A program made the translations under genes and the position numbers. A stretch of DNA of 64,000 nucleotides, taken from positions 62,001 through 126,000 of the forward strand of contig CANFHC010000003.1 in assembly GCA_947446575.1 (NCBI GenBank), in the 5' to 3' direction. Below, in pieces: positions 1-64,000 of the stretch. The notes under the pieces are model-generated. The model saw only the letters and a list, made by a program, of their open reading frames with translations, did not search any database and had not been told where the DNA came from. The stretch comes from Bacteriovoracaceae bacterium (GTDB lineage Bacteria > Bdellovibrionota > Bacteriovoracia > Bacteriovoracales > Bacteriovoracaceae). Numbering within the stretch: position 1 is the first letter of the stretch; each line of letters begins with the position of its first letter.

Positions 1-1556
1 ATGGCACCAGGCTCTGCCTTTAAGAAGAGAAAAGATTCGTCCGCGACTCTATAGGGAAAGATAGATTTAAAACCAGCATAATAAAAAGTACTAGCAATGA
101 CACTGTTGCTTATCACATGTCGGTCATTAAAGACTTGAGTAAGTCCTACTCGGCCTTGGTATTTATTTTTACTATAGTCTTCTTTGTTGTAAAAAGGTGC
201 ATCTAAAACCACAAAGCCATTTGGATTGAGGGTATGGCGAACGTAAGTATAAAACTCGACACTATAGAGCCTGGCGAGGTCATACGAATTTGGATAAGGA
301 AAATCTATAAAAACTGCATCGTACTTATCATTAGTATTTCTCACATAATAAAATCCATCATTAATTTCAGAATGTACTCTTGGATCATCGAGCGAATGTT
401 TATTGAGTTCAGCAAATCGCGTCTTAGCCAAATCGATCATCTTTTGATCTAGCTCGATATGCTTAATAGATTCTATTCCTTTATACTTTAAAAGTTCGCG
501 TAAGAGTAAGCCATCCCCACCACCTAATAACAAAACTTTTCTAGGAACAACTTTATTCATAACGACTGAAACGTGGGCAAAGGCCTGATGATAATAAAAT
601 TCTGTTGTCGTATTAAATTGAAAATTTGTATCTAAGGTCAAAATAGTTGAATCGGAAACTTTTCCATCTTCAGAAGTTGGATAAGTAAAAATGTCGACGT
701 ATTGATATAATGACTTTTGGCGTTCAACTGGTTTAAAGTTATCAACCCTTCGAACTAAATCATCTATGTCAGTACTGTTTTGTGCCAAAATCTTTGGAAG
801 GTAATAAAATAATTTTAAATACCGTTGAGTGATACTGTATTCATTCAATCCTATGATTGAAATTAACAATAAAATAAAAGTAATGAATCCAGAATAAAAT
901 ACTTTTTTGGCTTTTGCATATTTCACAATACAAAAAATACAAACTAGTAAATTCAAAAGAGCCACGGCAACTGATGTTTTTATAACATCTAGCTTAGGAA
1001 GCAGAAAATAAGCAAAACAAATTGTTCCGACCAATGTCCCTAGGTAATTTATCCCTAGAATTTGATGCTCCCCTTCTTCCGAAATACCCAGGCGATCTTC
1101 TGCTATTTTCATCATTAAAGGTATTTCAAATCCCGACAAAAGCCCAATTGATAACGTTAGAGATTGAATCAGAAGAAAAAAGACGATTTTTAAAAGAAAC
1201 ATATTCTGCAAATAAAAAGACGAGTAAAAATCACCCGTATAAAAAAAGAGGTTATCCACATACTTATAGCTTCCATGAAAGATATAAACATAAACAACAC
1301 AAATAGCTCCTAAGAAGGCAAGGGCCAACTCAACATTGATTAAACTTTTATACGCATCTTTTAATCTATCTGAGTAATAGGCTCCAAGCCCTAAGCCACC
1401 GATGTAAACACCAATGGTAAGCGATTGCCACCAAATATAATTTCCTGTAACAATGGCCAGTGTATTCGAGAGCAGTAATTCATAGACAATACTACAAAAA
1501 GCTAGGATTGAAGTAATGAGCAGTAATTCTATTTTTATTAAATTTCTTTCTTTCAT
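1..1556 (-). CDS. Membrane-fused spermidine-synthase-like aminopropyltransferase, 3' end cut by window edge
   Basis: Read by hand on the minus strand: open from the ATG at 1556 to base 1, 518 codons, probably almost complete. The first ~230 residues are a multipass membrane domain. The rest is a Rossmann aminopropyltransferase domain with LLGGGDG (about residue 344), the IELDQKM acidic motif and NDGFYYV. Members transfer aminopropyl from decarboxylated S-adenosylmethionine to an amine acceptor. The acceptor pocket looks altered. The usual DxxDP reads DFPYP, keeping Asp418 but with Tyr421 in place of the second Asp. LDGxxQxxxxDExxYHE reads LDTNFQFNTTTEFYYHQ. The product may therefore not be standard spermidine. 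The start overlaps the stop of the upstream decarboxylase fusion (TAATG), so the two are translationally coupled. Fold is clear; substrate is not. Confidence 0.8.
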   Translation of the reverse strand, partial: MKERNLIKIELLLITSILAFCSIVYELLLSNTLAIVTGNYIWWQSLTIGVYIGGLGLGAYYSDRLKDAYKSLINVELALAFLGAICVVYVYIFHGSYKYVDNLFFYTGDFYSSFYLQNMFLLKIVFFLLIQSLTLSIGLLSGFEIPLMMKIAEDRLGISEEGEHQILGINYLGTLVGTICFAYFLLPKLDVIKTSVAVALLNLLVCIFCIVKYAKAKKVFYSGFITFILLLISIIGLNEYSITQRYLKLFYYLPKILAQNSTDIDDLVRRVDNFKPVERQKSLYQYVDIFTYPTSEDGKVSDSTILTLDTNFQFNTTTEFYYHQAFAHVSVVMNKVVPRKVLLLGGGDGLLLRELLKYKGIESIKHIELDQKMIDLAKTRFAELNKHSLDDPRVHSEINDGFYYVRNTNDKYDAVFIDFPYPNSYDLARLYSVEFYTYVRHTLNPNGFVVLDAPFYNKEDYSKNKYQGRVGLTQVFNDRHVISNSVIASTFYYAGFKSIFPYRVADESFLFLKAEPGA

Positions 1557-2626
1557 TAGAATTTCCCGCCAAAATAAAATCTTTGAACAATTATTTCATT
1601 TACTGCATCTGCATTGAAAATCATCAGCCCCCAAACAATAAGCATTATCCAAATTATAATTTGATATTTCTTGCTTTGAATTTTCATTTTATTCATTACA
1701 AAAAATGCAATTAATATATTGATCAATGAAACGACGTAACCAATTGTGAAAATATGTAAACTTGGCAAGATGAATATCGGAAAAAGTATAGCGCCCAAAA
1801 GTGTTCCGAGATAATCATATGCTAATACAAAATGTCCCTTGGTAACTTTAAACTGTTTACTCATGTCCATTAGTAATGGCAATTCCAGACCAGATAAAAA
1901 GCCGATGGCCACGATGAGCAAATGATTCACCGTAAAGAGAGGCATTTGCACCCATGAAGAAAAAAATGAAATTCCAGAGACTTTAGCAAATTTATTAAAA
2001 AGGAAATCAACGGCTAAAACTAAAATCGGCGCAACTCCACCAACCATAGAGAGAAGGAGTTCAACTTTAATAAATTCTTTAAAGTAATCTTTTGAAATTA
2101 ATTTTTTATAAAGAAGTGCACCAAACCCCATGGACGCTATAAATAGACCGATTGTTAAGTTATAGCGAAGTGCTGTATTTCCCATCGTCGTCGAAATAGA
2201 TTGAGCCAATAAAAATTCATATAAAATACTACAGCAAGCAACTACCACTGTTAAAAAATAAACCATGTTCAAGTTGCGATTATCTTCTATATGTCCAATT
2301 CTTCCACGTTCAACGATTCTCGAATCAATTTTTTCAAAGGGAACAACTGCCCTAATTTCTTCTACTATTTTTTCTAAATTAGTTTCTAAGTTACACACAT
2401 ATATATCCATCGAAAGATATCGATTTTCTGGGTATGTATGGATTGAAAAATGTGACTCTGACAAAATGAATACAATTGTTTCTCCATGAGGAGAAAATTT
2501 ATGTTCTACTTTTTTTATTACGGTTAGATTCTTTTCAATAATATCTTTAATTGCATCAATGTCTGCATCGGTGAAATCTCTTTCGCAGACAGCATCTAAG
2601 AGTAAATGTTGGGACCTCGTGTCCAT
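1556..2626 (-). CDS. speD: S-adenosylmethionine decarboxylase fused to a spermidine-synthase-type membrane domain
   Basis: Residues 1-115 are a bacterial AdoMet decarboxylase proenzyme, which makes the aminopropyl donor for polyamine synthesis. SESHFSIHTYPE holds the self-cleavage Ser58 (pyruvoyl precursor). His63 and Cys78 follow at the same +5 and +20 offsets as Ser63/His68/Cys83 of the Thermotoga enzyme. Residues ~119-350 are about seven membrane segments clearly homologous to the N-terminal membrane domain of the next gene: CSILYEFLL versus CSIVYELLL, GFLSGLELPLLM versus GLLSGFEIPLMM, and DYLGTLLGAI versus NYLGTLVGTI. Free-standing SpeD is usually about 120-140 residues, so the membrane fusion is unusual. 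The gene begins 6 bases after the acyltransferase stop with a GAGAGG ribosome site. Confidence 0.85.
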   Translation of the reverse strand: MDTRSQHLLLDAVCERDFTDADIDAIKDIIEKNLTVIKKVEHKFSPHGETIVFILSESHFSIHTYPENRYLSMDIYVCNLETNLEKIVEEIRAVVPFEKIDSRIVERGRIGHIEDNRNLNMVYFLTVVVACCSILYEFLLAQSISTTMGNTALRYNLTIGLFIASMGFGALLYKKLISKDYFKEFIKVELLLSMVGGVAPILVLAVDFLFNKFAKVSGISFFSSWVQMPLFTVNHLLIVAIGFLSGLELPLLMDMSKQFKVTKGHFVLAYDYLGTLLGAILFPIFILPSLHIFTIGYVVSLINILIAFFVMNKMKIQSKKYQIIIWIMLIVWGLMIFNADAVNEIIVQRFYFGGKF

Positions 2627-2632
2627 ATTAAG

Positions 2633-3763
2633 TTATCCTCTCTTTTGCAAAATAATTTCACCCATATGGGTTTTTTTAATAAGATAACAGACTAAAATCG
2701 TAATCCCGACATATGTATAAAGTTCCCAAGTAGAAGCACTAAGTGTGCGCCCAGTAAGGCTTCCAATCATGACGATTAATGGAGCCAGAATTCTTACGAA
2801 GAACACTCGATGGAAAGCGAAAACCAAAAGTGAGTGCATACCAACCCACGAGATAACCGGAACATTAAAACGAATAGATCTTTTCTCCATCCACAAAAAT
2901 GCAGAAATAACCATTGCTTGGATTCCAATAATATAAAATGTTCCGCTTAATGTTCTAGCAAGATCGTGCTCATGCATAAATGCATTAGCAGGATCGATAA
3001 CAAATGGATCTCCATAAGCTACATAAAAAGCAACGAGAACAATTCCCATCAAAAAGAAATAATAGTCTTTGAGTTTTTTCATGTTGGGTTTTTGATAATG
3101 AACATACCCCATTATAAATCCTAAGCACCCCGAAGTGAAAAAATATTCAAGTCTAGCATCGTACTCAAAACCAGGATGGATATTGTAAATGATTATACTT
3201 TGGAAAAAGTTTGATAATATTTCCATTGGTAATATCCATCTGAAAAAAGATAAGACTGTTAGGATTAGGATTGCTTGAACTCCCAATAGGCTATAAGCAA
3301 TAGAAAGAATTGCTAAAACAACCATCCACAACATTATGGGATAAATAGAAATCGCCTGACCGAAATTTGGGGCAACAATACAATTTTCCATAAAGAAGAA
3401 AATAAATATCAATGCAAACATTTTAAGTTTTGCACTCAACTCATCCTTGAAGAGTAGTTGAGACTTTCGGGCCAAATTAAAGGCTGCTAAAGTGAGATAG
3501 ACTTGACTCACCCAAGGTGTAAAAATGAGGCCCAGCATATGGTTAAAATGATCAGTCGCTATCTGATGACCAATCATTGGAAAGTGAATTTTATATGTAG
3601 AAGTTAGAGCTATCGAATCACGAAAGTACTCCACGTACCACATGTTAATGTAGTACGTGAAATGTTGGTCCATTGCTAAGATGATAAAAAAACCGCGCAA
3701 GAAATCTAAGTTAACAATCCTTGTCTTAGAAATTTCTTCATCGTTATTTTTGCTCAGTGACAT
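2633..3763 (-). CDS. Multipass membrane protein, acyltransferase-like (OpgC/DUF1624/HGSNAT type)
   Basis: This 376-residue protein has about ten hydrophobic segments. Near the N-terminus it carries NLDFLRGFFIILAMDQHF (residues ~18-35), the LDxLRGxxixxMxxxH signature of membrane acyltransferases such as OpgC, YeiB-like DUF1624 and heparan-glucosaminide acetyltransferase relatives, in which the His is proposed to act in acyl transfer. Such enzymes modify glycans or other envelope molecules. I cannot name the substrate. The start overlaps the end of the upstream secreted protein gene by 20 bases, and speD follows 6 bases after the stop, so it belongs to that operon. The family call rests on one motif plus topology. 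Confidence 0.55.
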   Translation of the reverse strand: MSLSKNNDEEISKTRIVNLDFLRGFFIILAMDQHFTYYINMWYVEYFRDSIALTSTYKIHFPMIGHQIATDHFNHMLGLIFTPWVSQVYLTLAAFNLARKSQLLFKDELSAKLKMFALIFIFFFMENCIVAPNFGQAISIYPIMLWMVVLAILSIAYSLLGVQAILILTVLSFFRWILPMEILSNFFQSIIIYNIHPGFEYDARLEYFFTSGCLGFIMGYVHYQKPNMKKLKDYYFFLMGIVLVAFYVAYGDPFVIDPANAFMHEHDLARTLSGTFYIIGIQAMVISAFLWMEKRSIRFNVPVISWVGMHSLLVFAFHRVFFVRILAPLIVMIGSLTGRTLSASTWELYTYVGITILVCYLIKKTHMGEIILQKRG

Positions 3764-6700
3764 CCTTATCTTTCTTCTTTGTTAAAACTTTATCGTAGTT
3801 TCTAATATAAGCATTTGTTACTTTTTCAAAAAGAGTCTGCTCTTCTTTTGAGCTGTACTTATCTTTGTTCGCTTTATTGCGAGCTTCGATTGCCTCAGCT
3901 AATTTTTTGCTGTCTTCATCGCTTAGTCCAGAACCTGTCCCAGACTCGATGGCTGACGCCGCATTTTGGTCATCAGTGCTCGTTGATTTTCCTGGAGATA
4001 AATGCACCCCAGTAGAACTTGAAGCTCCTCCAGAAGGTAAGCCTCCACCAAAAGCACCGCTAAATTTATTTTTATCAGACTTTTTATTATCATCAGACAA
4101 ATCTTTAATTCCTAAACCATCTGTACCGCCACTCCCAAACAATCCAATTCCAGAAGATAGTCCCTTAGATCCCGAAAGCGGTTTTGCAAATGAAGCTGCA
4201 AAATTCTTAGAGGCAGAAGCTACTTTAGTGGCCCGATCAGCGTTTCCACTTGTGGCAATCGCTTTTTTGTATGTGTCTAATTTTTTCAATTGCTCTTTTC
4301 GAGTGTTACGAAGAGTACCGATCGCATTTAAGAAACTTGATTGATCTGCAGTTAAACTTACGTTGCCTGAAATTCCTGCCCCCTTCGCTGCAGTACTAAT
4401 TCCCGCTGCATTTAGATTTGATAAGTCAGTATTTCCGGCCATAAGTGCATTTAGAGTCAATTGATTATTAAGATCCTTTTTCGCCTGATTAATTTGGGCA
4501 TCTAATAATTTTAATCTAGTAGCATCCGATTGATTAATAGGTTGATCACGATATAACTGCAGTGTATTTAAATAATCTTCTAGATATTTCGAATTTAAGT
4601 TACCAAATGTTTTAGAAGCGTTCCCTGCTCCGACGGCTAAAGTACCTGCTACACCATTTGACATTAAATCTAAATATGTCGTTAAACCAACAGTTGGATA
4701 ACTAATTTCTTTTGAGCGAGAAGTTTTTGGCCATAAGAAATGATATTCATAAGTATAATCTGCAAATTTATCTAAATTTTCCGTTTCCTTAGAACACCAT
4801 ACTTCTTGGCTGATTTTAGTACAATATTTTGAATCCAATAATTCTGCAGAAGGATTTTGCACTTGCTCAGCAAAAAAGAATTTTTCTTTAATGGCGTAGC
4901 CAATAGCAGCTTTCTTGATTTCTGCAATAATTTTGTCATCTAAAATATAGCGTTTATCATCCACTCCGATTTTTGGTGTATATGATCCAAGAACATCTGA
5001 GTCTACAAAAAGTGTTCTCATATAGTCTTCAGAAACGTAAGCACCTCCCCCCTTATCACCTCCGCCACCAACAGCTCCTGGATTTTTAGCAATCATATTA
5101 TTTTTTGCTGCTTGAAATCCATCTTCTAGTTTATGAGCGTAGTCACGATCATCGTTGGCATCTCTAATAATTAGAGTTTTTGCTACCCCATTTGGAATCC
5201 AAGGGTCAACTATATAGCGAGGATCTGAAAGATCTTTGTTTGAGACCACAAAGTTTTTAATACAAGCGTTCGCTGAAGTGTGAACGTTACAAATTTTATT
5301 AAATGGTTGCTTAAGAGTTCTATCCCAATCCTGACATGTTTCTTTTTTACCACAACTGTAGCTTCTTACAAATTTGTCTACAACTTCTGGTCGTTTTGAA
5401 ATCCATGCACCTTTAAGTGAAGCAATTAACCACAATCCTGTACCACCAGTAATTGCAGAAGTTGCAATGATACCCGCCGCTGCCCAAGCTGTTAAAATAG
5501 ATGTAGTCGCAAATCCACCCATAACAGCGATAATACCTGCTGCCAATAAAGCACCAAGAATTGCTCCCATTGCAGCCACACTTCCACTAGGGTTTTTCAT
5601 TGAAAAAGTGAATAAAGAGTAGGTTTTTGTATCAGCATCATTCCACTTTGCTTCATTTGCTGACCATTGAGAAATGTCTGCTAATTGTTTTGAAATGGAA
5701 GTATTGTCTACTGTTAATGAAGCATTAAACGCTTGAAGATTTTGCGTCCAAACTGTAATAAGTTTTTTTCCTTTTACTCCTGAAGCAGCTTCTGTTGCAA
5801 TCTTATCAACCGTTGTTTTAACACAATTACAGTTTGCCTCACCACTTGCACAAGTTTGCGGTCCATCAGCTGTATCTTTATAACAGACATCTCCTGCTTG
5901 AGTAGCAGTGTATTCTTCACAAGTTTCAAAGAAACTTTTTTTAGCTGGATCTTTAATATTGTCATGACCGACAACATCGAGACACATACAAGTTAACTTT
6001 CTATTTATTTTATCAATTTTTTCATTAGTAGTTTTTCTTAAAGCTTGATGGGCAATGGCGACATTTTTTAAACGACCGTAAATTGAAGATGATGGATCAG
6101 ATCCACGCGTCCAATAATCGTTAACTCCATCACCAGAAAGCATAAAATCAAAAGAGACTAAGGCCAGTTCTAAATCTAATAAATTATTTGTCTTAAGATA
6201 TTTTGAGAAGTCATCTCTAAATCGAATGTCACAAGTCTTAAAATCTGATTTTCTTTCAAGCGTGAATACTGGAGCCTTAACTGTTACTCTATCTGCTTGA
6301 GCAGATTCTGCTCTAAAATTTTCATATGTGTCATGATCCGCATTAACTGTATCGTATGCTTCATCCGCTTGAGCTGATGAAATAAATAAAGCAGTCATAG
6401 CAATAAAAGTTTTTTCTATAAAGTGAGTACGAACTTGTGGCAATACACTTGGTGGAACATCCGGAACACAAATGCCTTTATCATTTAAATATAAGCCTTC
6501 GCAGCACTTTTGTCCGCGTTCAGGTTTCTTTCCATTTTTTACACAGTCTTTACAAATATAAGCTTCTGAGCAACGATTGCTTTCACATGAGTTTGAGCAA
6601 CAATCAACATTCTTTTTACAAGATTTTCCTTTTGAAGAACATTCTCCAATTCCAGATGTATTAGAGTTAAAAGCTAAGCACTCTCCTTCTCCGCATACTG

Positions 6701-7286
6701 GATTAATTAAACAAGATTGACCAAGATTAAGTGGCTTGAAACATCTATAAACTTCTTCGCAGTATCTTTTGTTCTTTTTCTTATTTAACGTACAAGAAGA
6801 TGAACAACAGTCTCCATCATCTTTACACTCCAATCCAACTTGACTGCATTTGGGGCCACTTTTTTGTTTAGGATCTGGTGCACATTTTAATCCGTCTTCA
6901 CAACTCCAATTATTGCAAACCTGTCCTTCTTTAGTTTTTGTGACTTGAGTTTTGTTAATTTCACTTAATTGATTTTCTACAAATTTATAAAAAGCTTCTT
7001 CTGTCTTATCGGCATCAGTTGGCTTCTTAGCAAAATCTTCATAGTTTTTTTTGATCGTAACCATCTCTTCACGCGTGAACTTTTCTTGTTTGTAATAAAC
7101 GTCAAGTTCGTCATAAAGACCTGGCTTAATAATCTGTAGGTCCACCTTGCCCTTATTCTCTACTTTGTGAGCAGCAATACCTTGCTTCACTTCTTCCATA
7201 AACTTTTTTTGATCAGCGTCTGTGAAACGTGATTTCGCAAAAGCAAAATTGAAAGTTAGTGCAAATAGAATTAAGATTTTTAACAT
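3744..7286 (-). CDS. Large secreted/envelope cysteine-rich protein of unknown function
   Basis: 1180 residues. A signal peptide spans residues 1-17 (AFA/KS). Residues 124-273 contain clustered cysteines with two clear DCCSxSC modules (DCCSSSC ~159-165, DCCSNSC ~228-234), suggesting an extracellular disulfide knot. Residues 290-306 form a second hydrophobic stretch ending in SSAQA/DEA, which looks like an internal signal peptide or anchor. At about 565-630 there is a long Gly/Ala-rich hydrophobic region. The C-terminal third is Ser/Gly/Lys rich and low in complexity. I do not recognise the family. It is the first gene of the operon with the acyltransferase-like protein and the polyamine enzymes. 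The start is supported by GAGG five bases upstream and a promoter 32 bases upstream. Confidence 0.8.
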   Translation of the reverse strand: MLKILILFALTFNFAFAKSRFTDADQKKFMEEVKQGIAAHKVENKGKVDLQIIKPGLYDELDVYYKQEKFTREEMVTIKKNYEDFAKKPTDADKTEEAFYKFVENQLSEINKTQVTKTKEGQVCNNWSCEDGLKCAPDPKQKSGPKCSQVGLECKDDGDCCSSSCTLNKKKNKRYCEEVYRCFKPLNLGQSCLINPVCGEGECLAFNSNTSGIGECSSKGKSCKKNVDCCSNSCESNRCSEAYICKDCVKNGKKPERGQKCCEGLYLNDKGICVPDVPPSVLPQVRTHFIEKTFIAMTALFISSAQADEAYDTVNADHDTYENFRAESAQADRVTVKAPVFTLERKSDFKTCDIRFRDDFSKYLKTNNLLDLELALVSFDFMLSGDGVNDYWTRGSDPSSSIYGRLKNVAIAHQALRKTTNEKIDKINRKLTCMCLDVVGHDNIKDPAKKSFFETCEEYTATQAGDVCYKDTADGPQTCASGEANCNCVKTTVDKIATEAASGVKGKKLITVWTQNLQAFNASLTVDNTSISKQLADISQWSANEAKWNDADTKTYSLFTFSMKNPSGSVAAMGAILGALLAAGIIAVMGGFATTSILTAWAAAGIIATSAITGGTGLWLIASLKGAWISKRPEVVDKFVRSYSCGKKETCQDWDRTLKQPFNKICNVHTSANACIKNFVVSNKDLSDPRYIVDPWIPNGVAKTLIIRDANDDRDYAHKLEDGFQAAKNNMIAKNPGAVGGGGDKGGGAYVSEDYMRTLFVDSDVLGSYTPKIGVDDKRYILDDKIIAEIKKAAIGYAIKEKFFFAEQVQNPSAELLDSKYCTKISQEVWCSKETENLDKFADYTYEYHFLWPKTSRSKEISYPTVGLTTYLDLMSNGVAGTLAVGAGNASKTFGNLNSKYLEDYLNTLQLYRDQPINQSDATRLKLLDAQINQAKKDLNNQLTLNALMAGNTDLSNLNAAGISTAAKGAGISGNVSLTADQSSFLNAIGTLRNTRKEQLKKLDTYKKAIATSGNADRATKVASASKNFAASFAKPLSGSKGLSSGIGLFGSGGTDGLGIKDLSDDNKKSDKNKFSGAFGGGLPSGGASSSTGVHLSPGKSTSTDDQNAASAIESGTGSGLSDEDSKKLAEAIEARNKANKDKYSSKEEQTLFEKVTNAYIRNYDKVLTKKKDKDVTEQK

Positions 7287-7317
7287 ACGTTCCTCGTTGA
7301 ATATCCTAGATTATTTA

Positions 7318-7346
7318 ATTTTATGCGCTTATAAGATTTAGGTAAA
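7318..7346 (-). promoter_or_regulatory. Sigma-70-type promoter of the cysteine-rich/polyamine operon
   Basis: On the minus strand, TTTACC (7346-7341), a 17-base spacer and TAAAAT (7323-7318). The predicted transcription start is near 7310, giving a leader of about 25 bases with a GAGG ribosome site before the ATG at 7286. Confidence 0.55.
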
Positions 7347-7367
7347 CTACCTTACTAAATTTACCTA
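7339..7367. promoter_or_regulatory. Inverted repeat overlapping the -35 element (possible operator)
   Basis: TAGGTAAA (7339-7346) and TTTACCTA (7360-7367) are perfect 8-base inverted repeats separated by 13 bases. One arm contains the -35 hexamer of the operon promoter, a position where a bound regulator would block RNA polymerase. The regulator is unknown. Confidence 0.4.
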
Positions 7368-7448
7368 TTAAGCCTTTGAAAACCTTAAAAAACCTAGCTA
7401 AGTGAGGTAGCTTTAGCTGTCCATTTTTAATGGCACTTTACTTGGTTT

Positions 7449-9176
7449 TTATTTCTTAAGAGAGCTAATTCCCGATGCAAACAGGAGGAGACTGCAACTC
7501 CAAGCAATCCAGCTCATAGTAGGAATATCTGCCCATATATGAATTTCTTTTGGCACCATTATAAAGATGCCGGAAAAAAGAAAGATGCCTGCCAACAGAG
7601 TGAAGCTTAAAAATATGAGCGCTCCTGTTAATGCTCCCAACTCTTTTTCGTAACCAGTATTTTTTATTTCAACCGCATACCCTTTTTTAGCAAAATCTCG
7701 CAAAAACCATCTTATATGGCGAGGTAAAATTCTAAGCGAAGAAGTAATATCTCTTGCGGCCCAAGCCGCTTCTTCTATCAACTCTTCTTTATTAAATGTA
7801 CTTTGGACAATCTCATCAATATCCCCTTCTAATATTCCAAAGATATTAAGATCAATACCAAGTGATTTTCCAACTCCATCTATAGTGATAAGGGCCCTAA
7901 AGATAATGTACCACTCGCGAGGAAGAAAAATTTGGTGTTTTTTTAAAGTATTTAAAACAACAGTTAGCAAGTCCGAAAAATTTGTCTGTTGTACTGAAAG
8001 ACCGACAAATGGACTAAGCCCATCGCGCACATCGCGAATGAGTCCATCCATGTCTGGTATATTATCGTATTCAGCCACATCCAAAAACTCGTATACAAGA
8101 TTTTCATAGTTATAAGAAAGAAGTGCATACACTATGGCGATAAAGTGATGTCTGCCATTTTTACTCAGACTACCCATTAGACCAAAATCAATTAGTCCAA
8201 TTCGTCCGTCGTGGGTTTCATCAGTAAGATAGAAAAAATTTCCTCCATGTAGATCTGCATGAAAAAAACCATCTTTTAAAAATGTCTTTAAAAAGAGTTG
8301 AACTCCATATTCCATTTTGGGAATAAGCTCTTCTTTTTTTTCTAAGATAAGCTCACTGTTACTAAAAGGAATACCTGAAAGCTCTTCGATAACTAACATA
8401 TCTTCTGAGGAAAATTCTTTAAAAACTTTTGGAATATAATAAAGTTTTTTCTCGTCATGTTTTTCGAGGTTCTTTTTTAATCGCTCACAATTGAGAGCTT
8501 CAATATTAAAATTTAATTCCCTCTGAAGCGTGAAAGCGAAATCATTAATGACCCTTGATACTCCGAGGTAACGAAGTTCGGTACTCACTCTTTCAGCTTG
8601 TTGAGCTAAAAACATGAGAATTGAGAAATCTGTTTCAATTTCTTTTTCAATACCTGGGCGGCGCACTTTGATGACAACCTTAGTCCCATCTAAGAGAACA
8701 GCTCGGTAAACAACTCCGATAGACGCTGTCCCGATAGCTTCAGGATCAACAAACTTAAAAATTTGATCAATTTTTTTCCCTAATGATCTTTCAATAGCCG
8801 GAAGCACGTCCGCTAAAGGAACAGGTTTTACTTTGTCACGTAACATTTGCATTTCTTCAATAAATGAAGGGTGAAAAATATCTTCACGGGTACTTAAAAG
8901 TTGTCCAAATTTTATAAATGCGGGTCCTAGATCTTCAAAACATTTTCTAAGTCTAAAGCCTAAAACCTGGTTCCAATCTTTTTCAGATTTGTTAGCAAGT
9001 TCTTCGCTAATTCTTTTTTTTGATTTTGGTAAAACAAAGTTCGGAATCTTACCCGTGACTCTGTTCGTGATAAATTCATCGAACCCATGCCTTCCAAAAA
9101 CCAGGACAATTTCCTGCAATCTTCCAACATTTCGAATCGTTTTACTTATACCTAGCCCTGCTCTAATCAAATCCAT
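7449..9176 (-). CDS. UbiB/ABC1 (AarF) family atypical kinase
   Basis: 575 residues, normal for UbiB/ADCK proteins, which are atypical membrane kinases/ATPases supporting quinone or lipid metabolism. Visible motifs are the KxGQ-like helix FIKFGQLLSTRED, the invariant Lys in VVIKVRRPG, the catalytic loop GFFHADLHGGNFF and the metal-binding DFG in GLIDFGLMG. Two C-terminal hydrophobic segments (~515-570) anchor it in the inner membrane, as in the family. No ubiquinone biosynthesis genes lie nearby, so I do not assign the symbol ubiB. It is divergent from the small secreted protein gene at 9239. Confidence 0.85.
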   Translation of the reverse strand: MDLIRAGLGISKTIRNVGRLQEIVLVFGRHGFDEFITNRVTGKIPNFVLPKSKKRISEELANKSEKDWNQVLGFRLRKCFEDLGPAFIKFGQLLSTREDIFHPSFIEEMQMLRDKVKPVPLADVLPAIERSLGKKIDQIFKFVDPEAIGTASIGVVYRAVLLDGTKVVIKVRRPGIEKEIETDFSILMFLAQQAERVSTELRYLGVSRVINDFAFTLQRELNFNIEALNCERLKKNLEKHDEKKLYYIPKVFKEFSSEDMLVIEELSGIPFSNSELILEKKEELIPKMEYGVQLFLKTFLKDGFFHADLHGGNFFYLTDETHDGRIGLIDFGLMGSLSKNGRHHFIAIVYALLSYNYENLVYEFLDVAEYDNIPDMDGLIRDVRDGLSPFVGLSVQQTNFSDLLTVVLNTLKKHQIFLPREWYIIFRALITIDGVGKSLGIDLNIFGILEGDIDEIVQSTFNKEELIEEAAWAARDITSSLRILPRHIRWFLRDFAKKGYAVEIKNTGYEKELGALTGALIFLSFTLLAGIFLFSGIFIMVPKEIHIWADIPTMSWIAWSCSLLLFASGISSLKK

Positions 9177-9238
9177 GAAAAAACCTTTTGAATGGGATAT
9201 GCCTATATTATAATCATAAAATCAAAATTGAGGTGAAT

Positions 9239-9748
9239 TTGCGTATTTTTCTTTTAACTTTCATATTATCGTCTCTACTTGCGAACACAGCTGATGCTGT
9301 TGAGACTTGCAGTCGTATTGCAATCATCAATTACCAAGAGGTTTTAGTTGATTCGAATGCCTCTGAAAAAGGTGAAGGACTTCGCTACCAACTTGAAAAA
9401 GATCCAGTGGCAAAAGAGTATTTAGATACATATCAAAAAAACTCAGCTATTCGCTGGCCCAGTGCAGTTTTAGGAACTGCCGGTACGGGATTGCTAATTT
9501 TTGGATTTTTTTCCTCTGATTCTCAAGACCGTCAGATTTATTTGATTTCTGGTGGAGCGACAATTTTAGTAAACTTTCTCATTGCACGCACATTAGAAGT
9601 GACGAATGAAGCCAATCTAGATCGTGCCATTCTCGAGTATAATAAGCGCAATCTTCCCAAAATTTATTTCAATCCTGAAGGTAATCGGGAAACTAGCGCA
9701 GGTTTCCCTGGAATAAAAATTGGATTAACACAAGATTGGAGTTTTTAA
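9239..9748 (+). CDS. Small secreted/membrane protein, unknown
   Basis: 169 residues from a TTG start chosen because GAGG (9230-9233) sits five bases upstream and the product then begins with a clean signal peptide (MRIFLLTFILSSLLANTADA). Upstream in-frame GTG 9233 and TTG 9188 are less likely. Two further hydrophobic stretches follow at about residues 64-80 and 88-103 (VLGTAGTGLLIFGFF and ISGGATILVNFLIA). A charged tail follows. I do not recognise a family. The zinc-ribbon gene begins three bases after its stop, so the two are probably cotranscribed with greA and recG. Confidence 0.65.
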   Translation: MRIFLLTFILSSLLANTADAVETCSRIAIINYQEVLVDSNASEKGEGLRYQLEKDPVAKEYLDTYQKNSAIRWPSAVLGTAGTGLLIFGFFSSDSQDRQIYLISGGATILVNFLIARTLEVTNEANLDRAILEYNKRNLPKIYFNPEGNRETSAGFPGIKIGLTQDWSF

Positions 9749-9750
9749 AT

Positions 9751-10056
9751 ATGTCTGAAACAAACACGCAAAGCTTTAAATGTTATCATTGCCTAAAGAG
9801 CATTCCAGTATTTGGAGCCTTTAAGGTGACTCGCACAGAAGAATGCCCCTATTGCTCAAGGAGCCTACATTGTTGTAAAATGTGCAAATTCTACGATCCT
9901 AAAGTATACAATGAATGCCTTGAAACCAACGCAGATCGAATTGTAGATAAAGAAAAAGCTAATTTCTGTGATTACTTCACTCTTTCTGGTGGTAACCTTT
10001 CTGGGCCTTCCAAAGAAGATCTAGTAAATTCAGCGGATGCGCTTTTTAAAAAATAA
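9751..10056 (+). CDS. Small cysteine-rich zinc-ribbon-like protein
   Basis: 101 residues. CYHC, CPYC and CKMC pairs in the first half suggest zinc binding, followed by the phrase KFYDPKVYNECLETNADR and ANFCDYF. This arrangement is typical of an uncharacterised small protein family common in delta-proteobacteria (recalled, not searched). No catalytic motif is seen. I chose the ATG at 9751 over the in-frame TTG at 9736 because GGAG lies ten bases upstream and the TTG start would overlap the preceding gene. It sits directly before greA. Confidence 0.75.
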   Translation: MSETNTQSFKCYHCLKSIPVFGAFKVTRTEECPYCSRSLHCCKMCKFYDPKVYNECLETNADRIVDKEKANFCDYFTLSGGNLSGPSKEDLVNSADALFKK

Positions 10057-10069
10057 TAAAAGGAACCAA

Positions 10070-10549
10070 ATGGAAGAAGTACCTATAACACTCGCAGGAA
10101 AAAACAGACTACAAGCTGAGCTTGATCAACTTGTTAAAGTTGATCGCGAAGAAATAAAAATCGCAATTTCCGAAGCTCGTGAGCTTGGAGACTTAAAAGA
10201 AAATGCTGAATACCATTCTGCCAAAGAAAAACAAGCGATTCTTGAAGGTCGAATTGCTCAGTTACAAGGAATTATGGCGCGCTCGCGTGTAGTTGAAGTT
10301 TCAAAAATCAAAAGTACCAAAATAGTTTTTGGCGCTACTGTTAATATTCACGACACAGAAAGAGGGATTCATCACAAATACAAAATAGTTGGTGAAGATG
10401 AGTCTGATTTTAAAGATAATAAAATTTCTTATACTAGCCCACTTGGTCGAGCTTTAATCGGCAAAGAAGAAGGCGACACGGTCATTGTAAAAGCACCGAA
10501 AGGTGACGTGGAATACGAGATTGAGTCATTTGAATTCATCGACGAATAA
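10070..10549 (+). CDS. greA: Transcription elongation factor GreA
   Basis: 159 residues, the usual length. The N-terminal coiled coil contains the acidic tip region ARELGDLKENAEYHSAKE with the two catalytic acidic residues. The C-terminal FKBP-like domain includes SPLGRALIGKEEGD. GreA binds the RNA polymerase secondary channel and stimulates cleavage of backtracked transcripts. The ATG at 10070 is preceded by AAAGGA. An upstream in-frame codon at 10037 lies inside the preceding gene and is rejected. recG overlaps the 3' end. Confidence 0.95.
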   Translation: MEEVPITLAGKNRLQAELDQLVKVDREEIKIAISEARELGDLKENAEYHSAKEKQAILEGRIAQLQGIMARSRVVEVSKIKSTKIVFGATVNIHDTERGIHHKYKIVGEDESDFKDNKISYTSPLGRALIGKEEGDTVIVKAPKGDVEYEIESFEFIDE

Positions 10550-12695
10550 GGCAGAGAAGCCTAAAAAACTTAGTACAAAAAAAGCGCCTGCTCCTCTTGA
10601 GTGGGCATCGACTCTCGAAGCTTTTCTTGGCATTGCAAATCATAAATCTATTGAAAAACTCAACACTATTGGCATAAAAGAAGTGCAAGACTTACTCTGG
10701 GTATTTCCTTTAAGAGTCATAGAGCTTCCACCACTTCGAAGTTTCGAATTTGTTGAAGAAGGTCGAATATTTATTGGTCGAGCGAAAATTTTAAATGTTC
10801 AGGCCAAACCAAATTTTAGAGCAAAAGGTCGCGGTCGAGTCATGCTCTACAATATCATGGTGCACGCTCAAGACCTTCTTTCAGATAAAATTCTTTCGCT
10901 AAAATGGTTTAATTCATACGGGTCAATCACTCAAAAAATTTCGAAAGCTACTTTTATAGAATTTATGGGTGAGGCCAGTATCTTTCAAGGGCAAATCCAA
11001 TTCACCAATCCTGATTTTTTTCAATTAGAGTCACCAGATAGCGAATCCCCTTTTGTCACTGTTTCCAATGAATTAAAAATTCAGTATCCGACAGTAAACA
11101 CCATTGCTGGTGTGCATATGAAAAAGTTTATGGATAGAATTCCCTTGGCACTTTGGAATAATATTCCAGAAACTTTGCCTGGAACAATTGTTAAAGAAAA
11201 AGGATTCCTCTCACTGTCAGAATCCTTCAAAGTCATTCATGCAAAAGTTAAACCGACTCCTGAATTAGAAGCACGAGCTGAGTCTCGTTTAATTTATGAA
11301 GAATTTTTTGAAGATCAAATAAAAATTTATTTGCGTCGCCAATATTTTAAAAAACCCCCGGCACATTCTTACAAAGTTACCGAAGAACTTTATAATAATT
11401 TCTGTGCTCGCTATCCTTACACTCTAACTAAAGACCAAGACAAAACCATGTCAGAGGTTCGTCAAGATTTAGCAGGCGCTCACCCTATGATGAGACTTGT
11501 TCAAGGAGACGTTGGTTGTGGAAAAACAACGATAGCTATGATAGCCGCAATGATCGTGATTGAAAATGGTGCCCAAGTTGCACTTATGTGCCCAACCGAG
11601 GCATTGGCCATGCAACACTTTGTGAGTTCAAAAGAATTATTTGATGAAAATAAATACAACATCCGACTTGTTTTAGGCTCAACTCCCGCGAAAGAAAAAA
11701 AGATCATTCAAAAAGAACTTGAAGATGGAACAATTGATTTTATTATTGGGACTCACTCACTAATTCAAGACACAATAAAGTTTAAAGAGCTTGGCCTTGC
11801 CATTATAGACGAGCAACATAAATTTGGAGTCGATCAGCGCATTCGTCTGACGAGTAAATCAGTTGGTACTCATTGCTTAATCATGTCCGCAACACCCATT
11901 CCTCGCTCTCTTTCACTCACTCAATATGGTGATCTAGATATCTCTTCAATCAAGGTAATGCCTTCGGGAAGAAAGGGGCATAAAACTCGCATCGTAACTC
12001 AAGAGTCATATCAGCAATTTTTAAGCTTTATTTTGACGAGACTTTCCCTAGATGAACAAATTTATGTGGTTGTTCCGGCCATTAATGAAAACTTAGAAAG
12101 TGAGCAAGACTTTCATAATCTCGTAACTGTACTAGAGCGCTTTAAAAAATACTTTCCCGATCATAAAGTCGAAGGCCTGCACGGCCAAATGAAATCCGAT
12201 GAAAAAGCTCAGATGTTTAAAGATTTTAAAAACCACAAAATTGACATCCTCGTTTCAACTAGCGTTATCGAAGTAGGTATAAATGTTTTAAATGCTACCG
12301 TCATGGCCATTATGAATCCTGAACGCTTTGGTCTTTCTTCACTCCACCAATTAAGAGGACGAGTCGGCCGTGGTGATAAACCGGGATTCTGTTTTTTAGT
12401 AAACGATAAACCCATCTCTGCCCTCAGCATGGAACGGCTTAAAGTTATTGAAGGAAATACAGACGGATTTAAAATTGCGGAAGAAGATTTAAAAATAAGA
12501 GGAGAAGGTGATCTTTTTGGTACAGATCAATCTGGTAGTCAAAACCAAAAGCGCTTAGCTAATATTATTTTACACGCTGATGTTTTAAATGAGGCGCGCA
12601 CCGACGCCTTAGCGCTAATCGAAAAGAAAGATCCTGATATTCAAAAATTGCTAAGCAAATTCTCTGGGGATGAACGAATTTTCACTACAGTCTAA
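10503..12695 (+). CDS. recG: ATP-dependent DNA helicase RecG
   Basis: About 720-730 residues: N-terminal wedge/OB domain, then superfamily 2 helicase domains with Walker A GDVGCGKTTIA, IIDEQHKFGVDQR (DEQH box), SATPIPRSL, and C-terminal RGRVGRGDKPGFC. RecG remodels stalled replication forks and Holliday junctions. The start is uncertain: no ATG is available, and GTG 10503, TTG 10521 or TTG 10530 all lie inside the end of greA. TTG 10521 has GGAA at a better spacing, whereas 10503 has GAAAG directly abutting. Walker A has Cys where most RecG proteins have Ser. Confidence 0.93.
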   Translation: MTWNTRLSHLNSSTNKAEKPKKLSTKKAPAPLEWASTLEAFLGIANHKSIEKLNTIGIKEVQDLLWVFPLRVIELPPLRSFEFVEEGRIFIGRAKILNVQAKPNFRAKGRGRVMLYNIMVHAQDLLSDKILSLKWFNSYGSITQKISKATFIEFMGEASIFQGQIQFTNPDFFQLESPDSESPFVTVSNELKIQYPTVNTIAGVHMKKFMDRIPLALWNNIPETLPGTIVKEKGFLSLSESFKVIHAKVKPTPELEARAESRLIYEEFFEDQIKIYLRRQYFKKPPAHSYKVTEELYNNFCARYPYTLTKDQDKTMSEVRQDLAGAHPMMRLVQGDVGCGKTTIAMIAAMIVIENGAQVALMCPTEALAMQHFVSSKELFDENKYNIRLVLGSTPAKEKKIIQKELEDGTIDFIIGTHSLIQDTIKFKELGLAIIDEQHKFGVDQRIRLTSKSVGTHCLIMSATPIPRSLSLTQYGDLDISSIKVMPSGRKGHKTRIVTQESYQQFLSFILTRLSLDEQIYVVVPAINENLESEQDFHNLVTVLERFKKYFPDHKVEGLHGQMKSDEKAQMFKDFKNHKIDILVSTSVIEVGINVLNATVMAIMNPERFGLSSLHQLRGRVGRGDKPGFCFLVNDKPISALSMERLKVIEGNTDGFKIAEEDLKIRGEGDLFGTDQSGSQNQKRLANIILHADVLNEARTDALALIEKKDPDIQKLLSKFSGDERIFTTV

Positions 12696-12710
12696 AAACT
12701 TTTTTCTTGC

Positions 12711-12716
12711 TATAAT
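12711..12716 (+). promoter_or_regulatory. TATAAT -10 element close to a start codon
   Basis: TATAAT ends six bases before the ATG at 12723, so a transcript from it would start at or next to the start codon. No good -35 hexamer is visible and no Shine-Dalgarno sequence precedes the ATG. Confidence 0.3.
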
Positions 12717-12722
12717 AAATCC

Positions 12723-13148
12723 ATGATTCATTTAGAAATTACCAAAAGCAGTACACCCTTGGCCCTAGGCCTTTACGAATATGATTTTGATCAAATTAGT
12801 ATTGGACGTTCAAAAAAAAATGATCTTATTTTTTTAGACAAAGAGCTTCCTTTACAATACTTGGTCATTAAAATTGTCCAAGGTCAGTTAATCGTTCAAA
12901 GCCTTACTCCCTCGCCTTATTTTTTTGTGAATGAAAAAAAGATTAGTGGTGTTTTAAAACTAAAACCTCAAGACGTTATTGCTTTTGGAGATAATCAAAT
13001 TCGCATCCTTCAATCTTCAGTAAGCAACATGAGTGCGGATTTTTCATCCGCTTATGAGACATTTAATAAAAAATCTCCCGAAATGAGATTTGCTTTAGAA
13101 TTTATTGAAGATATTCTCTTGAATCTTGAAAAGGATTCAAATGTTTAA
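12723..13148 (+). CDS. FHA-domain protein
   Basis: 141 residues. Residues ~24-100 fit a forkhead-associated domain: ISIGRSKKNDLIFLD holds the GR and the SxxNxI-like phosphothreonine-binding loop, and later FVNEKKISGVLKLKPQDVIAFG matches the N-G/L-x-GD end of the fold. FHA domains bind phosphothreonine proteins, implying a Ser/Thr kinase partner somewhere. None is coded here, although the UbiB-family kinase is nearby. The short helical C-terminus (MRFALEFIEDILLNLEK) has no recognised role. The next gene begins inside its last codons. Confidence 0.75.
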   Translation: MIHLEITKSSTPLALGLYEYDFDQISIGRSKKNDLIFLDKELPLQYLVIKIVQGQLIVQSLTPSPYFFVNEKKISGVLKLKPQDVIAFGDNQIRILQSSVSNMSADFSSAYETFNKKSPEMRFALEFIEDILLNLEKDSNV

Positions 13149-14043
13149 AAAAAATCATCCTAGTTATTTTTATACAAGCGATAGCATTCGTATTTTCTAT
13201 AATACAAATTTCGAGCGAATTGATTTAGATCCAAAACGTCCTGTCCTCGTTCTCATTTACGGACTTCTTTGTAGTAACAATCACTACAAATATCAAATTC
13301 CATTCTTTGAAGAATTAGGATATCAGATTCTCATCCACGATTATCGCTTCCACTATGCTTCTGAACAAGTTGGAGATATTGAAACTTGCAATTTTCCTAA
13401 TATCACAAAAGATCTGCACGAGCTTCTCGCCGATCTCAATATTAAAAAATCCATCTTTGTCGGTCATAGTATGGGAGTGAATATTTGCCTTGAGCATGCT
13501 CGTCGCTATCCTGAAGACATGATTGGTCAAATTCTTATTTCTGGAACAGTAATCCCTCCACAAGATATTATGTTCGATTCAAATATGGTAGACATCGTTG
13601 CTCCTCACTTAAAGGCCTTCACTGAAAAATACCCAACTCTCTTTAAGAATTTTTGGAAGCATTCTTATAAAAACCCTATTGCTCAATATATGATTTTTGA
13701 CGGTGGATTTAACAAGAAGCAAGTTGAGATGGAATTTATCCAACTTTATATGAAAAAAATAAGCGAGCTCCCAGAAGCACTCTTTTTTCACCTTTTAAAA
13801 CTTATGCATGATCACGATGTGATCAATCACCTCGAGTCTATTCAAACCCCCACTCTTGTCATTGGTGGAGATAAAGACAAAATTATTCCTAATTATTTAC
13901 AAAGAATTCTAACAACCAATATGCCCGCTAGTGAATTGTATATTGTAAAGGATGGCAGCCACGTACCTCAAGCCGATTTTCCTGAATTAATTAATTTGCG
14001 CTTGTTGCGTTTTGTAGAAAAAACCCACGCTCGAAATTCTTAA
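13141..14043 (+). CDS. Alpha/beta-hydrolase
   Basis: 300 residues with a standard alpha/beta-hydrolase core. An oxyanion strand (LVLIYGLLCSNNHY) is followed by nucleophile elbow GHSMGVN with the catalytic Ser, a catalytic Asp in GGDKDKIIP and the catalytic His in DGSHVPQAD. The family includes esterases, lipases and thioesterases, and the substrate cannot be told from sequence. I take the ATG at 13141 (preceded by AAAAGGA) rather than an upstream in-frame start at 13126. The gene overlaps the FHA gene by 8 bases and converges with the following minus-strand gene, overlapping it by 4 bases. Confidence 0.85.
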   Translation: MFKKNHPSYFYTSDSIRIFYNTNFERIDLDPKRPVLVLIYGLLCSNNHYKYQIPFFEELGYQILIHDYRFHYASEQVGDIETCNFPNITKDLHELLADLNIKKSIFVGHSMGVNICLEHARRYPEDMIGQILISGTVIPPQDIMFDSNMVDIVAPHLKAFTEKYPTLFKNFWKHSYKNPIAQYMIFDGGFNKKQVEMEFIQLYMKKISELPEALFFHLLKLMHDHDVINHLESIQTPTLVIGGDKDKIIPNYLQRILTTNMPASELYIVKDGSHVPQADFPELINLRLLRFVEKTHARNS

Positions 14044-15281
14044 AGTTTTAATTTTTTGTATTCAATCATCGCTTTGAAAATACGTTTCATTGCTGATTGA
14101 ACTTGCTGGCGTTTGTATTCTTGGTGAGACGCATCTCCCTGAGAATTTTCTTGAAAAGCCGTATTGTCTACAATTTGAATTTCATATGGATAAAAGAAAC
14201 GAATATCACGGGCAACGGGAGAAATATCCATGTTCAAAACTCTTCTCGCGAGTTCATTCTCATCAGGATCTAGCTTTTTAGCAATTCGTCTAAGTTCGTT
14301 GAATTCTTGCAAAAAAGGATTTTTATATTCGATCAATTGACGACAAGTAAATTGAATCGACTGATAACTCTTTGAGGTAAATTTATTTCTTTCGTTTGTT
14401 TCACCTTGCAGATTGCAATCTAGAATTTCTCTTTCCATCGCCGCGACAAAGCGATCCTCTGAAAGATTATTCCTTAGCGCCATCTTAATCACTCTTTGAT
14501 GAGCTTCTCTAAATCTTGGAAGATCAATCATCGTATTAATCGCACGGCTTGGTTTGTTGTTGTGCGGAATAACAATGTTTTTTTCCAAGAGAAACCGAAT
14601 CACTCTAAGCGTATCAAAGCGACTGTGAGTAACGAAACGAACTCCAACTCTATCAAATAATTCTTCTGCAACGTTTTCTGCTTTGTGCAAAAGTTTTATA
14701 ATAACACTTTCACGTGTCTTTTTAGATTTTGTCTCAAAATCAACCAACTGAACAATATCGTCTGAGCCCTTGATACCAATGTAAAGTTTGTCGTTATCGC
14801 CTCTAAAAATATATTTATAAAAACGATCAAAAATCTGAGTTTGAACAATATTGAAATAATTTGAACGAAGATCTTTATCCGCATGAATTATCGTGTGCAT
14901 CACTTTTAAAATTATCTCCGCCCACAATTTATCTTCTTTCTTATTAGGCTTATCGTCAGTCGCCATTAAAAATAGTTGGCTAATATCAGAAATCATCAAG
15001 AGAGAATTAGGAAGTTTTAAATCCAACCCTTCTGGGTTTCCTTCTTTTAAAAAATAGCGCTTGATAAATTGCAAAGCTTCTTGAAAATTTCCAAACAACT
15101 CTGCTTTAGAAACGTGATCGTTAGGATCAAACCCATAGCCTTTCAAAAAATGATTAACTTGATCGATCGATGACATCGGCCCCAAAAAATTCTTGGTATC
15201 GAGGGCCGATTTCCCGCCGACAACGACGTCGAGAATTTCCCAATCGAACATGTATTTTTGGAGGTAACTTGGTCTTTCCAT
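14040..15281 (-). CDS. Divergent protein with a RelA/SpoT-type (p)ppGpp synthetase fold
   Basis: 413 residues; resembles an uncharacterised delta-proteobacterial family (I recall TIGR04552/TIGR04562; not checked). The second half can be laid on a RelA/SpoT synthetase domain motif by motif: R190-x-S192-x3-K196 for the substrate-binding basic loop, DRVGVRFV with Asp210/Arg214 for the metal-binding D-x3-R strand, SYQSIQ (304-310) for the guanine-stacking YQSLH loop, and YEIQIVD with Glu367/Gln369 for E(V/I)QIRT. HQEYK (386-390) matches the closing H-x2-YK. An insertion of about 60 residues separates the middle motifs. His in YQSLH is Gln and Arg in QIRT is Val, so activity may differ. There is no HD hydrolase, TGS or ACT domain. 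The fold is inference by eye. Confidence 0.6.
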   Translation of the reverse strand: MERPSYLQKYMFDWEILDVVVGGKSALDTKNFLGPMSSIDQVNHFLKGYGFDPNDHVSKAELFGNFQEALQFIKRYFLKEGNPEGLDLKLPNSLLMISDISQLFLMATDDKPNKKEDKLWAEIILKVMHTIIHADKDLRSNYFNIVQTQIFDRFYKYIFRGDNDKLYIGIKGSDDIVQLVDFETKSKKTRESVIIKLLHKAENVAEELFDRVGVRFVTHSRFDTLRVIRFLLEKNIVIPHNNKPSRAINTMIDLPRFREAHQRVIKMALRNNLSEDRFVAAMEREILDCNLQGETNERNKFTSKSYQSIQFTCRQLIEYKNPFLQEFNELRRIAKKLDPDENELARRVLNMDISPVARDIRFFYPYEIQIVDNTAFQENSQGDASHQEYKRQQVQSAMKRIFKAMIEYKKLKL

Positions 15282-15303
15282 CTTCTATCTTTGATATATT
15301 CGT

Positions 15304-15332
15304 TTGTAAGCAGCGCCAAAATTGGCTAGAAT
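15304..15332 (+). promoter_or_regulatory. pgpA promoter with an inverted repeat in the spacer
   Basis: TTGTAA (15304-15309), a 17-base spacer and TAGAAT (15327-15332). The spacer holds the inverted repeat GCCAA-AA-TTGGC (15315-15326). Predicted transcription start is about 15339, three bases before the ATG at 15342, so pgpA may be translated from a leaderless mRNA. The divergent gene starts at 15281. Confidence 0.5.
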
Positions 15333-15341
15333 AATTATCTA

Positions 15342-15827
15342 ATGAATCAAGATAATAGACCATCTCTTAAAAGACTAGATATACTTTTCCTATCATTTCT
15401 AGGTTCCGGATACTTACCCTGGGCACCTGGAACCTGGGGAACTCTTGCGACACTTCCATTACTTTACGGATTGGGTCGATTTAACCCTCCCTATTTTCTC
15501 TTCATCCCCTTCCTTGTGATCATAACCATCATTTCTTCTTTTATCGCTGAAAGTGTTCAAAAAGAATTAAAACTCCACGACCCACAATGGATAGTGATTG
15601 ATGAATTTTTAGGAATGAGCGTCGCTTGGCTTTTTATCCAAACTCATAATTTATTACACCTTCTTATTCTTTTTATCCTCTTTAGAATTTTTGATATTAT
15701 TAAGATCTGGCCCGCGTCATACTTCGATAAAGAAGTTCATCACGGGGCTGGCACAATCCTCGATGATGTAGTCAGTGGAATCTATGCCGGACTGCTATAC
15801 TTGGTCATTGCTCGATATATTTTATAA
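15342..15827 (+). CDS. pgpA: Phosphatidylglycerophosphatase A (PgpA)
   Basis: 161 residues, the usual size. The motifs GSGYLPWAPGTWGTLATLP near the N-terminus, VIDEFLGM, and ILDDVVSGIYAGL at the C-terminus are characteristic of PgpA, which dephosphorylates phosphatidylglycerophosphate to phosphatidylglycerol at the inner membrane. About four hydrophobic segments are visible. FDKEVHHGAGTILDD carries the conserved D-x-H-GG-x-DD style active-site acids. There is no ribosome binding site upstream. recA lies about 210 bases downstream. Confidence 0.9.
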   Translation: MNQDNRPSLKRLDILFLSFLGSGYLPWAPGTWGTLATLPLLYGLGRFNPPYFLFIPFLVIITIISSFIAESVQKELKLHDPQWIVIDEFLGMSVAWLFIQTHNLLHLLILFILFRIFDIIKIWPASYFDKEVHHGAGTILDDVVSGIYAGLLYLVIARYIL

Positions 15828-15842
15828 TAAAAAAAGCTTGAC

Positions 15843-15930
15843 CTACGCAAAAACTACGCACAAACTATTCCTTATGCCGAGTTTGATTAACACAGCAATC
15901 AAATAGTGATTATGAAGACCAATTCGGTCT
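15843..15930. promoter_or_regulatory. recA upstream region: 11-bp direct repeat and two N5 inverted repeats
   Basis: In the 209-base gap before recA: CTACGCA at 15843-15849 and 15854-15860 with a third CTA at 15865 (period 11, one helical turn). AATCA-N5-TGATT lies at 15897-15911 and AGACC-N5-GGTCT at 15916-15930. TTGACC at 15838-15843 could be a -35, but no well-spaced -10 is clear. The repeats are candidate SOS/LexA or other operators. The Bdellovibrio-type TTAC-N3-GTAA motif was not seen. Confidence 0.35.
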
Positions 15931-16036
15931 AGTAATTGCGCTCTTTTGATTATTAAATAGATCAATCAACTTGCATCACAACAGCACATTAGAAACGACG
16001 AAAACGTTAGAGAAACGAACACCTTTTGGAGGATCC

Positions 16037-17149
16037 ATGTCACTACAGAAAACTTCAGCTTCACCATCACCAGAAAAATTAAAGGCACTAGACCTCGCTC
16101 TTTCTGCAATTGAAAAGCAATTCGGAAAAGGCGCGATCATGAAACTCGACAACAAAACAACTGTTGAGAAAATGGCCATCATTCCTACTGGATGTTTAAG
16201 TTTGGATCTTGCTCTTGGCATTGGTGGTATTCCTCAAGGAAGAATCATTGAAATATATGGACCAGAGTCTTCTGGTAAAACAACTCTTACTCTTCACATT
16301 GCAGCGGAATGCCAACGTCAAGGTGGAACCGTTGCTTTCGTTGATGCTGAACATGCTCTTGATACTGCTTATGCAGCTAAACTTGGTATGGATATCCCTA
16401 ACACACTTATCTCTCAACCAGATTCTGGAGAACAAGCTCTAGAGATCACTGATATGTTAGTTCGCTCTGGTGCAGTTAACCTTCTTATCGTTGACTCAGT
16501 TGCAGCTCTTACTCCAAAAGCTGAACTTGAAGGTGATATGGGTGATTCACACATGGGTCTTCAAGCAAGACTTATGTCTCAAGCACTAAGAAAACTTACT
16601 GGATCAATTTCAAGATCAAACTGTACTGTTATTTTCATTAACCAACTTCGTATGAAAATTGGTGTTATGTTCGGAAACCCAGAAACAACGACAGGTGGTA
16701 ACGCTCTTAAGTTTTACGCTTCTGTAAGATTAGATATTAGAAAAATTGCTGCTATCAAAGATGGTGATGTTCATATTGGATCGCGCACGAAAGTAAAAGT
16801 TGTAAAAAACAAAGTTGCTTCACCATTTAAAGAAGCTGAATTCGATATTATGTACGGAACTGGGATTTCAAAAATTGGAGATCTACTAGACCTAGCTGCT
16901 AATAACGGAATCGTTGAAAAAGCTGGTGCATGGTACGCATACAACAACAGTAAACTTGGACAAGGTAGAGAGAACTCAAAAACTTTCCTTGAGCAAAACC
17001 CAGAGATCACAGAAGAAATCAAAATGAAAGTTCTTACAAAATTTGGTCTTGCTGAAGGTTTTCCAGCTCCAGCTGTAGATGAGAACACAGGCGAAATCTT
17101 TGAAGAAGTTGACGAAAAACCAAAGAAAACTAAAAAGAATATCCAGTAA
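16037..17149 (+). CDS. recA: Recombinase RecA
   Basis: 370 residues. Start is the ATG at 16037, preceded by GGAGGA. An in-frame extension to 15971 is rejected. Walker [10 protein letters not shown], Walker [11 protein letters not shown], the L1/L2 loop regions ([37 protein letters not shown]) and the C-terminal domain are intact. RecA forms the filament for homologous recombination and activates LexA self-cleavage. Codon usage is smoother than in neighbours, consistent with high expression. A hairpin immediately after the stop separates it from recX. Confidence 0.98.
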
Positions 17150-17158
17150 TTTGATACC

Positions 17159-17220
17159 GTTTTAGAACTCTCAACACCCTCTCGAATGAAAGGCCCAGAG
17201 AGTTCTAAAACTTTTCTCTT
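17159..17220 (+). terminator. Hairpin terminator/attenuator between recA and recX
   Basis: A perfect 14-base stem: arms 17159-17172 (GTTTTAGAACTCTC) and 17198-17211 (GAGAGTTCTAAAAC), loop 25 bases, followed by TTTTCTCTT. It sits 9 bases after the recA stop and 29 bases before recX, so read-through would set the recX level. Confidence 0.6.
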
Positions 17221-17240
17221 AATACTTTTCCTTAAAAAAA

Positions 17241-17720
17241 ATGAACACACCATCTAACAAAGCCTATCTCTACTTAATAAAACTAATCTCTTTTAGAGAT
17301 TATTCTGAGCACAAGCTACGAGAAAAATTGCGCGAAAAAAAGTACCCTGCAAACGAAATTGATAGCGCAATAAATGAAATTAAAACTAAAGGTTATTTAA
17401 AAGAAGAACTTTATACTGAAGCTCGTGTGAAAGGGTTTATGAATAAGGGATACTCTCCTAACTATATTCGCCAAAAATTGGCTCAAGAACACCTCACTGT
17501 GACCGAAGAAGAAATCGAAGATATCTTTTCTGAATACCATGTCAGTGTTGAAGAACAAATTGATCGACTTGCGCGTAAAAAAATGCATGGAAAAACAGAA
17601 TTTGACTATGAAGGGCAAAGTAAAATTCTGCGCTTTCTTCTCTCTAAAGGACATGACTTTGGGACTTCTAAAAAAGTTTTGAAATCGATTATTGGGGAAT
17701 TGCAAGAGCAGTTGAATTAA
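17241..17720 (+). CDS. recX: Regulatory protein RecX
   Basis: 159 residues, all helical, with the RecX repeat pattern: AYLYLIKLISFRDYSEHKLREKL, then GYLKEELYTEARVK, MNKGYSPNYIRQKLAQE, and a third repeat ending FLLSKGHDFGTSKKVL. RecX binds and inhibits RecA filaments. Location directly after recA supports the call. The ATG is reached 92 bases after the recA stop, with the hairpin between. The preceding sequence is A-rich with only a weak ribosome site. Confidence 0.9.
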   Translation: MNTPSNKAYLYLIKLISFRDYSEHKLREKLREKKYPANEIDSAINEIKTKGYLKEELYTEARVKGFMNKGYSPNYIRQKLAQEHLTVTEEEIEDIFSEYHVSVEEQIDRLARKKMHGKTEFDYEGQSKILRFLLSKGHDFGTSKKVLKSIIGELQEQLN

Positions 17721-17783
17721 GTGATCGAGTGCTTCGAAAATGCGATTTCCTGAGTACCATTTCTATCAAAATATGTTACGCTA

Positions 17784-17806
17784 ATCCTCAAAAATCTTCC
17801 GAGGAT
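17784..17806 (+). promoter_or_regulatory. alaS leader hairpin covering the ribosome binding site
   Basis: ATCCTC (17784-17789) pairs with GAGGAT (17801-17806) across an 11-base loop. The right arm is the only Shine-Dalgarno sequence for the ATG at 17815, so folding would hide it. Confidence 0.35.
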
Positions 17807-17814
17807 AATTTTCT

Positions 17815-20433
17815 ATGAATACACTGCTAACTGGACAACAAATTCGCGAAAAATTCGCTCATTATTTTAGCTCAAAAGGACATGAGAAAATAGCTTCAAG
17901 CTCACTCATTCCTCACAACGATAAAACTCTTTTATTTTGTAACGCTGGAATGAATCAGTTTAAAGATTATTTTACAGGTAAGGCCACTCCATCAAACCGT
18001 CGAGCAGTTTCTATTCAAAAATGTGTTCGTGCTGGTGGAAAACATAACGATCTTGAAAATGTGGGGCACACTGCTCGCCACCATACATTTTTTGAAATGC
18101 TTGGAAACTTCTCTTTCGGTGACTACTTTAAAGAAGATGCCATTAAGTTTGCATGGGAATTTCTAACCGTTGAATTAAAAATTCCAAAAGAAAAACTTTA
18201 CGTCACAGTTCACTACTCAGACTCTGAAGCGCGCGCTCTTTGGATTAAAATTACAGGAATGGACAACTCTCGCATTTTTGATAAAGGCGACAAAGACAAT
18301 TTCTGGGAGATGGGAGAATTTGGTCCATGCGGTCCTTGTTCTGAAATCTTTTTTGATCATGGTGAACAATACACAGATACTGAACTCGTTAGAGTTGATC
18401 CAAATGATTTACTAGAAGACGAAAAACGATATATCGAAATCTGGAACTTGGTTTTCATGCAATATGAAAAAACGCCAGAAGGAAGATTCAACTTACCAAA
18501 ACCCTCAATCGATACAGGTGCTGGTCTAGAGCGCGTAGCGGCTGCTCTTCAAGGTTGTTACAACAATTACAATACCGACATCTTCTTTCCTATCATGAGA
18601 AAAATTGAAGAGATGACTGGTAAAAAATATTTAGCTATTGATAAAACAGAACTTCCGCATACGGCTGCATTCAGAGTTGTTGCCGATCACATCAGATCAA
18701 GCACAATGCTCATCACTGACGGCGTTATTCCTTCTAATGAAGGACGTGGATATGTTTTAAGAAGAATCATCCGTCGCGCGATTAAATATTTAAACGAACT
18801 TGGTGTGAAAGAAATTTCTTTCTATAAATTAATTCCAGCATTATTCGAAGCCCTGGGACAAGAGTATCCGCAAAACGCCGCTAATTCCGAACTTGCAATA
18901 AAACTTTTAGAACTTGAAGAACGAAAATTTAGAGACACACTAGAAAATGGTCTTAAGTTTCTTCAGGAAGCTATCGCTCGCGATGTAAAAGATAAAGTCC
19001 TAGCGGGAACAGCTGCATTTAAACTTTACGATACTTTTGGATTTCCAGTTGATCTCACTGAAATGTACTTGATCGATCATGGACTAAGTCTTGATCACGC
19101 TGGTTTTGAAAAAGCGATGAAAGAGCAAAAAGAACAATCGCGCAAATCATGGAAAGGCGCACTTGATAATTCTGATAAAGTTTTTCATGCCATTAAAGAA
19201 AAGCATGGAGCTACTAATTTTGTTGGATATGAAAAATTAGAAATCCTTGCCAAACTTATTGCCATTGAAACAATTGGTGACATGAAAGGATTGATCTTCG
19301 ATAAAACTCCTTTCTATGGAGAAGGCGGAGGACAAGTTGGTGATATAGGTGTTGTCCTAAGCGGAAAAAACATCATTGCTCATATCACCGATACTCAAAA
19401 ACCTGTCGACAGCCTACATGTTCACCTATCAAGTGATGCAGATGCTTTAGAAATAGGTCAAACTTATACATTGCAAGTAGATTCTCAAACTAGAAATCTA
19501 ACGATGAGAAACCACTCTGCAACTCACTTACTTCAATCTGCACTAATAAAAGTTTTAGGTTCTCACGTAAAACAAGCGGGATCGCAAGTTACTTCTGAAC
19601 GCCTACGTTTTGACTTCACTCACTTACAAGCAATGAGCAAAGAGGAAATCGAGCAAGTTGAAAACTTAGTGAACGCTGAAATTCAAAAAGGACTTGCTGT
19701 TAACGCTAACGTCATGAACATGGATCAAGCTGTAGCAAAAGGAGCGATGGCCCTCTTTGGTGAAAAATACGGCAATGAAGTTCGCGTGCTCTCGATGGGG
19801 GAATTCTCAACTGAGCTTTGCGGTGGAACACATGTTCACAACACCTCTGATATCGGTCTTATTACAATACTAAGTGAAGCTTCTCTTGCAACTGGTGTTC
19901 GTCGTATTGAAGCAACAACTAGTGAGACAGCAATTCATTACTTAAGTCATCGCTCAAGCCTATTCAAAAAACTTGAATCATTGTTTGGCGATAAAGAAGA
20001 TAAAGCAATCGCAAAAATTGAAAATCTTCTTAAAGATTTAAAAGACAAACAAAAAGAAATAGAATCATTAAAAGATAAAATTCAAGCAAGCGAATCAAAA
20101 GATCTCTTCAGTACTGTAGAGCAAATCGGTGGCATTGATGTCGCCATTATCGAAGCTCCTGTTGATAGTGACTTAAGAAAACTTTCTGATCTCTTTATCA
20201 GTAAATTTCAAAATGGTGCTGTCGTTCTATATAATAAAAACGGAGCCGTCTTAGTTCGTGCCAGCAAAGGTGCAGCTAAATTAAACGCCGGAGAAGCGCT
20301 TAAAGAAATTCTCACTGTCGTTAATGGAAGAGGCGGTGGAAAACCTGATATGGCCCAAGGATCTGGAGAAGCGGCACTTGTATCTAAAATTAAAGCACAC
20401 GCTCACTCGGTTCTCACTGCAAAGCTAGGATAA
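17815..20433 (+). CDS. alaS: Alanyl-tRNA synthetase
   Basis: 872 residues, full length. The class II catalytic core holds motif 1 around FCNAGMNQFKDYF, motif 2 near RHHTFFEMLGNFSFGDYFK, and motif 3 DTGAGLERVAA. The editing domain shows the HSATHLL zinc motif with the distal Cys-x3-His in ELCGGTHVHNT. The C-terminal coiled coil and C-Ala domain (GGRGGGKPDMAQGSG) are complete. It charges tRNA-Ala and edits mischarged Ser/Gly. The next gene follows one base after the stop. Confidence 0.98.
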   Translation: MNTLLTGQQIREKFAHYFSSKGHEKIASSSLIPHNDKTLLFCNAGMNQFKDYFTGKATPSNRRAVSIQKCVRAGGKHNDLENVGHTARHHTFFEMLGNFSFGDYFKEDAIKFAWEFLTVELKIPKEKLYVTVHYSDSEARALWIKITGMDNSRIFDKGDKDNFWEMGEFGPCGPCSEIFFDHGEQYTDTELVRVDPNDLLEDEKRYIEIWNLVFMQYEKTPEGRFNLPKPSIDTGAGLERVAAALQGCYNNYNTDIFFPIMRKIEEMTGKKYLAIDKTELPHTAAFRVVADHIRSSTMLITDGVIPSNEGRGYVLRRIIRRAIKYLNELGVKEISFYKLIPALFEALGQEYPQNAANSELAIKLLELEERKFRDTLENGLKFLQEAIARDVKDKVLAGTAAFKLYDTFGFPVDLTEMYLIDHGLSLDHAGFEKAMKEQKEQSRKSWKGALDNSDKVFHAIKEKHGATNFVGYEKLEILAKLIAIETIGDMKGLIFDKTPFYGEGGGQVGDIGVVLSGKNIIAHITDTQKPVDSLHVHLSSDADALEIGQTYTLQVDSQTRNLTMRNHSATHLLQSALIKVLGSHVKQAGSQVTSERLRFDFTHLQAMSKEEIEQVENLVNAEIQKGLAVNANVMNMDQAVAKGAMALFGEKYGNEVRVLSMGEFSTELCGGTHVHNTSDIGLITILSEASLATGVRRIEATTSETAIHYLSHRSSLFKKLESLFGDKEDKAIAKIENLLKDLKDKQKEIESLKDKIQASESKDLFSTVEQIGGIDVAIIEAPVDSDLRKLSDLFISKFQNGAVVLYNKNGAVLVRASKGAAKLNAGEALKEILTVVNGRGGGKPDMAQGSGEAALVSKIKAHAHSVLTAKLG

Positions 20434-20434
20434 T

Positions 20435-22168
20435 ATGAAAAAATATGTAATTTCATTTTTTGCAATTTGCTTAACTCTATTTATTTTTAGCTGCACTAAA
20501 AGTGATGAAGCAAGAACAAATAAAAGTCTAAAGATTGCTTTAACGAGTGAAGTTTCAACTCTTGATCCAGTTAACTCTTATGACAACGTTTCTGGTTCTG
20601 TAATCTATAATGTTTACGAACAATTATATGAATATCATTACTTGAATCGTCCCTATGAGTTAAAACCACTGCTTGCTGAGAGCATGCCGATCATTGAAAA
20701 TCAGGGTAAACGCTACGTCATTAAGTTAAAAAAAAATATCCTTTACCACGATCATAAAGCCTTTAAAGGTAAGCCTCGTTTTGTAAAAGCCGAAGATTTT
20801 ATTACACAAATTAAGAGACTTTCATACACTCCTCTTAACTCAACAGGTTGGTGGATCATTGATGGAATCATTGTAGGTGTAAATGATTTTAAAAAAACGG
20901 TTGGAACTGATTTTAATAAATTTAAAGCGACTCCAATTAAAGGTGTAACTGCTCCAGACGACTACACGCTTATCATTGATTTAATCCAACCTTCGCCGCA
21001 ATTTATTTATAAATTAGCAATGAGTTTTGTTTCACCCATTCCATTAGAGGTTTTAGAATACGAAAAAAATGATTTGAGCGTTCACCCTATTGGAACTGGA
21101 CCATTTGTTCTTACTAAAATAGATCCAAACAAAGAAATCTTTCTTACAAAATTTAATCAATATCATGAAAGTTTTTACCCAGTTGAAGGTGATCGTTTTG
21201 CTAATAGCCGCGGTCTTTTAAAAGACAGTGGAGAAAAAATACCTTTTATAGATTCTATCGTTTTCAAAATCGTGAAAGACAACAATTCCCGCTACGATTT
21301 ATTTGTAAAAGGTGATCTAGATTTTATTGTCCTTCCTCAAGAGTTTTACACTCAGGTTTTTGATGACGTTGGAAACCTAAAAGAGAATATCAAATCTACC
21401 GATATACGCTTGCAAACCATGCCTACACTTACTTACTGGTGGCTAGCCTTCAACATGCGCGATCCACTTCTAGGGAATAATTTAAATTTACGAAAAGCAA
21501 TTGCTCACGCCATTGATATGAATAAATATATTCAGCTCTTCACTAACAATACTGGGCAAAAAGCTAATTCCATATTGCCACCAGGAATTTTAGGATACGA
21601 TCCTTCGGCAACTCTCCCATACGATTATAATCAAGCAGTCGCAAAAGATTTACTCGCAAAGGCTGGTTATCCAAACGGAAAAAATCTTCCTGAATTAGTT
21701 TATGACACTCGTGCTGAATCTAAGATCAGCAACGATCAAGCTGAGTTTTTTAAACAACAGCTTGAGCAAATAGGGATTAAAGTAAAAATTGTTAAAAACA
21801 ATTTTAAACAATACTTAGAAAAATCTCGCACAGGACATTTACAATTTTTCCAAGATGGATGGACACTCGATTACCCCGATGCTGAAAATATTTTCCAACT
21901 TCTCATTTCTGTAAACTACCCACCGGGGCCAAACGCATCGTTTTTTACCAATAAAGAATTTAATTCAATGTATGATCGTTTGATCAAACTTCCTGAAGGT
22001 GATGAAAAGAAAAAACTCATCTTAAAAATGGAAAAAATCGTCAATGAAAACCTGCCATGGATTATGCAGTATTATTCAAGAAATTTTATCTTGTATCATG
22101 ACAATGTTAAAAACTATCGCCCATCTGACCTAATCTTCAATTATCCCAAATATATTAGGGTAAAATAG
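20435..22168 (+). CDS. ABC-transporter peptide-binding lipoprotein (family 5 solute-binding protein)
   Basis: 577 residues. A lipoprotein signal peptide with lipobox IFSC places the mature Cys at about residue 20. The body matches OppA/DppA-type binding proteins: TSEVSTLDPVNSYDNVSG near the start, then LRKAIAHAIDMNKYI and LPPGILGYDP, with the C-terminal PDAENIFQLL segment. Such proteins deliver oligopeptides to an ABC permease. No permease or ATPase genes are adjacent, so it is an orphan binding component here. It is tightly linked to alaS (1-base gap) with no ribosome site other than GGA in the alaS end. Confidence 0.88.
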   Translation: MKKYVISFFAICLTLFIFSCTKSDEARTNKSLKIALTSEVSTLDPVNSYDNVSGSVIYNVYEQLYEYHYLNRPYELKPLLAESMPIIENQGKRYVIKLKKNILYHDHKAFKGKPRFVKAEDFITQIKRLSYTPLNSTGWWIIDGIIVGVNDFKKTVGTDFNKFKATPIKGVTAPDDYTLIIDLIQPSPQFIYKLAMSFVSPIPLEVLEYEKNDLSVHPIGTGPFVLTKIDPNKEIFLTKFNQYHESFYPVEGDRFANSRGLLKDSGEKIPFIDSIVFKIVKDNNSRYDLFVKGDLDFIVLPQEFYTQVFDDVGNLKENIKSTDIRLQTMPTLTYWWLAFNMRDPLLGNNLNLRKAIAHAIDMNKYIQLFTNNTGQKANSILPPGILGYDPSATLPYDYNQAVAKDLLAKAGYPNGKNLPELVYDTRAESKISNDQAEFFKQQLEQIGIKVKIVKNNFKQYLEKSRTGHLQFFQDGWTLDYPDAENIFQLLISVNYPPGPNASFFTNKEFNSMYDRLIKLPEGDEKKKLILKMEKIVNENLPWIMQYYSRNFILYHDNVKNYRPSDLIFNYPKYIRVK

Positions 22169-22244
22169 GCAATTCTTTCCGCTTTCGTTGTCCTAGGCCC
22201 GATAAACTTAAAATCGTGTCTAGTCATCCGATAGAGACTGCAAG

Positions 22245-22266
22245 ATTCAAAGACTGCACTTTGAAT
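22245..22266 (+). other. Short hairpin in the gap before the FlgT-like gene
   Basis: ATTCAAAG (22245-22252) and CTTTGAAT (22259-22266) form a perfect 8-base stem with a 6-base loop, 16 bases before the next start codon. There is no T-run, so it is not a clear terminator. The rest of the gap (22169-22282) shows nothing recognised. Confidence 0.3.
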
Positions 22267-22282
22267 ATCCTGCGAGTTTTAT

Positions 22283-22687
22283 ATGAGAAAATATTTTGAA
22301 TTGCCTGTTTTATTTATGGTGACTCTGGCATTTACGGCATCTATGGCCATTGCTAAAGATTATGTCATTTATAGTATTTCCCAAGACATCCCAATGGGAG
22401 TCGAAAAAGAAGTGCTTCGCAAAAACTTTTATATTGATATGGGTAAAAACCAAGGTGTCGCTAAGGGCGCTGTCCTAGACGTTTTCCGTGTCATTTCTGT
22501 CTTAGATCCATACGAAAGTAAAAAAAGATTTAATCACAAAATCAAAATTGGGGAAGTAAAAATTCTTCATTCTGAAGAGACTAGCTCTATTGGTGTTTTA
22601 AATAAAATCGAAAGTCTTGATGAAACGCCTGTGTTTGAAATTGGCAAAGTAATGATCGGCGACATCGTTACCGCTCACGTAAAGTAA
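22283..22687 (+). CDS. Small exported protein with FlgT-C-like beta domain
   Basis: 134 residues. A signal peptide ends near ASMAIA/KDY (residue ~24). The mature part has the pattern NFYIDMGKNQGVAKGAVLDVFR, then IKIGEVKILHSEETSSIGVL and VMIGDIVTAHV. This is the small beta-barrel seen in FlgT C-terminal domains and related secreted proteins, where glycine-led turns follow xVxKGxxLxVxR. The role is unknown; a cell-envelope protein is likely. No flagellar gene is nearby, so I do not assign it to the flagellum. Confidence 0.6.
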   Translation: MRKYFELPVLFMVTLAFTASMAIAKDYVIYSISQDIPMGVEKEVLRKNFYIDMGKNQGVAKGAVLDVFRVISVLDPYESKKRFNHKIKIGEVKILHSEETSSIGVLNKIESLDETPVFEIGKVMIGDIVTAHVK

Positions 22688-22690
22688 AAA

Positions 22691-22927
22691 TTATTCTGTA
22701 ATTGAATGCAATAAGGTCCTTCTTTCTTTAAGAAGGGCCGTCATTTTATTGATAGCTTCTATGGCGCGCTCTAATCTATCCACGTCTTTTTCTTCAATTG
22801 GTTTTTTTTCTTTTAATGCTCTATGAACAAAAGTCGACATCCCATGTGCTACAACAATATGGTTGGCTAAATCGTGAAGAAATTTTCTTTCTGACATCGC
22901 TAAATCTTCAACAGATGGCTTTTCCAT
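22691..22927 (-). CDS. Stand-alone histidine-kinase H-box (DHp-like) mini-protein
   Basis: 78 residues, wholly helical. Residues 14-30, RKFLHDLANHIVVAHGM, match the dimerisation and histidine-phosphotransfer H-box of sensor kinases (HDxxN with His18, Asp19, Asn22). They are followed by the second helix of a hairpin (DRLERAIEAINKMTALLKERR). There is no ATP-binding domain and no room for one. It could accept phosphate from another kinase, act as a Spo0B-like relay, or regulate a kinase by heterodimerising. It converges with the FlgT-like gene (3-base gap between stops). Confidence 0.6.
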   Translation of the reverse strand: MEKPSVEDLAMSERKFLHDLANHIVVAHGMSTFVHRALKEKKPIEEKDVDRLERAIEAINKMTALLKERRTLLHSITE

Positions 22928-22970
22928 ATTTCAACTCCTAAATGACTATTATCTTATCATATCTTAGGAT

Positions 22971-23219
22971 TTAAATTATTTTTTTGTGTTTGATTAATTC
23001 AGCCTCTAGGATGTCTTCATGCACACGCCTTCTCTTTACCCATAATAAATAATCATCTCCTTTACTCAACTTTTCATGATTCACATTGGAGTAGAGGTGG
23101 ATAACCTTTATTTTTTCTCCTGCGTAGAACCCCTTAAAATGAAAACGATAATAATACTTTCCTTTGACACTCATTCTCTTGGAAACACACCTGCTTATTA
23201 CTAGTATCAATTCTTGCAT
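22971..23219 (-). CDS. Small hypothetical protein
   Basis: 82 residues from the ATG at 23219, chosen because GGAG lies seven bases upstream; an in-frame start at 23282 would add a poor leader. The sequence alternates basic and aromatic residues (YYYRFHFKGFYAGEKIKVIHLYSNV), predicting a small beta-rich fold, followed by a Lys/Arg-rich tail. No family is recognised. It lies 43 bases upstream of the H-box gene on the same strand and could be cotranscribed with it. Confidence 0.5.
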   Translation of the reverse strand: MQELILVISRCVSKRMSVKGKYYYRFHFKGFYAGEKIKVIHLYSNVNHEKLSKGDDYLLWVKRRRVHEDILEAELIKHKKII

Positions 23220-23315
23220 ATTATACTCCGGTAAGATGGGTAATCCTCTAAATATGCAAAGAATGAACGAAAGTTTTTTCATTAAGATACCGAAATTAAA
23301 TTAAACGAATAAGTA

Positions 23316-25157
23316 ATGGGTTTAAATATGATTGCTGATAAAACAATTTCTAAAATGTTTTTGAAAAAAACGACCAAAGCTCCTCATAAAAAAGCTGTGG
23401 GATGGATTGATAATGGCGATTTACATTTTTACTCCAATGAAGATTATCTTTCTAAAGTGAAAACCTATTTTTATGGACTAATTAAATTAGGAATTCAAAC
23501 ACAAGATAAAGTTGCCATTCTTGGAAACACTAGCAAAGAGTGGCACTTTTTTGACCTGGCGGCCCTCTGTGCTCGAGGAATAGTTATTCCCGTCTATCCA
23601 ACATATCTGCCTCACGAGATCGATTATCTTTTAAATCATAGTGAAGCAAAAATTTTGATTCTGGAAAATGAAAGCCAGATGATAAAGATCATTGAAACTC
23701 AAGAGTCTCTTTCACACATAAAATTTATCATTGGGCTTAAAGACATCTCTGATGAGTCAAAAGGTAAATTAAAATCAGAGATAACATTCTACACCTTAGA
23801 ACATTTTTTAGAACTTGGTGCAATTCAAGCACAAAGCTCTCCCAAAGTTTTTGATGATACCATTATGGAGAGCGAAGGCATGGACCTCGCTTCCATTATT
23901 TATACCTCTGGTACAACCGGTGAACCCAAAGGCGCAGTTATCACGCAAAAAGCATTCTGCGCGATGTTGGACAATGTTTACAGCTCACTTAAAACTAATA
24001 TTCTTCCCTCAGATCGCACACTGGTTTTTCTTCCACTTTCTCACGTACTAGGGAGATGTGACTCCCTTCTAAATTTAATTTTTGATTTTGAGAGCGTTTA
24101 TGCCGAATCAATGGATAAAGTTGTCGACAACCTCGCTATTGCAAAACCAACTATCCTCATTGCTGTTCCTAGAATTTTTGAAAAAGTTTACTCGAAAGTT
24201 CTAGACATGATTCAAAAAGAATCAGATTTAAAAAAGAAAGTCTTTGATTGGGCACTAGGAACTTCTACTGCTTATTATGAAAAAATAAACCAGGACAAAT
24301 CACCAAGTCCATTTGAAATTTTACAAAAGAATCTTGCCTATAAATTAGTCTTTGAAAAAATATATAACCGCTTTGGTGGACGCATTCGCTTTCTCGTTTC
24401 TGGTGGTGCTCCTCTTTCTCCTGACATTATGAACTTCTTACAAAATGCTAACCTCACTATTCTTGAAGGTTATGGCCTAACGGAGTCAATCGCTCCATGC
24501 ATTTTAAATCCGGTCGTACGCCAAATCCCTGGAACTATCGGTCTTCCACTCGGTGATGTTCAAGTTAAATTCGCCAACGATGGTGAAATCATGCTTAAGA
24601 CGTCTGCTCTTTTTAGTTATTATTATAAAAACGAAGAAGCTACAAAAGAAGCTTTTAAAGATGGATGGTTTCTAACTGGAGACATCGGGGAACTAACTAC
24701 TGATGGATATGTACGAATCACAGATCGTAAAAAAGACATCATCATTACGAGTGCTGGAAAAAACGTAGCTCCTCAAAAAATAGAAAATATCTTAAAACTT
24801 CAAAAGCATATCTCCAACGCCATGGTAGTTGGAGACAAACACAAATTCCTAGTGGCCATTATCAGCATTGATCGCGAGGCTTTTCTAGACGAACTCGATA
24901 GCCTCGGAATTAATGGTCACCCCACCTATGAAGAGCTTGCCTTAGAGTCCAAAGTTTATGAAATCATCGATCAAGAAGTTCAAGTGGCGAACCAAGAGCT
25001 TGCTAGCTTTGAGTCAATCAAAGGCATATACATCGCACCATATGATTTTACAGTAGAAAATGGTCAAATCACTCCTTCTTTAAAATTAAAGAAAAAAGTG
25101 ATCTTAAAAACTTATGCGAAAGAGATAGACGCTCTGTACAAGAAACTCGAATCTTAA
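23316..25157 (+). CDS. Long-chain acyl-CoA synthetase-type AMP-dependent ligase
   Basis: 613 residues. ANL superfamily motifs are complete: P-loop IIYTSGTTGEPKGAVI, the A5 motif GYGLTESIAP, and TGDIGELTTDGYVRITDRKKD with the hinge and KNVAPQKIEN containing the C-terminal region. The length and the ITSAGKNVAPQ motif fit the FadD15-type long-chain fatty acid:CoA ligases, which activate fatty acids with ATP and CoA for degradation or lipid synthesis. A second in-frame ATG is at 23328. No ribosome site is obvious for either. Confidence 0.88.
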   Translation: MGLNMIADKTISKMFLKKTTKAPHKKAVGWIDNGDLHFYSNEDYLSKVKTYFYGLIKLGIQTQDKVAILGNTSKEWHFFDLAALCARGIVIPVYPTYLPHEIDYLLNHSEAKILILENESQMIKIIETQESLSHIKFIIGLKDISDESKGKLKSEITFYTLEHFLELGAIQAQSSPKVFDDTIMESEGMDLASIIYTSGTTGEPKGAVITQKAFCAMLDNVYSSLKTNILPSDRTLVFLPLSHVLGRCDSLLNLIFDFESVYAESMDKVVDNLAIAKPTILIAVPRIFEKVYSKVLDMIQKESDLKKKVFDWALGTSTAYYEKINQDKSPSPFEILQKNLAYKLVFEKIYNRFGGRIRFLVSGGAPLSPDIMNFLQNANLTILEGYGLTESIAPCILNPVVRQIPGTIGLPLGDVQVKFANDGEIMLKTSALFSYYYKNEEATKEAFKDGWFLTGDIGELTTDGYVRITDRKKDIIITSAGKNVAPQKIENILKLQKHISNAMVVGDKHKFLVAIISIDREAFLDELDSLGINGHPTYEELALESKVYEIIDQEVQVANQELASFESIKGIYIAPYDFTVENGQITPSLKLKKKVILKTYAKEIDALYKKLES

Positions 25158-25186
25158 TTTTCTCCTCTAGGAGATACTTCGCTCAA

Positions 25187-25215
25187 TTGACAAAAATCCA
25201 CTTTGGGAATATAAC
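25187..25215 (+). promoter_or_regulatory. rpoZ promoter
   Basis: TTGACA (25187-25192, perfect consensus), a 17-base spacer and TATAAC (25210-25215). It gives a leader of about 45 bases ending with AGGAGA before the rpoZ ATG at 25267. Confidence 0.75.
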
Positions 25216-25266
25216 CTAAAGTTCTATAATCCCATTTTAAGGGCCACACTGGCAGGAGAAATATCC

Positions 25267-25479
25267 ATGGCAAGAATCACAATTGAAGACTGCTTAGAAA
25301 AAGTTGAAAACAGATACGAACTGGTTCATCTTGCAACTAAGAGAGTAAAACAACTTCGCGATGGCGCTGATCCTCTTGTTAAATCAAAAAACAAAGAAGT
25401 GGTTACAGCTCTAAGAGAAATTGCTGCTGGAAAAATTAAACACGCTCCAATCAGCGAATACGATTCAGACGAATTCTAA
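25267..25479 (+). CDS. rpoZ: RNA polymerase omega subunit
   Basis: 70 residues. [30 protein letters not shown] is the standard omega N-terminus, with the invariant N-R-(F/Y)-E-L-V and A-x-R. It continues into a short region ending EIAAGKI. Omega binds the beta-prime subunit and helps RNA polymerase assembly; in many bacteria it forms part of a ppGpp site. It has its own promoter and terminator and so is monocistronic. There is no spoT gene next to it, unlike in enterobacteria. Confidence 0.95.
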
Positions 25480-25507
25480 TTCACACTAAAGTATCAAAAG
25501 TTCATAT

Positions 25508-25541
25508 AAAGACCGCCTGAAATAGGCGGTCTTTTTGTTTT
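25508..25541 (+). terminator. Rho-independent terminator of rpoZ
   Basis: AAAGACCGCC (25508-25517), loop TGAAATA, GGCGGTCTTT (25525-25534), then a T-rich tail. A 10-base perfect stem, 29 bases after the rpoZ stop. Confidence 0.92.
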
Positions 25542-25662
25542 AATCTTAAGATTCCTGCTAAAAATTATCCAAAACTAAACCCTAATTAATATTTTTCCGA
25601 AATGGTAGTTATCACTGCTGAATATGCTATCTGCGGGGAAAGTGTGTTCATTGCTAAGTAGT

Positions 25663-25693
25663 GAAAAAAAAGGCCAGAGGAGATCTGGCCTTT
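25663..25693 (-). terminator. Rho-independent terminator of lon
   Basis: Arms 25684-25693 and 25669-25678 (AAAGGCCAGA on the plus strand) form a 10-base stem with a 5-base loop. On the minus strand it is followed by a run of T (25671-25664). It lies 26 bases beyond the lon stop. The remaining gap 25542-25662 shows nothing recognised. Confidence 0.88.
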
Positions 25694-25718
25694 CTTATGT
25701 CTGAATTTAAAACGTCAT

Positions 25719-28205
25719 TTATTTTTTTAGAGCAATCTTCAATACTTCATCAAAATGCGAGACTGGATAAAACTTCATCCCCTTTCTATGTAGAACTGGA
25801 ACTTCTTTTAAATCTTTCTCATTTTGTTTAGGAAGAATAATATTTTTAATACCCGCTCTCTTAGCTGCCAATACTTTTTCTTTTATCCCACCAACTGGCA
25901 TTACTTTACCCGTTAAGCTCAACTCTCCAGTCATTGCGAGATCAGAGTTTACCGCTTTGTTAGTGGCAAGACTGTAAAGAGCAAGTGCCATCGTTATCCC
26001 AGCACTTGGACCGTCTTTTGGAGTCGCTCCAGCAGGTAAATGTAGATGAACTTCATGGCCTGCTAAATAGTCTTCCACTTCACGGTGAGGCTCATTCTCT
26101 TTTGGTTTTTTCGATTTAGGTATTTTCGCTTCGGCAGCGTCAATTTCATTTTGCAAAAGTTTTTTCACATAAGAGTAGGCAAGTGTTGCTGACTCATTCA
26201 TTACTCCACCAAGCTGACCTGTTAGCTTGAAGCCTTTTCCTTTTAGTGGAAGAGTTTCAATAAAAAGAATTTCTCCACCGTAAGCCGTCCAAGCAAGACC
26301 TGTAACGACACCTGGTTTATTTTTCTTTTCCGCAATTTCAGATTGAAAGCGTGGAGTTCCCAACATGCTTTCTAAATTTGTAGTTGTTGGAACAAACTTG
26401 GTTTTCTTTTTCGGGTGTGACACTTTTTCAAGGGCTGCACGTCTGCAAAGTTTAGCAATATGCTGCTCTAGCACACGCACTCCTGGCTCACGAGCATAAT
26501 CAGCAATAATTTTCTTGATAACATTTAAGCTCAAAGAAAAATCAGCTTTAATCAATCCGTGTTTTTTAAGCTGGCGAGGAATAATCCATTTCGTTGTGAT
26601 TGCTACTTTTTCTTCTAGTGTATAACCTGAGAGCTCAATAACTTCCATTCGATCCAATAGGGCCTCTGGAATATCATTGATGTAGTTGGCAGTCGCAATA
26701 AATAAAACTTTTGAAAGATCAAAAGGAATATCTAAGTAGTTATCGATAAAAGATGAGTTTTGTTCTGGATCTAAAACTTCTAGTAATGCAGAAGCTGGGT
26801 CACCTTGAAAACTTTTTCCAATTTTATCAATCTCGTCGAGCATGATAACTGGATTATTAACTTCAACTCTTTTTAGAGCTTGAATAATTTTTCCTGGCAT
26901 TGCTCCAACATAAGTTCTTCTGTGTCCTTTGATTTCGGCTTCATCTCTCATCCCACCAAGTGAGAAGCGATAAAAAGTTCTACCAAGAGCTGTTGCAATA
27001 CTTTTCCCAAGAGACGTTTTACCAACTCCTGGTGGCCCTGCTAGACAGAGAATTGTTCCGTCGTAACCAGGTTTTAATTTTCTAACTGCTAAGAATTCTA
27101 AAATTCTTTCTTTCGCTTTTTCTAAACCGTAATGATCTTTTTCTAAAATTTTTCTAGAGCTTGCAATATCAACATTATCATTACTAGATTTCTTCCATGG
27201 AAGTTCAATCAACCATGTTAAGTAAGTTCTAGCAACGTTATACTCTGGAGAACTATCAGGAATAAGTTCTAATCTTTCTAGTTCTTCTTTTGCTGTTTTT
27301 AAAACAGCTTCAGGCATTCCAACTTTCTCAATTTCTTCTTTTATGCGTTTTACATCACGAGTTTTCTCATCTTCTTCCATTCCTAATTCAGAACGAATAA
27401 CTTTTAATTGCTCACGAAGAAAATATTCTCTTTGGTATTTATTAACTTTATCATTAACTTCATCGGAAATTTTCTTTTGAATATCAGCGACATCTTTTTC
27501 ACGTTTTAAATAAACGAGAAGTTTTGCAAATCTTTTCTTCACAACAAGTGTTTCTAAAAAGTCTTGTGCTTCTGGAATATCAAGAGAAATAGCGAAGGCA
27601 ACTAAATCAGCAAGTGCTCCTGGCGAAGGTGAGTTCAACATCGCAAGCTTCATTTCCTCATTGAAATACGGATTGATTTCTGAGAGTTTTTTAACTTGGT
27701 TAATAACTGATCTTGTATATGCATCTAGCTCTTCATCAGTTTCAAGGATGTCTTCAAAAACTTCAATGCGTGTTTTTAAGATTGGAGACTCAGATAAAAT
27801 TTCTGAAGCTCTATATCTTTTCATCCCGTGAACAAGAACATTTACTGATCCATCAGGAAGTTTTAGTTTCTTAACAACTTTACAAAGTACTCCGACTTTA
27901 TAAATATCCCCAGATTTAATTTCTTTTTTATCGAAATCAATATCTTCTTCGGGGATCATATTCCCCTCGTCGTCTTTTAGTTCGTTCTTAACTAAGTTAA
28001 GAGCAACATAACCTGTTCTTAAAAGCGACTCATCCAACTCAGGAGTAAATTTTTCTTCACTCAAGATAATTGGAGCAATCATCCCTGGAAAAATCGGACT
28101 ATTCATAATCGGAATAATTACTACGATTTCAGGAAGCTTCGGCAAATCTTCTTTACCTGAAGTCGGTTTCATTTTTACTTGAAAATCATTTTCCATGTCT
28201 GACAT
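25719..28205 (-). CDS. lon: ATP-dependent protease Lon
   Basis: 828 residues: N-terminal substrate domain (LPEIVVIIPIMNSPIFPGM), AAA+ module with Walker A GPPGVGKTSLGK and Walker B VIMLDEIDKIG, then the proteolytic domain with catalytic Ser in TPKDGPSAGI (about residue 730) and the Lys of the GGIKEKVLAAKRAGI region. Lon degrades misfolded and short-lived regulatory proteins. A GGAG ribosome site seven bases before the ATG supports the start. It lies 20 bases after the AMIN-like gene stop, probably cotranscribed. Confidence 0.97.
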   Translation of the reverse strand: MSDMENDFQVKMKPTSGKEDLPKLPEIVVIIPIMNSPIFPGMIAPIILSEEKFTPELDESLLRTGYVALNLVKNELKDDEGNMIPEEDIDFDKKEIKSGDIYKVGVLCKVVKKLKLPDGSVNVLVHGMKRYRASEILSESPILKTRIEVFEDILETDEELDAYTRSVINQVKKLSEINPYFNEEMKLAMLNSPSPGALADLVAFAISLDIPEAQDFLETLVVKKRFAKLLVYLKREKDVADIQKKISDEVNDKVNKYQREYFLREQLKVIRSELGMEEDEKTRDVKRIKEEIEKVGMPEAVLKTAKEELERLELIPDSSPEYNVARTYLTWLIELPWKKSSNDNVDIASSRKILEKDHYGLEKAKERILEFLAVRKLKPGYDGTILCLAGPPGVGKTSLGKSIATALGRTFYRFSLGGMRDEAEIKGHRRTYVGAMPGKIIQALKRVEVNNPVIMLDEIDKIGKSFQGDPASALLEVLDPEQNSSFIDNYLDIPFDLSKVLFIATANYINDIPEALLDRMEVIELSGYTLEEKVAITTKWIIPRQLKKHGLIKADFSLSLNVIKKIIADYAREPGVRVLEQHIAKLCRRAALEKVSHPKKKTKFVPTTTNLESMLGTPRFQSEIAEKKNKPGVVTGLAWTAYGGEILFIETLPLKGKGFKLTGQLGGVMNESATLAYSYVKKLLQNEIDAAEAKIPKSKKPKENEPHREVEDYLAGHEVHLHLPAGATPKDGPSAGITMALALYSLATNKAVNSDLAMTGELSLTGKVMPVGGIKEKVLAAKRAGIKNIILPKQNEKDLKEVPVLHRKGMKFYPVSHFDEVLKIALKK

Positions 28206-28225
28206 GTATTTACTCCAAACTAAAT

Positions 28226-28708
28226 TTAATTTTTAAAATCTATAACCAAGCGGCCCGGATTTTCTAAAAAGAAAATATCAGCTGTAACCTTGGTCTTTAA
28301 CTTCATCTCCATTGAAACGTAATTGCTTTCAATCGGAAAAAAGCTAATTTTTTCTACAAATCGTGTAGTACTAATAGTCTGAAGATCTTTGGCAATAGTA
28401 GTATCGAAGAAATCGATAGATAACTTTTTATCAGGTGCTGAAATATGCCCATAAATTTTTGGGATTTGATTTGAATTGAAATCAATTACAATTCTCTCAA
28501 ACCCTTGTTTAGGATTATAAGATTGTCTGATGGATTTCAAAACAGACTCTTGCTTTACTCCACCATTATGAAAAATTCCTTTTTCAATATAGACGGAAGT
28601 TTTATTGCTACTTAATTTTCTTATTCTCTCTTTCAATAGGTCTTGCGCTGAAAGATTTGAAATAAAAATAATTTGCAGAAAAATAATAAAATAGGAATGG
28701 AATTTCAT
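28226..28708 (-). CDS. Secreted AMIN-like domain protein
   Basis: 160 residues from the ATG at 28708 (GAGG six bases upstream; an in-frame TTG at 28720 is rejected). A signal peptide ends near NLSAQ. The rest resembles an AMIN domain: VLKSIRQSYNPKQGFERIVIDFN, then KKLSIDFFDTTI and the end FFLENPGRLVIDFKN, the LxxPxRLVIDL closing strand. AMIN domains bind peptidoglycan and localise amidases and secretins. A similar domain is present at the start of PilQ in this window. The gene precedes lon by 20 bases. Confidence 0.7.
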   Translation of the reverse strand: MKFHSYFIIFLQIIFISNLSAQDLLKERIRKLSSNKTSVYIEKGIFHNGGVKQESVLKSIRQSYNPKQGFERIVIDFNSNQIPKIYGHISAPDKKLSIDFFDTTIAKDLQTISTTRFVEKISFFPIESNYVSMEMKLKTKVTADIFFLENPGRLVIDFKN

Positions 28709-28751
28709 CGCTTGCCTCAATTGATTAAACTCTTAAAAAGTATAAATCAGC

Positions 28752-30533
28752 TTAAGCCATCTTGCTATATCTACTTAAGGCATAAGAGACGATAAAACAG
28801 AAAAATAATCCCACCATGAACCCGCCTGGACCACCGGCCCCACCATTGTCCATGTCAACGGTCCCACATCCTAAAGCTTTTTTCCTGTCAGAAGATGATG
28901 GTGTTCCCTGGGCACTATAATTGGTCAAGGCGTAAGTGTTAATGGCATCTGGACATTGGGTGTTATCGGTTAAAGATTCACTCTTAGAAGAGACTTGCGT
29001 ATAAGATCCATCGTCATTTCTTTTGACGACAGTCGCAGTGGCCAAGTAAAATTTTAAGCTATCCTCGAAATGATCAAAGTCCGGGAATAGGTCAATTTTT
29101 GCATAAGGAATCCCCGCTGAAAAAGTCTGAACTGCCGTAATACCAAATTCAAAATCATTATCCGACGCTTGTGCTGGGTTAATTCGAATTGGTATATGAG
29201 CTACCGTATTCATATTTATCCAACCATCACCTTCATCAATATAACTTGCCGCCAATGTCGTTGTTCCACTCGCACGCTTCACGCTGGTTAGAGCGGGTTT
29301 ATAAATTGAATAAAATGGCTGATTCAAAATTTTAAGTTCGACAAAAAGTGAACTTGAAGATGAAATCGAACTCCAGTCGCTTACTGGTGATAAATCCAAA
29401 TGGAAATAATCATTAGGGCTTCCGTTAGTAAGTTCAGAAGATGAAAAAAATCCTACAAATGATCCACCAAGACCTGTAGTTGTGTATGAGCTTATATCAA
29501 AACTATTAGGGGTCACACCCTTGGATTGCAAATACTCTGGAGGAGAATCTAAATTACATCTAATTGTTATTTTTCCAACATCAAGAGTAGAGGAATTAAA
29601 ATTGATTGATTGAGGAAACCCTTCTGAACTAGATCCACATGACTGGAAAAAACTTCCTCGATATTTTCTTGATGACTCGCAAAAATCAGATCTCACGCTT
29701 GCATAATTTGTTGGAAGACCTATTTGTGTAATGGGACTGGTATAGATGATATATTGATCATTTTTTGGGAGGCCATTGATAGTAAATTTTCCATTTAATT
29801 CACTAATACTCGCCCCCATAACTTTTCCAGTTTTAATTGAAATTGCTTGAACGTGAGCCCCAAAGACAACTGCAAGATTTTTTCCCCCTACAATTGTTCC
29901 AGAAAGTATTCCCTTGGTACTATCTCCATTGGGGTAAATTGCATACAAGCCTGCTTTATCATCATCACCAAGGGAAGACTGCCCGAGCGAGAGTGCATAA
30001 AACATTGTTGAACCAGTCACTTGTCCATGTCCCAAGCCTAAAAAATGCCCAGCTTCGTGAGTGATAACATTACCGAGATAAAATTGATCACTCGGATTCG
30101 TTGAAAAAGTATAAGTGTCATTGATTAAAATATCAGCTTCAATAATCTCACCTGTCGCTTCTTTGAAACCAACCTCAGTTACACCAATGACTCCTGTCCC
30201 ATTAAATGCATTAGGATCTGTTGAAAAATAAAGCTCGTTTAAATCAACTTGGTTTTTGTTTGTTGTGACATTTTTTTGGATACTAACTTGCCCCAAGCCA
30301 TTCCACTTAGTAAGTGAAGCTGCTGCAATTGATTGAACAGTTGCCTCTGGCAATGTCTGTGAATTTTGAGAATTAACAAAAATATTCACAACTGGACTTG
30401 AGCTGGGCCAGTGCACTGGTATTCCAGATTTGGTTTGATTGAGAATATAAGCATTGGCCAGTTGGGCCCAACTGCAAATGAGGACAAAAAATAAATATTT
30501 TTTTGCCTTATTCACGTTTATGCTGATGCTCAC
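28752..30533 (-). CDS. Secreted matrixin-type zinc metalloprotease with C-terminal anchor
   Basis: 593 residues. Signal peptide to ANA/Y28. Residues 159-169 are HEAGHFLGLGH, the metzincin HExxHxxGxxH zinc site, followed by the Met-turn STMF (Met177). After the protease comes a carboxypeptidase-regulatory-like beta sandwich (about 207-270), then a long region unlike anything I know. The end has CGTVDMDNGGAGGPGGF, a hydrophobic segment and SRYSKMA, a tripartite Gly-rich C-terminal signal resembling GlyGly-CTERM or MYXO-CTERM tags. It would be an exported or surface-held protease, consistent with predatory life. The start overlaps the partner gene by 26 bases. Confidence 0.85.
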   Translation of the reverse strand: MSISINVNKAKKYLFFVLICSWAQLANAYILNQTKSGIPVHWPSSSPVVNIFVNSQNSQTLPEATVQSIAAASLTKWNGLGQVSIQKNVTTNKNQVDLNELYFSTDPNAFNGTGVIGVTEVGFKEATGEIIEADILINDTYTFSTNPSDQFYLGNVITHEAGHFLGLGHGQVTGSTMFYALSLGQSSLGDDDKAGLYAIYPNGDSTKGILSGTIVGGKNLAVVFGAHVQAISIKTGKVMGASISELNGKFTINGLPKNDQYIIYTSPITQIGLPTNYASVRSDFCESSRKYRGSFFQSCGSSSEGFPQSINFNSSTLDVGKITIRCNLDSPPEYLQSKGVTPNSFDISSYTTTGLGGSFVGFFSSSELTNGSPNDYFHLDLSPVSDWSSISSSSSLFVELKILNQPFYSIYKPALTSVKRASGTTTLAASYIDEGDGWINMNTVAHIPIRINPAQASDNDFEFGITAVQTFSAGIPYAKIDLFPDFDHFEDSLKFYLATATVVKRNDDGSYTQVSSKSESLTDNTQCPDAINTYALTNYSAQGTPSSSDRKKALGCGTVDMDNGGAGGPGGFMVGLFFCFIVSYALSRYSKMA

Positions 30534-31251
30534 TTTGAGAAAGTTTTTTAAATATCAATGCAAAGAAAAACCCTACCATAAACAATGATGTCCAAAAAAA
30601 ATACGGCACGCCAAAGCTAGGTACCATTTCTTGGGCCGGTTCTCTTTTTTCAATACCAGCACTGATTGGCGCTGGTGGGACTCTTGCAAATTCTTGCTCA
30701 GCCTCTTTAACGTTTTCCATCTTGGGAAAATTTAGGGGCACGTATGACGTCTTCCATTTTGTCTTCATCAAATCGAGCATTTTATCTTTTGAAATTCTTC
30801 CTATTTTAGGATCCATTGGAAAGACCTCTGATACATAATAAGTTTTTCCTTCAAACTCTTGAATCTTAAATTTCCCAAGAGAGAAATTGCTAAGATATAT
30901 TTTATTTTCTATTTTCTTTAAAAGTAGAAATGATTTTTCTTCCATTGCAAACTGTGGTGCGCCATCAATCATAGAAGTCATTCCGTTATAAGTACCACCC
31001 GGCATCGTTAGCTTTAATTTCTGATTTTCTAAATCATCGCTATCAACATTGTGCGACTCCAACACATCAAAACTGTACTCGGTCATAATTAAACCAGATT
31101 CATTTTTAAAAACTCGAGAGGATGTTAACTTTACTTCGGCTCCCGATGTCGCCTCTTCAACCTGTTTATCAAAAGGTAATGGAGCAAACATTGTTGCAAA
31201 TGAAACGTTAAACATTAGAAGTAAAAAGAGCAGCAGAAACTTCTTAAACAT
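30508..31251 (-). CDS. Exported membrane-anchored partner of the matrixin protease
   Basis: 247 residues with a signal peptide (FATMFAPL region) and one C-terminal membrane segment (residues ~212-236) followed by a basic tail. The mature domain has a conserved-looking KLTMPGGTYNGMTSMIDGAPQF segment and FLLLKK. I recall small proteins of this design, with the PGG and GxPxF phrases, next to matrixin genes in delta-proteobacteria, but I have not checked it. The function is unknown; a chaperone, inhibitor or membrane tether of the protease are possibilities. Confidence 0.6.
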   Translation of the reverse strand: MFKKFLLLFLLLMFNVSFATMFAPLPFDKQVEEATSGAEVKLTSSRVFKNESGLIMTEYSFDVLESHNVDSDDLENQKLKLTMPGGTYNGMTSMIDGAPQFAMEEKSFLLLKKIENKIYLSNFSLGKFKIQEFEGKTYYVSEVFPMDPKIGRISKDKMLDLMKTKWKTSYVPLNFPKMENVKEAEQEFARVPPAPISAGIEKREPAQEMVPSFGVPYFFWTSLFMVGFFFALIFKKLSQSEHQHKRE

Positions 31252-31325
31252 TATTATCCCCTATTAGATACTTCTTATTTTATCGGTTTTTCATTGGGGA
31301 AATTGATTTTAAAATGCCTAATTTA

Positions 31326-31344
31326 CTGTCTAAAAAATAGACAG
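31326..31344 (-). other. Hairpin/dyad upstream of the matrixin-partner gene
   Basis: CTGTCTA and TAGACAG flank five bases (31326-31344). It lies 26 bases past the end of the UvrA-like gene and 75 bases before the next start. No T-run follows on the minus strand, so it may be an operator or a weak terminator. The gap 31252-31369 holds nothing else I recognise. Confidence 0.3.
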
Positions 31345-31369
31345 ATCGGATACATCTAAACAATTGAAT

Positions 31370-33997
31370 TTAGAATTTAATTTGATTATTTGCGATTTTA
31401 TCAAAAAAAGGATTTTGGTCGATTACTACCAAGGTGTTTTGACTGCCAGCTAATTGGTGCAAAAGTTCAGCAAGAGGTGCAAATTCGTGGTGGGATAATC
31501 CACTCGTTAGGTTTTCAAAAATGATCAGTGTATTCTCTACTTTTTTGTCTAACAACGATAGCAATTGCAACCTTTGTCTCTCTCCTCCAGACAACGAAAT
31601 AAGAGTGCGATCAAGTGAGAGATAATCAAGTTTTAGTATTTTAAAATATTCCCAAATCCTTTTGCCTTTGGGTGTGAGTTTTATAAACGGAAGAACTTCA
31701 CTCAGCGGTTTACTAAATGCTTCATACACCGTTAAGTTTCCATCTGAAATATTGGCATAATAAGGCTTAAGTTTTCTTCCTTGGCAATCTTCACAAACAA
31801 AAACTACATCTTCCATAAAATGCATCTCAACTAATTTCACTCCTCTTCCTTCACAACTTGAACATTGTCCAAGTTCAGAATTAGATGAAAAATGCCCTTC
31901 TTTTAATCCTAATTTTTTTGAAACTTCTAAGCCACCAAAATACTTTCGTACAAATGCTCCAAGATCTGTATACGTTGCAACTGTAGATCTAGAACTAATT
32001 TTGTCCAAGCTGCTGTTTATTAAAATAACATCTTTGAAATCTTCAATCCCTTTAAGTTTTTTAAAAGTATAATCTTCAAAACTTAATCTGGTTCCATAAA
32101 CTTTTTTATGAACTTCATTGGCCAATATATTAACTAAAACTGACGTTTTCCCAGTACCTGATTCTCCATAAACCCAATTGATTGCGTTTTTTTGAACATT
32201 CAATTCTGATCGACGTATATTTCTAATTTGGGCACCAGTAATTTCTATAAAAGATTTTTTAATTTTCAAATCAGAGGAAAAATCAAATTTAGGAAAAACG
32301 AATTTTGGAGCTTTGTATTTTCCTTGCGAAAGGATTTGTCCTCCACGAGCTCCGGCAGCTGGCCCCATTTCGATAACTTCATCAGATTCTTTTTTTAAAT
32401 ATTCAGAGTGTTCAACCAATAAAATTGTATTGCCTTGATCTCTAAGCATTCGAAGATATTTAACCATTTTTTCTTGAGTATTTTGACTAAGTCCAAGACT
32501 TGGTTCATCCAAAACAAAAAGTGATTGAGATCCTTCGTAAGATAAATATTTTGAGAGTAATAATCGTTGATACTCACTCGAACTCATAGATCTTATTTTG
32601 CGAGTATTTTGTAAATGTCCCAACCCCAAATCAACAGCGACAGCATAAAGCCGCTCAAGTTTGTTAAAAGTATTATCCATTTTTTCATGTTGAATAACCT
32701 TTTTTAAATCATTTCTAATTTCATTTAATACATTTTGAGCATCTCTTATATTCAGCTTTAAAAATGATTTGTAGGAAATAATTTCTTGATTCATGACAAT
32801 CGTAAGACTTCCCGCTTTTTGTGAAACTCTCGTCCCTTCACAATCAGCACAAAGAATCTCTCTTTGCATGCTTCGAACATAAATCCTAATATTTTTTTTA
32901 TAGCGAAGTGATTTTAAATATTCAAAATAGGCATTAAATCCCTCGTATTTTCCATGCCCTTCATAGAGAAATGCCCACTTACTATCTGACAATTCGGCAA
33001 AAGGCTTATCAATATCAATTCCCACTTTTTTACATTCTCGTAAAAAAGCAGGGAACATATGCTCAAACCTTGAAAATAAAAGAAAATTTATCGCCCCTCC
33101 TTTTATAGATTTTGTAGGATCCTTAACAAGTTTTTCTCTATCAAAAACCAAAAGCATTCCATGTCCTTCACAATGAGGACAAGCTCCCAAAGCGTTCAGA
33201 GGAGATAGGCTTTCAATATGTGCAACTTTACCTTCGAGAGCGACTTTATCGCAATGAGGACATTGCAGTTCATAATGATTCTCTACTTCAAAATTTTTCT
33301 TTACGCCAAGTACACAAAAGCGCAACAAAACCCCAACGGGCAAATTGAATTCTTTCAATTTCTCATTTAGTAATTTTAAATTTTTTACTTTTACTCGAGC
33401 TAATTCGTACCAAGGATCATCTTCTTTAAAACTATTAACATTCAAATCCATTGAACGATTTGGATTCATTTCATCTGAGACATATTTTCTATAATCATCC
33501 TTAACTGCAAACACATGAACTACATCTTCAACGTTCAAATTTTTTATTGTTTGAATTTTTGAATATATAGCATTTAGCGATGAAACTTTTTCAAAAGGAA
33601 CATGGTGAGTGGGACATACAAAATGCCCCAACTCCATAAAAATTTTCTGTAACCGATCCTGGCCGCCTAAAACGTCGAGAGCGACAGGACGAGAATTGAT
33701 TACAGGATTATGCTGTGGCAATCCCCAGGCCGGCAGCACAGGATAAATCCTATCCACATCAACCGTATGTGGAATTTCCCAAAAAAACTTCATATCCGTT
33801 GGAAGTGAATTAATAAACCTTCTTTTTGATTCAGTTAACAATGTATGAAAGGCCAATGACGATTTTCCTGAACCAGATGGACCGGCCACACAGGTAATTT
33901 TATTGAGCAAAATATCGACATCAATATTTTTTAAATTATGAGTTCGCGCCCCACGGATTTGAATTGCCTTAATAGATGATTCTTTAATTTTAGACAT
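31370..33997 (-). CDS. UvrA paralogue with one degenerate ATP site
   Basis: 875 residues (canonical UvrA is about 940), from the ATG at 33997; an in-frame TTG at 34000 is not needed. It has the UvrA plan: two ABC ATPase halves with zinc-finger pairs (CPHC...CPHCEGHG and CSSCEGRG...CEDCQGRK). First half: Walker A GPSGSGKSS (39-47) and Walker B FVLDEPSLGL intact, but signature MSSSEYQR instead of LSGGEAQR. Second half: Walker A GESGTGKTS and signature LSGGERQRLQL intact, but Walker B IIFENLTSGL lacks the Asp-Glu. It may act in DNA damage, drug resistance or a regulatory role. It is unlikely to be the main UvrA of the cell. Confidence 0.85.
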   Translation of the reverse strand: MSKIKESSIKAIQIRGARTHNLKNIDVDILLNKITCVAGPSGSGKSSLAFHTLLTESKRRFINSLPTDMKFFWEIPHTVDVDRIYPVLPAWGLPQHNPVINSRPVALDVLGGQDRLQKIFMELGHFVCPTHHVPFEKVSSLNAIYSKIQTIKNLNVEDVVHVFAVKDDYRKYVSDEMNPNRSMDLNVNSFKEDDPWYELARVKVKNLKLLNEKLKEFNLPVGVLLRFCVLGVKKNFEVENHYELQCPHCDKVALEGKVAHIESLSPLNALGACPHCEGHGMLLVFDREKLVKDPTKSIKGGAINFLLFSRFEHMFPAFLRECKKVGIDIDKPFAELSDSKWAFLYEGHGKYEGFNAYFEYLKSLRYKKNIRIYVRSMQREILCADCEGTRVSQKAGSLTIVMNQEIISYKSFLKLNIRDAQNVLNEIRNDLKKVIQHEKMDNTFNKLERLYAVAVDLGLGHLQNTRKIRSMSSSEYQRLLLSKYLSYEGSQSLFVLDEPSLGLSQNTQEKMVKYLRMLRDQGNTILLVEHSEYLKKESDEVIEMGPAAGARGGQILSQGKYKAPKFVFPKFDFSSDLKIKKSFIEITGAQIRNIRRSELNVQKNAINWVYGESGTGKTSVLVNILANEVHKKVYGTRLSFEDYTFKKLKGIEDFKDVILINSSLDKISSRSTVATYTDLGAFVRKYFGGLEVSKKLGLKEGHFSSNSELGQCSSCEGRGVKLVEMHFMEDVVFVCEDCQGRKLKPYYANISDGNLTVYEAFSKPLSEVLPFIKLTPKGKRIWEYFKILKLDYLSLDRTLISLSGGERQRLQLLSLLDKKVENTLIIFENLTSGLSHHEFAPLAELLHQLAGSQNTLVVIDQNPFFDKIANNQIKF

Positions 33998-34054
33998 CAA
34001 ATGAATGTTAATTGATAAAGTTGAAACTGTCGCTTAGACAAAGAACTCTAGAAA

Positions 34055-34086
34055 TAAAAAAACCCGCATTTTCAGCGGGCTTTTTA
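34055..34086 (-). terminator. Terminator of rplM-rpsI
   Basis: On the minus strand GCCCGC, loop TGAAAAT, GCGGG and a run of seven T. Stem 34063-34067 with 34075-34079, lengthened by A/T pairs either side of one mismatch. It lies 25 bases beyond the rpsI stop. Confidence 0.85.
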
Positions 34087-34110
34087 TATAAGAAAAATAA
34101 ATCGAAAATA

Positions 34111-34515
34111 TTATCTTTTTGAGAACTGGTATCTTTTTCTTGCACCAGAACGACCAGCTTTCTTTCTTTCAACTTCTCTTGGATCTCTTGTTAAGAATCC
34201 AGCAGCTTTTAGCTCAGGACGAAGTCCTGGTTGAACTTTAAGAAGTGCTCTGGCGATTCCAAGTCTAATTGCTCCAGCTTGTCCAGAAATTCCACCACCG
34301 TTAACATTAATTACGAAATCAAATTTCTCAGTAAGTTTAGTTAGGTTTAGTGGTTGATTAACAACATAAAGGTTAGTTTCTTGTTTAAAGAAATTCTTTA
34401 AGTCTCTTTTGTTAACTGTGATCTTTCCAGATCCAGCAGCCATATAAATTCTAGCAACAGCAGATTTTCTTCTGCCAATTGCGTGAGCGTCGTATGTTTT
34501 ACCTTTTGCAGCCAT
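34111..34515 (-). CDS. rpsI: Ribosomal protein S9
   Basis: 134 residues. [14 protein letters not shown] near the N-terminus, [22 protein letters not shown] in the middle, and the basic end [18 protein letters not shown], whose C-terminal tail reaches the ribosomal P site. Follows rplM by 17 bases, the conserved L13-S9 operon. Complete. Confidence 0.98.
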
Positions 34516-34532
34516 ATAATAGTCCTTTTAGA

Positions 34533-34973
34533 TTATTTTAATTTGTATTCAACTGGGTTTTGAGCAGCGTGATCGTGAGATGCGCCAGCAAAAACTTTAA
34601 GTTTTGTTAATTGTTTTCTTCCAAGAGTATTTTTTGGAAGCATTCCTTTTACGGCTTCAAGAACGATTAGTTCTGGATGTTTTTCTAGTTGCTCTTTAGC
34701 AGTTCTAGATTTAATTCCACCTGTGAAGTTAGTGTGCCAGAAGTATTCCTTAGCATTCCACTTATCACCTGTGAATTTAACTTTATCAGCATTGATAACT
34801 ACAACGTAGTCACCAGAGTCTGTGTTGTATGTGAATTTCGGGTTGATTTTCCCACGTAGAATGTCTGCGATTTGAGTCGCGAGTCTTCCTACTACTTGGT
34901 CTTGTGCATCGACCACGTACCATTTTTTGTCTGCTTCAGCTGGCTTTAGAACGAACGATTTCTGAGTATACAT
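34533..34973 (-). CDS. rplM: Ribosomal protein L13
   Basis: 146 residues with W-Y-V-V-D-A-x-x-x-V-V-G-R-L-A-T near the N-terminus and KGMLPKNTLGRKQLTKLKVF, the L13 signature. L13 is an early-assembly protein of the large subunit. The ATG follows AAGGGA, with a promoter about 100 bases upstream. First gene of the L13-S9 operon. Confidence 0.98.
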   Translation of the reverse strand: MYTQKSFVLKPAEADKKWYVVDAQDQVVGRLATQIADILRGKINPKFTYNTDSGDYVVVINADKVKFTGDKWNAKEYFWHTNFTGGIKSRTAKEQLEKHPELIVLEAVKGMLPKNTLGRKQLTKLKVFAGASHDHAAQNPVEYKLK

Positions 34974-35072
34974 ACGCTTTCCCTTAAAGTGATCCCTTCA
35001 AATAATTTTCGAATGTGAAAATCACGAAGTATTAATTCAAATATAAAATGCAGAAAAATGCAAGTGTTGTCC

Positions 35073-35102
35073 CTTATACGTAAGTTTAAGGCCCCTCGTC
35101 AA
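35073..35102 (-). promoter_or_regulatory. Promoter of rplM-rpsI
   Basis: Minus strand TTGACG (35102-35097), an 18-base spacer and TATAAG (35078-35073). The predicted leader is about 90 bases, long enough for ribosomal-protein feedback on the mRNA. No structure strong enough to report was seen in it. Confidence 0.55.
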
Positions 35103-35127
35103 GCAATTCTTCGCTTAATATTTGTGA

Positions 35128-37593
35128 CTAAAAGAATCCAATTGAGAGATGAAATCGACCGAACGAGTCACGAATTGCGTCCGGATAGGTCTTTCTTTGC
35201 AATTTAACGCCATAGTCAAAATCCAAAGAACCGACGGGCGTTAAGACTTTAAATCCGGCACCTACGGATGTTCGGAGGTCAAATGGTCGGAATTCATCGA
35301 CAAAAACTCTGCCTGCATCAAAAAAGATTCCTAGCTGCAGCGTATCGGTTAAATTATAACGAGGTTCAAATTTGAATGCTGTAAAATAAGCTTCATTTTG
35401 AACAACGATGTTCCCAATCGGCTGGCCGGTTCTAACCCGGTTTATTTCACCTTCGTCATAACCGCGAATCTCATCATATCCGTCTAGCCGAAAGACTTTA
35501 ATACTGGGAATGTAGCCGTGTGTGCGTGGTAGACCATTGCTATTGAGGACCACGTTGCCAGCATTATCTTTTATTAGATCGAGAGCAAAGTTTTTTTCGT
35601 AACCCATGGCCAATGAGAAAGCTAAGGTAAAGTCACCTAAAGGATAATAAAATTTATTTCTACTAATTACCTTTATATAGTTTACTTCGAGGTCGCTGTT
35701 GTTCATTGAACCAAAATAATGATTGGCCCACTCGGAAGAAAGATTGAGGTAATATCCGCTGCGTGGATAAATCGGATCGTTTCGTTTGTCCAATGTTACA
35801 GAGGGCGTAATACCACCGATCGTAAAATTATCATTATCTTTTATTACAGCAGCATCAAATTGATTAATTCGTTCTAATTGATAACGAACGGCAAGGGCGA
35901 CATTGTACTTAGTAACTGTCTTTGTGAATTGAGGAGAAAATCGGAAAATATCAGCATCGAAATCCGTAAAACGTTTTCTTTGAAAGGACGATGTCATTTC
36001 AAATTCCACTTGAGAATGAAGAAAGTTATGTAAGAGATAAGGCTCAACAAACGATAATTTTCCAAGGTATTCCCATCGTTTAATATCGTCACTTTTTCTT
36101 CGTTGGCTAAAGCCATCTAAGTTTGTCCTTAAATTGGTTTGAACCTTTAGAGAAACAGAGCGGTTCATTCCATTCAAATTATTATAAGCAATGCCTGCTG
36201 AAAATTTTCCACCTAAATCTGTTCTATATCCTGGAGCGATTTCTACTAGACCGAAATCTTTTTCCTTAACTTGGATTACGAGGTTTGTTTTTGCGCAAAA
36301 ATTTTCATTACCATCAAACATCATATAAGGAGATATTTTCAATGAAGAAAATAGACCGAGATTCGCAAGCTTCTGTCTGACGATTTCTAATTTAGCTGGA
36401 GTAATTAGTTCTCCAGGGGAAATATTCACTTCTCGTTGAATAACATCTGACTTGGTTTCAGTATTCCCGTTAATAATAGCTTCATTAAAACAAATCTGTC
36501 GGTCCAAAACTATTTCGGGACGAAGCACTACCGAGGTAAAAGCTTTATCGTAAACCAATAAGCTCTCCCCATTCAAATTAGCAATATTTGCAAAATAATA
36601 ACCTTGAGACTGAAAATGCAAGATAAGCTTTTTTAAATCAGCTTCTAATTCAACCACGTTTAGAGGAGCACCTTCTTTATTAACTAAAAAAGATTTTACT
36701 TCTTCTTGCTGAGCATTTTCTATTCGATCGAGTGTTATACTTTTTAATACGACTTGCTGCTTTTCTGAAATACCATATTCGATAGTTAATGATTCATCTT
36801 CATCACTAGTCACAACGCGAGGCTTAGAAACTTCTGCAAAAACGAAACCACGAGCAAGATATTCTTTTTTAATTATAGTAGTAAAATTATCGAAGAAAAT
36901 TTTGTCGTAATAACCGGCCAACGCTAACGAAGTTCCATTTTTCTTAAATAAAGATTCAATGTCCTCTTCTTTAAGAACAACGTTTCCACGGTAGATGAGG
37001 TTCGTAACTTTAAGTTTTTCTCCTTCTTCGATATTAAAGAAAAAGGTTTTAACAGTAACTCCTTCTAAATCTTTTCCATCATTTTGATAACTGCGGACAC
37101 TTGTATTATAAAATCCAGCTTTCTCATAAATATCATTAATATAATTCCCAAGTGCTCCGCGATCTAATTTGCCGAAATCATTTTTTACTTTATCGACCAA
37201 TTGACTTCGAAGCTCTTGATAAGAAAAAACAGTATTGCCTGTAAAATGAAAGTTAATACGTTCGTTCGCTGAAATAGTCACTTTGGCAACGACATTCGTT
37301 TCGGAGCCAGTCAGTTCAGTTTTTATGGTTGAAGAAAAATAACCACTGGTGAAAAGTTCCTTGCCGATTTGATCAATTTTTATTTTAAAACTTAAAACAT
37401 CCCACGGCTTTCCAAGAAGGTCTTCAAAATAAGAATTAAATCGTTTTTTTAGAGCAGGCGTTGTTCCCCAATCTATACTTTTTAATTTGGCTTTTTTTAA
37501 AGGAACAATTTCGCCATATGCGTATTTAAATCCGATTGGACTTAAAACAACAAACATGAATAGGAAAAGCAGCAATCTAATCAAAACGACCAT
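35128..37593 (-). CDS. tamA: Omp85-family outer-membrane assembly protein (TamA/BamA-like)
   Basis: 821 residues: signal/anchor segment, then several POTRA repeats (for example INFHFTGNTVFSYQELRSQL, LKVTNLIYRGNVVLKEEDIE and FNEAIINGNTETKSDVIQRE), then a surface-antigen beta-barrel ending SFGRFHLSIGFF with the terminal Phe of outer-membrane proteins. GYDEGEINR lies in the lid-loop region. Omp85 proteins insert beta-barrels into the outer membrane. The start overlaps the 3' end of the tamB-like gene by 13 bases, the TamA-TamB pairing, although with five or so POTRA units and 821 residues it is larger than enterobacterial TamA (about 580). Confidence 0.85.
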   Translation of the reverse strand: MVVLIRLLLFLFMFVVLSPIGFKYAYGEIVPLKKAKLKSIDWGTTPALKKRFNSYFEDLLGKPWDVLSFKIKIDQIGKELFTSGYFSSTIKTELTGSETNVVAKVTISANERINFHFTGNTVFSYQELRSQLVDKVKNDFGKLDRGALGNYINDIYEKAGFYNTSVRSYQNDGKDLEGVTVKTFFFNIEEGEKLKVTNLIYRGNVVLKEEDIESLFKKNGTSLALAGYYDKIFFDNFTTIIKKEYLARGFVFAEVSKPRVVTSDEDESLTIEYGISEKQQVVLKSITLDRIENAQQEEVKSFLVNKEGAPLNVVELEADLKKLILHFQSQGYYFANIANLNGESLLVYDKAFTSVVLRPEIVLDRQICFNEAIINGNTETKSDVIQREVNISPGELITPAKLEIVRQKLANLGLFSSLKISPYMMFDGNENFCAKTNLVIQVKEKDFGLVEIAPGYRTDLGGKFSAGIAYNNLNGMNRSVSLKVQTNLRTNLDGFSQRRKSDDIKRWEYLGKLSFVEPYLLHNFLHSQVEFEMTSSFQRKRFTDFDADIFRFSPQFTKTVTKYNVALAVRYQLERINQFDAAVIKDNDNFTIGGITPSVTLDKRNDPIYPRSGYYLNLSSEWANHYFGSMNNSDLEVNYIKVISRNKFYYPLGDFTLAFSLAMGYEKNFALDLIKDNAGNVVLNSNGLPRTHGYIPSIKVFRLDGYDEIRGYDEGEINRVRTGQPIGNIVVQNEAYFTAFKFEPRYNLTDTLQLGIFFDAGRVFVDEFRPFDLRTSVGAGFKVLTPVGSLDFDYGVKLQRKTYPDAIRDSFGRFHLSIGFF

Positions 37594-40500
37594 CTATATT
37601 TTATGTCCCCACCTATAGAGTTGGGAGTGTTGGTATTATCTTCTTCGGCTGGCTTAACTTCATAAACACCTTGGATAGAAAAACTCTTATTTATGTTAAA
37701 GTTCACATTCATTTCTTGAGTCTGCTCTATTGAGCCACCAACAGTGCTCGATAGAGAAATATCAATTACCTTATTGACCTGTTTTTTTATTTTTATTTTG
37801 GTCGCTGACTTCAAGCGACTCGTGCTTCCTTCACTCACGGCTGATTTACCAGAAACAAGAGATGATTCATCTTCTTTAAACTCTGGCAGAACACTTAAAT
37901 TTAGACCTAAAGTTGAATTTAGATCTTCATTAATTTTTAATTGATCAACTAACAGCGTTCCTATTCCAACCGTAGTCACTGACTTACGGTCACTGGCCTC
38001 TAAGTTTTTTGACATATCTGATGTAACCCCTAATGTAAGTAAGGCCACTAAATCTTCTTGAGCAAGAGCGGGTTCTGACGATAGTGCAATTTGAGTATTT
38101 TCAATATTTCCAGAAAGATCTAGCTTAACATCGTAGTCATTTATTTTAGCAATACCAGTAAACTTTAAATCTGAGTTGCGCGCTTTACCTCTGTCACGAA
38201 TTTCAACATATCCCTGGTTTAAAATAAAATCGTGTCCCTTAAATTTAAATTTACTCAGCGTGGGTATAACTTCAACTCTTGCATTTACTTCCGGATCGAG
38301 AACATCCCCCATAAGCTGGCCACTTCCTTTTGCATAAACTTCAGCGAGATTATTTCTTAAAACAACTTGGTTAACTGTATCGAAAGACACATTTAAGTTG
38401 AGATAACCTTTTTTCGCTGTACTGTTTTTTTGCGGAAGATATTTTTTAAATGGTTCCAAGCTAACTTTATTGTCTTTTGTAAAATCACTTGGATCATCTA
38501 AAAATTCTCCATGAAGAATAGATACTTTTCCATTCAACTTATATGGCAAATCTGTACCTGTAATTGTTCCTGAACTACTAGCAAGAAGATATGATCTTTT
38601 AAAAAGCGGTACAGTCGCTCGCTCAATTTTATAATTAAAATTAACTAATGGATATATATCATCGAATGAAAATGTTCCCGTTATACTCAAGTCTCCTTCA
38701 CCAAACTTACCTTGCAGTTTTCCAATTTCAAATGCCTCCCCTTTTTTGGCGATAGAATACTCTAACTCCGTAATGGCGCCCGGAAGATTTTTAATTTTAA
38801 ATGAATTTTTAGAACCCAAAATATTAAACTTAGTAATATTAATATTTTTATCAACGATTAACTGGGTGACACCTTTTATGGATCCGGCTGCTTTATCAAC
38901 TGAGCTAGTAATAAATTCTAAAAGGCTAGTCTTTATAGAAAAACTTTGATCAAAAACAATACTTCCGTTTGATTGATTATGTGCCTTACTCGTAAAAAAA
39001 TCTTCACCATCTACAAATCTTAAATCCCAATTTTTTACAATGCTATCATCAATAGCGACGGCGTTGTGCCTTGGATCCACTTGCAAATTAATATCCCCTT
39101 TTTTTAGGTTAAACAGAGGAATATCTAAGAAGAATTTTTTAACAACCAAAGTATCCATATTAAATTGTGAATTAAGCTGCGCCTTAATCTTTCCACTTAT
39201 CATCTTTTCAGACATGTTATGTCCAGCAAGCATTCCTAATAATTCACGCATATCTGTTGTTTCAATATTTGATTTTAGTGAAACCATACGATTTTTAAAA
39301 TTTATAAACGAGTCGAGTTTTATTTTACCGGACAAGAGATTCGCATTCACGACTACATCATCTTTATTTAAATAAAAAATTGCACTTGAAGGAGATGCTG
39401 GGATATTTTCAATAAACGGATTATTCAGCTTGGTTTTGAAGCGTGAAGAGAACGTATCCGTAGTTCCATTCCCATCAAAATCAATTACAAGGTCGCCGTC
39501 GTATTCCATTTTAAGGTTACGATAGAAATTAAAATCACTCAAGCGTAAACCTTGCGCGCTTCCCTCGAGTTCCGTGTAATTATTAGCAAGATTAATATTT
39601 ACACTAGCACCAATTTCCCCACGTGATTTTTTTATTTTTATGTCTTTAAAAGTTAAAACGTTATTTTGAAGTAAAAAATTTAGCGACAACAACTCTGCAT
39701 CTTCTTTAAACACTTTCAAGTCAGATCCTTTAATCGAACCAGCAATTTTCAAACTCTCAACATTATAGCCACCGCGTATTGTATAACTTGTAGAAAAGTT
39801 AAATTCTGGCACTACAGGAAGTTTAATATTTTTAAAAACTAAAGCGTACATTTTCTGGGCATCAGTGAAGTTGGTATTTTTAAAATCCATCTTCATATCC
39901 ATACCGGACTTGTCCCCGAAGTTAAGCGTTCCGCTTGTTGTGAATTTGGATTGATTATAAAGACCTTCAAGATTGTGAATATTTATTTGTAGATCTTTTA
40001 GTCCAAGAGTAAATTCTGATTTAACTTTTCCGAAATTTAAATCCAGTATGCTAAAATTATTCCAATCAACAATGAAATCAAATTTTACATCGTCCATTGG
40101 TCCATAAATTTCAGCACTCGCTGGTCCCGCTCCTGTTATAGCAAGTCCGGAAATTGGGCCCATTGATTTCATATCAATCTTAGAATCTTTGATGGAAATA
40201 TTTAAATCTTTTCCTGTAATTTCTCCACTTGCTAAAATTTTCGTATTATTCATTGAAAGCTTCGCGTTTATTCCAAGCTTATTGTTTTTATCTAAATTAA
40301 GAAAAGTATCCTCCAGCACAAAACCATTGTTTTGCAGGATTGGTTTTTTAGAAGTTGATAAAAGTTTAAAATCTCTCACTTGCATTTTATCATGTATCTC
40401 AAAATAAACTTTTCCACTATCCCAGCTAACATCAACTTTACCAGTTAAATAACCCTTAACTGGCTCCAGTGAACTTCTAATCACATAAAGGAATGTATTG

Positions 40501-41606
40501 GTGAAGGCATCACGCATGTATAAGGAAATTTTTCCATGAAGAAGACTGTCTTTTTTCAAGTCATAAAATGGTTGTGCTTTTATTAATTCGTAATACTCGT
40601 TAACATTTTTAGCTTTTACTTTTTCTAAAACGAGAAAATTTTTTTTCTTTTTTATTTGCACACTGGTCTCTGCCAGCTTGATCCACTCACTTGAAAATTG
40701 ATTCAAGTCTGCATCCAAAGTCAAGTCAGGATCAAATATGTTGCCGTTGTTTACAACTGTACCATGGGTCATTCCACTCATTACCGAAAAGTCTTTCGGA
40801 AGTTTTGGATAAAGTTTTAAAGCGCTCTGAATATCAAATGTGAAATTAGTCTTTCCTTTTGAATGAATCGTATTTTGATAATTAAAAAGATTGAGAGCAG
40901 ACTCAATTTTCATTGATCCTTTTTCAAGCTGCAAACTTTCAACCTTCCATAAGTTTTTCGTCAAATCTAATAAAACTTCACCTTTGTCGACATCTACTTG
41001 AGAAACATCTTTAATTTTTGGATCAATATGAATATCTGTTGCAACAACTTTTAATCGTACTTCTTTTTTATGAGGAGCAAACGACAAACTCTTAAACTTA
41101 GCTTTGTTTTGATCAATAGTGGTATTAATGTTTTCCATACGCAAAATGTTTAGATGCAAAGGACTTTGCTGGTAAATATCCGAATACTTTTCAAAAACTT
41201 TTTTTAAATTAAGTTCTTTCCAATTAATATCTGGTGAATCATTTTCATTAGTCTTAATTTTTAGCGAGCCATTTTTCAAAACAAGTTCGTCTACTTCTAA
41301 AGTGTTAGTGAAAAAACTTGCATAAGTAAATGAGACATTTAATTCTTCAATTCTTAAATCGACATCTGCTAGCTTGGGATCATTTTTTATAATATGAACA
41401 TTTTTAAAAATAGTTGAAGGAGGAAATATGTTAAAATCCACTCCGGTAAAGGCTAATTTTGCACCAAATTTTCTCGTAAGAATTTTTGAAAATTTTTTTG
41501 AAGCTTGATCTGAAAAATTTCTCGAATGTATAAAACGCCACCCGCCAAAAACAGCGAGAATACAAAATGCACAAAATACGATCAGTATTTTATTAAGCCG
41601 TTTCAA
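37581..41606 (-). CDS. tamB: TamB-like translocation and assembly module protein
   Basis: 1341 residues. An N-terminal membrane anchor (IVFCAFCILAVFGGWRF) is followed by AsmA-like sequence, then a very long beta-rich region of repeated amphipathic strands. The C-terminal TamB domain (DUF490) includes EDLVALLTLGVTSDMS and ends GGDIKYRWSF. TamB spans the periplasm from inner membrane to TamA and is implicated in outer-membrane protein insertion or phospholipid transport. Starts inside the end of the TPR gene and ends inside the tamA start, so three genes form one coupled operon. Confidence 0.88.
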   Translation of the reverse strand: MKRLNKILIVFCAFCILAVFGGWRFIHSRNFSDQASKKFSKILTRKFGAKLAFTGVDFNIFPPSTIFKNVHIIKNDPKLADVDLRIEELNVSFTYASFFTNTLEVDELVLKNGSLKIKTNENDSPDINWKELNLKKVFEKYSDIYQQSPLHLNILRMENINTTIDQNKAKFKSLSFAPHKKEVRLKVVATDIHIDPKIKDVSQVDVDKGEVLLDLTKNLWKVESLQLEKGSMKIESALNLFNYQNTIHSKGKTNFTFDIQSALKLYPKLPKDFSVMSGMTHGTVVNNGNIFDPDLTLDADLNQFSSEWIKLAETSVQIKKKKNFLVLEKVKAKNVNEYYELIKAQPFYDLKKDSLLHGKISLYMRDAFTNTFLYVIRSSLEPVKGYLTGKVDVSWDSGKVYFEIHDKMQVRDFKLLSTSKKPILQNNGFVLEDTFLNLDKNNKLGINAKLSMNNTKILASGEITGKDLNISIKDSKIDMKSMGPISGLAITGAGPASAEIYGPMDDVKFDFIVDWNNFSILDLNFGKVKSEFTLGLKDLQINIHNLEGLYNQSKFTTSGTLNFGDKSGMDMKMDFKNTNFTDAQKMYALVFKNIKLPVVPEFNFSTSYTIRGGYNVESLKIAGSIKGSDLKVFKEDAELLSLNFLLQNNVLTFKDIKIKKSRGEIGASVNINLANNYTELEGSAQGLRLSDFNFYRNLKMEYDGDLVIDFDGNGTTDTFSSRFKTKLNNPFIENIPASPSSAIFYLNKDDVVVNANLLSGKIKLDSFINFKNRMVSLKSNIETTDMRELLGMLAGHNMSEKMISGKIKAQLNSQFNMDTLVVKKFFLDIPLFNLKKGDINLQVDPRHNAVAIDDSIVKNWDLRFVDGEDFFTSKAHNQSNGSIVFDQSFSIKTSLLEFITSSVDKAAGSIKGVTQLIVDKNINITKFNILGSKNSFKIKNLPGAITELEYSIAKKGEAFEIGKLQGKFGEGDLSITGTFSFDDIYPLVNFNYKIERATVPLFKRSYLLASSSGTITGTDLPYKLNGKVSILHGEFLDDPSDFTKDNKVSLEPFKKYLPQKNSTAKKGYLNLNVSFDTVNQVVLRNNLAEVYAKGSGQLMGDVLDPEVNARVEVIPTLSKFKFKGHDFILNQGYVEIRDRGKARNSDLKFTGIAKINDYDVKLDLSGNIENTQIALSSEPALAQEDLVALLTLGVTSDMSKNLEASDRKSVTTVGIGTLLVDQLKINEDLNSTLGLNLSVLPEFKEDESSLVSGKSAVSEGSTSRLKSATKIKIKKQVNKVIDISLSSTVGGSIEQTQEMNVNFNINKSFSIQGVYEVKPAEEDNTNTPNSIGGDIKYRWSF

Positions 41607-42753
41607 TTTCCTTAAGCCTTTCTCCCACTAAGCGATAGTGAGGATTATATTTTTTAATTTCCATAAAAAGCTGTTTTGCCATTTTTATTTTTTTGAGTTT
41701 TAAACACGCCTCTGCTTTTAAATAAACAAAAGCTAATCTTTCTTCTTCGTATAAAGGCTCCACATTTAAAACTTCATCAATTAAATCTATGGCCTTAAAA
41801 AAATCACCATTATTATTTAAGGCTTGTGCCCATACATAAAAGACACTAGCTTTTTCTTTAACATCATCCAATATTTTGACCATTTGTTCACAAAGCGAAA
41901 GGACGACTTGCTCCATCCCCAGCAGTTCAAAAGCAACAATCATATGCTGCCCTTTAGTCTTTAATTCTTCGTCTGAAATCAACTTAAGTGAATTAAGAAC
42001 TCTTCGCTGTTCTTCAAAAGTAGGCTCTATGGATCCCGATAACAAATCCATGGCCACTTGATCATAATCAACATTTAATTTTTCATTCTTTTGAGACTTT
42101 TTCTCTTGTTCTGGTGTTGGAATATAGTCTTTGATTTTAATTTTTTTTGCTTCAAAAAGAGTACTAAATTTATTTGTAATTTTAGTGTTTTTTGATTCCT
42201 GAGCCTTGGCAAAAAGGATAAGAAAAAGCTCTTTATCGAATTGGTTTATCAAAATATATTCGTAACATAATTTCCATTCGTTCACTGACCATTCATCATT
42301 TATTAATAGATATTGCTTTAAGAATTCTGAAAAATCTTTCCAGTGCTCTGGATGATCTTCCATTAATTCAAAAAAATGAAACTCTTCTTTTGTTAATTTT
42401 TCTTTTTTTCCCAATAGAATTTCAGTTTTTTTCTGATAGATATCTAAATTATTCTTAAATAAGCCTTCTGCATGTAAATTAGAAATTAATATTTTTATTT
42501 GTGGAATTCGTTTATAAGTAATTAAATAATCCAAAGCTTTTTGTGAATAACTTTTTGCTAAGTTTAATTTTCCCAACTTAAGTGCAACTCTCCACATTGA
42601 AAGATAAAGATGCAGAAAATTTTTATCTCGATAATCTTCATCAACTGATTCAAATTGATTCAACAAATTTTTAAAATCCGAAATTGATTCTAAATTTGGT
42701 ATAGATCTTTCTATTTCAGAAAGAGCTTTAGACTGTTGATTTTGAGCTATCAT
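41593..42753 (-). CDS. Soluble TPR-type helical repeat protein
   Basis: 386 residues with no signal peptide and no membrane segment. Helical pairs typical of TPR repeats are clearest in the C-terminal third (FYVWAQALNNNGDFFKAIDLID, and AFVYLKAEACLKLKKIKMAKQLF). Probably a cytoplasmic scaffold. It is the first gene of the operon with tamB and tamA and overlaps tamB by 14 bases, which suggests a role in outer-membrane assembly or merely coexpression. No catalytic motif is seen. Confidence 0.7.
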   Translation of the reverse strand: MIAQNQQSKALSEIERSIPNLESISDFKNLLNQFESVDEDYRDKNFLHLYLSMWRVALKLGKLNLAKSYSQKALDYLITYKRIPQIKILISNLHAEGLFKNNLDIYQKKTEILLGKKEKLTKEEFHFFELMEDHPEHWKDFSEFLKQYLLINDEWSVNEWKLCYEYILINQFDKELFLILFAKAQESKNTKITNKFSTLFEAKKIKIKDYIPTPEQEKKSQKNEKLNVDYDQVAMDLLSGSIEPTFEEQRRVLNSLKLISDEELKTKGQHMIVAFELLGMEQVVLSLCEQMVKILDDVKEKASVFYVWAQALNNNGDFFKAIDLIDEVLNVEPLYEEERLAFVYLKAEACLKLKKIKMAKQLFMEIKKYNPHYRLVGERLKEIETA

Positions 42754-42818
42754 TACTCCCCAAGAGTATACTTAAGTTATTGAGATTATTTTTATTTTAA
42801 CTGAAGTTGTGGAGAAGA

Positions 42819-42843
42819 TTGAGGGGCGAATATTGCCCCTCAA
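42819..42843 (-). terminator. Hairpin after efp (probable terminator)
   Basis: TTGAGGGGC and GCCCCTCAA form a perfect 9-base stem with loop GAATATT (42819-42843). It lies 29 bases past the efp stop and 65 before the next start. On the minus strand the T-run precedes rather than follows the stem, so strength is uncertain. Nothing else was recognised between 42754 and 42872. Confidence 0.55.
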
Positions 42844-42872
42844 AAAATAGAATTAATACTTGAGTATTTTAA

Positions 42873-43436
42873 TTAGGCACGTTCCATGTACTCGCCGGTG
42901 CGAGTATCGATTTTTAGCATTTCACCCTCTTTAATGAAAAGTGGAACCCTAACTTGAAGACCTGTTTCCATAACTGCTTTCTTTAAAGCACCTGCCGCCG
43001 TATCCCCTTTTAGCCCGGGATCAGTTTCAGTAACTTTTAAGATAATAAAGTTCGGAAGTTCAATATTGATTGGACGAGCTTTATAGTAAAGTACGGCCAG
43101 TTTAGCGCCTTCTTGAAGGTAATATCTGTCATCGCCAACTTGTTCAGTTGTTAAATGAATAGTTTCAAAATTTGACTGATCCATGAAGTTAAATCCTTCA
43201 GTGTCAGCGTACATATATTCAACTTGTTTTTCTTCTAAGTCAGGAACTGAAGCGTTAGTAGAGACTCCCGATTTGAAAGTTCTCTCCATTACTTGACCAG
43301 TTTCTAGGTTTTTAATTCTAACGATAACGAATGCTGAACCTTTTCCTGGATTTGTGAATTCTGCTTTTAGGATAACGTAAGGTTTTCCTTCCAATTCAAT
43401 TTTCACACCTTTTTTCATGTCAGTTGTGTCGATCAT
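42873..43436 (-). CDS. efp: Translation elongation factor P
   Basis: 187 residues, standard. The N-terminal KOW-like domain has KPYVILKAEFTNPGKGSAFV with the loop Lys that is modified in many species, and the C-terminal OB domains end in RVPLFIKEGEMLKIDTRTGEYMERA. EF-P relieves ribosome stalling at polyproline stretches. Last gene of the pilus/aroQ transcript, with a short gap of 33 bases after aroQ. Confidence 0.97.
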   Translation of the reverse strand: MIDTTDMKKGVKIELEGKPYVILKAEFTNPGKGSAFVIVRIKNLETGQVMERTFKSGVSTNASVPDLEEKQVEYMYADTEGFNFMDQSNFETIHLTTEQVGDDRYYLQEGAKLAVLYYKARPINIELPNFIILKVTETDPGLKGDTAAGALKKAVMETGLQVRVPLFIKEGEMLKIDTRTGEYMERA

Positions 43437-43469
43437 ATCTTTTCCTTGTAAAATGTCTTTTGTCTTTGT

Positions 43470-43919
43470 TTACAAAAGCTGTGAGAGAATGGCCATTAAA
43501 TAAGCTTTGGAGCCTAGGCCCTCCATTATGATTGTTGAAGCTTTGGCAGTCAACTTTGTTTGCCGAAAGTCCTCTCTTCTGGCTGTATTAGTGAGGTGAA
43601 CTTCTATTACTGGAACCTTTACCATTTGAAGAGCGTCAAGGATAGCTACGCTGGTGTGAGAATAGGCGCCTGGATTGATCACTAAAGCACTGAAATCTTG
43701 CTTTAGTGAATCTTGAATTCTCGTTACTATTTCGCCTTCAATGTTTGATTGAAACCAAGCACATTCACAATTTTTATTTGCAAGATTTAGCTCAGTGAAG
43801 TCCATAATGTCTTTTAATGTCAGATTTCCGTATATTTCTGGCTCGCGGCTACCTAGCATATTTAAGTTAGGTCCATTTATAATCAGAAATTTTTTGGTTT
43901 TAGATGTTGATGTGCTCAT
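43470..43919 (-). CDS. aroQ: 3-dehydroquinate dehydratase, type II
   Basis: 149 residues. NGPNLNMLGSREPEIYG holds the catalytic Tyr loop, NPGAYSHTSVAILDAL the substrate-binding Asn, and IEVHLTNTARREDFR the His loop. It converts 3-dehydroquinate to 3-dehydroshikimate, third step of aromatic amino-acid synthesis. Lies between the TPR gene and efp, 12 bases after the former. Another shikimate gene, aroE, lies at 59287-59997. Confidence 0.95.
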   Translation of the reverse strand: MSTSTSKTKKFLIINGPNLNMLGSREPEIYGNLTLKDIMDFTELNLANKNCECAWFQSNIEGEIVTRIQDSLKQDFSALVINPGAYSHTSVAILDALQMVKVPVIEVHLTNTARREDFRQTKLTAKASTIIMEGLGSKAYLMAILSQLL

Positions 43920-43931
43920 AGAATCAAAATA

Positions 43932-45209
43932 TCAAACGCGGCCTTGATAATCCAGCGCTCTTTTTTGAATTTTCTTTAAGAATTGACCTAATTTTTCTTC
44001 CACTGCGCGAACGATCTCAGCTTTTGATGGTCCTTCAATTTCTATAGGACCAAGTTTTTCATCGATTAGGCTCATTAAATGACGTCGCCCATCTTCCTCG
44101 GTTGTATCTATAAGGTCATTCAGTTCAGTTGGGTGATTGTTAGGCTGCACAGGTTCTGCAAAAAGTTCATCTTCTATGTAAGGAGCAATTAAAGGCACTT
44201 TTTTTGACTGTTGTTCAACAACATCATATTTCTCAAGTGGTTGAATGAGTGCCTGAATTTCTTTGATTTTTTCTATTGTTTTTTGATCATTGGGATTGAG
44301 AAGTAAAATTTTCTCTAAAACTTCTAATGCCTTTTCAATATGTCCTTGTCCGCAATATAGATCTACTAAGGTGTGAGTGACAAGAGGAGTATTGTTATCA
44401 TTATTTTTTAGAACATGCTCTGTTGGTTCTTCATCAATTTCAGAATCATTATCTAAATCTAAATGAACGGCGAAAGTTCTAGTTACATCTTTTGGTATTT
44501 CTTTTTTTAATGGTGCTTCTTCATGAACTTGATCACTCTTTCTAACATTCCAATTATCGTAGTTAACTTGAACTGATTTTACATCAGAAGAATTTGTTTT
44601 TGCTTGAGATGCCGAATCATGACTTAGATCTATAGTCATCCAATCATCAAAATTATTTATATCGGTGCCTGGAGCTGGAGTTAATTTTTTTAAATCAAAT
44701 AAACTATTGTCATGAGCATTACCGTCAGAAGTTAGATCTTTTTCCGGAATTATTATGGGTTTATGGTTTGGTTTATAGCGATCATCAATTTCTTTTTCAA
44801 GACTAAGAACATGGCTTGCAACTTCTTTATCCCTTGGATTAATAAAAAGAAGATATTTTAAAGTTTCGAGAGCTTCTTCCTGCTTCCCAAGCTCCAAACA
44901 AGTATCAGCAAATAATTTCTGCAATCTCAGATTGTCACGATTGCTATCTATTAAAGGTCTTAATGTCGTGTAGGTAAGATTAAATTGCTTTAAATCAAAA
45001 TAACAGAAAGCTAATCCTAAATACCCCATCGTGTACGTTGGATTATAACGAATTCCTTGAGAAAGAATTTCCATCGCCTTATCAGTCATGCCTAACTTTC
45101 TGTAAGCTTCTGCTAAGGGTGCAAACACCCTTCCGCGTGGATTTTTTTCAAAGTCACTTTGGTACTTTAAAAAAAGTGGTGAAAGTAATTGCAATTTATC
45201 CTTACTCAT
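43932..45209 (-). CDS. TPR-repeat protein of the pilus operon
   Basis: 425 residues, no signal peptide. Two blocks of TPR helices (residues ~20-135: FAPLAEAYRKLGMTDKAME, MGYLGLAFCYFDLKQF, FADTCLELGKQEEALE; and ~280-320: LVDLYCGQGHIEKALEVLEK) are joined by an acidic, Asn/Asp-rich linker. The C-terminal helix ends RALDYQGRV. It lies 6 bases after pilQ, so a role in pilus assembly or its regulation is likely but not shown. Not clearly the outer-membrane pilotin PilW/Tgl, because no lipoprotein signal is present. Confidence 0.7.
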   Translation of the reverse strand: MSKDKLQLLSPLFLKYQSDFEKNPRGRVFAPLAEAYRKLGMTDKAMEILSQGIRYNPTYTMGYLGLAFCYFDLKQFNLTYTTLRPLIDSNRDNLRLQKLFADTCLELGKQEEALETLKYLLFINPRDKEVASHVLSLEKEIDDRYKPNHKPIIIPEKDLTSDGNAHDNSLFDLKKLTPAPGTDINNFDDWMTIDLSHDSASQAKTNSSDVKSVQVNYDNWNVRKSDQVHEEAPLKKEIPKDVTRTFAVHLDLDNDSEIDEEPTEHVLKNNDNNTPLVTHTLVDLYCGQGHIEKALEVLEKILLLNPNDQKTIEKIKEIQALIQPLEKYDVVEQQSKKVPLIAPYIEDELFAEPVQPNNHPTELNDLIDTTEEDGRRHLMSLIDEKLGPIEIEGPSKAEIVRAVEEKLGQFLKKIQKRALDYQGRV

Positions 45210-45215
45210 AAGAAA

Positions 45216-47090
45216 TTAGCCTCTATCAACTAAGCCAGCTTCTTCTTGGTTTATAATTCTAGGTGTGAGGAAAATAATCAATTCTTTTTTAAATGTATTT
45301 GGGTTATACATTGTTCTAAATAACCAACCAACCAATGGTATGTCTTTTAGAAAAGGGATTCCTGAATGGCTTTCTGATTGTTGGTAAGAATAAATACCTC
45401 CAATCACCACAGTCCCACCATTATCAACCAACACTTCTGTTTTAATTACTCTCTTAGTTAAGTCAGCTGGAGCCCCAACACCTGCAGGTGCACCTGCAGA
45501 ATCTTTTTTTACATTTACCACAAGAGAGATAGATCCTTCATTTGTAATTTTTGGTGTTACTAACATCTCTAACTGAGTCTCTTGAGGTTTCCAATCATCC
45601 GTCGTAGTACTTCCCCCCGCACTAGACGATGAAGTAGAGTTTTTATAAAACGACGTTTCTGTTTGAGAAATCGAAGCTTCAACATTATTTTTTGTAATTA
45701 CTTTGGGACTTGAAATAATTTTTCCTTTTGACTCACTTTCCATTAAGCGCAATTGAAAGTTAAGATCGATTAGCTTGTTAAATCGAGAAATTGTTAAGCC
45801 AAAAATAGATTTTGCTGTCTCTGGTGCTGAGCTGAATGAAAAAGTACCTTTATTGACTCCAGTTGTTGCATTATTTAAACTGGCACTAAAAGGGTCATAA
45901 CCAAAGTTTAATCCTCTCTCTAATCCTATTTCCTTGCTGTATCGTTCTGCTACTTCAACAATCTTAGATTCAATTAACACTTGAGGTGTTTGTGTATCTA
46001 AGAGTTCAACAATCTTTTTCATTCTTTCGATCACTTCAGCAGTATCTTTTACGATAATTGAGTTTGTTCTAGAATCTACGCTTATTTTACCCCTCTTGCC
46101 CGAAGTCTGTTGACCACCACCTAGTGAACCGCCAGCGGTTAAGAACGAGCCTCCCGCGATTACACCATCTGATGCATATTCAGATAAAATTGCTTTAAGA
46201 TCATCAATTTTTGCATAACTAATTGGAAAAATTTTTGTTACTAAGGGCTCTTGCTCGACCATTGCATCTTTCGCTCTTTTCTCAATTTCTCTTTCTTTGG
46301 CAGCAGCTTCGAATGTACTAACTAATAATATCATTCCATTTTTTTTGGCTACTAACTTATTCATTTCTAGAATTGTATCTAGTGCTTGATCCCATGGAAC
46401 CTCACTTAGATTCAACGAAATTGGCTCCATCTTTTTGACATCTTCAGTGACAATAATATTAAACCCTGAAGTTTCAGCGACCATTTTTAAAATTTCATCA
46501 GGCTTAACACTTCTTAAGTTCATTGAAACTTTTTTCCCAATGTATTTCTTTCGACCAGACATTATGACATTTTCTAAAATATCTTCTATAGATTCAGACT
46601 TTGGAATGTTTAGCTTGGCTGCAACAGTTGACGGTATATCTGACACTTTCTCAGCATATGACTGATTCTCTTCCACTTTTTTTTGTGAGAAAACACCATA
46701 GCGATTTTCTATTTGAAGAATAATTCTATTGGGCTTTCTAACTAGCACTGACCGGACATTGTCTCGCAACTGAATTGCAATGCGAATGTCTTTTTCTGTT
46801 TTTGGCTTTTTATAAGCTTTAACAAAAACAACACCGCCAGAAAATTCTGACGTATCAAATGCTCTCATTACTCTTTCTGAAGCTGCAACACTTGCTAGAT
46901 CTATGATTATTTGCTTATCTTCTTTTACTTGAAACTTGCTTGCTTGAATATCATTTGCATCGAAAATGAGTTCAAGTTCGCTCACCTCACCTTTTTGTGT
47001 GAAGTTAATAGCTTTCATTTCTGCTGCATTTGAAACAGTCAATAAAGCTAAAGCTAAAAGTAAAACGCTGAGAAAAAATCCTTTTTTCAT
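45216..47090 (-). CDS. pilQ: Type IV pilus secretin PilQ
   Basis: About 624 residues. I take the ATG at 47090 (signal peptide MKKGFFLSVLLLALALL, AGGG ten bases upstream) over the in-frame ATG at 47099, where AGGG abuts. Domains: AMIN (~25-135), STN/N0 (VSMNLRSVKPDEILKMVAETSG), N1, then secretin with QVLIESKIVEVAERYSKE and the end VVIGGIYSYQQ...GIPFLKDIPLVGWLFR. PilQ forms the outer-membrane channel for the pilus. Smaller than the multi-AMIN PilQ of Myxococcus (about 900), having one AMIN domain. Confidence 0.95.
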   Translation of the reverse strand: MKKGFFLSVLLLALALLTVSNAAEMKAINFTQKGEVSELELIFDANDIQASKFQVKEDKQIIIDLASVAASERVMRAFDTSEFSGGVVFVKAYKKPKTEKDIRIAIQLRDNVRSVLVRKPNRIILQIENRYGVFSQKKVEENQSYAEKVSDIPSTVAAKLNIPKSESIEDILENVIMSGRKKYIGKKVSMNLRSVKPDEILKMVAETSGFNIIVTEDVKKMEPISLNLSEVPWDQALDTILEMNKLVAKKNGMILLVSTFEAAAKEREIEKRAKDAMVEQEPLVTKIFPISYAKIDDLKAILSEYASDGVIAGGSFLTAGGSLGGGQQTSGKRGKISVDSRTNSIIVKDTAEVIERMKKIVELLDTQTPQVLIESKIVEVAERYSKEIGLERGLNFGYDPFSASLNNATTGVNKGTFSFSSAPETAKSIFGLTISRFNKLIDLNFQLRLMESESKGKIISSPKVITKNNVEASISQTETSFYKNSTSSSSAGGSTTTDDWKPQETQLEMLVTPKITNEGSISLVVNVKKDSAGAPAGVGAPADLTKRVIKTEVLVDNGGTVVIGGIYSYQQSESHSGIPFLKDIPLVGWLFRTMYNPNTFKKELIIFLTPRIINQEEAGLVDRG

Positions 47091-47196
47091 GCAACTCATC
47101 CCTAAGTCATCATGTTACTCTTCCTAAATACTGAGGACTTGATAAAATTATAACAGCATTTTAAAAAATATTGCTTTTTTTTTAGAAAAATTAACT

Positions 47197-47209
47197 GAGT
47201 GAATCACTC
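47197..47209 (-). other. Small hairpin between pilP and pilQ
   Basis: GAGTG-ATT-CACTC on the minus strand, overlapping the pilP stop codon, followed by AGTTAATTTTTC. It may attenuate transcription or protect the pilP mRNA end. The gap 47100-47196 is AT-rich and contains a run of nine T on the plus strand. Confidence 0.3.
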
Positions 47210-47695
47210 GCTTGATAAAGGGACAACCGTTTCTAAATATTCGTCTTGGTCATATACGTTTCTTATCTTTTCAACGAAGACGACTCCACCGGGAAGAATT
47301 GCTTTTACTTCAGCATTATTGGGTCCAATCTTCATTCCTTCTTTAAGATAATAAACTTCACTTACTATGCCTTTCCCTGTTGCGCCCACTTTGGCCATCG
47401 CTCTTCTTTCTTTTCCTATCATTACACCAATTATCCTAATACTTTCCACAGGCTTATTTTCAATGGAGTCATTCTGATTAGTGTAAACACCCGCTTCATG
47501 CGACCTTGAAGATGCTTGAGTCTTCTTTTTATTTATTCTTCTTTTAAACGGATCTCTCAAATCAAGCGGATTTTTAACATATGTTTTACTTTTAAATAAA
47601 CTAAATGCTGTGCCCGAATTTTCTTGCCCTTCGTCTGCACCATAAACAGATAAGGAAAGGAAAGATATAATAAAAAATAACTTTGTGAATTTCAT
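47204..47695 (-). CDS. pilP: Type IV pilus assembly lipoprotein-type protein PilP
   Basis: 163 residues from the ATG at 47695 (GGAAGAG five bases upstream). A longer in-frame reading to 47773 runs into pilO. Signal peptide to YGA/DE. KNPLDLRDPFKR is the PilP motif, and the C-terminal beta domain begins RIIGVMIGKERRAMAKV. No lipobox Cys is seen, unlike most PilP, which are lipoproteins. PilP links the inner-membrane PilMNO complex to PilQ. Start lies one base after the pilO stop. Confidence 0.85.
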   Translation of the reverse strand: MKFTKLFFIISFLSLSVYGADEGQENSGTAFSLFKSKTYVKNPLDLRDPFKRRINKKKTQASSRSHEAGVYTNQNDSIENKPVESIRIIGVMIGKERRAMAKVGATGKGIVSEVYYLKEGMKIGPNNAEVKAILPGGVVFVEKIRNVYDQDEYLETVVPLSSE

Positions 47696-47696
47696 A

Positions 47697-48359
47697 TTAC
47701 TCTTCCGATTTTTTTGCTTTTTTTGGAACAACAGATTTTTTAGCAATTTGACCTTCTTTGAATTCTTTTTCAATTAGGTCAATTCCTCGTTCTTCTTTGA
47801 ATTTTGAGTTATATCGATAAGCCTCTAAAATAAACTCTCCAGCAATCAGCTGAAACTTACTTCTTTGTGGTTGATCCAATTTTTTAAAAAACAATTCCGC
47901 TACGTTTAAAATTCTTTTATTTTCAGAAATTTTTTCAAACATAATTAAAAACTGAAGATAAGTTGCCTTTGCTCTAAATTTATATTTTCTAGCAATATAG
48001 AACCCTCTATCGTCGTCACGCTCGGGCATTATGCTTACTTCTTTTATATTTACATCTTCTGCCATTCTTCTTAATAAACTTATATTTTCAGTATCTGAAA
48101 CCTCGCTAGGAAGAAGCTGCTGAGTTTTTTCAATTTCCCGAGCTACTCTTTCAATTCTAACCTTTGCTTCATCGATATCTTTATAGAAGCTTGCTATTTC
48201 TTTTTTGGTTTTTTTTGCTTTTGCCAAACTTATAGCTTGAACTTCTTGCTGTGCCTTCAGTGAAGTTTCTTTTTCATCAAACTCTTTCCAATCCATTCCC
48301 AAATTATAAAGTGCAATTATGATAACAAACCAATGAATATTTTTTAGTATTTTTTCCAA
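47697..48359 (-). CDS. pilO: Type IV pilus alignment protein PilO
   Basis: 220 residues: one N-terminal membrane helix (IHWFVIIIALYNLGMDW), a coiled coil (~25-85) and a ferredoxin-like periplasmic domain with KYKFRAKATYLQFLIMFEKIS. PilO pairs with PilN. Position between pilN and pilP (3-base and 1-base gaps) confirms it. The C-terminus is Lys-rich (KKSVVPKKAKKSEE). Confidence 0.88.
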   Translation of the reverse strand: MEKILKNIHWFVIIIALYNLGMDWKEFDEKETSLKAQQEVQAISLAKAKKTKKEIASFYKDIDEAKVRIERVAREIEKTQQLLPSEVSDTENISLLRRMAEDVNIKEVSIMPERDDDRGFYIARKYKFRAKATYLQFLIMFEKISENKRILNVAELFFKKLDQPQRSKFQLIAGEFILEAYRYNSKFKEERGIDLIEKEFKEGQIAKKSVVPKKAKKSEE

Positions 48360-48362
48360 TGG

Positions 48363-48977
48363 CTACCTTGATCTCATGTCGTAGTTTTTAATTTTACCTT
48401 TCAGCTCAAAAACTTCATAACTTGTTAAAACTCCATCAATGGTATCTTGCTTGTTTTCTTGTTTTATAGGTGTAATTGAATTTCCAAAAAATGGGGAATC
48501 ATTTATGATCGTAATAAATTCTCCGATGCTCCTAGGCGTATAAGCTCCACCAGCTACATATACTTCTTTATTTTCGCCAATTTTCAATTGATCAAACCAC
48601 AAGTCTTCTGGAATACTTCGTGCAATTTTTTCCAAAACTTTTTTGGGATTTGTTCTAATTTTTAAAATTTCATCAACTTGTAAAGATCGAGCTTTTAACC
48701 TCTCAACTTGTTTATTGTAGGCATCAAGCTGAGCTTTAATATTTATATTTTTACCAATCTGTTGAGTTATTTTAGTATTTTCACTAGACACCCTCACCAG
48801 AGCCTCTTCTTCTAGTTTCAATTTTTCAGCAAAATGTATGTGCACAAAAATCGGAGGCACATAATAGATAATAATAGCAAATCCGATCATTTTGAAGTTT
48901 AAAGCCCCGAGATCTAAACCTAAAACTACCGGTAACTTGAACGGGACCTTCTTCTCGAGTAAGTTTAACTCAATCAT
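48363..48977 (-). CDS. pilN: Type IV pilus alignment protein PilN
   Basis: 204 residues from the ATG at 48977, which overlaps the pilM stop (ATGA). MIELNLLEKK is the N-terminal INLLP-like segment that docks in the PilM groove. A membrane helix spans ~25-45, with a coiled coil and ferredoxin-like domain after. PilN forms the inner-membrane ring component with PilO. An in-frame start at 49013 lies inside pilM and is rejected. Confidence 0.9.
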   Translation of the reverse strand: MIELNLLEKKVPFKLPVVLGLDLGALNFKMIGFAIIIYYVPPIFVHIHFAEKLKLEEEALVRVSSENTKITQQIGKNINIKAQLDAYNKQVERLKARSLQVDEILKIRTNPKKVLEKIARSIPEDLWFDQLKIGENKEVYVAGGAYTPRSIGEFITIINDSPFFGNSITPIKQENKQDTIDGVLTSYEVFELKGKIKNYDMRSR

Positions 48978-50083
48978 TTCGGCACGCTCCTCATCGCCAA
49001 TCCGATAGCGCAAACTCCTTTATAAGCAATCTCATCAATTTGGTTTTCTGAGATATTATTTTTATTATAAGACATGACCTGAAATGGATTTAGAACTTGT
49101 ACTTCTGTCTCTAGCAACTCTTCCATTGCCTCTGTAAGTCCGGGGATCTGTGTACTGCCGCCAGTTAAAACACAGCCATCAAATGCTTCTTCCGCAGTTG
49201 AACTAAGCCAAAAATCAATAGTTTTTTTTAATTCAGCAAAAAACGTATCTAAGACTTGATTGATAATTTCTATTATTTCTTCTGGTATGTTACCGCTACC
49301 GTCACCTTGGATTTTTAGACTTTCTGCTTGGTCGTAATTAACTCCCATTTGCCTTTGAATTTCTTCAGTAATAGTTAGTCCACCGATATTGATCTCTTTA
49401 AAAAAAACTAAAACACCATTTTTATAAATCATAAAATGAGTTTTTTGTGCTCCAAGATCCATTAATATCCAGGTTTTTCCCGTCGATTTTATTTCGTCGC
49501 CCATTACAACTTCAAAAACATTCAATACGGCCGATGCATTTAAATCAACAATTTTAACTTTTAAAGATGAGCGCTCTACAATTTCTTTGAAACTTGTGAC
49601 AACCGTTTTTTTGGCTGCACCAATAATAACATCAACACCACCACCTTGATTTTCCCCAATCATACTAAATGAAATATTTCCATCTTCGATCGGAAAAGGT
49701 AGATACTGCTCAGCCTCCCAAGAAACCTGGTCTTCAACTTCTTCATCTGAACCACCGGCAAGTTGCAATCTTTTTATCAGCGTATTGGGACCAGAAATCC
49801 CAACACAAGCAAAGCGATTACTTGAACCAAGTGCTTTAAAGCATTCCTGCAAAGCTTTTATAATTTCATCTTCTTTTTGTATCTCATCCTCAATGATGGC
49901 TCCCTCTGGAAGATTTACAGATGCATAGTTCACAATTTTATATGAACCATCTGATTGCAGGGCAACTTCTGCCATCTTAATGGCGCTCAATCCAATATCA
50001 ACACCTACGATCCCCCTAGGCCCGACATACATGAAGTCGCTAATTTTCTCTTTTATCGAGTCTAGAATATTTTTGGAACTCAA
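48974..50083 (-). CDS. pilM: Type IV pilus actin-like protein PilM
   Basis: 369 residues, cytoplasmic. Actin-fold ATPase motifs are GIVGVDIGLSAIKMAEV (phosphate 1), WILMDLGAQKTHFMIYKNG (phosphate 2) and CVLTGGSTQIPGL (adenosine). The SHS2 insert and QAESLK segment are typical. PilM binds the N-terminus of PilN on the cytoplasmic side. Follows pilD by 58 bases. Confidence 0.95.
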   Translation of the reverse strand: MSSKNILDSIKEKISDFMYVGPRGIVGVDIGLSAIKMAEVALQSDGSYKIVNYASVNLPEGAIIEDEIQKEDEIIKALQECFKALGSSNRFACVGISGPNTLIKRLQLAGGSDEEVEDQVSWEAEQYLPFPIEDGNISFSMIGENQGGGVDVIIGAAKKTVVTSFKEIVERSSLKVKIVDLNASAVLNVFEVVMGDEIKSTGKTWILMDLGAQKTHFMIYKNGVLVFFKEINIGGLTITEEIQRQMGVNYDQAESLKIQGDGSGNIPEEIIEIINQVLDTFFAELKKTIDFWLSSTAEEAFDGCVLTGGSTQIPGLTEAMEELLETEVQVLNPFQVMSYNKNNISENQIDEIAYKGVCAIGLAMRSVPK

Positions 50084-50141
50084 TGTTTCGCCTTTACTGA
50101 ATTAGTCTTTATAAAATTATACATTTAATAAATAAATCAGA

Positions 50142-50912
50142 TCAAGGAATATATATAAGAAGATCACTAAACCACTTCTCAGCAAAGATCTGAAAACTGG
50201 CAACGATCAATATGAAAGGACCAAAAGGAATAGGATTTTCTTTTTTAATGGCCTTGCTAGCAATCAAAACAACTCCAACAACCGCTCCTAATAAGCAGCT
50301 TAAAAAAATATTTTGAATAATTCCCATAGGACCAAGATAAAGTCCAAGAACAGCAAAAAGCTTAATGTCACCCCCGCCAAGCCCAACTTGGCCTCTTAAA
50401 AGATAAAATATCCAACTCACCAAAAGTGGAAACCCAAGTCCAATAGACCCGCCAATCGCCCAAAAGGTCCATGGACGAATAATTAAGCCAATTACAAAGA
50501 ACATTAGGCCTAAATAAATTGTCACCGAATCTGGTAGAATCTGATGTTTTAGATCAACTATGAAATGCACAAGAAAGGCACAGAAGACACTTAAAAAAAA
50601 TAAAAAATTGAATAAAGCAGTTGGTCCAATCGAGCGTGGTGCAATTGCAAATGCAAAAATTGCTGTGACCAACTCTACAATCGGATAAAGAATTGAAATT
50701 TTAGTATGGCACTCAGAACATTTGCCTCTTAAGTAGATAAAGCTTAAAACGGGAATATTCTCATACCAAGCGATAACGTGTTTGCATTTTGGGCATGCGG
50801 ATCGAGGATAAGCAATGTTAATCCCTAATGGTAAGCGATAAATTAAAGCATTTAGAAAGCTTCCTATTAAAAGCCCAAACAGTGTGGAGAAAATCAAAAG
50901 AAGCTTATCCAA
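50142..50912 (-). CDS. pilD: Prepilin peptidase / N-methyltransferase PilD
   Basis: 256 residues. The N-terminal methylase part has the CPKC and CSEC zinc pairs, and SFLNALIYRLP. The membrane aspartate peptidase part has DLKHQILPD and GLGGGDIKLFAVLG with the two catalytic Asp. PilD cleaves the PilA leader after Gly and methylates the new N-terminal Phe. Stands between pilI (2-base gap) and pilM. Confidence 0.95.
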   Translation of the reverse strand: MDKLLLIFSTLFGLLIGSFLNALIYRLPLGINIAYPRSACPKCKHVIAWYENIPVLSFIYLRGKCSECHTKISILYPIVELVTAIFAFAIAPRSIGPTALFNFLFFLSVFCAFLVHFIVDLKHQILPDSVTIYLGLMFFVIGLIIRPWTFWAIGGSIGLGFPLLVSWIFYLLRGQVGLGGGDIKLFAVLGLYLGPMGIIQNIFLSCLLGAVVGVVLIASKAIKKENPIPFGPFILIVASFQIFAEKWFSDLLIYIP

Positions 50913-50914
50913 AA

Positions 50915-51682
50915 TTAATCCAAGTTTTTATTTTTAAATATTTGAAGAACAAATAATAAAAGTGCAGTGGTATATAAGAAAAAATAGACTAAAACTTTCA
51001 CTAAATAAACTGTATCCACTGATTGTTGGTAAATCACAAAATCTTTTAGATTTAATTTATACAAATTTGGAAGTACGACATTTCCAATCTTTACCACATA
51101 ATTAAAAAAAGGATTCATTTTGGCAAAACTAATTTTTGCTGTTTCATTTAACGAGTGCCCTATCACTAAGATTACGATCGAGTAAATTACAGACATCGCT
51201 GTGTTTGTAATCAGTGAAAAAAACACCGCTATTATCAAAACTAATAAAGCTTCAAAAAAAGAAAAGAGGCTGGCCCAAAAAATTAAGTTATTCCAAGAAC
51301 CGCCGAGAAATATATAAATCCCAGCCGCTAGAGAACTTAGAACAATTGCGTTAATAAATAAAACTGAAGAGAGTCCAATTATTTTGCCGATGAGGAATGA
51401 TCCTCTTGAAATTGGTTTAGATAAAATCATATAGAGTGTTCGTTGTTCAACTTCTTTAGTCAATAAAGTAGAACCAATAAAAATGGCCATTCCAAAACTT
51501 GAAAGTGTCATTATTCCTAAGCCAAAATCTAGTGCAATCTTTGCGGGAGCACCATATGCAAACTCTGAAGCAATATAAGTAATTAAAATTAACCCTAGTG
51601 CTAAAAACAAAATACTTGTCATAACTTTACTACGGTAAACTTCTATAAACGTAAATTTCGATACTACCAATGTCGTTTTCAT
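50915..51682 (-). CDS. pilI: ABC transporter permease at the pilI position
   Basis: 255 residues, about six membrane segments, in the ABC-2 style (TLYMILSKPISRGSFLIGKIIGL is the typical cytosolic coupling region). Overlaps the ATPase gene by 4 bases (ATGA), so the two form one transporter. In Myxococcus xanthus the pilH-pilI ABC transporter genes occupy this exact place between pilA and pilD and are needed for pilus export. I assign pilI by position and type. The substrate is unknown. Confidence 0.75.
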   Translation of the reverse strand: MKTTLVVSKFTFIEVYRSKVMTSILFLALGLILITYIASEFAYGAPAKIALDFGLGIMTLSSFGMAIFIGSTLLTKEVEQRTLYMILSKPISRGSFLIGKIIGLSSVLFINAIVLSSLAAGIYIFLGGSWNNLIFWASLFSFFEALLVLIIAVFFSLITNTAMSVIYSIVILVIGHSLNETAKISFAKMNPFFNYVVKIGNVVLPNLYKLNLKDFVIYQQSVDTVYLVKVLVYFFLYTTALLLFVLQIFKNKNLD

Positions 51683-52539
51683 GCTTTTATTTTATATATT
51701 ATTTCTTCTAAACGAGGTTTTTCTTTTTCTATTTCTAAAACATTAACTTTTTCATTAATTAACTTTGATAAAAATTCTAACTTCTCACTTTCATGAATAA
51801 TTTTAGAGATTATTTTATTATCTTCAATGTAATTTACCTTATAAAGGTCATTTGAGTTCTTTAAGATCAATGAATCGATACTTCCTTCATAAATAAGCTT
51901 CCCTTTTTCTATGAAGATTACTTTTTGGCAAATTTCTTCTACATCTGGAACAATGTGACTACTAAAAAAAATTGTAATCCCATCATTGTTTAATTCTTTC
52001 AAGATATTTTTAAAATCTCTTCTTCCTAATGGATCTAATCCTGATAGCGGTTCATCTAAAATTAAAATTTTGGGTTTGTGTATTAGTGAACTAATAAATC
52101 CTAAACGCTGCTGCATTCCTTTAGAATAACCATGAATACGGCGATCAAGTGCGTATGCAATTTGCATTCTTTCTGACCAAATTGAAATTAAGTTTTTGAG
52201 TTCACCTTTTTTTATTCCGTTCAAACTTCCAGAATATTCTAGAAACTCTCTTCCCGTTAAATATTGATAAAGGTAAGCTTTTTCCGGAAGATATCCAATT
52301 GCTGATTTTATCTGATTGGAAGTTTCACCTAGTTTTTTAGAAAAAGTTACTTTTCCAGAATCTTGCCTCGAAAAATCCATTAAGATTTTAATGAGTGTTG
52401 TCTTTCCGGCACCGTTCGCACCTAAAAAACCAACCAATTCACCTTCATTTATTGAAAAAGTAACATTATCCAAAGCTTTAAATTCTTTTTCCCAAAAATT
52501 GTACCTAAACGATTTTGAAATTTCTTGAAATTGAATCAT
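51679..52539 (-). CDS. pilH: ABC transporter ATPase at the pilH position
   Basis: 286 residues. Walker A GANGAGKTT, signature YSKGMQQRLGF (one residue from LSGGQ), Walker B KILILDEPLSGLDP, switch His in FFSSHIVPDVEE. The C-terminal 60 residues are charged and helical (NVLEIEKEKPRLEEIIYKIKA), as in ABC-2 exporters. Forms a pair with the permease. Called pilH from conserved cluster order. Confidence 0.78.
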   Translation of the reverse strand: MIQFQEISKSFRYNFWEKEFKALDNVTFSINEGELVGFLGANGAGKTTLIKILMDFSRQDSGKVTFSKKLGETSNQIKSAIGYLPEKAYLYQYLTGREFLEYSGSLNGIKKGELKNLISIWSERMQIAYALDRRIHGYSKGMQQRLGFISSLIHKPKILILDEPLSGLDPLGRRDFKNILKELNNDGITIFFSSHIVPDVEEICQKVIFIEKGKLIYEGSIDSLILKNSNDLYKVNYIEDNKIISKIIHESEKLEFLSKLINEKVNVLEIEKEKPRLEEIIYKIKA

Positions 52540-52561
52540 TTAATAATACTATTCCTTAATT

Positions 52562-53542
52562 TTAATTTCTCAAACTATTAAAATCTTTTAATTGGAAAAT
52601 TTTTAAATTTTCAAGTTTTTTATCGCCCCTAAACCCTCGGGGCAATATCCGATATTTGCACAATCCGAATAAAACACCCAACCCATAAAAAAAATGACCA
52701 AAGGCAAAGCACAATGCGGAGGCTAAAACCAAAAATATATTTGTATGAAATTCCAAAGCTGAAATAACAATTATACTAAAAAAATAAATAAGAATCGGTA
52801 AATAAAGTAATTTTAAACTTTCAAACTGAAATAAAAAGGGAAGGGTGAAAAGAGTTGTAAAATAAATGGCATAAATCGCAGGAAGTAAAAAGATCAACTC
52901 TGCGGTACTCCAGCCAAGATGTTTTGCCCTGCCTTTGCCGTACGAATACATTTGATTAAAAAAGTCTTTAAGTGTTTCTCTTGGAAATCGATAAACAACC
53001 GCTAACGGATTATAGATTATAGGATTTCCCTTTTGTCGTTTGATGTAATCATTCTCCTCTCCCGGATAGAGTCCATGATCAAAGCCGCCTGATTTGGTAA
53101 AGTAATCTTTTTTAATTAAAAGATTAGAAAGAATAAGTTCTTTTTCATTTGTTATTCTCACGGAACCAAGTGAATTGTAGCGACTTTTAAAGGGACCAAT
53201 ACCCAAATAAGACGAAAAGAACTTGTTTAAAATCTGATGAAGATTATTTGATTTCGTTTTTAGCAGTGATGGGCCACCAAAGATAGCTGCTTCGGGAAAA
53301 TTTTTAATTACTTCTAAATACTCTAATAAAATTTTAAAGTCTGGCTCAGAGTCTTCATCGAAAAATAAAAGATATTCGCCTCTAGCAACATTGGCCAATT
53401 CGTTTCTTTGAGTCGAAGGATTACAACCTTCTGCTACTATGACTTCAAACATTATCTCTTCATCGAGGGCCAAATGGTCCCACGATGAAAACAATTCCCT
53501 TTCTGAATATTTCTTAGTCACTATTAATATACTAATGCGCAA
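52562..53542 (-). CDS. Family 2 glycosyltransferase with C-terminal membrane segments
   Basis: 326 residues. GT-A features: RISILIVTKKY strand, LLFFDEDSEPD with the DxD metal site, LLIKKDYFTKSGGFD, and GEENDYIKRQ with the base-providing ED motif. Three hydrophobic segments follow from ~225, so the enzyme is membrane-bound. The acceptor is unknown. It could decorate pilin or a surface glycan, given its place in the pil operon just upstream of pilH, where Myxococcus has pilG. It would be the first gene of the operon that runs through pilQ to efp. Confidence 0.8.
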   Translation of the reverse strand: MRISILIVTKKYSERELFSSWDHLALDEEIMFEVIVAEGCNPSTQRNELANVARGEYLLFFDEDSEPDFKILLEYLEVIKNFPEAAIFGGPSLLKTKSNNLHQILNKFFSSYLGIGPFKSRYNSLGSVRITNEKELILSNLLIKKDYFTKSGGFDHGLYPGEENDYIKRQKGNPIIYNPLAVVYRFPRETLKDFFNQMYSYGKGRAKHLGWSTAELIFLLPAIYAIYFTTLFTLPFLFQFESLKLLYLPILIYFFSIIVISALEFHTNIFLVLASALCFAFGHFFYGLGVLFGLCKYRILPRGFRGDKKLENLKIFQLKDFNSLRN

Positions 53543-53580
53543 TTTTTTATACCCTAATCGTTTTTTTTATTAATCGATGA

Positions 53581-53586
53581 TATAAT
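53581..53586 (+). promoter_or_regulatory. TATAAT -10 element close to a start codon
   Basis: TATAAT ends 8 bases before the ATG at 53595, so transcription would start about two bases before it. No Shine-Dalgarno sequence is present and the -35 (TCGTTT at 17 bases) is weak. Confidence 0.35.
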
Positions 53587-53594
53587 AACAATCT

Positions 53595-54398
53595 ATGAAA
53601 CACAGCACAGTTTGGCAAAAATTTACTTTACCAATTTTTTCATTATTTTTTCTGGTAGCATCTTATTTTGTGAATATTAGCAATGAAAAGCCGCTGATGT
53701 TTATTTCCAAACAGGATCAATCGGTGAATTTCAATGCCTCCCTCTTTACATATTTCAACCTAGGTCTAAAAAGATTAATCTCTTCAAGTTTATGGGTTTC
53801 TACTATTGTAGAAAGCGATATCGATCATTACAAAAAAAAAGATTTGAACTCTTGGATGTTTTTGCGATTCGATTCAATTTCTAAAATAGATCCAAAGTTT
53901 TATGAAAACTATACTTTTGGTGGAATCTATTTATCGATAATCAAGGACGATATTCCTGGAGCAAGCTCGATTTATAAGTCTGGTTTGGCTGTTTACCCTA
54001 ATGATTATTCTCTATTAAGAGATGCTGGATATCATTTTTATCTGGAGGCAAATGATCCCAAAGAGTCATTTTTAATTTATACAAGATTAAAGAATAATTT
54101 TAAATTATCCCACTCTGTAATTAATAGACTTGCCAAGCTTTCAGCTCAAACGGGAGATCTTGCTAGTGCTTATGAGATGCTAACGGAGCTTCAAGCTCAC
54201 TATCCACCAAATGACCTAATAGGTCTCAAAATTTTAGAACATAGATACTCGATCAGAGCTGAACAAGATTTGAATTGTTTAAATGTTAAAAAATTAAAAA
54301 ATTGTAAACTTAAAGATCTTGAAGGAAACAATTATATTTTAAGGAACGGATTATTTGAAGCGATCAGAGAATGGAAAGCTTTTAATTATAAAAAATAA
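53595..54398 (+). CDS. Membrane-anchored TPR-like protein in the pil locus (pilG position)
   Basis: 267 residues. One N-terminal membrane segment (LPIFSLFFLVASYFV), then helices resembling TPR repeats (YTFGGIYLSIIKDDIPGASSIYKSG, LLRDAGYHFYLEANDPKESFLIYTRL, AKLSAQTGDLASAYEMLTEL). It has the opposite orientation to its neighbours. It occupies the place of pilG in Myxococcus order, but I cannot show homology. It would sit in the inner membrane facing the periplasm. It shares a terminator hairpin with pilA. Confidence 0.65.
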   Translation: MKHSTVWQKFTLPIFSLFFLVASYFVNISNEKPLMFISKQDQSVNFNASLFTYFNLGLKRLISSSLWVSTIVESDIDHYKKKDLNSWMFLRFDSISKIDPKFYENYTFGGIYLSIIKDDIPGASSIYKSGLAVYPNDYSLLRDAGYHFYLEANDPKESFLIYTRLKNNFKLSHSVINRLAKLSAQTGDLASAYEMLTELQAHYPPNDLIGLKILEHRYSIRAEQDLNCLNVKKLKNCKLKDLEGNNYILRNGLFEAIREWKAFNYKK

Positions 54399-54434
54399 AT
54401 CCAAGCCTCTCTTATAGTGAGGCTTGGATTTATT
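54394..54434. terminator. Bidirectional terminator between the TPR gene and pilA
   Basis: A 16-base perfect stem: arms 54394-54409 and 54419-54434 (AAATAAATCCAAGCCTC region), 9-base loop. On the minus strand a T-run follows (pilA terminator). The left arm includes the stop codon of the plus-strand gene. Confidence 0.88.
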
Positions 54435-54439
54435 AAATT

Positions 54440-54982
54440 CTAGTATCCGGGAATATTTGCAATTGCTTTTGTCTGAGTAATTGTCCAAGTGTCATATGGT
54501 ATCGCACTTGAAATATTTCCAGCTGCCCCAGCAGTAAAGATAGTTGAAACCGTTGCTGATGGAATAGTTGAGCTTAGAATTTGAGCCGCGGCCGGAAGTG
54601 TTGTAGCGTTGTTTGCTTTTGTATGCTGACCAGGAGCAATTGCAAATTGGCCGGCAACACACGTTCCTCCCTTACCTGTAATAATACCCGGACTGTTAGT
54701 TGTTTCATCGGTATTGAATCCAACGATATAATATCCTTTTGGAGGTGTTTCATAACCAATACTTGTTAAGCAAGTTGCATAAGTATCGTAATCTGAAAGA
54801 GAACCAACCTCAGCTGAATAAAGTGCTGCGAGCTGAATTTTAGCTTCTGATTGTTTAGCCTTAGCCTGATATTTTTTAAAGTTTGGAACAGCAATAGCAG
54901 ACAAGATACCAATAATTGCAACAACGACCATGAGCTCTACGAGAGTAAAACCACTCTCGCCTTTTAAAAGCGCTTTCTTCAT
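54440..54982 (-). CDS. pilA: Type IVa major pilin PilA
   Basis: 180 residues. Leader [26 protein letters not shown]: prepilin cleavage after Gly11, mature Phe1 and Glu5, followed by the long alpha1 helix. The C-terminal domain has two Cys pairs (CLTSIG and GTCVAG) that may close a disulfide loop. A GGAGAAGG ribosome site precedes the ATG. The 170-base upstream gap has a TATAAT at 55106-55101 with no good -35. No sigma-54 site was found. Monocistronic. Confidence 0.95.
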
Positions 54983-54996
54983 AACCTTCTCCTGTT

Positions 54997-55019
54997 ATAC
55001 CAAAATTAAGATTTGGTAT
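54997..55019 (-). promoter_or_regulatory. Hairpin in the pilA leader next to the ribosome site
   Basis: ATACCAAA and TTTGGTAT pair over a 7-base loop (54997-55019), ending about three bases before GGAGAAGG. It could stabilise the pilA mRNA or control its translation. Confidence 0.4.
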
Positions 55020-55151
55020 TCGTTTTTTAAAAAATTTTAAAAAAATTAAGATTTTTTAAAATTTCTTTCTTTAAATCATTATAAACCCTAGTTCTATAAT
55101 ATTATAACATTTATCGAATTATTCACCATAACTAATGAATACCCTGATAAA

Positions 55152-56366
55152 TTATGCCCCTGCTGACATAAACATCGGAAGGTACATGGCAACTAAAATG
55201 GTCGCTATGATCCCCCCAAGAACAACAATGATCAATGGTTCTATCATCTTAGTCATTCCGGCAACCAATGTATCAACTTCTTCTTCAAAAACTTCTGCCA
55301 CTCTGGCCAACATTTGATCAATCTGACCAGTTTGCTCACCTACTCGAATCATTTGCGTAACTAATTCTGGAAAATATTCAATTTTACTTAAGGGCTCTGT
55401 GAGTGTTTTACCTTCTACGATTTTTTTCTTAACTTCTCTTAGATCTTGTGCGATTACGCTGTTATCTAATGTCTCTATACAAATATCGAGAGCATCAATT
55501 AATGAAACACCGGCACCTAATAATGTTGAAAGGGTATTAGAAAATGAACTTAGGTTTCCCTTGATGATAATTTTTCCAAAAATTGGAAAGCGCATACTTA
55601 AATTATCCCAAAAAATTTTTCCAACAGGTGTTCTGATGTATGAGACAAAAACTGCAATAGATACAAAAACAGTTGGGATCATTATGGGAGTGTATTTTCC
55701 AAAAAAATCGGAGGTATCGATTACAAGCTGCGTAATCCAAGGAACCTCTTGCCCACTTTCTTTAAGCATTCCCGTAAATTGTGGAACAACAAAAACCATC
55801 ATCCCCCAGATAACCACTGCCCCCACGGAACAGACGATAGAAGGATACATCATCGCTGATTTTATTTGTGCTTTAGTTTTCTGCTGCTTTTCCATATGCA
55901 CGGCAAGTTTTTTTAAAATTTGATCAAGGATTCCCCCTGCCTCTCCCGCGCGAACTAAATTGCAGTAAAGTTTATCAAATCCTTTTTGAGCCTGCATCGC
56001 TTCTGCAATAGTTTTCCCCTCTCCAACGTCAGTCGCAATTTTTTTTATGGCAAGTTTAAGTGCAGGGTTTTTTTCTGAGCGATATAAAATTTCTAACGAT
56101 TGTAATATTGGAACTCCCGCAGAAATCATGATGGCGAGCTGCTTGGTAAAGCCAGAAAGTTCTTTTACGCCAATTGCTTTAGCAAACCCCTTATCTACCA
56201 ACCACATTCCTAAATCGAATTCAAGAATTGTAGGTGGAATTATTTTTTTTACACGAATACCTTGAAGGCGAAGGGCCTTTCTTACTTCTTTTTCGTTGGC
56301 GGCTTCAATTTGGCCAAGAATTTTTTTTCCACCGCCATCAACGGCTTCGTACTTATAGATTCCCAT
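55152..56366 (-). CDS. pilC: Type IV pilus platform protein PilC
   Basis: 404 residues, typical. Two T2SF domains (LSGFTKQLAIMISAGVPILQSL and FSNTLSTLLGAGVSLIDALDI) with three membrane segments, and VRAGEAGGILDQIL and IRVGEQTGQIDQML pairs. PilC is the inner-membrane platform turned by PilB and PilT. Starts 3 bases after pilT. Confidence 0.96.
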   Translation of the reverse strand: MGIYKYEAVDGGGKKILGQIEAANEKEVRKALRLQGIRVKKIIPPTILEFDLGMWLVDKGFAKAIGVKELSGFTKQLAIMISAGVPILQSLEILYRSEKNPALKLAIKKIATDVGEGKTIAEAMQAQKGFDKLYCNLVRAGEAGGILDQILKKLAVHMEKQQKTKAQIKSAMMYPSIVCSVGAVVIWGMMVFVVPQFTGMLKESGQEVPWITQLVIDTSDFFGKYTPIMIPTVFVSIAVFVSYIRTPVGKIFWDNLSMRFPIFGKIIIKGNLSSFSNTLSTLLGAGVSLIDALDICIETLDNSVIAQDLREVKKKIVEGKTLTEPLSKIEYFPELVTQMIRVGEQTGQIDQMLARVAEVFEEEVDTLVAGMTKMIEPLIIVVLGGIIATILVAMYLPMFMSAGA

Positions 56367-56369
56367 TTA

Positions 56370-57518
56370 CTATTTTACCTTGATACCTAATTGTGTAGCT
56401 AATTCTTCGGGTGCATTTGAATATCCCATCGCTACATCGGCACTAATTGCACCTGTTTCAACAAGTTTTTTTAAACTTTGATTCATCGTAATCATTCCAG
56501 ATTTATCCTGTCCGATTTGCATTTGAGAATAAACCTGATGCAATTTATCTTCACGAATTAAATTTCGAATACCATTAGTAGGAACTAAAATTTCCATCGC
56601 AGCAACACGTCCTTTCTCAAAAGACTTTGCGATAAGCTGCTGTGAAACAATTCCCTGAAGAACGAAAGACAATAGAGTTCTTACCTGAATTTGTTGATGT
56701 GAAGGAAATACGTTAATAACTCGGTTAATTGTTTGTACACACGAGTTAGTATGAAGTGTTCCGAAAACCAAGTGCCCTGTTTCCGCTATCGTTAATGCAG
56801 CCTCAATTGTTTCCATGTCTCTTAATTCACCAACGAGAACAATATCTGGATCTTGGCGAAGTAAACTTTTCAGTGCATTGTGAAACGATAAAGAATCAGT
56901 TCCAATTTCACGCTGATTTACAAGACAGTTTTTATGAGCATGAACAAATTCGACTGGATCTTCTAGCGTAATAATATGTCCCGCTTCATGCTGATTTAGA
57001 TAATCGATGAGCGAAGCTAGTGTTGTCGATTTACCCGACCCCGTTGGTCCCGTTACAAGAATAAGTCCGTTACTAACATCACACATTTTTAATAAAACGT
57101 TCGGTAGGTTAAGGGCCTTGAAGTCTGGAATGATACTTGGAATGATACGAAAAACAGCAGCAACTGCACCTTTTGAGTTAAAAACGTTAGCACGAAACCT
57201 CGCTAGACCTTTAATTCCGAATGAAAAATCTAGCTCTAATCTTTTTTCAAATTCATTTTTTTGTTCTTCAGATAAAATTTGATAGATAAGTCTTTTTGTA
57301 TCTTCACCTGATAGCGGAGATGTTTTTACTTTAATTACTTCTCCATGAACTCTCAACCCGGGTGAAGTTCCAGATGTTATATGAAGATCCGAAGCATTAC
57401 TATCAACCATCAGTTTAAAGAGCTGTTGAATTTTCAAACCTTCGTTTCCTGCACTTTGAGCGGTTCCCGTTTGGGTAAGTCTCGTGGAGGCTTTATTGCT
57501 TGTGCTATCGTCGCTCAT
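56370..57518 (-). CDS. pilT: Pilus retraction ATPase PilT
   Basis: 382 residues. Walker A TGPTGSGKSTT, Asp box, Walker B DPDIVLVGELRDMET, and the PilT-specific C-terminal GIRNLIREDK close to AIRNLIRE. N-terminal about 25 residues are Ser/Thr rich. PilT powers retraction. Ribosome site AGGGA seven bases upstream; pilB stop 9 bases upstream. Confidence 0.96.
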   Translation of the reverse strand: MSDDSTSNKASTRLTQTGTAQSAGNEGLKIQQLFKLMVDSNASDLHITSGTSPGLRVHGEVIKVKTSPLSGEDTKRLIYQILSEEQKNEFEKRLELDFSFGIKGLARFRANVFNSKGAVAAVFRIIPSIIPDFKALNLPNVLLKMCDVSNGLILVTGPTGSGKSTTLASLIDYLNQHEAGHIITLEDPVEFVHAHKNCLVNQREIGTDSLSFHNALKSLLRQDPDIVLVGELRDMETIEAALTIAETGHLVFGTLHTNSCVQTINRVINVFPSHQQIQVRTLLSFVLQGIVSQQLIAKSFEKGRVAAMEILVPTNGIRNLIREDKLHQVYSQMQIGQDKSGMITMNQSLKKLVETGAISADVAMGYSNAPEELATQLGIKVK

Positions 57519-57527
57519 TTGTAATCC

Positions 57528-59201
57528 CTAGAGTTTGTCAGAAGCTGAGTTTGAAACCGCTTCATCTATTGTTGTTAGTCCCTGTGCCACTTTGGTTAGT
57601 GCACACATACGAAGTGTTTTCATTCCTTCTTTTATCGCTTGTCGTTTTATTTCATCGGTTGATCCATGACGAAGTAGAATTTCCTTAATCGCCGGAGTCA
57701 TTTCTAAAACTTCATAAATAGCAACTCGTCCTTTGTAGCCTGTGTTATTGCAAGTAGAGCATCCTTTCCCTTTATAGACAGTAATCTTTGCTGCTGATGC
57801 CGGTGAAATACCACATGAAACCAAAACCTCAGGTGTAATAGTGGAATCAATATCTTTACAGTCTTTACATATTTTACGACATAATCTTTGAGCTACAACA
57901 ACATTTAATGCTGCCGCTACAAGGAAAGGTTCAATATCCATATTAATTAATCTTGTAATCGTACTTGGAGCATCGTTAGTATGGAGCGTAGATAAAACTA
58001 AGTGACCAGTAAGAGCAGCCTCAATGGCAATCTCTCCAACTTCTCCATCTCGAATCTCCCCAACCATGATAATGTCTGGATCTTGACGTAAAAAAGACTT
58101 CAGTGCAGCCGCGAAAGTCAAACCAATATCTTTTTTTACGTTAACTTGATTTATCCCTTCCAAGTTAAACTCAACTGGATCTTCAGCTGTAGAAATATTT
58201 GTATCAATCTGATTTAGTTCTGCTATTGCTGAATATAGAGTAGTCGTTTTCCCTGATCCCGTAGGTCCCGTTACAAGACACATACCATACGGCCGCGAAA
58301 TACCTTCTTTAAAAACTTCTAATTGCTTTGCCTCAAAACCAAGCTTTGTCATATCAAGTTGAAGGTTTGACGAATCAAGAAGTCGAAGAACAATTTTTTC
58401 ACCAAACAAGGTCGGAAGTGAGGACACTCGATAATCGATTGGCTTGCCACCAATTTCTAACTTAATACGACCATCTTGTGGCTTTCTTCTTTCTGAAATA
58501 TCCATCTGAGCTAAAATTTTTACTCGAGAAATAATTGGCATCATTAAACTTCGAGGCGGTTTCGCTGCTTCAACCAAACTTCCATCTTGTCTGTAACGAA
58601 TTCTGAAATTTGTTTCATAAGGCTCAATGTGAATATCTGAACACTTCGTAACAAATGCTTCTGCAAGAATTCTGTTAACGTATCGAATTACATCGTCACC
58701 AATATCATCTTCATTTATGTTTTCTTCTTTCTTACTATCGTTTTTTATTTCTCTAATCGTTTCCAAAACATCTTCTATACTTTCTGGAACACGTGAGAAA
58801 ATATCTGCCCAAGACGAGATACTTGTAAGAATAAAATCAATTGGATATTGGAATAAAGATTGCAACTCTGCTTGTAGCTTAATTAGTGAAGGATCATAGA
58901 TTGCAACACTTACTGCTTTTGCATTTTTTTGAATGGGAATTACTCTATATTTTATGATGTCACTTTTTTTAACGATTTTAAAAATTCTTTCTGGGATTTT
59001 AGCTTTCGATAAATCTATATAAGTAAGATTATAATTTTCAGCAACTTGTTTTGCGAAACGAACATCATCAAAAAATTTAAATTGTAATAACCCAAGTTCG
59101 GAAATAATTAACGGGTCTTTGTCGATGATAAGCGGCCTTAGATCCTTTATAGGAACCATTCCGGTCTTAGTGATTACTTCAACAAATTCTTTTCTAAACA
59201 T
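57528..59201 (-). CDS. pilB: Pilus extension ATPase PilB
   Basis: 557 residues. N-terminal GspE domain, Walker A TGPTGSGKTTT, Walker B DPDIIMVGEIRD, and the tetracysteine zinc motif CRKICKDC...CSTCNNTG. PilB drives pilus polymerisation. No Shine-Dalgarno is visible before the ATG at 59201. The gap 59202-59286 to aroE holds nothing recognised. First of pilB-pilT-pilC. Confidence 0.96.
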   Translation of the reverse strand: MFRKEFVEVITKTGMVPIKDLRPLIIDKDPLIISELGLLQFKFFDDVRFAKQVAENYNLTYIDLSKAKIPERIFKIVKKSDIIKYRVIPIQKNAKAVSVAIYDPSLIKLQAELQSLFQYPIDFILTSISSWADIFSRVPESIEDVLETIREIKNDSKKEENINEDDIGDDVIRYVNRILAEAFVTKCSDIHIEPYETNFRIRYRQDGSLVEAAKPPRSLMMPIISRVKILAQMDISERRKPQDGRIKLEIGGKPIDYRVSSLPTLFGEKIVLRLLDSSNLQLDMTKLGFEAKQLEVFKEGISRPYGMCLVTGPTGSGKTTTLYSAIAELNQIDTNISTAEDPVEFNLEGINQVNVKKDIGLTFAAALKSFLRQDPDIIMVGEIRDGEVGEIAIEAALTGHLVLSTLHTNDAPSTITRLINMDIEPFLVAAALNVVVAQRLCRKICKDCKDIDSTITPEVLVSCGISPASAAKITVYKGKGCSTCNNTGYKGRVAIYEVLEMTPAIKEILLRHGSTDEIKRQAIKEGMKTLRMCALTKVAQGLTTIDEAVSNSASDKL

Positions 59202-59286
59202 GGTGTTTTTTTATTTTTCCAAAAAGCTTTCAACATTCTAAAGACTTATCGGAGTTAAAAAAATCTTCTTTAAGAATTTTAACAAC

Positions 59287-59997
59287 TTAAATGGTCGTGT
59301 TGATTGACCAAAACAATAAGGCATGACGAGCCTGAAGCTCCAGCATTTCATATCCATCGCAATATTGTTTCACTCGAATAGGCAATGTTGATAAATGAGG
59401 GTGGAAATTGTAGTTATAATCCCAAAAGATTGAATTTTTTGATATTCTTCCTCGAAAAACATACTCACGTGCACAGGTATTAATGACAAGAGACTGACAC
59501 GTTTTAGAGAAATGATTTGTGAAATATTTTTCTAAATCAATCTGATCAAAATCATCAAATAATTTCCGTGATAGGATCCGATACTCGATTTTTAAATTTT
59601 CAAGTGCAGTTGCTGTAATTTTTGACATTACTCCATCGCCCAAGATGACAACATTCAATTCTTGAAATTGAATGTTCCAATTTTTTAATATCTCAACGAT
59701 TGCCATGTAGTCAGTATTTTCTCCAACGACATTACCATTTTCTATTTTTAAGCAATTAATTGCCCCTAACATCTTTGCTTGCTCAGTTAGTACAACTTCA
59801 CTTAAAAAATGTTTTTTGTAGGGGCTAGTTATGCTCACTCCACGAAATAGAGAAAGCAGTTCTGCAGCACTAGGAATATCGAGATTTGATGAATAATCTA
59901 GAAGGTCGTAGTCAAGTGGGCCATTAATTAATCGATGGTATATTTCCGGGGATTTAGAATGCTGAATATTTTTTCCAACTAATGCCAGTTTTATCAT
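59287..59997 (-). CDS. aroE: Shikimate dehydrogenase-like protein (AroE), short and divergent
   Basis: 236 residues versus about 270 usual. IQHSKSPEIYH (shikimate Ser pair), SITSPYKK with the catalytic Lys, GENTDY with the catalytic Asp, and end GYEMLELQARHALLFW match AroE. The nucleotide loop GAGGA reads GDGVMS, so cofactor use may differ. It reduces 3-dehydroshikimate to shikimate. Starts inside the ribF end (4-base overlap). Confidence 0.78.
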   Translation of the reverse strand: MIKLALVGKNIQHSKSPEIYHRLINGPLDYDLLDYSSNLDIPSAAELLSLFRGVSITSPYKKHFLSEVVLTEQAKMLGAINCLKIENGNVVGENTDYMAIVEILKNWNIQFQELNVVILGDGVMSKITATALENLKIEYRILSRKLFDDFDQIDLEKYFTNHFSKTCQSLVINTCAREYVFRGRISKNSIFWDYNYNFHPHLSTLPIRVKQYCDGYEMLELQARHALLFWSINTTI

Positions 59998-60926
59998 TTT
60001 TTAAAAAACTCTTTTGCGCACAAAACGTCAGAATCGATTTGAGAAATTAAATCATTTACGCTAGAGAATTTTTTCTCGTCGCGGATTTTTCTTAAAAAAG
60101 TAACCCGCATTTCTTCACCATAAATATCGCGGTTAAAATCTAAAAGGTGCGTTTCAATATTTATCGCATGTCCCATGTTGAAAGTAGGATTAATGCCTAT
60201 ATTAGTTAATGAGTTATATGTCATCCCGTGGATAGTTGTTTGGGTTATATAAACACCTCCAGCCGGGATTATCAGCGTTTTATCATAATCCATATTGGCA
60301 GTTGGAAAACCTATTTGTCTGCCTCGCCCTTGTCCTTTAATAACGTGTCCAGATAAATAATAAGCTCGACCTAAAAGTTGATTAGCTTTTTCCATCTCTC
60401 CTTTTTTAATTTCTCCCCGAACTACGCTTGATGAAACAGCAGTATTCTCTGAACGAAATTCATCTTGAAGAATTAATTGGATTGATTCTTTTTCGCATAA
60501 GCTTTTAGCCAGTTTATAATCACCTGACTTATTGGCACCAAAAACAAAATCATGTCCTAGGTAAACTTTTTTAATTCCAGTATATGATAAAATATATCTT
60601 TTGAAAAAATCCTCCGGAGAAAGGGTGCTAAAGTCTCGTGTGAAATCTATTTCTAATAGATAATCAACTCCACACTCGCTTAAAAGCTCTCTTCTTTCCG
60701 TATATGTATTGATAAGAAATCCAGATTGTGCTCTAAGCATAAGAACAGGATGAGGAACAAATGTTATTATTACAAATTTCGATTTATTTTTTTTACAATC
60801 CTGATTAATTCGAGACAAAAACTCTCTGTGCCCAACATGAACACCATCAAAATTTCCGATGGTAACCTGTGAGCTTCCTTCTGAATATATGGCCTTTAAT
60901 TCTTCTAAGTTTTTTATTACGATCAT
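59994..60926 (-). CDS. ribF: Bifunctional riboflavin kinase/FAD synthetase RibF
   Basis: 310 residues. FAD synthetase half has VTIGNFDGVHVGH and the SSSVVR-type loop (AVSSSVVRGEI). The riboflavin kinase half has GRGRQIGFPTANM and FNRDIYGEEM. Converts riboflavin to FMN and FAD. ATG overlaps the batD stop (ATGA). Confidence 0.95.
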   Translation of the reverse strand: MIVIKNLEELKAIYSEGSSQVTIGNFDGVHVGHREFLSRINQDCKKNKSKFVIITFVPHPVLMLRAQSGFLINTYTERRELLSECGVDYLLEIDFTRDFSTLSPEDFFKRYILSYTGIKKVYLGHDFVFGANKSGDYKLAKSLCEKESIQLILQDEFRSENTAVSSSVVRGEIKKGEMEKANQLLGRAYYLSGHVIKGQGRGRQIGFPTANMDYDKTLIIPAGGVYITQTTIHGMTYNSLTNIGINPTFNMGHAINIETHLLDFNRDIYGEEMRVTFLRKIRDEKKFSSVNDLISQIDSDVLCAKEFFKK

Positions 60927-62659
60927 ATATTTTTCAACAATTCCTTAAAGTGCTTGCTTTCAAAAACTATTTTCTTATCTTGTTTATTTATCCCAAAATT
61001 CTTTTCTTCGCAAACTTGTAGGGTTTGTTTAAAATATAATTTTGCTTCTAAACTTAGCCCACTTTCATCAATGATACGATTAACTGATAATCCACCATTG
61101 GACATTTTGTTTTGTTTATCTAATGCAGCGACCACTTTATAAAGCTCAGAATAATTAAGGCCCTTATTCTTCATATGTGCAATATCTTTTCTCACCTCTC
61201 CCGCTTGATCAGTCGTAGCGATTTTATTTTTTGAAGAATAATACCAACTACCAACAACGGCGGTAATGAGTAAAGTGATTATAATATTGAATACATCAAA
61301 CCAGCGATCAAACCAACGGTTTTCTCCCTTTAGATTAGGTCCGACTAGGCCAATTAAATTCTTTTCTACTTTTTTTCCAGATTCATTTGAAGAAGAAAAC
61401 AACTTAGAAAGAAAATCTTCTTCGGGAGCACTTGATGCTTCTTTGTTTTTAGCAGCTGCTGCTCCAACACCAGAGTTGCCGGCAGAGGAAGCAACTCCAC
61501 TTACTTCTAAAGCAGGGATTGATAATTTTTTTTCAATATAGCGACCATTACTTGGATCAAAATAGGCAAGGCTCAACTCTCTTTGCTTTATATTGAGAGG
61601 GCCTCTTGCCAATAAAGTGTATTCAAATAATTTTTTTGCTGACTGAGTTCCGATTTCGGAAACTTCTGATTTTGTATCAAATGCTTCTAAATTATTGTCA
61701 GTGTAAATTGTTGGCGCATCTAAATTTTCGAGAGCACCTTTACCTTTAACTTCCAACTTTATTTCTATTGGCTCATTCACCAGATATTTATTTTTTGCAA
61801 TACTCAAACTAAATTCATGTTCTCCCACTAGGCCCGTGAAGCCAGCTGGTACGTTTTCTGAGGGCAGGGGAAGAACTTCTACTTCAATACGAGGACTAGA
61901 GAGGTCACGACTTTTATATCGTTGAGCTCCCATTCCGAACCCCCCGAAGGGAGATGAGTAATCATTTTCAATTACTTGTGCTGAAATTGTCATGGGATCA
62001 AGTACAGCATTTCCAACTTTTTCCGGATAAAGTCTCGCTGAATAAGCAAGAATTCTCTTTAAAACTTGTCCCTTGTATTGAACCGTTTCAACTGGTGAAT
62101 TCACATGATGAAAGCGCTTAATAAATTTATTAAGTTTTGGAAACTCTTTAACATCATTAGCAGATATTGCAGTTTTAAAATAAAGATAATAATTTACATC
62201 AATAGCTTCACCTAAATAAACTTTTGTCTTAGAGGCTTGAGCCTCCATAAAAGCATCTGGGATTCTTCTTGCTTGAGCCAAAATATTTATATGTAGATCT
62301 TTTACGTTATTTGTTTTGCCACCAATTTCAACTTTTATATTTTTAATCGTGACTTGGCCGGATCTTTCAGCAATGAGCTCATAAACATAGTTTTGCTCAC
62401 GGTTCGTTGTAAATTTTCCATTAATAACGGTTGTTGAAATTGAAACACCCTGCTCGCGCTTACCTTGTACAGTCGCTCCTACTGGTGTAAATGAAATATA
62501 GGGATCGACGTTTCCTGTAGTTTTAACTTTAAACGTTACAAAAAAACTTTCGTTCATTAGTGGTTCAGGAGGACTTACTTCAACGTCAACATCTTCAGCT
62601 CGTAAGCTCGGCAATATACAAAATGCTAAAATTAAGAACAAAAACTTTATTGATTTCAT
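60923..62659 (-). CDS. batD: BatD-type oxygen-tolerance membrane protein
   Basis: 578 residues. Signal peptide to LRA/ED. A periplasmic region of repeated beta domains (FTFKVKTTGNVDP-like strands, KTKVYLGEAIDVNYYLYF, KNKYLVNEPIEIKLEVKGKGALENLD) is followed by one membrane segment near residue 470 (FNIIITLLITAVVGSWYY) and a cytosolic tail. This is the BatD layout (DUF11/oxygen tolerance). Bat proteins are linked to stress and oxygen tolerance with a MoxR ATPase. The start overlaps the batB-batC stop by one base (TAATG). Confidence 0.85.
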   Translation of the reverse strand: MKSIKFLFLILAFCILPSLRAEDVDVEVSPPEPLMNESFFVTFKVKTTGNVDPYISFTPVGATVQGKREQGVSISTTVINGKFTTNREQNYVYELIAERSGQVTIKNIKVEIGGKTNNVKDLHINILAQARRIPDAFMEAQASKTKVYLGEAIDVNYYLYFKTAISANDVKEFPKLNKFIKRFHHVNSPVETVQYKGQVLKRILAYSARLYPEKVGNAVLDPMTISAQVIENDYSSPFGGFGMGAQRYKSRDLSSPRIEVEVLPLPSENVPAGFTGLVGEHEFSLSIAKNKYLVNEPIEIKLEVKGKGALENLDAPTIYTDNNLEAFDTKSEVSEIGTQSAKKLFEYTLLARGPLNIKQRELSLAYFDPSNGRYIEKKLSIPALEVSGVASSAGNSGVGAAAAKNKEASSAPEEDFLSKLFSSSNESGKKVEKNLIGLVGPNLKGENRWFDRWFDVFNIIITLLITAVVGSWYYSSKNKIATTDQAGEVRKDIAHMKNKGLNYSELYKVVAALDKQNKMSNGGLSVNRIIDESGLSLEAKLYFKQTLQVCEEKNFGINKQDKKIVFESKHFKELLKNI

Positions 62660-64000
62660 TACCAGTCTCTCTTTTGTTTTTGGTCGCCACGTTCACTTGT
62701 GGATGTATCCATCATTTTCTTTTGCAATTCTCGATCGTCGCTTAAAATCTGTTTTATCATTGCTGGTGTTTTAACCATTCTTCGCTTTTGCTCAATTCCT
62801 TTTTCTTTTTCGTCTAAAGTGCTGGGTCCTTGAGGTTGTTGATCTTCTTTTTCTTCGCCTTCGCCTTCACTTTTTTTCTTTTCTCTATCTTTTTCTTTAC
62901 CGTCTTTTTTCTCTTCTTTTTTATTTTCTCGTTCACTGCCTAATTTGCCACTAGCATCGGGACGTTTTTTTTGTTCTTCCTTTTGCCCCTTACTCTCTTG
63001 CTGCTGTCCTTCCTTTCCATCTTTTTTGTCTTTATCATTTTGGCCATCTCTATCATTTTTTTGATTTTTGCTATCGGGGTTATCTTTTTTGCCGTCTTTC
63101 TTGTCGTCTTTTCCATCTTTTTTATTCTTATCTTCACCTTCTTTAGGTGATTGTTGCTTATCTTGTTCGTCCTTCTTCTCATCTTTTTTATTATCTTTTT
63201 GTTCTTCTTTTTTCTTATCCTCTTCTTTCTTTTTTAAATGATGAGCAAGATTACTTCTCACTTTCTTTTTCAAAGACTCATTTTTAGAATTTCTAAGCAA
63301 ATCTTGAAAAATTGGCATTGCCTCTTTGAGTTGATTATCTTTCAAGAGTGCAGTCGCTTGATTAAACCGAACTTCTTCTTCGTCATCTTTTTTGGCATAC
63401 TCAGAATAAAGTTCTACAGCTTTTTTGGGATCCTTACTTCTTAGAATTTTCTCTGCCGCTTTTAGAGTAAATGTTCTATCCGCTTTTCCTTCTTTAATAA
63501 CTTCTAGGTCTTTTGTAATTTCAGGCGAAGGCATTAAAGCTTTGTCTTCTGCAAAAGACTTTCCGATACTAAGTCCTAAAAAAGAAATAATTAGTAAATT
63601 TTGAGCTGTTTTAAAGAGTGCAAATCGTCCAATTAAAACAGACAGGCAATATAGTAAAATAGCTGGAATTAAAATATAATGAGAGAAGACCGGGCGAACT
63701 CTAACATCACCAAGGTTTTGCTTTTTCATGTAAGTACCACGAAAAAAATTCATTATTTCTTCTGTGGGTAATGAATAAGAATTTGCAATCCAAAATTTAA
63801 AATTTTTAACATTCTTTCCGAGTTTGCGAATATAAGATTCATCCAGTTTTGTGACGACAGGCTCTCCTTTAAACGTTTTATAGCCTCGAAAGCTCCCATC
63901 CTCCCAGCGTAGGGGAATGTTTCCACCTTTGGCAGTTCCAACTCCAACAACAGCTAAATTTATATTAGAAGGAATCTTGCCATCAAAAGCCCCTTCACTT
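62659..64000 (-). CDS. batB: BatB-BatC fusion: VWA-protein C-terminus plus TPR and charged tail, 5' end beyond window
   Basis: The frame stays open from 62659 to 63999, so the ATG at 63753 is internal. The first visible 100 residues are the end of a BatB VWA protein: LAVVGVGTAKGGNIPLRW, GEPVVTKLDESYIRKLG, then IMNFFRGTYMKKQ and a membrane segment (ILIPAILLYCLSVLIG). A second hydrophobic segment (NLLIISFLGLSIGKSFA) leads into TPR helices (AVELYSEYAKKDDEEEVRFNQATALL) as in BatC. Then come about 150 residues made almost only of Lys, Asp, Glu, Gln and Gly, and a tail with TPAMIKQILSDDRELQKKMM. In other genomes batB and batC are usually separate. Confidence 0.8.
   Translation of the reverse strand, partial: SEGAFDGKIPSNINLAVVGVGTAKGGNIPLRWEDGSFRGYKTFKGEPVVTKLDESYIRKLGKNVKNFKFWIANSYSLPTEEIMNFFRGTYMKKQNLGDVRVRPVFSHYILIPAILLYCLSVLIGRFALFKTAQNLLIISFLGLSIGKSFAEDKALMPSPEITKDLEVIKEGKADRTFTLKAAEKILRSKDPKKAVELYSEYAKKDDEEEVRFNQATALLKDNQLKEAMPIFQDLLRNSKNESLKKKVRSNLAHHLKKKEEDKKKEEQKDNKKDEKKDEQDKQQSPKEGEDKNKKDGKDDKKDGKKDNPDSKNQKNDRDGQNDKDKKDGKEGQQQESKGQKEEQKKRPDASGKLGSERENKKEEKKDGKEKDREKKKSEGEGEEKEDQQPQGPSTLDEKEKGIEQKRRMVKTPAMIKQILSDDRELQKKMMDTSTSERGDQKQKRDW

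Follow-up and report, generated by a model that had tools for sequence, protein, structure and literature searches.

Homologous membrane domains on an AdoMet decarboxylase and an aminopropyltransferase-fold protein in Bacteriovoracaceae

Introduction

Why should two successive enzymes of polyamine synthesis both be fused to a membrane domain? At the start of a 64,000-nucleotide stretch of Bacteriovoracaceae DNA (the window), the gene for an AdoMet decarboxylase with a C-terminal membrane domain (SpeD-TM) is followed directly by that for an aminopropyltransferase-like protein with an N-terminal one (TM-SpeE). The initial annotation proposed that a duplicated domain lets both enzymes meet in the membrane and hand over decarboxylated AdoMet (dcAdoMet), or make or export a polyamine there. 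The arrangement proved to be real, conserved and apparently undescribed, and the mechanism that we infer for it is moderately supported.

Results

Both proteins carry a related seven-helix membrane domain

The SpeD-TM gene (1556–2626, minus strand; 356 aa) was delineated using its open reading frame, matches to PF02675 and NF002956, and an AlphaFold model (AF2; pLDDT 90, seven membrane helices). Its catalytic domain (residues 1–110; 2297–2626, minus strand) was aligned to 2iii, which placed the pyruvoyl Ser58 at 2453–2455, His63 at 2438–2440 and Cys78 at 2393–2395 (all minus strand). These autocatalytic residues, already read as intact in the initial annotation, are invariant in 17/17 orthologs. 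Residues 31–108 matched AdoMet_dc PF02675 (68.8 bits vs. a cut-off of 25), and the protein fell below the TIGR03330 equivalog cut-off (67.5 vs. 75.65 bits). A fold search of the PDB matched the SpeD fold of the model to 1vr7 (best), 2iii and 1tlu. One conserved proline is described as telling AdoMet decarboxylases (AdoMetDC) from SpeDA arginine decarboxylases (PMC10407285); P66 of the HTYPE motif, invariant among the orthologs, is a candidate for it. From the family match and the active-site residues, SpeD-TM is predicted to be an active class 1b AdoMet decarboxylase. The membrane (7TM) domain that follows (residues 117–356; 1559–2278, minus strand) has a predicted N-in/C-out topology based on the AF2 helices and on Lys plus Arg (K+R) loop counts. 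Residues 119–342 matched the NF002956 profile for membrane aminopropyltransferases at positions 19–227 (E 3e-39), and the helices hold invariant E137, E189, D207, E248, D271 and R154.

The reading frames of SpeD-TM and TM-SpeE share one base (TAATG). The window holds the first 518 of 571 residues of TM-SpeE (1–1556, minus strand); the gene runs 159 bases beyond the window start (full gene L003:9841–11556, 571 aa). Its AF2 model (pLDDT 86, seven membrane helices) shows a 7TM domain (residues 1–237; 846–1556, minus strand), also delimited by positive-inside counts and homology to SpeD-TM, and then an amphipathic helix at residues 239–259. The aminopropyltransferase-fold domain, with residues 270–518 inside the window (3–749, minus strand) and free of Cys there, contains the motifs GGGDG (510–524) and DFPYP (291–305; both minus strand). 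TM-SpeE matched Spermine_synth PF01564 (E 2e-30), and the SpeE fold of the model matched 1uir (best), 3anx and 4yuv in the PDB fold search. Scores were below the curated cut-off of TIGR00417 (115 vs. 249.55 bits), the whole-protein equivalog cut-off of NF002956 (273 vs. 472 bits) and the cut-off of NF037959, fused MFS/spermidine synthase (21.9 vs. 40 bits).

The two membrane domains are homologous, far beyond chance: BLASTP gave 32% identity over 209 aa (E 4e-27), and profile-profile comparison using hhalign gave a probability of 99.9 and an E-value of 3.6e-36 over 231 columns. The initial annotation had staked the relationship on such a profile comparison, and its account of the domains was borne out throughout: they lie at the C-terminus of SpeD and the N-terminus of the synthase, each has the expected seven or so membrane segments in its model, and the shared motifs that it named fall inside the 231-column alignment. 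Both domains carry invariant Glu residues in TM1, TM3 and TM4. Helices 5 and 6 of the modeled domain could form a re-entrant pair, which would count against the sidedness predicted below. PDB sequence and fold searches returned only SpeD and SpeE folds, with no usable match and no transporter fold for the membrane domain; a weak whole-length match to 9d7x (rmsd 14.6 Å) was set aside.

SpeD-TM and TM-SpeE are obligately paired in a conserved cassette

The full SpeD-TM fusion was found in 17/129 Bacteriovoracaceae genomes from six genera, and its hosts are predatory soil and marine bacteria. The names obtained in a GTDB scan gave the same lineage (Bacteriovorax, Halobacteriovorax and further MAGs of the Bacteriovoracaceae), and neither that scan nor 369 genomes of the phylum yielded a fusion outside the family. 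An apparent SpeD fusion in Filobacillus proved to be two adjacent genes. TM-SpeE directly follows SpeD-TM in all 17 genomes, with a gap of −4 to 8 bases; SpeD fusions that lack a neighbouring membrane synthase, which would have spoken against the proposed pairing, were searched for and none was found.

Two further genes belong to the cassette. Directly upstream of SpeD-TM in 16/17 loci (gap −4 to 12 bases), and at 2633–3763 (minus strand) in the window, lies the gene for a 10TM-like membrane protein with an acyltransferase-3-like signature, R..D..RG...H, for which a weak Acyl_transf_3 match (E 0.005) was obtained in 2/15 members. The first gene of the cassette across the 6 genera, ahead of the acyltransferase-like gene in those 16 loci, encodes a large secreted Cys-rich protein (3744–7286, minus strand; 1180 aa) with a signal peptide, a glycine-rich hydrophobic region and a CGKKETC motif; it has many invariant cysteines with knottin-like spacing. 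Neither partner has a confident Pfam family, the Cys-rich protein matching none at all, and no Pfam match to DUF350, DUF4178 or PspA was found among the cassette partners. A few kb past the window start, genes for TadE/Flp-like pilus proteins and for a prepilin peptidase-like protein are present (L003:648–2518), with two flagellin genes between them and the window.

The membrane-domain pair predates the SpeD fusion

Most Bdellovibrionota with a paired system have two membrane subunits and no fused SpeD. Outside the fusion loci, members of this phylum, including Bdellovibrio-type genomes, encode either a free membrane subunit of ~220 aa and then TM-SpeE, or a single TM-TM-SpeE chain. In the membrane-domain tree, the second-position (TM2) domains of all paired systems formed one clade (100/97), as did the SpeD-TM domains (100/99), and the solo synthases, from Clostridia, Bacteroidota and other groups, stood apart (100/100) in a set that included one long-branch row. 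Constraining all first-position domains to one clade was not rejected (p-AU 0.25). This clade pattern indicates that the membrane domain was duplicated first, that the pair is old in Bdellovibrionota and that SpeD was fused once, later; it also places the paired synthases in their own subgroup of membrane aminopropyltransferases. A duplicated domain that unites both enzymes stays plausible, although the duplication occurred before SpeD was fused and is not tied to that fusion.

Nearly all fusion genomes keep a separate cytosolic pathway

A separate cytosolic AdoMetDC and SpeE were also found in 16/17 fusion genomes. The second AdoMetDC is class 1a-like in the genus of the window and eukaryote-like class 2 in the other fusion genera. 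In the remaining fusion genome (G077, 92% complete), neither a separate AdoMetDC nor a separate SpeE was found. The fused SpeD had seemed to be the only AdoMetDC in most genera when PF02675 alone was used, which was refuted by the class 2 enzymes (PF01536). Among the 369 genomes of the phylum, 78/81 with the membrane domain had an AdoMetDC of either class vs. 162/288 without that domain, a comparison that ignores kinship. This association, together with the second pathway, fits dcAdoMet as the donor and a dedicated second role for the fused SpeD. Paired systems that lack a fused SpeD would need to draw their donor from the cytosolic pool, which counts against the scheme proposed in the Discussion.

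Other arrangements of SpeD were noted in passing. Many Bdellovibrionota (91/369 genomes) have a eukaryote-like class 2 AdoMetDC, which lies beside SpeE in the inspected loci (e.g., L204:3112–4047). Several Bdellovibrio-type genomes (G136, G142 and others) encode SpeD and SpeE in one frame of ~430–465 codons, a cytosolic SpeD-SpeE fusion. In Xenorhabdus and Pediococcus (L109, L111; also L113, L120, L132), a BpsA branched-polyamine synthase domain precedes SpeD in one fused chain; similar lengths occur in Enterococcus and Erysipelothrix.

The acceptor half of the synthase site is changed

In solved synthases, a first Asp holds the aminopropyl group, a second deprotonates the acceptor and a third fixes the distal end of the diamine in place (PMC10146546). 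The Asp of GGGDG (D348, equivalent to Asp104 of human SpdS) and D418 (Asp173) are invariant in 17/17 orthologs, whereas the Asp176 equivalent is replaced by Y421, likewise invariant in 17/17, in the motif DFPYP. Nearly all paired forms have Tyr or Phe at this position (DFPYP or DFPFP; DSTDP has become DFPYP), and they have neither the 'Q.ESPF' nor the 'YPGGFW' acceptor element, whereas solo membrane synthases retain D[FL]PDP. The donor-binding half of the site is therefore retained and the diamine-binding half lost. Moreover, the initial annotation's suggestion of a polyamine made at the membrane is weakened by the loss of the diamine-anchoring Asp and by the separate cytosolic SpeD and SpeE of the hosts.

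A related reading, in which the system is a synthase-exporter that releases free polyamine or an aminopropylated small amine into the periplasm as a surface-protecting polycation, with the membrane pair moving donor or product, is possible but not likely. The invariant glutamates of both membrane domains suit a cation path, the solo membrane domain is termed 'transporter-like' in the PSP study (PMC11237479), and P. aeruginosa SpeD2-SpeE2 (PA4773-PA4774) has been linked to surface spermidine, on evidence called marginal in PMC11107197; however, the synthase domain has lost both the Asp that anchors the diamine and the acceptor loop, and the membrane domain matches no transporter fold in the PDB.

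The same divergence might mean that the SpeE-like domain has lost its aminopropyltransferase function and serves instead as a binding or sensor domain, or uses AdoMet for another transfer. The scores below the NF002956 and TIGR00417 cut-offs agree with this, and METTL13-C offers a precedent as an SpdS-fold protein N-terminal methyltransferase (PMC6109062). We regard it as very unlikely, given that the GGGDG Asp and the Asp173 equivalent are invariant and that the SpeD fusion and the AdoMetDC association indicate dcAdoMet. Methylation of the N-terminus of eEF1A by METTL13-C also illustrates that the SpdS fold can evolve to act on a protein (PMC6109062).

As to what the acceptor may be, the large secreted Cys-rich protein is the candidate in the fusion cassette, as a lead only. 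A prepilin-like protein with a CxxC-type tail, typically [YFW]xCxxC, is encoded in 14/25 paired loci without a SpeD fusion, and none was found in 16 fusion loci or 14 solo loci. The last 70 residues contain GKK in 16/22 of these pilins, and most Cys-rich proteins have CGKKxxC; a test for homology between the large Cys-rich protein and the pilin-like proteins gave a negative result. Loci with [YFW]xCxxC prepilin-like neighbours include L169, L052, L054, L055, L059, L165, L166, L168 and L180. Beside another paired system, a pilin-like protein combines an N-methylation motif with a C-terminal Hint/intein-like domain (L051:4144–5658, minus strand).

The catalytic domains are predicted to face opposite sides of the membrane

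Per protein, SpeD-TM has 10.9 K+R in N-side loops vs. 1.2 in other loops, and TM-SpeE has 7.6 vs. 1.9. With seven helices in each domain, this bias suggests that SpeD is cytosolic and the C-terminal SpeE domain extracytoplasmic. The Cys content was also compared: the SpeE catalytic domain has 0 Cys in 5,449 residues across the 17 fusion-system (type A) orthologs, while the membrane part of the same proteins has 1.5% Cys and cytosolic SpeE, mostly from the same genomes, has 51 in 6,041 residues (0.84%). The SpeE domain is Cys-free in nearly all other paired forms too. Furthermore, three TM-TM-SpeE single chains (L165, L166, L168), which are kin to each other and not three independent events, have 6+7 helices, helix 7 of the first half being lost and a hydrophilic linker joining the halves. 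This count keeps the parity, so that both halves would lie parallel with the SpeE domain outside; an antiparallel (inverted) pair was rejected on the charge bias and these chains. Solo membrane synthases have the same N-in charge pattern, yet they keep Cys (0–4). If their catalytic domain were cytosolic, the predicted sidedness would fail for them and be weakened for the paired forms.

A hand-over between two enzymes on one side of the membrane, as first envisaged, does not fit this predicted topology. The corresponding reading, membrane-localised spermidine production with both catalytic domains cytosolic and the membrane pair serving only substrate channelling, draws on the obligate pairing and on the SpeD-SpeE single chains of Pelagibacter (PMC11107197) and Bdellovibrio-type genomes. 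It is nevertheless unlikely, because seven helices and the charge bias set the catalytic ends on opposite sides, the synthase domain is Cys-free and its diamine site lost, and 16/17 genomes have a separate cytosolic pathway.

Discussion

Domain homology, obligate pairing, the changed acceptor site, Cys depletion, the second pathway and the AdoMetDC association were all computed directly, and sidedness, donor passage and acceptor are what we infer from them. We give about even chances to the reading that SpeD-TM and TM-SpeE form a dedicated membrane-embedded two-subunit aminopropyltransferase, which takes its donor from inside and acts on an amine outside the cytoplasm that is not a free diamine. 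AdoMet would be decarboxylated by SpeD at the cytosolic side of one subunit. The two 7TM domains, which together have 14 helices and place invariant acidic residues within the membrane, would hold the complex together and probably let cationic dcAdoMet reach the outer face; the invariant TM1, TM3 and TM4 glutamates are what a cation path would need, and the transport itself is putative. The SpeE-fold domain, on the periplasmic face of the second subunit, would then aminopropylate an acceptor outside the cytoplasm. This acceptor would most probably be an amine carried by a surface protein or glycan that the Cys-rich and acyltransferase-like proteins of the cassette handle. Bulk spermidine would come from the separate cytosolic pair. 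Counting against this scheme, outward use of dcAdoMet would release MTA outside. A more specific version, in which dcAdoMet passes through the paired 7TM domains and aminopropylates a surface-protein amine outside, such as a lysine of the CGKK..C motif, is doubtful; its targets would be the Cys-rich protein here and, elsewhere in Bdellovibrionota, pilin-like proteins that carry CxxC at their C-terminus.

The closest known system is the PRK03612/NF002956 membrane aminopropyltransferase (the 7TM-spermine synthase of PspA operons, PMC11237479), which has a homologous 7TM domain and a SpeE fold; a separate SpeD gene adjoins its solo form in Clostridia and others. In contrast, the system described here has two membrane subunits with SpeD fused to one, a Cys-free catalytic domain, DFPYP rather than D[FL]PDP, a score below the NF002956 cut-off (273 vs. 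472 bits), and other gene neighbours. Class 1b SpeD proteins (T. maritima TM0655 and A. aeolicus aq_254) share the fold, the autocatalytic Ser/His/Cys and the HTYPE region with SpeD-TM, which differs in its attached membrane domain and in the second AdoMetDC of nearly all its hosts. NF037959 proteins likewise join a membrane part to a SpeE-like domain, although the match was weak. P. aeruginosa SpeD2-SpeE2 resembles the present system in being a second, dedicated pair of these enzymes with a link to surface polyamine; unlike SpeD-TM and TM-SpeE, it is not known to have a membrane domain. Its SpeE2 is a thermospermine synthase (PMC11107197). SpeD is also tied to a polyamine enzyme in the SpeD-SpeE (Ca. 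Pelagibacter, PMC11107197) and SpeD-SpeD (PMC10407285) fusions, but those are soluble single chains, whereas here the tie runs through paired membrane domains. No description of a SpeD-membrane fusion was found in the part of the literature covered.

The paired subgroup, with its natural fusions and changed acceptor site, offers a lead on the role of membrane-fused spermidine synthases. To our knowledge, aminopropyl transfer is known only inside cells and on free amines. If the proposed topology is true, the decarboxylase would work inside and the transferase outside, a layout new to polyamine pathways; aminopropylation of a surface protein, if true, would constitute a novel type of post-translational modification outside the cytoplasm. 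For these predatory bacteria, the locus may thus represent a new surface modification rather than ordinary spermidine synthesis.

What the first reader, a model, noticed from the sequence alone, without database searches (positions are those of the whole stretch)
14040..15281. Cryptic RelA/SpoT-type synthetase fold in an uncharacterised protein
All main motifs of the (p)ppGpp synthetase domain appear in order: R-x-S-x3-K, D-x3-R, YQS, E-x-Q, H-x2-YK. There is a long insertion between the second and third. Two substitutions (His to Gln in YQSxH, Arg to Val in QIRT) argue that the reaction may differ from ppGpp synthesis, like toxic or tRNA-modifying relatives (toxSAS). It lacks hydrolase and regulatory domains, so it might be a small alarmone synthetase-like regulator or effector. 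I found this by eye only.
Basis: partly seen in the sequence, partly recalled or inferred. Interest (0 to 1): 0.66.

Follow-up and report, generated by a model that had tools for sequence, protein, structure and literature searches.

The report
RelA/SpoT-like enzyme of predatory bacteria
A gene of unknown function kept by nearly all members of a phylum of bacteria that includes well-known bacterial predators turns out to encode a diverged cousin of the enzymes that make bacterial starvation signals, with its energy-donor site intact but its acceptor site changed, so its product is an open and directly testable question.

Summary
The 413-aa ORF belongs to the uncharacterised NCBIfam families TIGR04562/TIGR04552. 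These are diverged RelA/SpoT synthetases. PF04607 matches 69 of 69 and 60 of 64 family members, some over Pfam's cut-off with full coverage. A family profile's top four PDB hits are alarmone synthetases. The AlphaFold2 model overlays Rel at Z 11.7. Eight residues of the ATP/Mg site are identical in 82 of 84 diverse members, so the enzyme is probably active. The adenine-stacking Arg is lost, and the G-loop and QIRT motifs are altered. It is no small synthetase: a ~157-aa N-terminal helical domain without a recognised fold and two insertions are added.

It is not mobile or toxin-like: in 213 of 240 phylum genomes, following family lines, absent from plasmids and viral contigs, beside an intact bifunctional Rel. 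In Bdellovibrio NC01 a published frameshift that removes the catalytic half reached >75% in one of six evolved lines, so it is dispensable in that co-culture.

Most likely it is a phylum-core, synthetase-only pyrophosphokinase making an alarmone-type nucleotide. The toxSAS/tRNA reading is unsupported. Product and regulation are untested.

The parts
14040..15281 (-). Whole gene, 413 aa, TIGR04562/TIGR04552 family, RelA/SpoT-type synthetase
   Evidence: NCBIfam E 1.2e-133 and 4.6e-127; family-level PF04607 match
14811..15281 (-). N-terminal all-helical domain, residues 1-157; conserved Y49 G50 P91 H129 H133 D137 Q149; no recognised fold
   Evidence: conservation; model of this part alone mean pLDDT 75.6; Foldseek best E 1.1, best VIA Z 7.2
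14043..14810 (-). Synthetase (SYNTH) domain with two insertions, residues 158-413
   Evidence: full-length AF2 model; VIA-align 2 Z up to 11.7 to Rel over model residues 139-386
14682..14720 (-). Donor-phosphate motif K188-x-R190-x-S192-x3-K196-x3-K200 (motif syn1)
   Evidence: K188 84/84, S192 83/84, K196 84/84, K200 81/84 K; aligned to RelP YwaC by HMMER
14637..14654 (-). Mg/ATP motif D210-x2-G213-x-R215 (syn2)
   Evidence: D210, G213, R215 84/84
14388..14534 (-). First insertion, residues 250-298, two helices in the model
   Evidence: DSSP helices 254-271 and 275-288; about 50 residues longer than the own long Rel
14352..14387 (-). N299 to Q310, G-loop equivalent Y306-x-S308-x-Q310 (syn3)
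   Evidence: N299 84/84; Y306 73, F 10, H 1; position 310 Q 54, H 17, K 13
14205..14324 (-). Second insertion, residues 320-359, largely absent from the Bdellovibrio-type members
   Evidence: alignment A3; Y-to-E distance 61 here, 29 in the NC01 protein, 16 in the own long Rel
14112..14183 (-). Catalytic E367-x-Q369-x2-D372 (syn4) and H386-x2-Y389-K390 (syn5)
   Evidence: E367 and Q369 84/84, H386 83/84, Y389 83/84, K390 83/84; aligned to RelSeq and RelMtb by HMMER
15282..15341 (.). 60-bp gap to the divergent gene pgpA, 15342-15827 (+)
   Evidence: PF04608 E 1.7e-42; divergent pgpA lies within 1.5 kb in 34 of the 60 loci examined (counted from the printed rows)
13126..14043 (+). Convergent alpha/beta hydrolase, overlaps the 3' end by 4 bases
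   Evidence: PF00561 E 3.4e-16

Best explanation
This is a diverged, synthetase-only RelA/SpoT homologue with an extra N-terminal helical domain, kept as a core gene of the Bdellovibrionota-type phylum beside the normal bifunctional Rel. It most likely binds ATP and Mg through the conserved donor site and transfers pyrophosphate to the 3'-hydroxyl of an acceptor. The acceptor is most likely a purine nucleotide (GDP/GTP first, others possible), giving an alarmone-type product; the N-terminal domain presumably gates this activity. Shown here: the homology, the predicted fold, conservation of the donor and catalytic residues, phylum-wide vertical inheritance, and (published plus mapped here) dispensability in one evolved NC01 line. 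Inferred: that it is active, what the acceptor is, what the N-terminal domain does, and a role in adjusting growth to starvation.
For: PF04607 in 69/69 members of A1 and 60/64 of A3. L065 (28.4 bits) and L101 (31.0 bits) pass the cut-off of 27 with profile coverage 4-111 of 113. The A3 profile's four best PDB sequences are RelP (YwaC), RelSeq, RelMtb and RelA, in the expected register. AF2 model pLDDT 84.7; VIA Z 11.7, rmsd 3.7, 132 aligned to B. subtilis Rel; the top 24 entries are all alarmone synthetases and the next, Pol lambda, reaches 7.1. K188 S192 K196 D210 R215 E367 Q369 H386 identical in 82/84; by my alignment seven of these match the SaRelP donor/Mg ligands K80 S84 K88 D107 R112 E174 H190 (PMC5794853, passages), and Q369 matches FaRel2 Q147 (PMC11782079, passages). 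G-x-R at syn2 in 84/84 resembles the AVR signature of guanosine enzymes rather than RYT of adenosine enzymes (PMC12226406, passages). Present in 213/240 genomes; gene tree fits family codes with the minimum of 13 changes. Own long Rel intact.
Against: No activity data. The arginine that stacks on the ATP adenine (SaRelP R78; invariant R44 in 29 long Rels) is P/S/A/E/Q at position 186. The G-loop His and QIRT Arg are changed, and Bdellovibrio-type members have F/Y-x-F-x-K, so the acceptor may not be GDP/GTP, or may differ between clades. The window protein alone misses Pfam's cut-off (16.9 against 27). Foldseek's best E is only 1.5e-3. The profile-profile comparison with long Rels aligned only the C-terminal 30 columns at 45% probability, and with the shallower A1 gave a misregistered start.
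Confidence: 0.6

Rival explanations
1. A pyrophosphokinase of the same fold that acts on an acceptor other than G nucleotides: adenine nucleotides, a tRNA, or an as yet unknown metabolite.
For: The donor site is conserved while the acceptor signatures are not: syn3 is mostly [A/S/F]-x-[Q/H/K] and syn4 is mostly [I/V/L]-[V/M/T/L]-D rather than IR; Bdellovibrio-type members have F/Y-x-F-x-K. In the f9 genome the gene sits between rluB and rimO.
Against: Neither GxN (syn3) nor RYT (syn2) of adenosine enzymes is present; syn2 is guanosine-like G-x-R. Four of 84 keep Y-x-S-x-H. FaRel2 is a weaker fold match (Z 4.5) than Rel/RelP/RelQ.
Confidence: 0.25
2. A toxSAS: toxin of a toxin-antitoxin or anti-phage system.
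Against: Present in 213 of 240 phylum genomes, nearly always one copy, with vertical descent. No plasmid hit, no viral-contig hit, no PADLOC hit. Monocistronic between pgpA and a hydrolase; neighbours elsewhere differ by lineage (PlsC-type gene, a 400/650-aa pair, rluB/rimO) and none is a conserved small partner.
Confidence: 0.05
3. A catalytically dead regulator that only binds nucleotides and controls Rel or the ribosome.
For: Loss of the adenine-stacking Arg; a frameshift rose in an evolved line.
Against: Catalytic Glu and Asp, both Lys, Arg and Gln are 84/84 invariant across highly diverged members, which is not expected of a dead enzyme.
Confidence: 0.1

Closest known systems
TIGR04552 / TIGR04562 (NCBIfam, uncharacterised)
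   Same: The window protein is a clear member of both (445.8 and 424.2 bits, cut-offs 140 and 125).
   Different: The NCBI name assigns no function; here the C-terminal part is assigned to the RelA/SpoT synthetase superfamily.
Small alarmone synthetases RelP and RelQ (SAS2/SAS1)
   Same: Same predicted fold (5ded Z 11.1, 6fgk Z 10.8), no hydrolase domain, donor and Mg residues conserved.
   Different: 413 aa against about 200; N-terminal domain, two insertions, R78 lost, altered G-loop and syn4; phylum-core and vertical instead of sporadic.
Long RSH (Rel/RelA/SpoT), catalytic half
   Same: Best fold match (8acu Z 11.7); spacing D-x4-R and E-to-H (19 residues) as in the genome's own Rel.
   Different: No HD hydrolase, TGS or ACT domain; the genome also has a separate intact Rel.
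toxSAS (FaRel2, CapRel, FaRel)
   Same: Synthetase fold without hydrolase; the base-stacking Tyr and the K-S-K, D, R, E, Q residues have counterparts.
   Different: Weaker fold match (FaRel2 Z 4.5), no conserved antitoxin neighbour seen, core chromosomal gene, the donor Arg (R64 of FaRel2) absent.

Membership tests
RelA/SpoT synthetase (SYNTH) superfamily, PF04607 | Significant profile match of the family to PF04607 | tested here: met
   69/69 of A1 (best 3.4e-9) and 60/64 of A3 (best 4.2e-9) at E <= 1. L064, L065, L096 and L101 pass the cut-off, two with full coverage; three genomes' copies pass. The window protein alone is below it (16.9 against 27), and Bdellovibrio-type copies mostly escape (several f6 genomes show only the long Rel).
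RelA/SpoT synthetase (SYNTH) superfamily, PF04607 | Synthetase fold | tested here: met
   Predicted model: VIA Z 11.7, top 24 entries all Rel/SAS. Predicted, not solved.
RelA/SpoT synthetase (SYNTH) superfamily, PF04607 | Catalytic Asp and Glu plus donor-phosphate Lys/Ser/Lys | tested here: met
   82/84 identical at eight positions.
RelA/SpoT synthetase (SYNTH) superfamily, PF04607 | Adenine-stacking Arg of the donor site (R78 SaRelP, R64 FaRel2); one ligand among several, not by itself defining | tested here: not met
   Position 186 is P 35, S 27, A 17, E 4, Q 1 of 84. It lowers the claim of a standard ATP site, not of homology.
RelA/SpoT synthetase (SYNTH) superfamily, PF04607 | ATP-dependent 3'-pyrophosphoryl transfer | not testable with these tools
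   Needs an assay.
Small alarmone synthetase (SAS) subgroup | SYNTH-only protein without additional domains | tested here: not met
   Conserved ~157-aa N-terminal domain and two insertions. PMC3153485 describes SASs as in general small, single-domain and sporadic, with an actRel exception (passages).
Long RSH | HD hydrolase domain N-terminal to SYNTH, TGS/ACT after it | tested here: not met
   No such Pfam hit; the protein ends about 23 residues after the H-x2-YK motif.
toxSAS | Paired or fused antitoxin | tested here: not met
   Neighbours differ between lineages and are pgpA, hydrolase, PlsC-type, Fe-S proteins, rluB/rimO. A fused antitoxin role of the N-terminal domain is not excluded.
toxSAS | Toxicity; tRNA CCA or adenine-nucleotide pyrophosphorylation | not testable with these tools
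   Needs expression and assay.
TIGR04552/TIGR04562 | Score over the curated cut-off | tested here: met

The most novel reading that the evidence does not exclude
A whole phylum carries a second, dedicated alarmone-type enzyme whose acceptor pocket has been rebuilt while the donor half stayed fixed, so that it makes a signal nucleotide not made by Rel, possibly tied to membrane-lipid supply (divergent from pgpA in one class, coupled to a PlsC-type acyltransferase gene in the Bdellovibrio clade), and whose loss can be tolerated or even favoured under prey limitation.
Probability: 0.15. Interest if true: 0.82.

Novelty: new variant of a known kind. Interest (0 to 1): 0.56.

Why it matters
Nucleotide signalling in the Bdellovibrionota is usually discussed for c-di-GMP and the ordinary stringent response (recalled). 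Here is a core gene of the phylum, named only by a model number, that can be assigned to a chemistry and tested at once. The acceptor question (guanine, adenine, tRNA or something else) is sharp, and the family offers natural variants of the acceptor motifs on one conserved donor site. It also gives a candidate meaning to a frameshift selected or carried along in an evolution experiment, where the gene had no assigned function.

Tried and rejected
Direct PDB sequence search with the window protein: nothing useful. The A1 profile against the PDB also gave nothing relevant; only the more diverse A3 profile worked. hhalign of family against long Rels: weak, and misregistered with A1. N-terminal domain modelled alone (mean pLDDT 75.6): no match that stands out (Foldseek best E 1.1; VIA best RbcX Z 7.2, within the range that the tool calls a common arrangement); this does not show a new fold. 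Viral structure library: no match under E 0.001. PADLOC and PHROGs: nothing relevant. Homologue in the 'phages' collection: one, but its record is a bacterial chromosome piece. Divergent homologue in 20 genomes without a family hit: 0 of 20 found (that call held no positive control). Gene neighbourhood as functional evidence: no partner is shared by all lineages. Distribution outside the phylum could not be tested beyond 14 control genomes (0 hits), E. coli DNA (0), plasmids, phages and viral contigs. Toxin idea dropped for the reasons under the rivals.

Rows left out: A1 used 68 of 80 genome-collection loci plus the window (12 truncated or near-identical left out). The 84 representatives were taken from 181 ORFs (length 340-500, under 75% identity). 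A3 holds 63 of the 84 plus L213. A2 used 29 of 31 long Rels. The neighbourhood table used 60 of 182 loci, and that used 19 loci.

Full report
What was checked. The named motifs are present in order, with one slip (D-x4-R instead of D-x3-R; the own long Rel has the same spacing). NCBIfam already knows the family by number only: TIGR04562 (1.2e-133) and TIGR04552 (4.6e-127). The single protein hits PF04607 RelA_SpoT at E 0.008, 16.9 bits, under the cut-off of 27.

Is the resemblance real? Alone, this protein would not settle it: a profile of long Rels and two synthetase-only proteins gives it 2.3 bits. The family does settle it. PF04607 hits 69 of 69 members of A1 (the next Pfam family hits 11) and 60 of 64 of A3 (the next hits 7). 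L064, L065, L096 and L101 exceed the cut-off, L065 and L101 over profile positions 4-111 of 113. In 59 phylum genomes the family copies often match PF04607 in two pieces, profile 4-59 and 83-112, in the right order with the insertion between. A profile of A3 against 177,635 PDB sequences gave RelP (E 0.018), RelSeq (0.018), RelMtb (0.3) and RelA (0.7) as its first four, aligned motif on motif; each is weak alone, but the joint ranking and register are not chance. The negative control: median 7.25 bits for 64 members, against -2.5 (maximum 6.8) for 1008 other ORFs and -1.3 (maximum 8.9) for 1920 shuffles; 36 of 64 lie above every other ORF and 24 of 64 above every shuffle.

Fold. The AF2 model (69 sequences) has mean pLDDT 84.7 and pTM 0.69. 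Foldseek's first 42 PDB matches are alarmone synthetases, best E 1.5e-3 with probability 1.00, none under 0.001. VIA-align 2 gives B. subtilis Rel Z 11.7, rmsd 3.7, 132 residues; the first 24 entries are Rel, RelA, SpoT or small synthetases (Z 7.1 or more; lowest 7.5). The next are DNA polymerase lambda (7.1 and below), which has the wider nucleotidyltransferase fold (recalled), and further down the toxSAS FaRel2 (4.5).

Active site. In 84 diverse members K188, K196, D210, G213, R215, N249, N299, E367 and Q369 are invariant, S192 83/84 and H386 83/84; the set K-S-K-D-R-E-Q-H is identical in 82. By my alignment these correspond to SaRelP K80, S84, K88, D107, R112, E174 and H190, which hold AMPCPP and Mg (PMC5794853, passages), plus FaRel2 Q147 (PMC11782079, passages). 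Missing is the adenine-stacking Arg (SaRelP R78): position 186 is P, S, A, E or Q. On the acceptor side Y306 is Y in 73, F in 10 and H in 1; position 308 is A, S, F or Y; position 310 is Q 54, H 17, K 13; four members have canonical Y-x-S-x-H. Syn2 is G-x-R in 84 of 84, nearer to AVR of guanosine enzymes than to RYT of adenosine enzymes; syn3 is neither GxN nor mostly SxH; syn4 is neither IR nor YH (signatures from PMC12226406, passages, where swapping them did not change specificity, so they predict weakly). I infer an active pyrophosphokinase with an uncertain acceptor.

Architecture. Residues 1-157 form a helical domain with its own invariant residues (Y49, G50, P91, H133, Q149; 84/84). Modelled alone it matches nothing clearly. 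There are two insertions in the synthetase domain; Bdellovibrio-type members largely lack the second.

Distribution and descent. The family is in 213 of 240 phylum genomes, 175 of 188 good ones, nearly always once; TIGR04562 is in 46 of 57 relatives. Twenty genomes without a hit stayed empty with the A3 profile (no positive control in that call); many of these are small genomes (1.2-2.0 Mb). A tree of 64 rows needs 13 changes of family code, the minimum possible, against 31.9 when shuffled (15 rows had no code). It is not on plasmids or viral contigs; the only 'phage' homologue lies in a bacterial contig. The genome's own bifunctional Rel is intact, with the HD motif and the later domains visible in its sequence (read by eye); 58 of 59 phylum genomes have a match over the PF04607 cut-off, usually a long frame of about 710-780 aa. 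The window's kin carry names such as Bacteriovorax sp. (L031, 91% identity), so the host is taken to be of that group.

Neighbourhood. In the window the gene stands alone: 60 bases from the divergent pgpA and overlapping a convergent alpha/beta hydrolase by 4 bases. Divergent pgpA lies within 1.5 kb in 34 of 60 loci examined (counted from its rows). In the clade with Bdellovibrio a same-strand acyltransferase gene follows in 13 of 19 loci (the L146 copy is PF01553), overlapping by 4 bases in L146. In 6 of the 14 loci printed (L157, L158, L165, L167, L170, L171) two overlapping genes of about 400 and 650 aa follow; the L158 pair was scanned (no family; Fe-S domains). In L160 it lies between rluB and rimO. 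No partner is universal. The link to two phospholipid genes is suggestive only.

An experiment already in print. PMC9888234 (Table 1 and section 8 read, other passages searched) lists a one-base deletion in a 'TIGR04552 family protein' (DOE51_RS08710) at more than 75% in evolved line B of Bdellovibrio sp. NC01. All ten reference bases of that table which I checked agree with genome G170, which I therefore take to be NC01. The deletion hits codon 247 of 366, window residue 255 by alignment, before the G-loop Tyr and the catalytic Glu, so the catalytic half is lost. The paper reports better starvation survival in all six lines (passages; in one or more lines not statistically significant), but only line B carries this mutation at high frequency, together with three others (one in the Na/Pi cotransporter, mutated in four lines), so it may be a passenger. 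It does show that the catalytic half can be lost in that co-culture.

Place among known things. It is a member of the RelA/SpoT synthetase superfamily by profile, predicted fold and catalytic residues. It is not a SAS in the strict sense, not a long RSH, and not shown to be a toxSAS. PMC3153485 names 12 SAS subgroups, one 'bdRel' for beta/delta-proteobacteria (passages); I could not test whether that is this family. No paper that I found in the library searched assigns a function to TIGR04552/TIGR04562 or to DOE51_RS08710 (listings, with passages read where cited); the library holds only open-licence papers.

Noticed in passing
L213 (MW495066.1, 108540-139622): The record 'Microcystis phage MaAM05, complete genome' carries smc, scpA/B, secD/secF, fliM, glyS and a TIGR04552-type gene here: it looks like a bacterial chromosome fragment deposited as a phage.
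   Followed up: partly
L216:912-1913, L217:843-1880, L219:916-1920: Some genomes of the phylum carry further synthetase-only proteins of 333-345 aa (PF04607 E 8.5e-19, 8.6e-18 and 1.4e-13) besides the long Rel and the TIGR04552 protein; distribution scattered.
   Followed up: partly
L158:7208-10512 and the matching place in L157, L165, L167, L170, L171: In several families the gene heads an apparent operon with a ~400-aa protein that has an oxidoreductase-like start (by eye) and a ~650-aa protein with 4Fe-4S, 2Fe-2S and BFD-like domains.
   Followed up: partly
G112:C1:1122402-1122735: In one f6 genome the long Rel match is split over two overlapping frames of 357 and 448 aa, suggesting a broken or misassembled rel gene in a genome that keeps TIGR04552.
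   Followed up: no
G089: A 95% complete genome with a TIGR04552 copy shows no PF04607 match over the cut-off, so its long Rel may be absent or unassembled.
   Followed up: no
window 1-64000: No tRNA or tmRNA gene in the whole 64-kb window.
   Followed up: no
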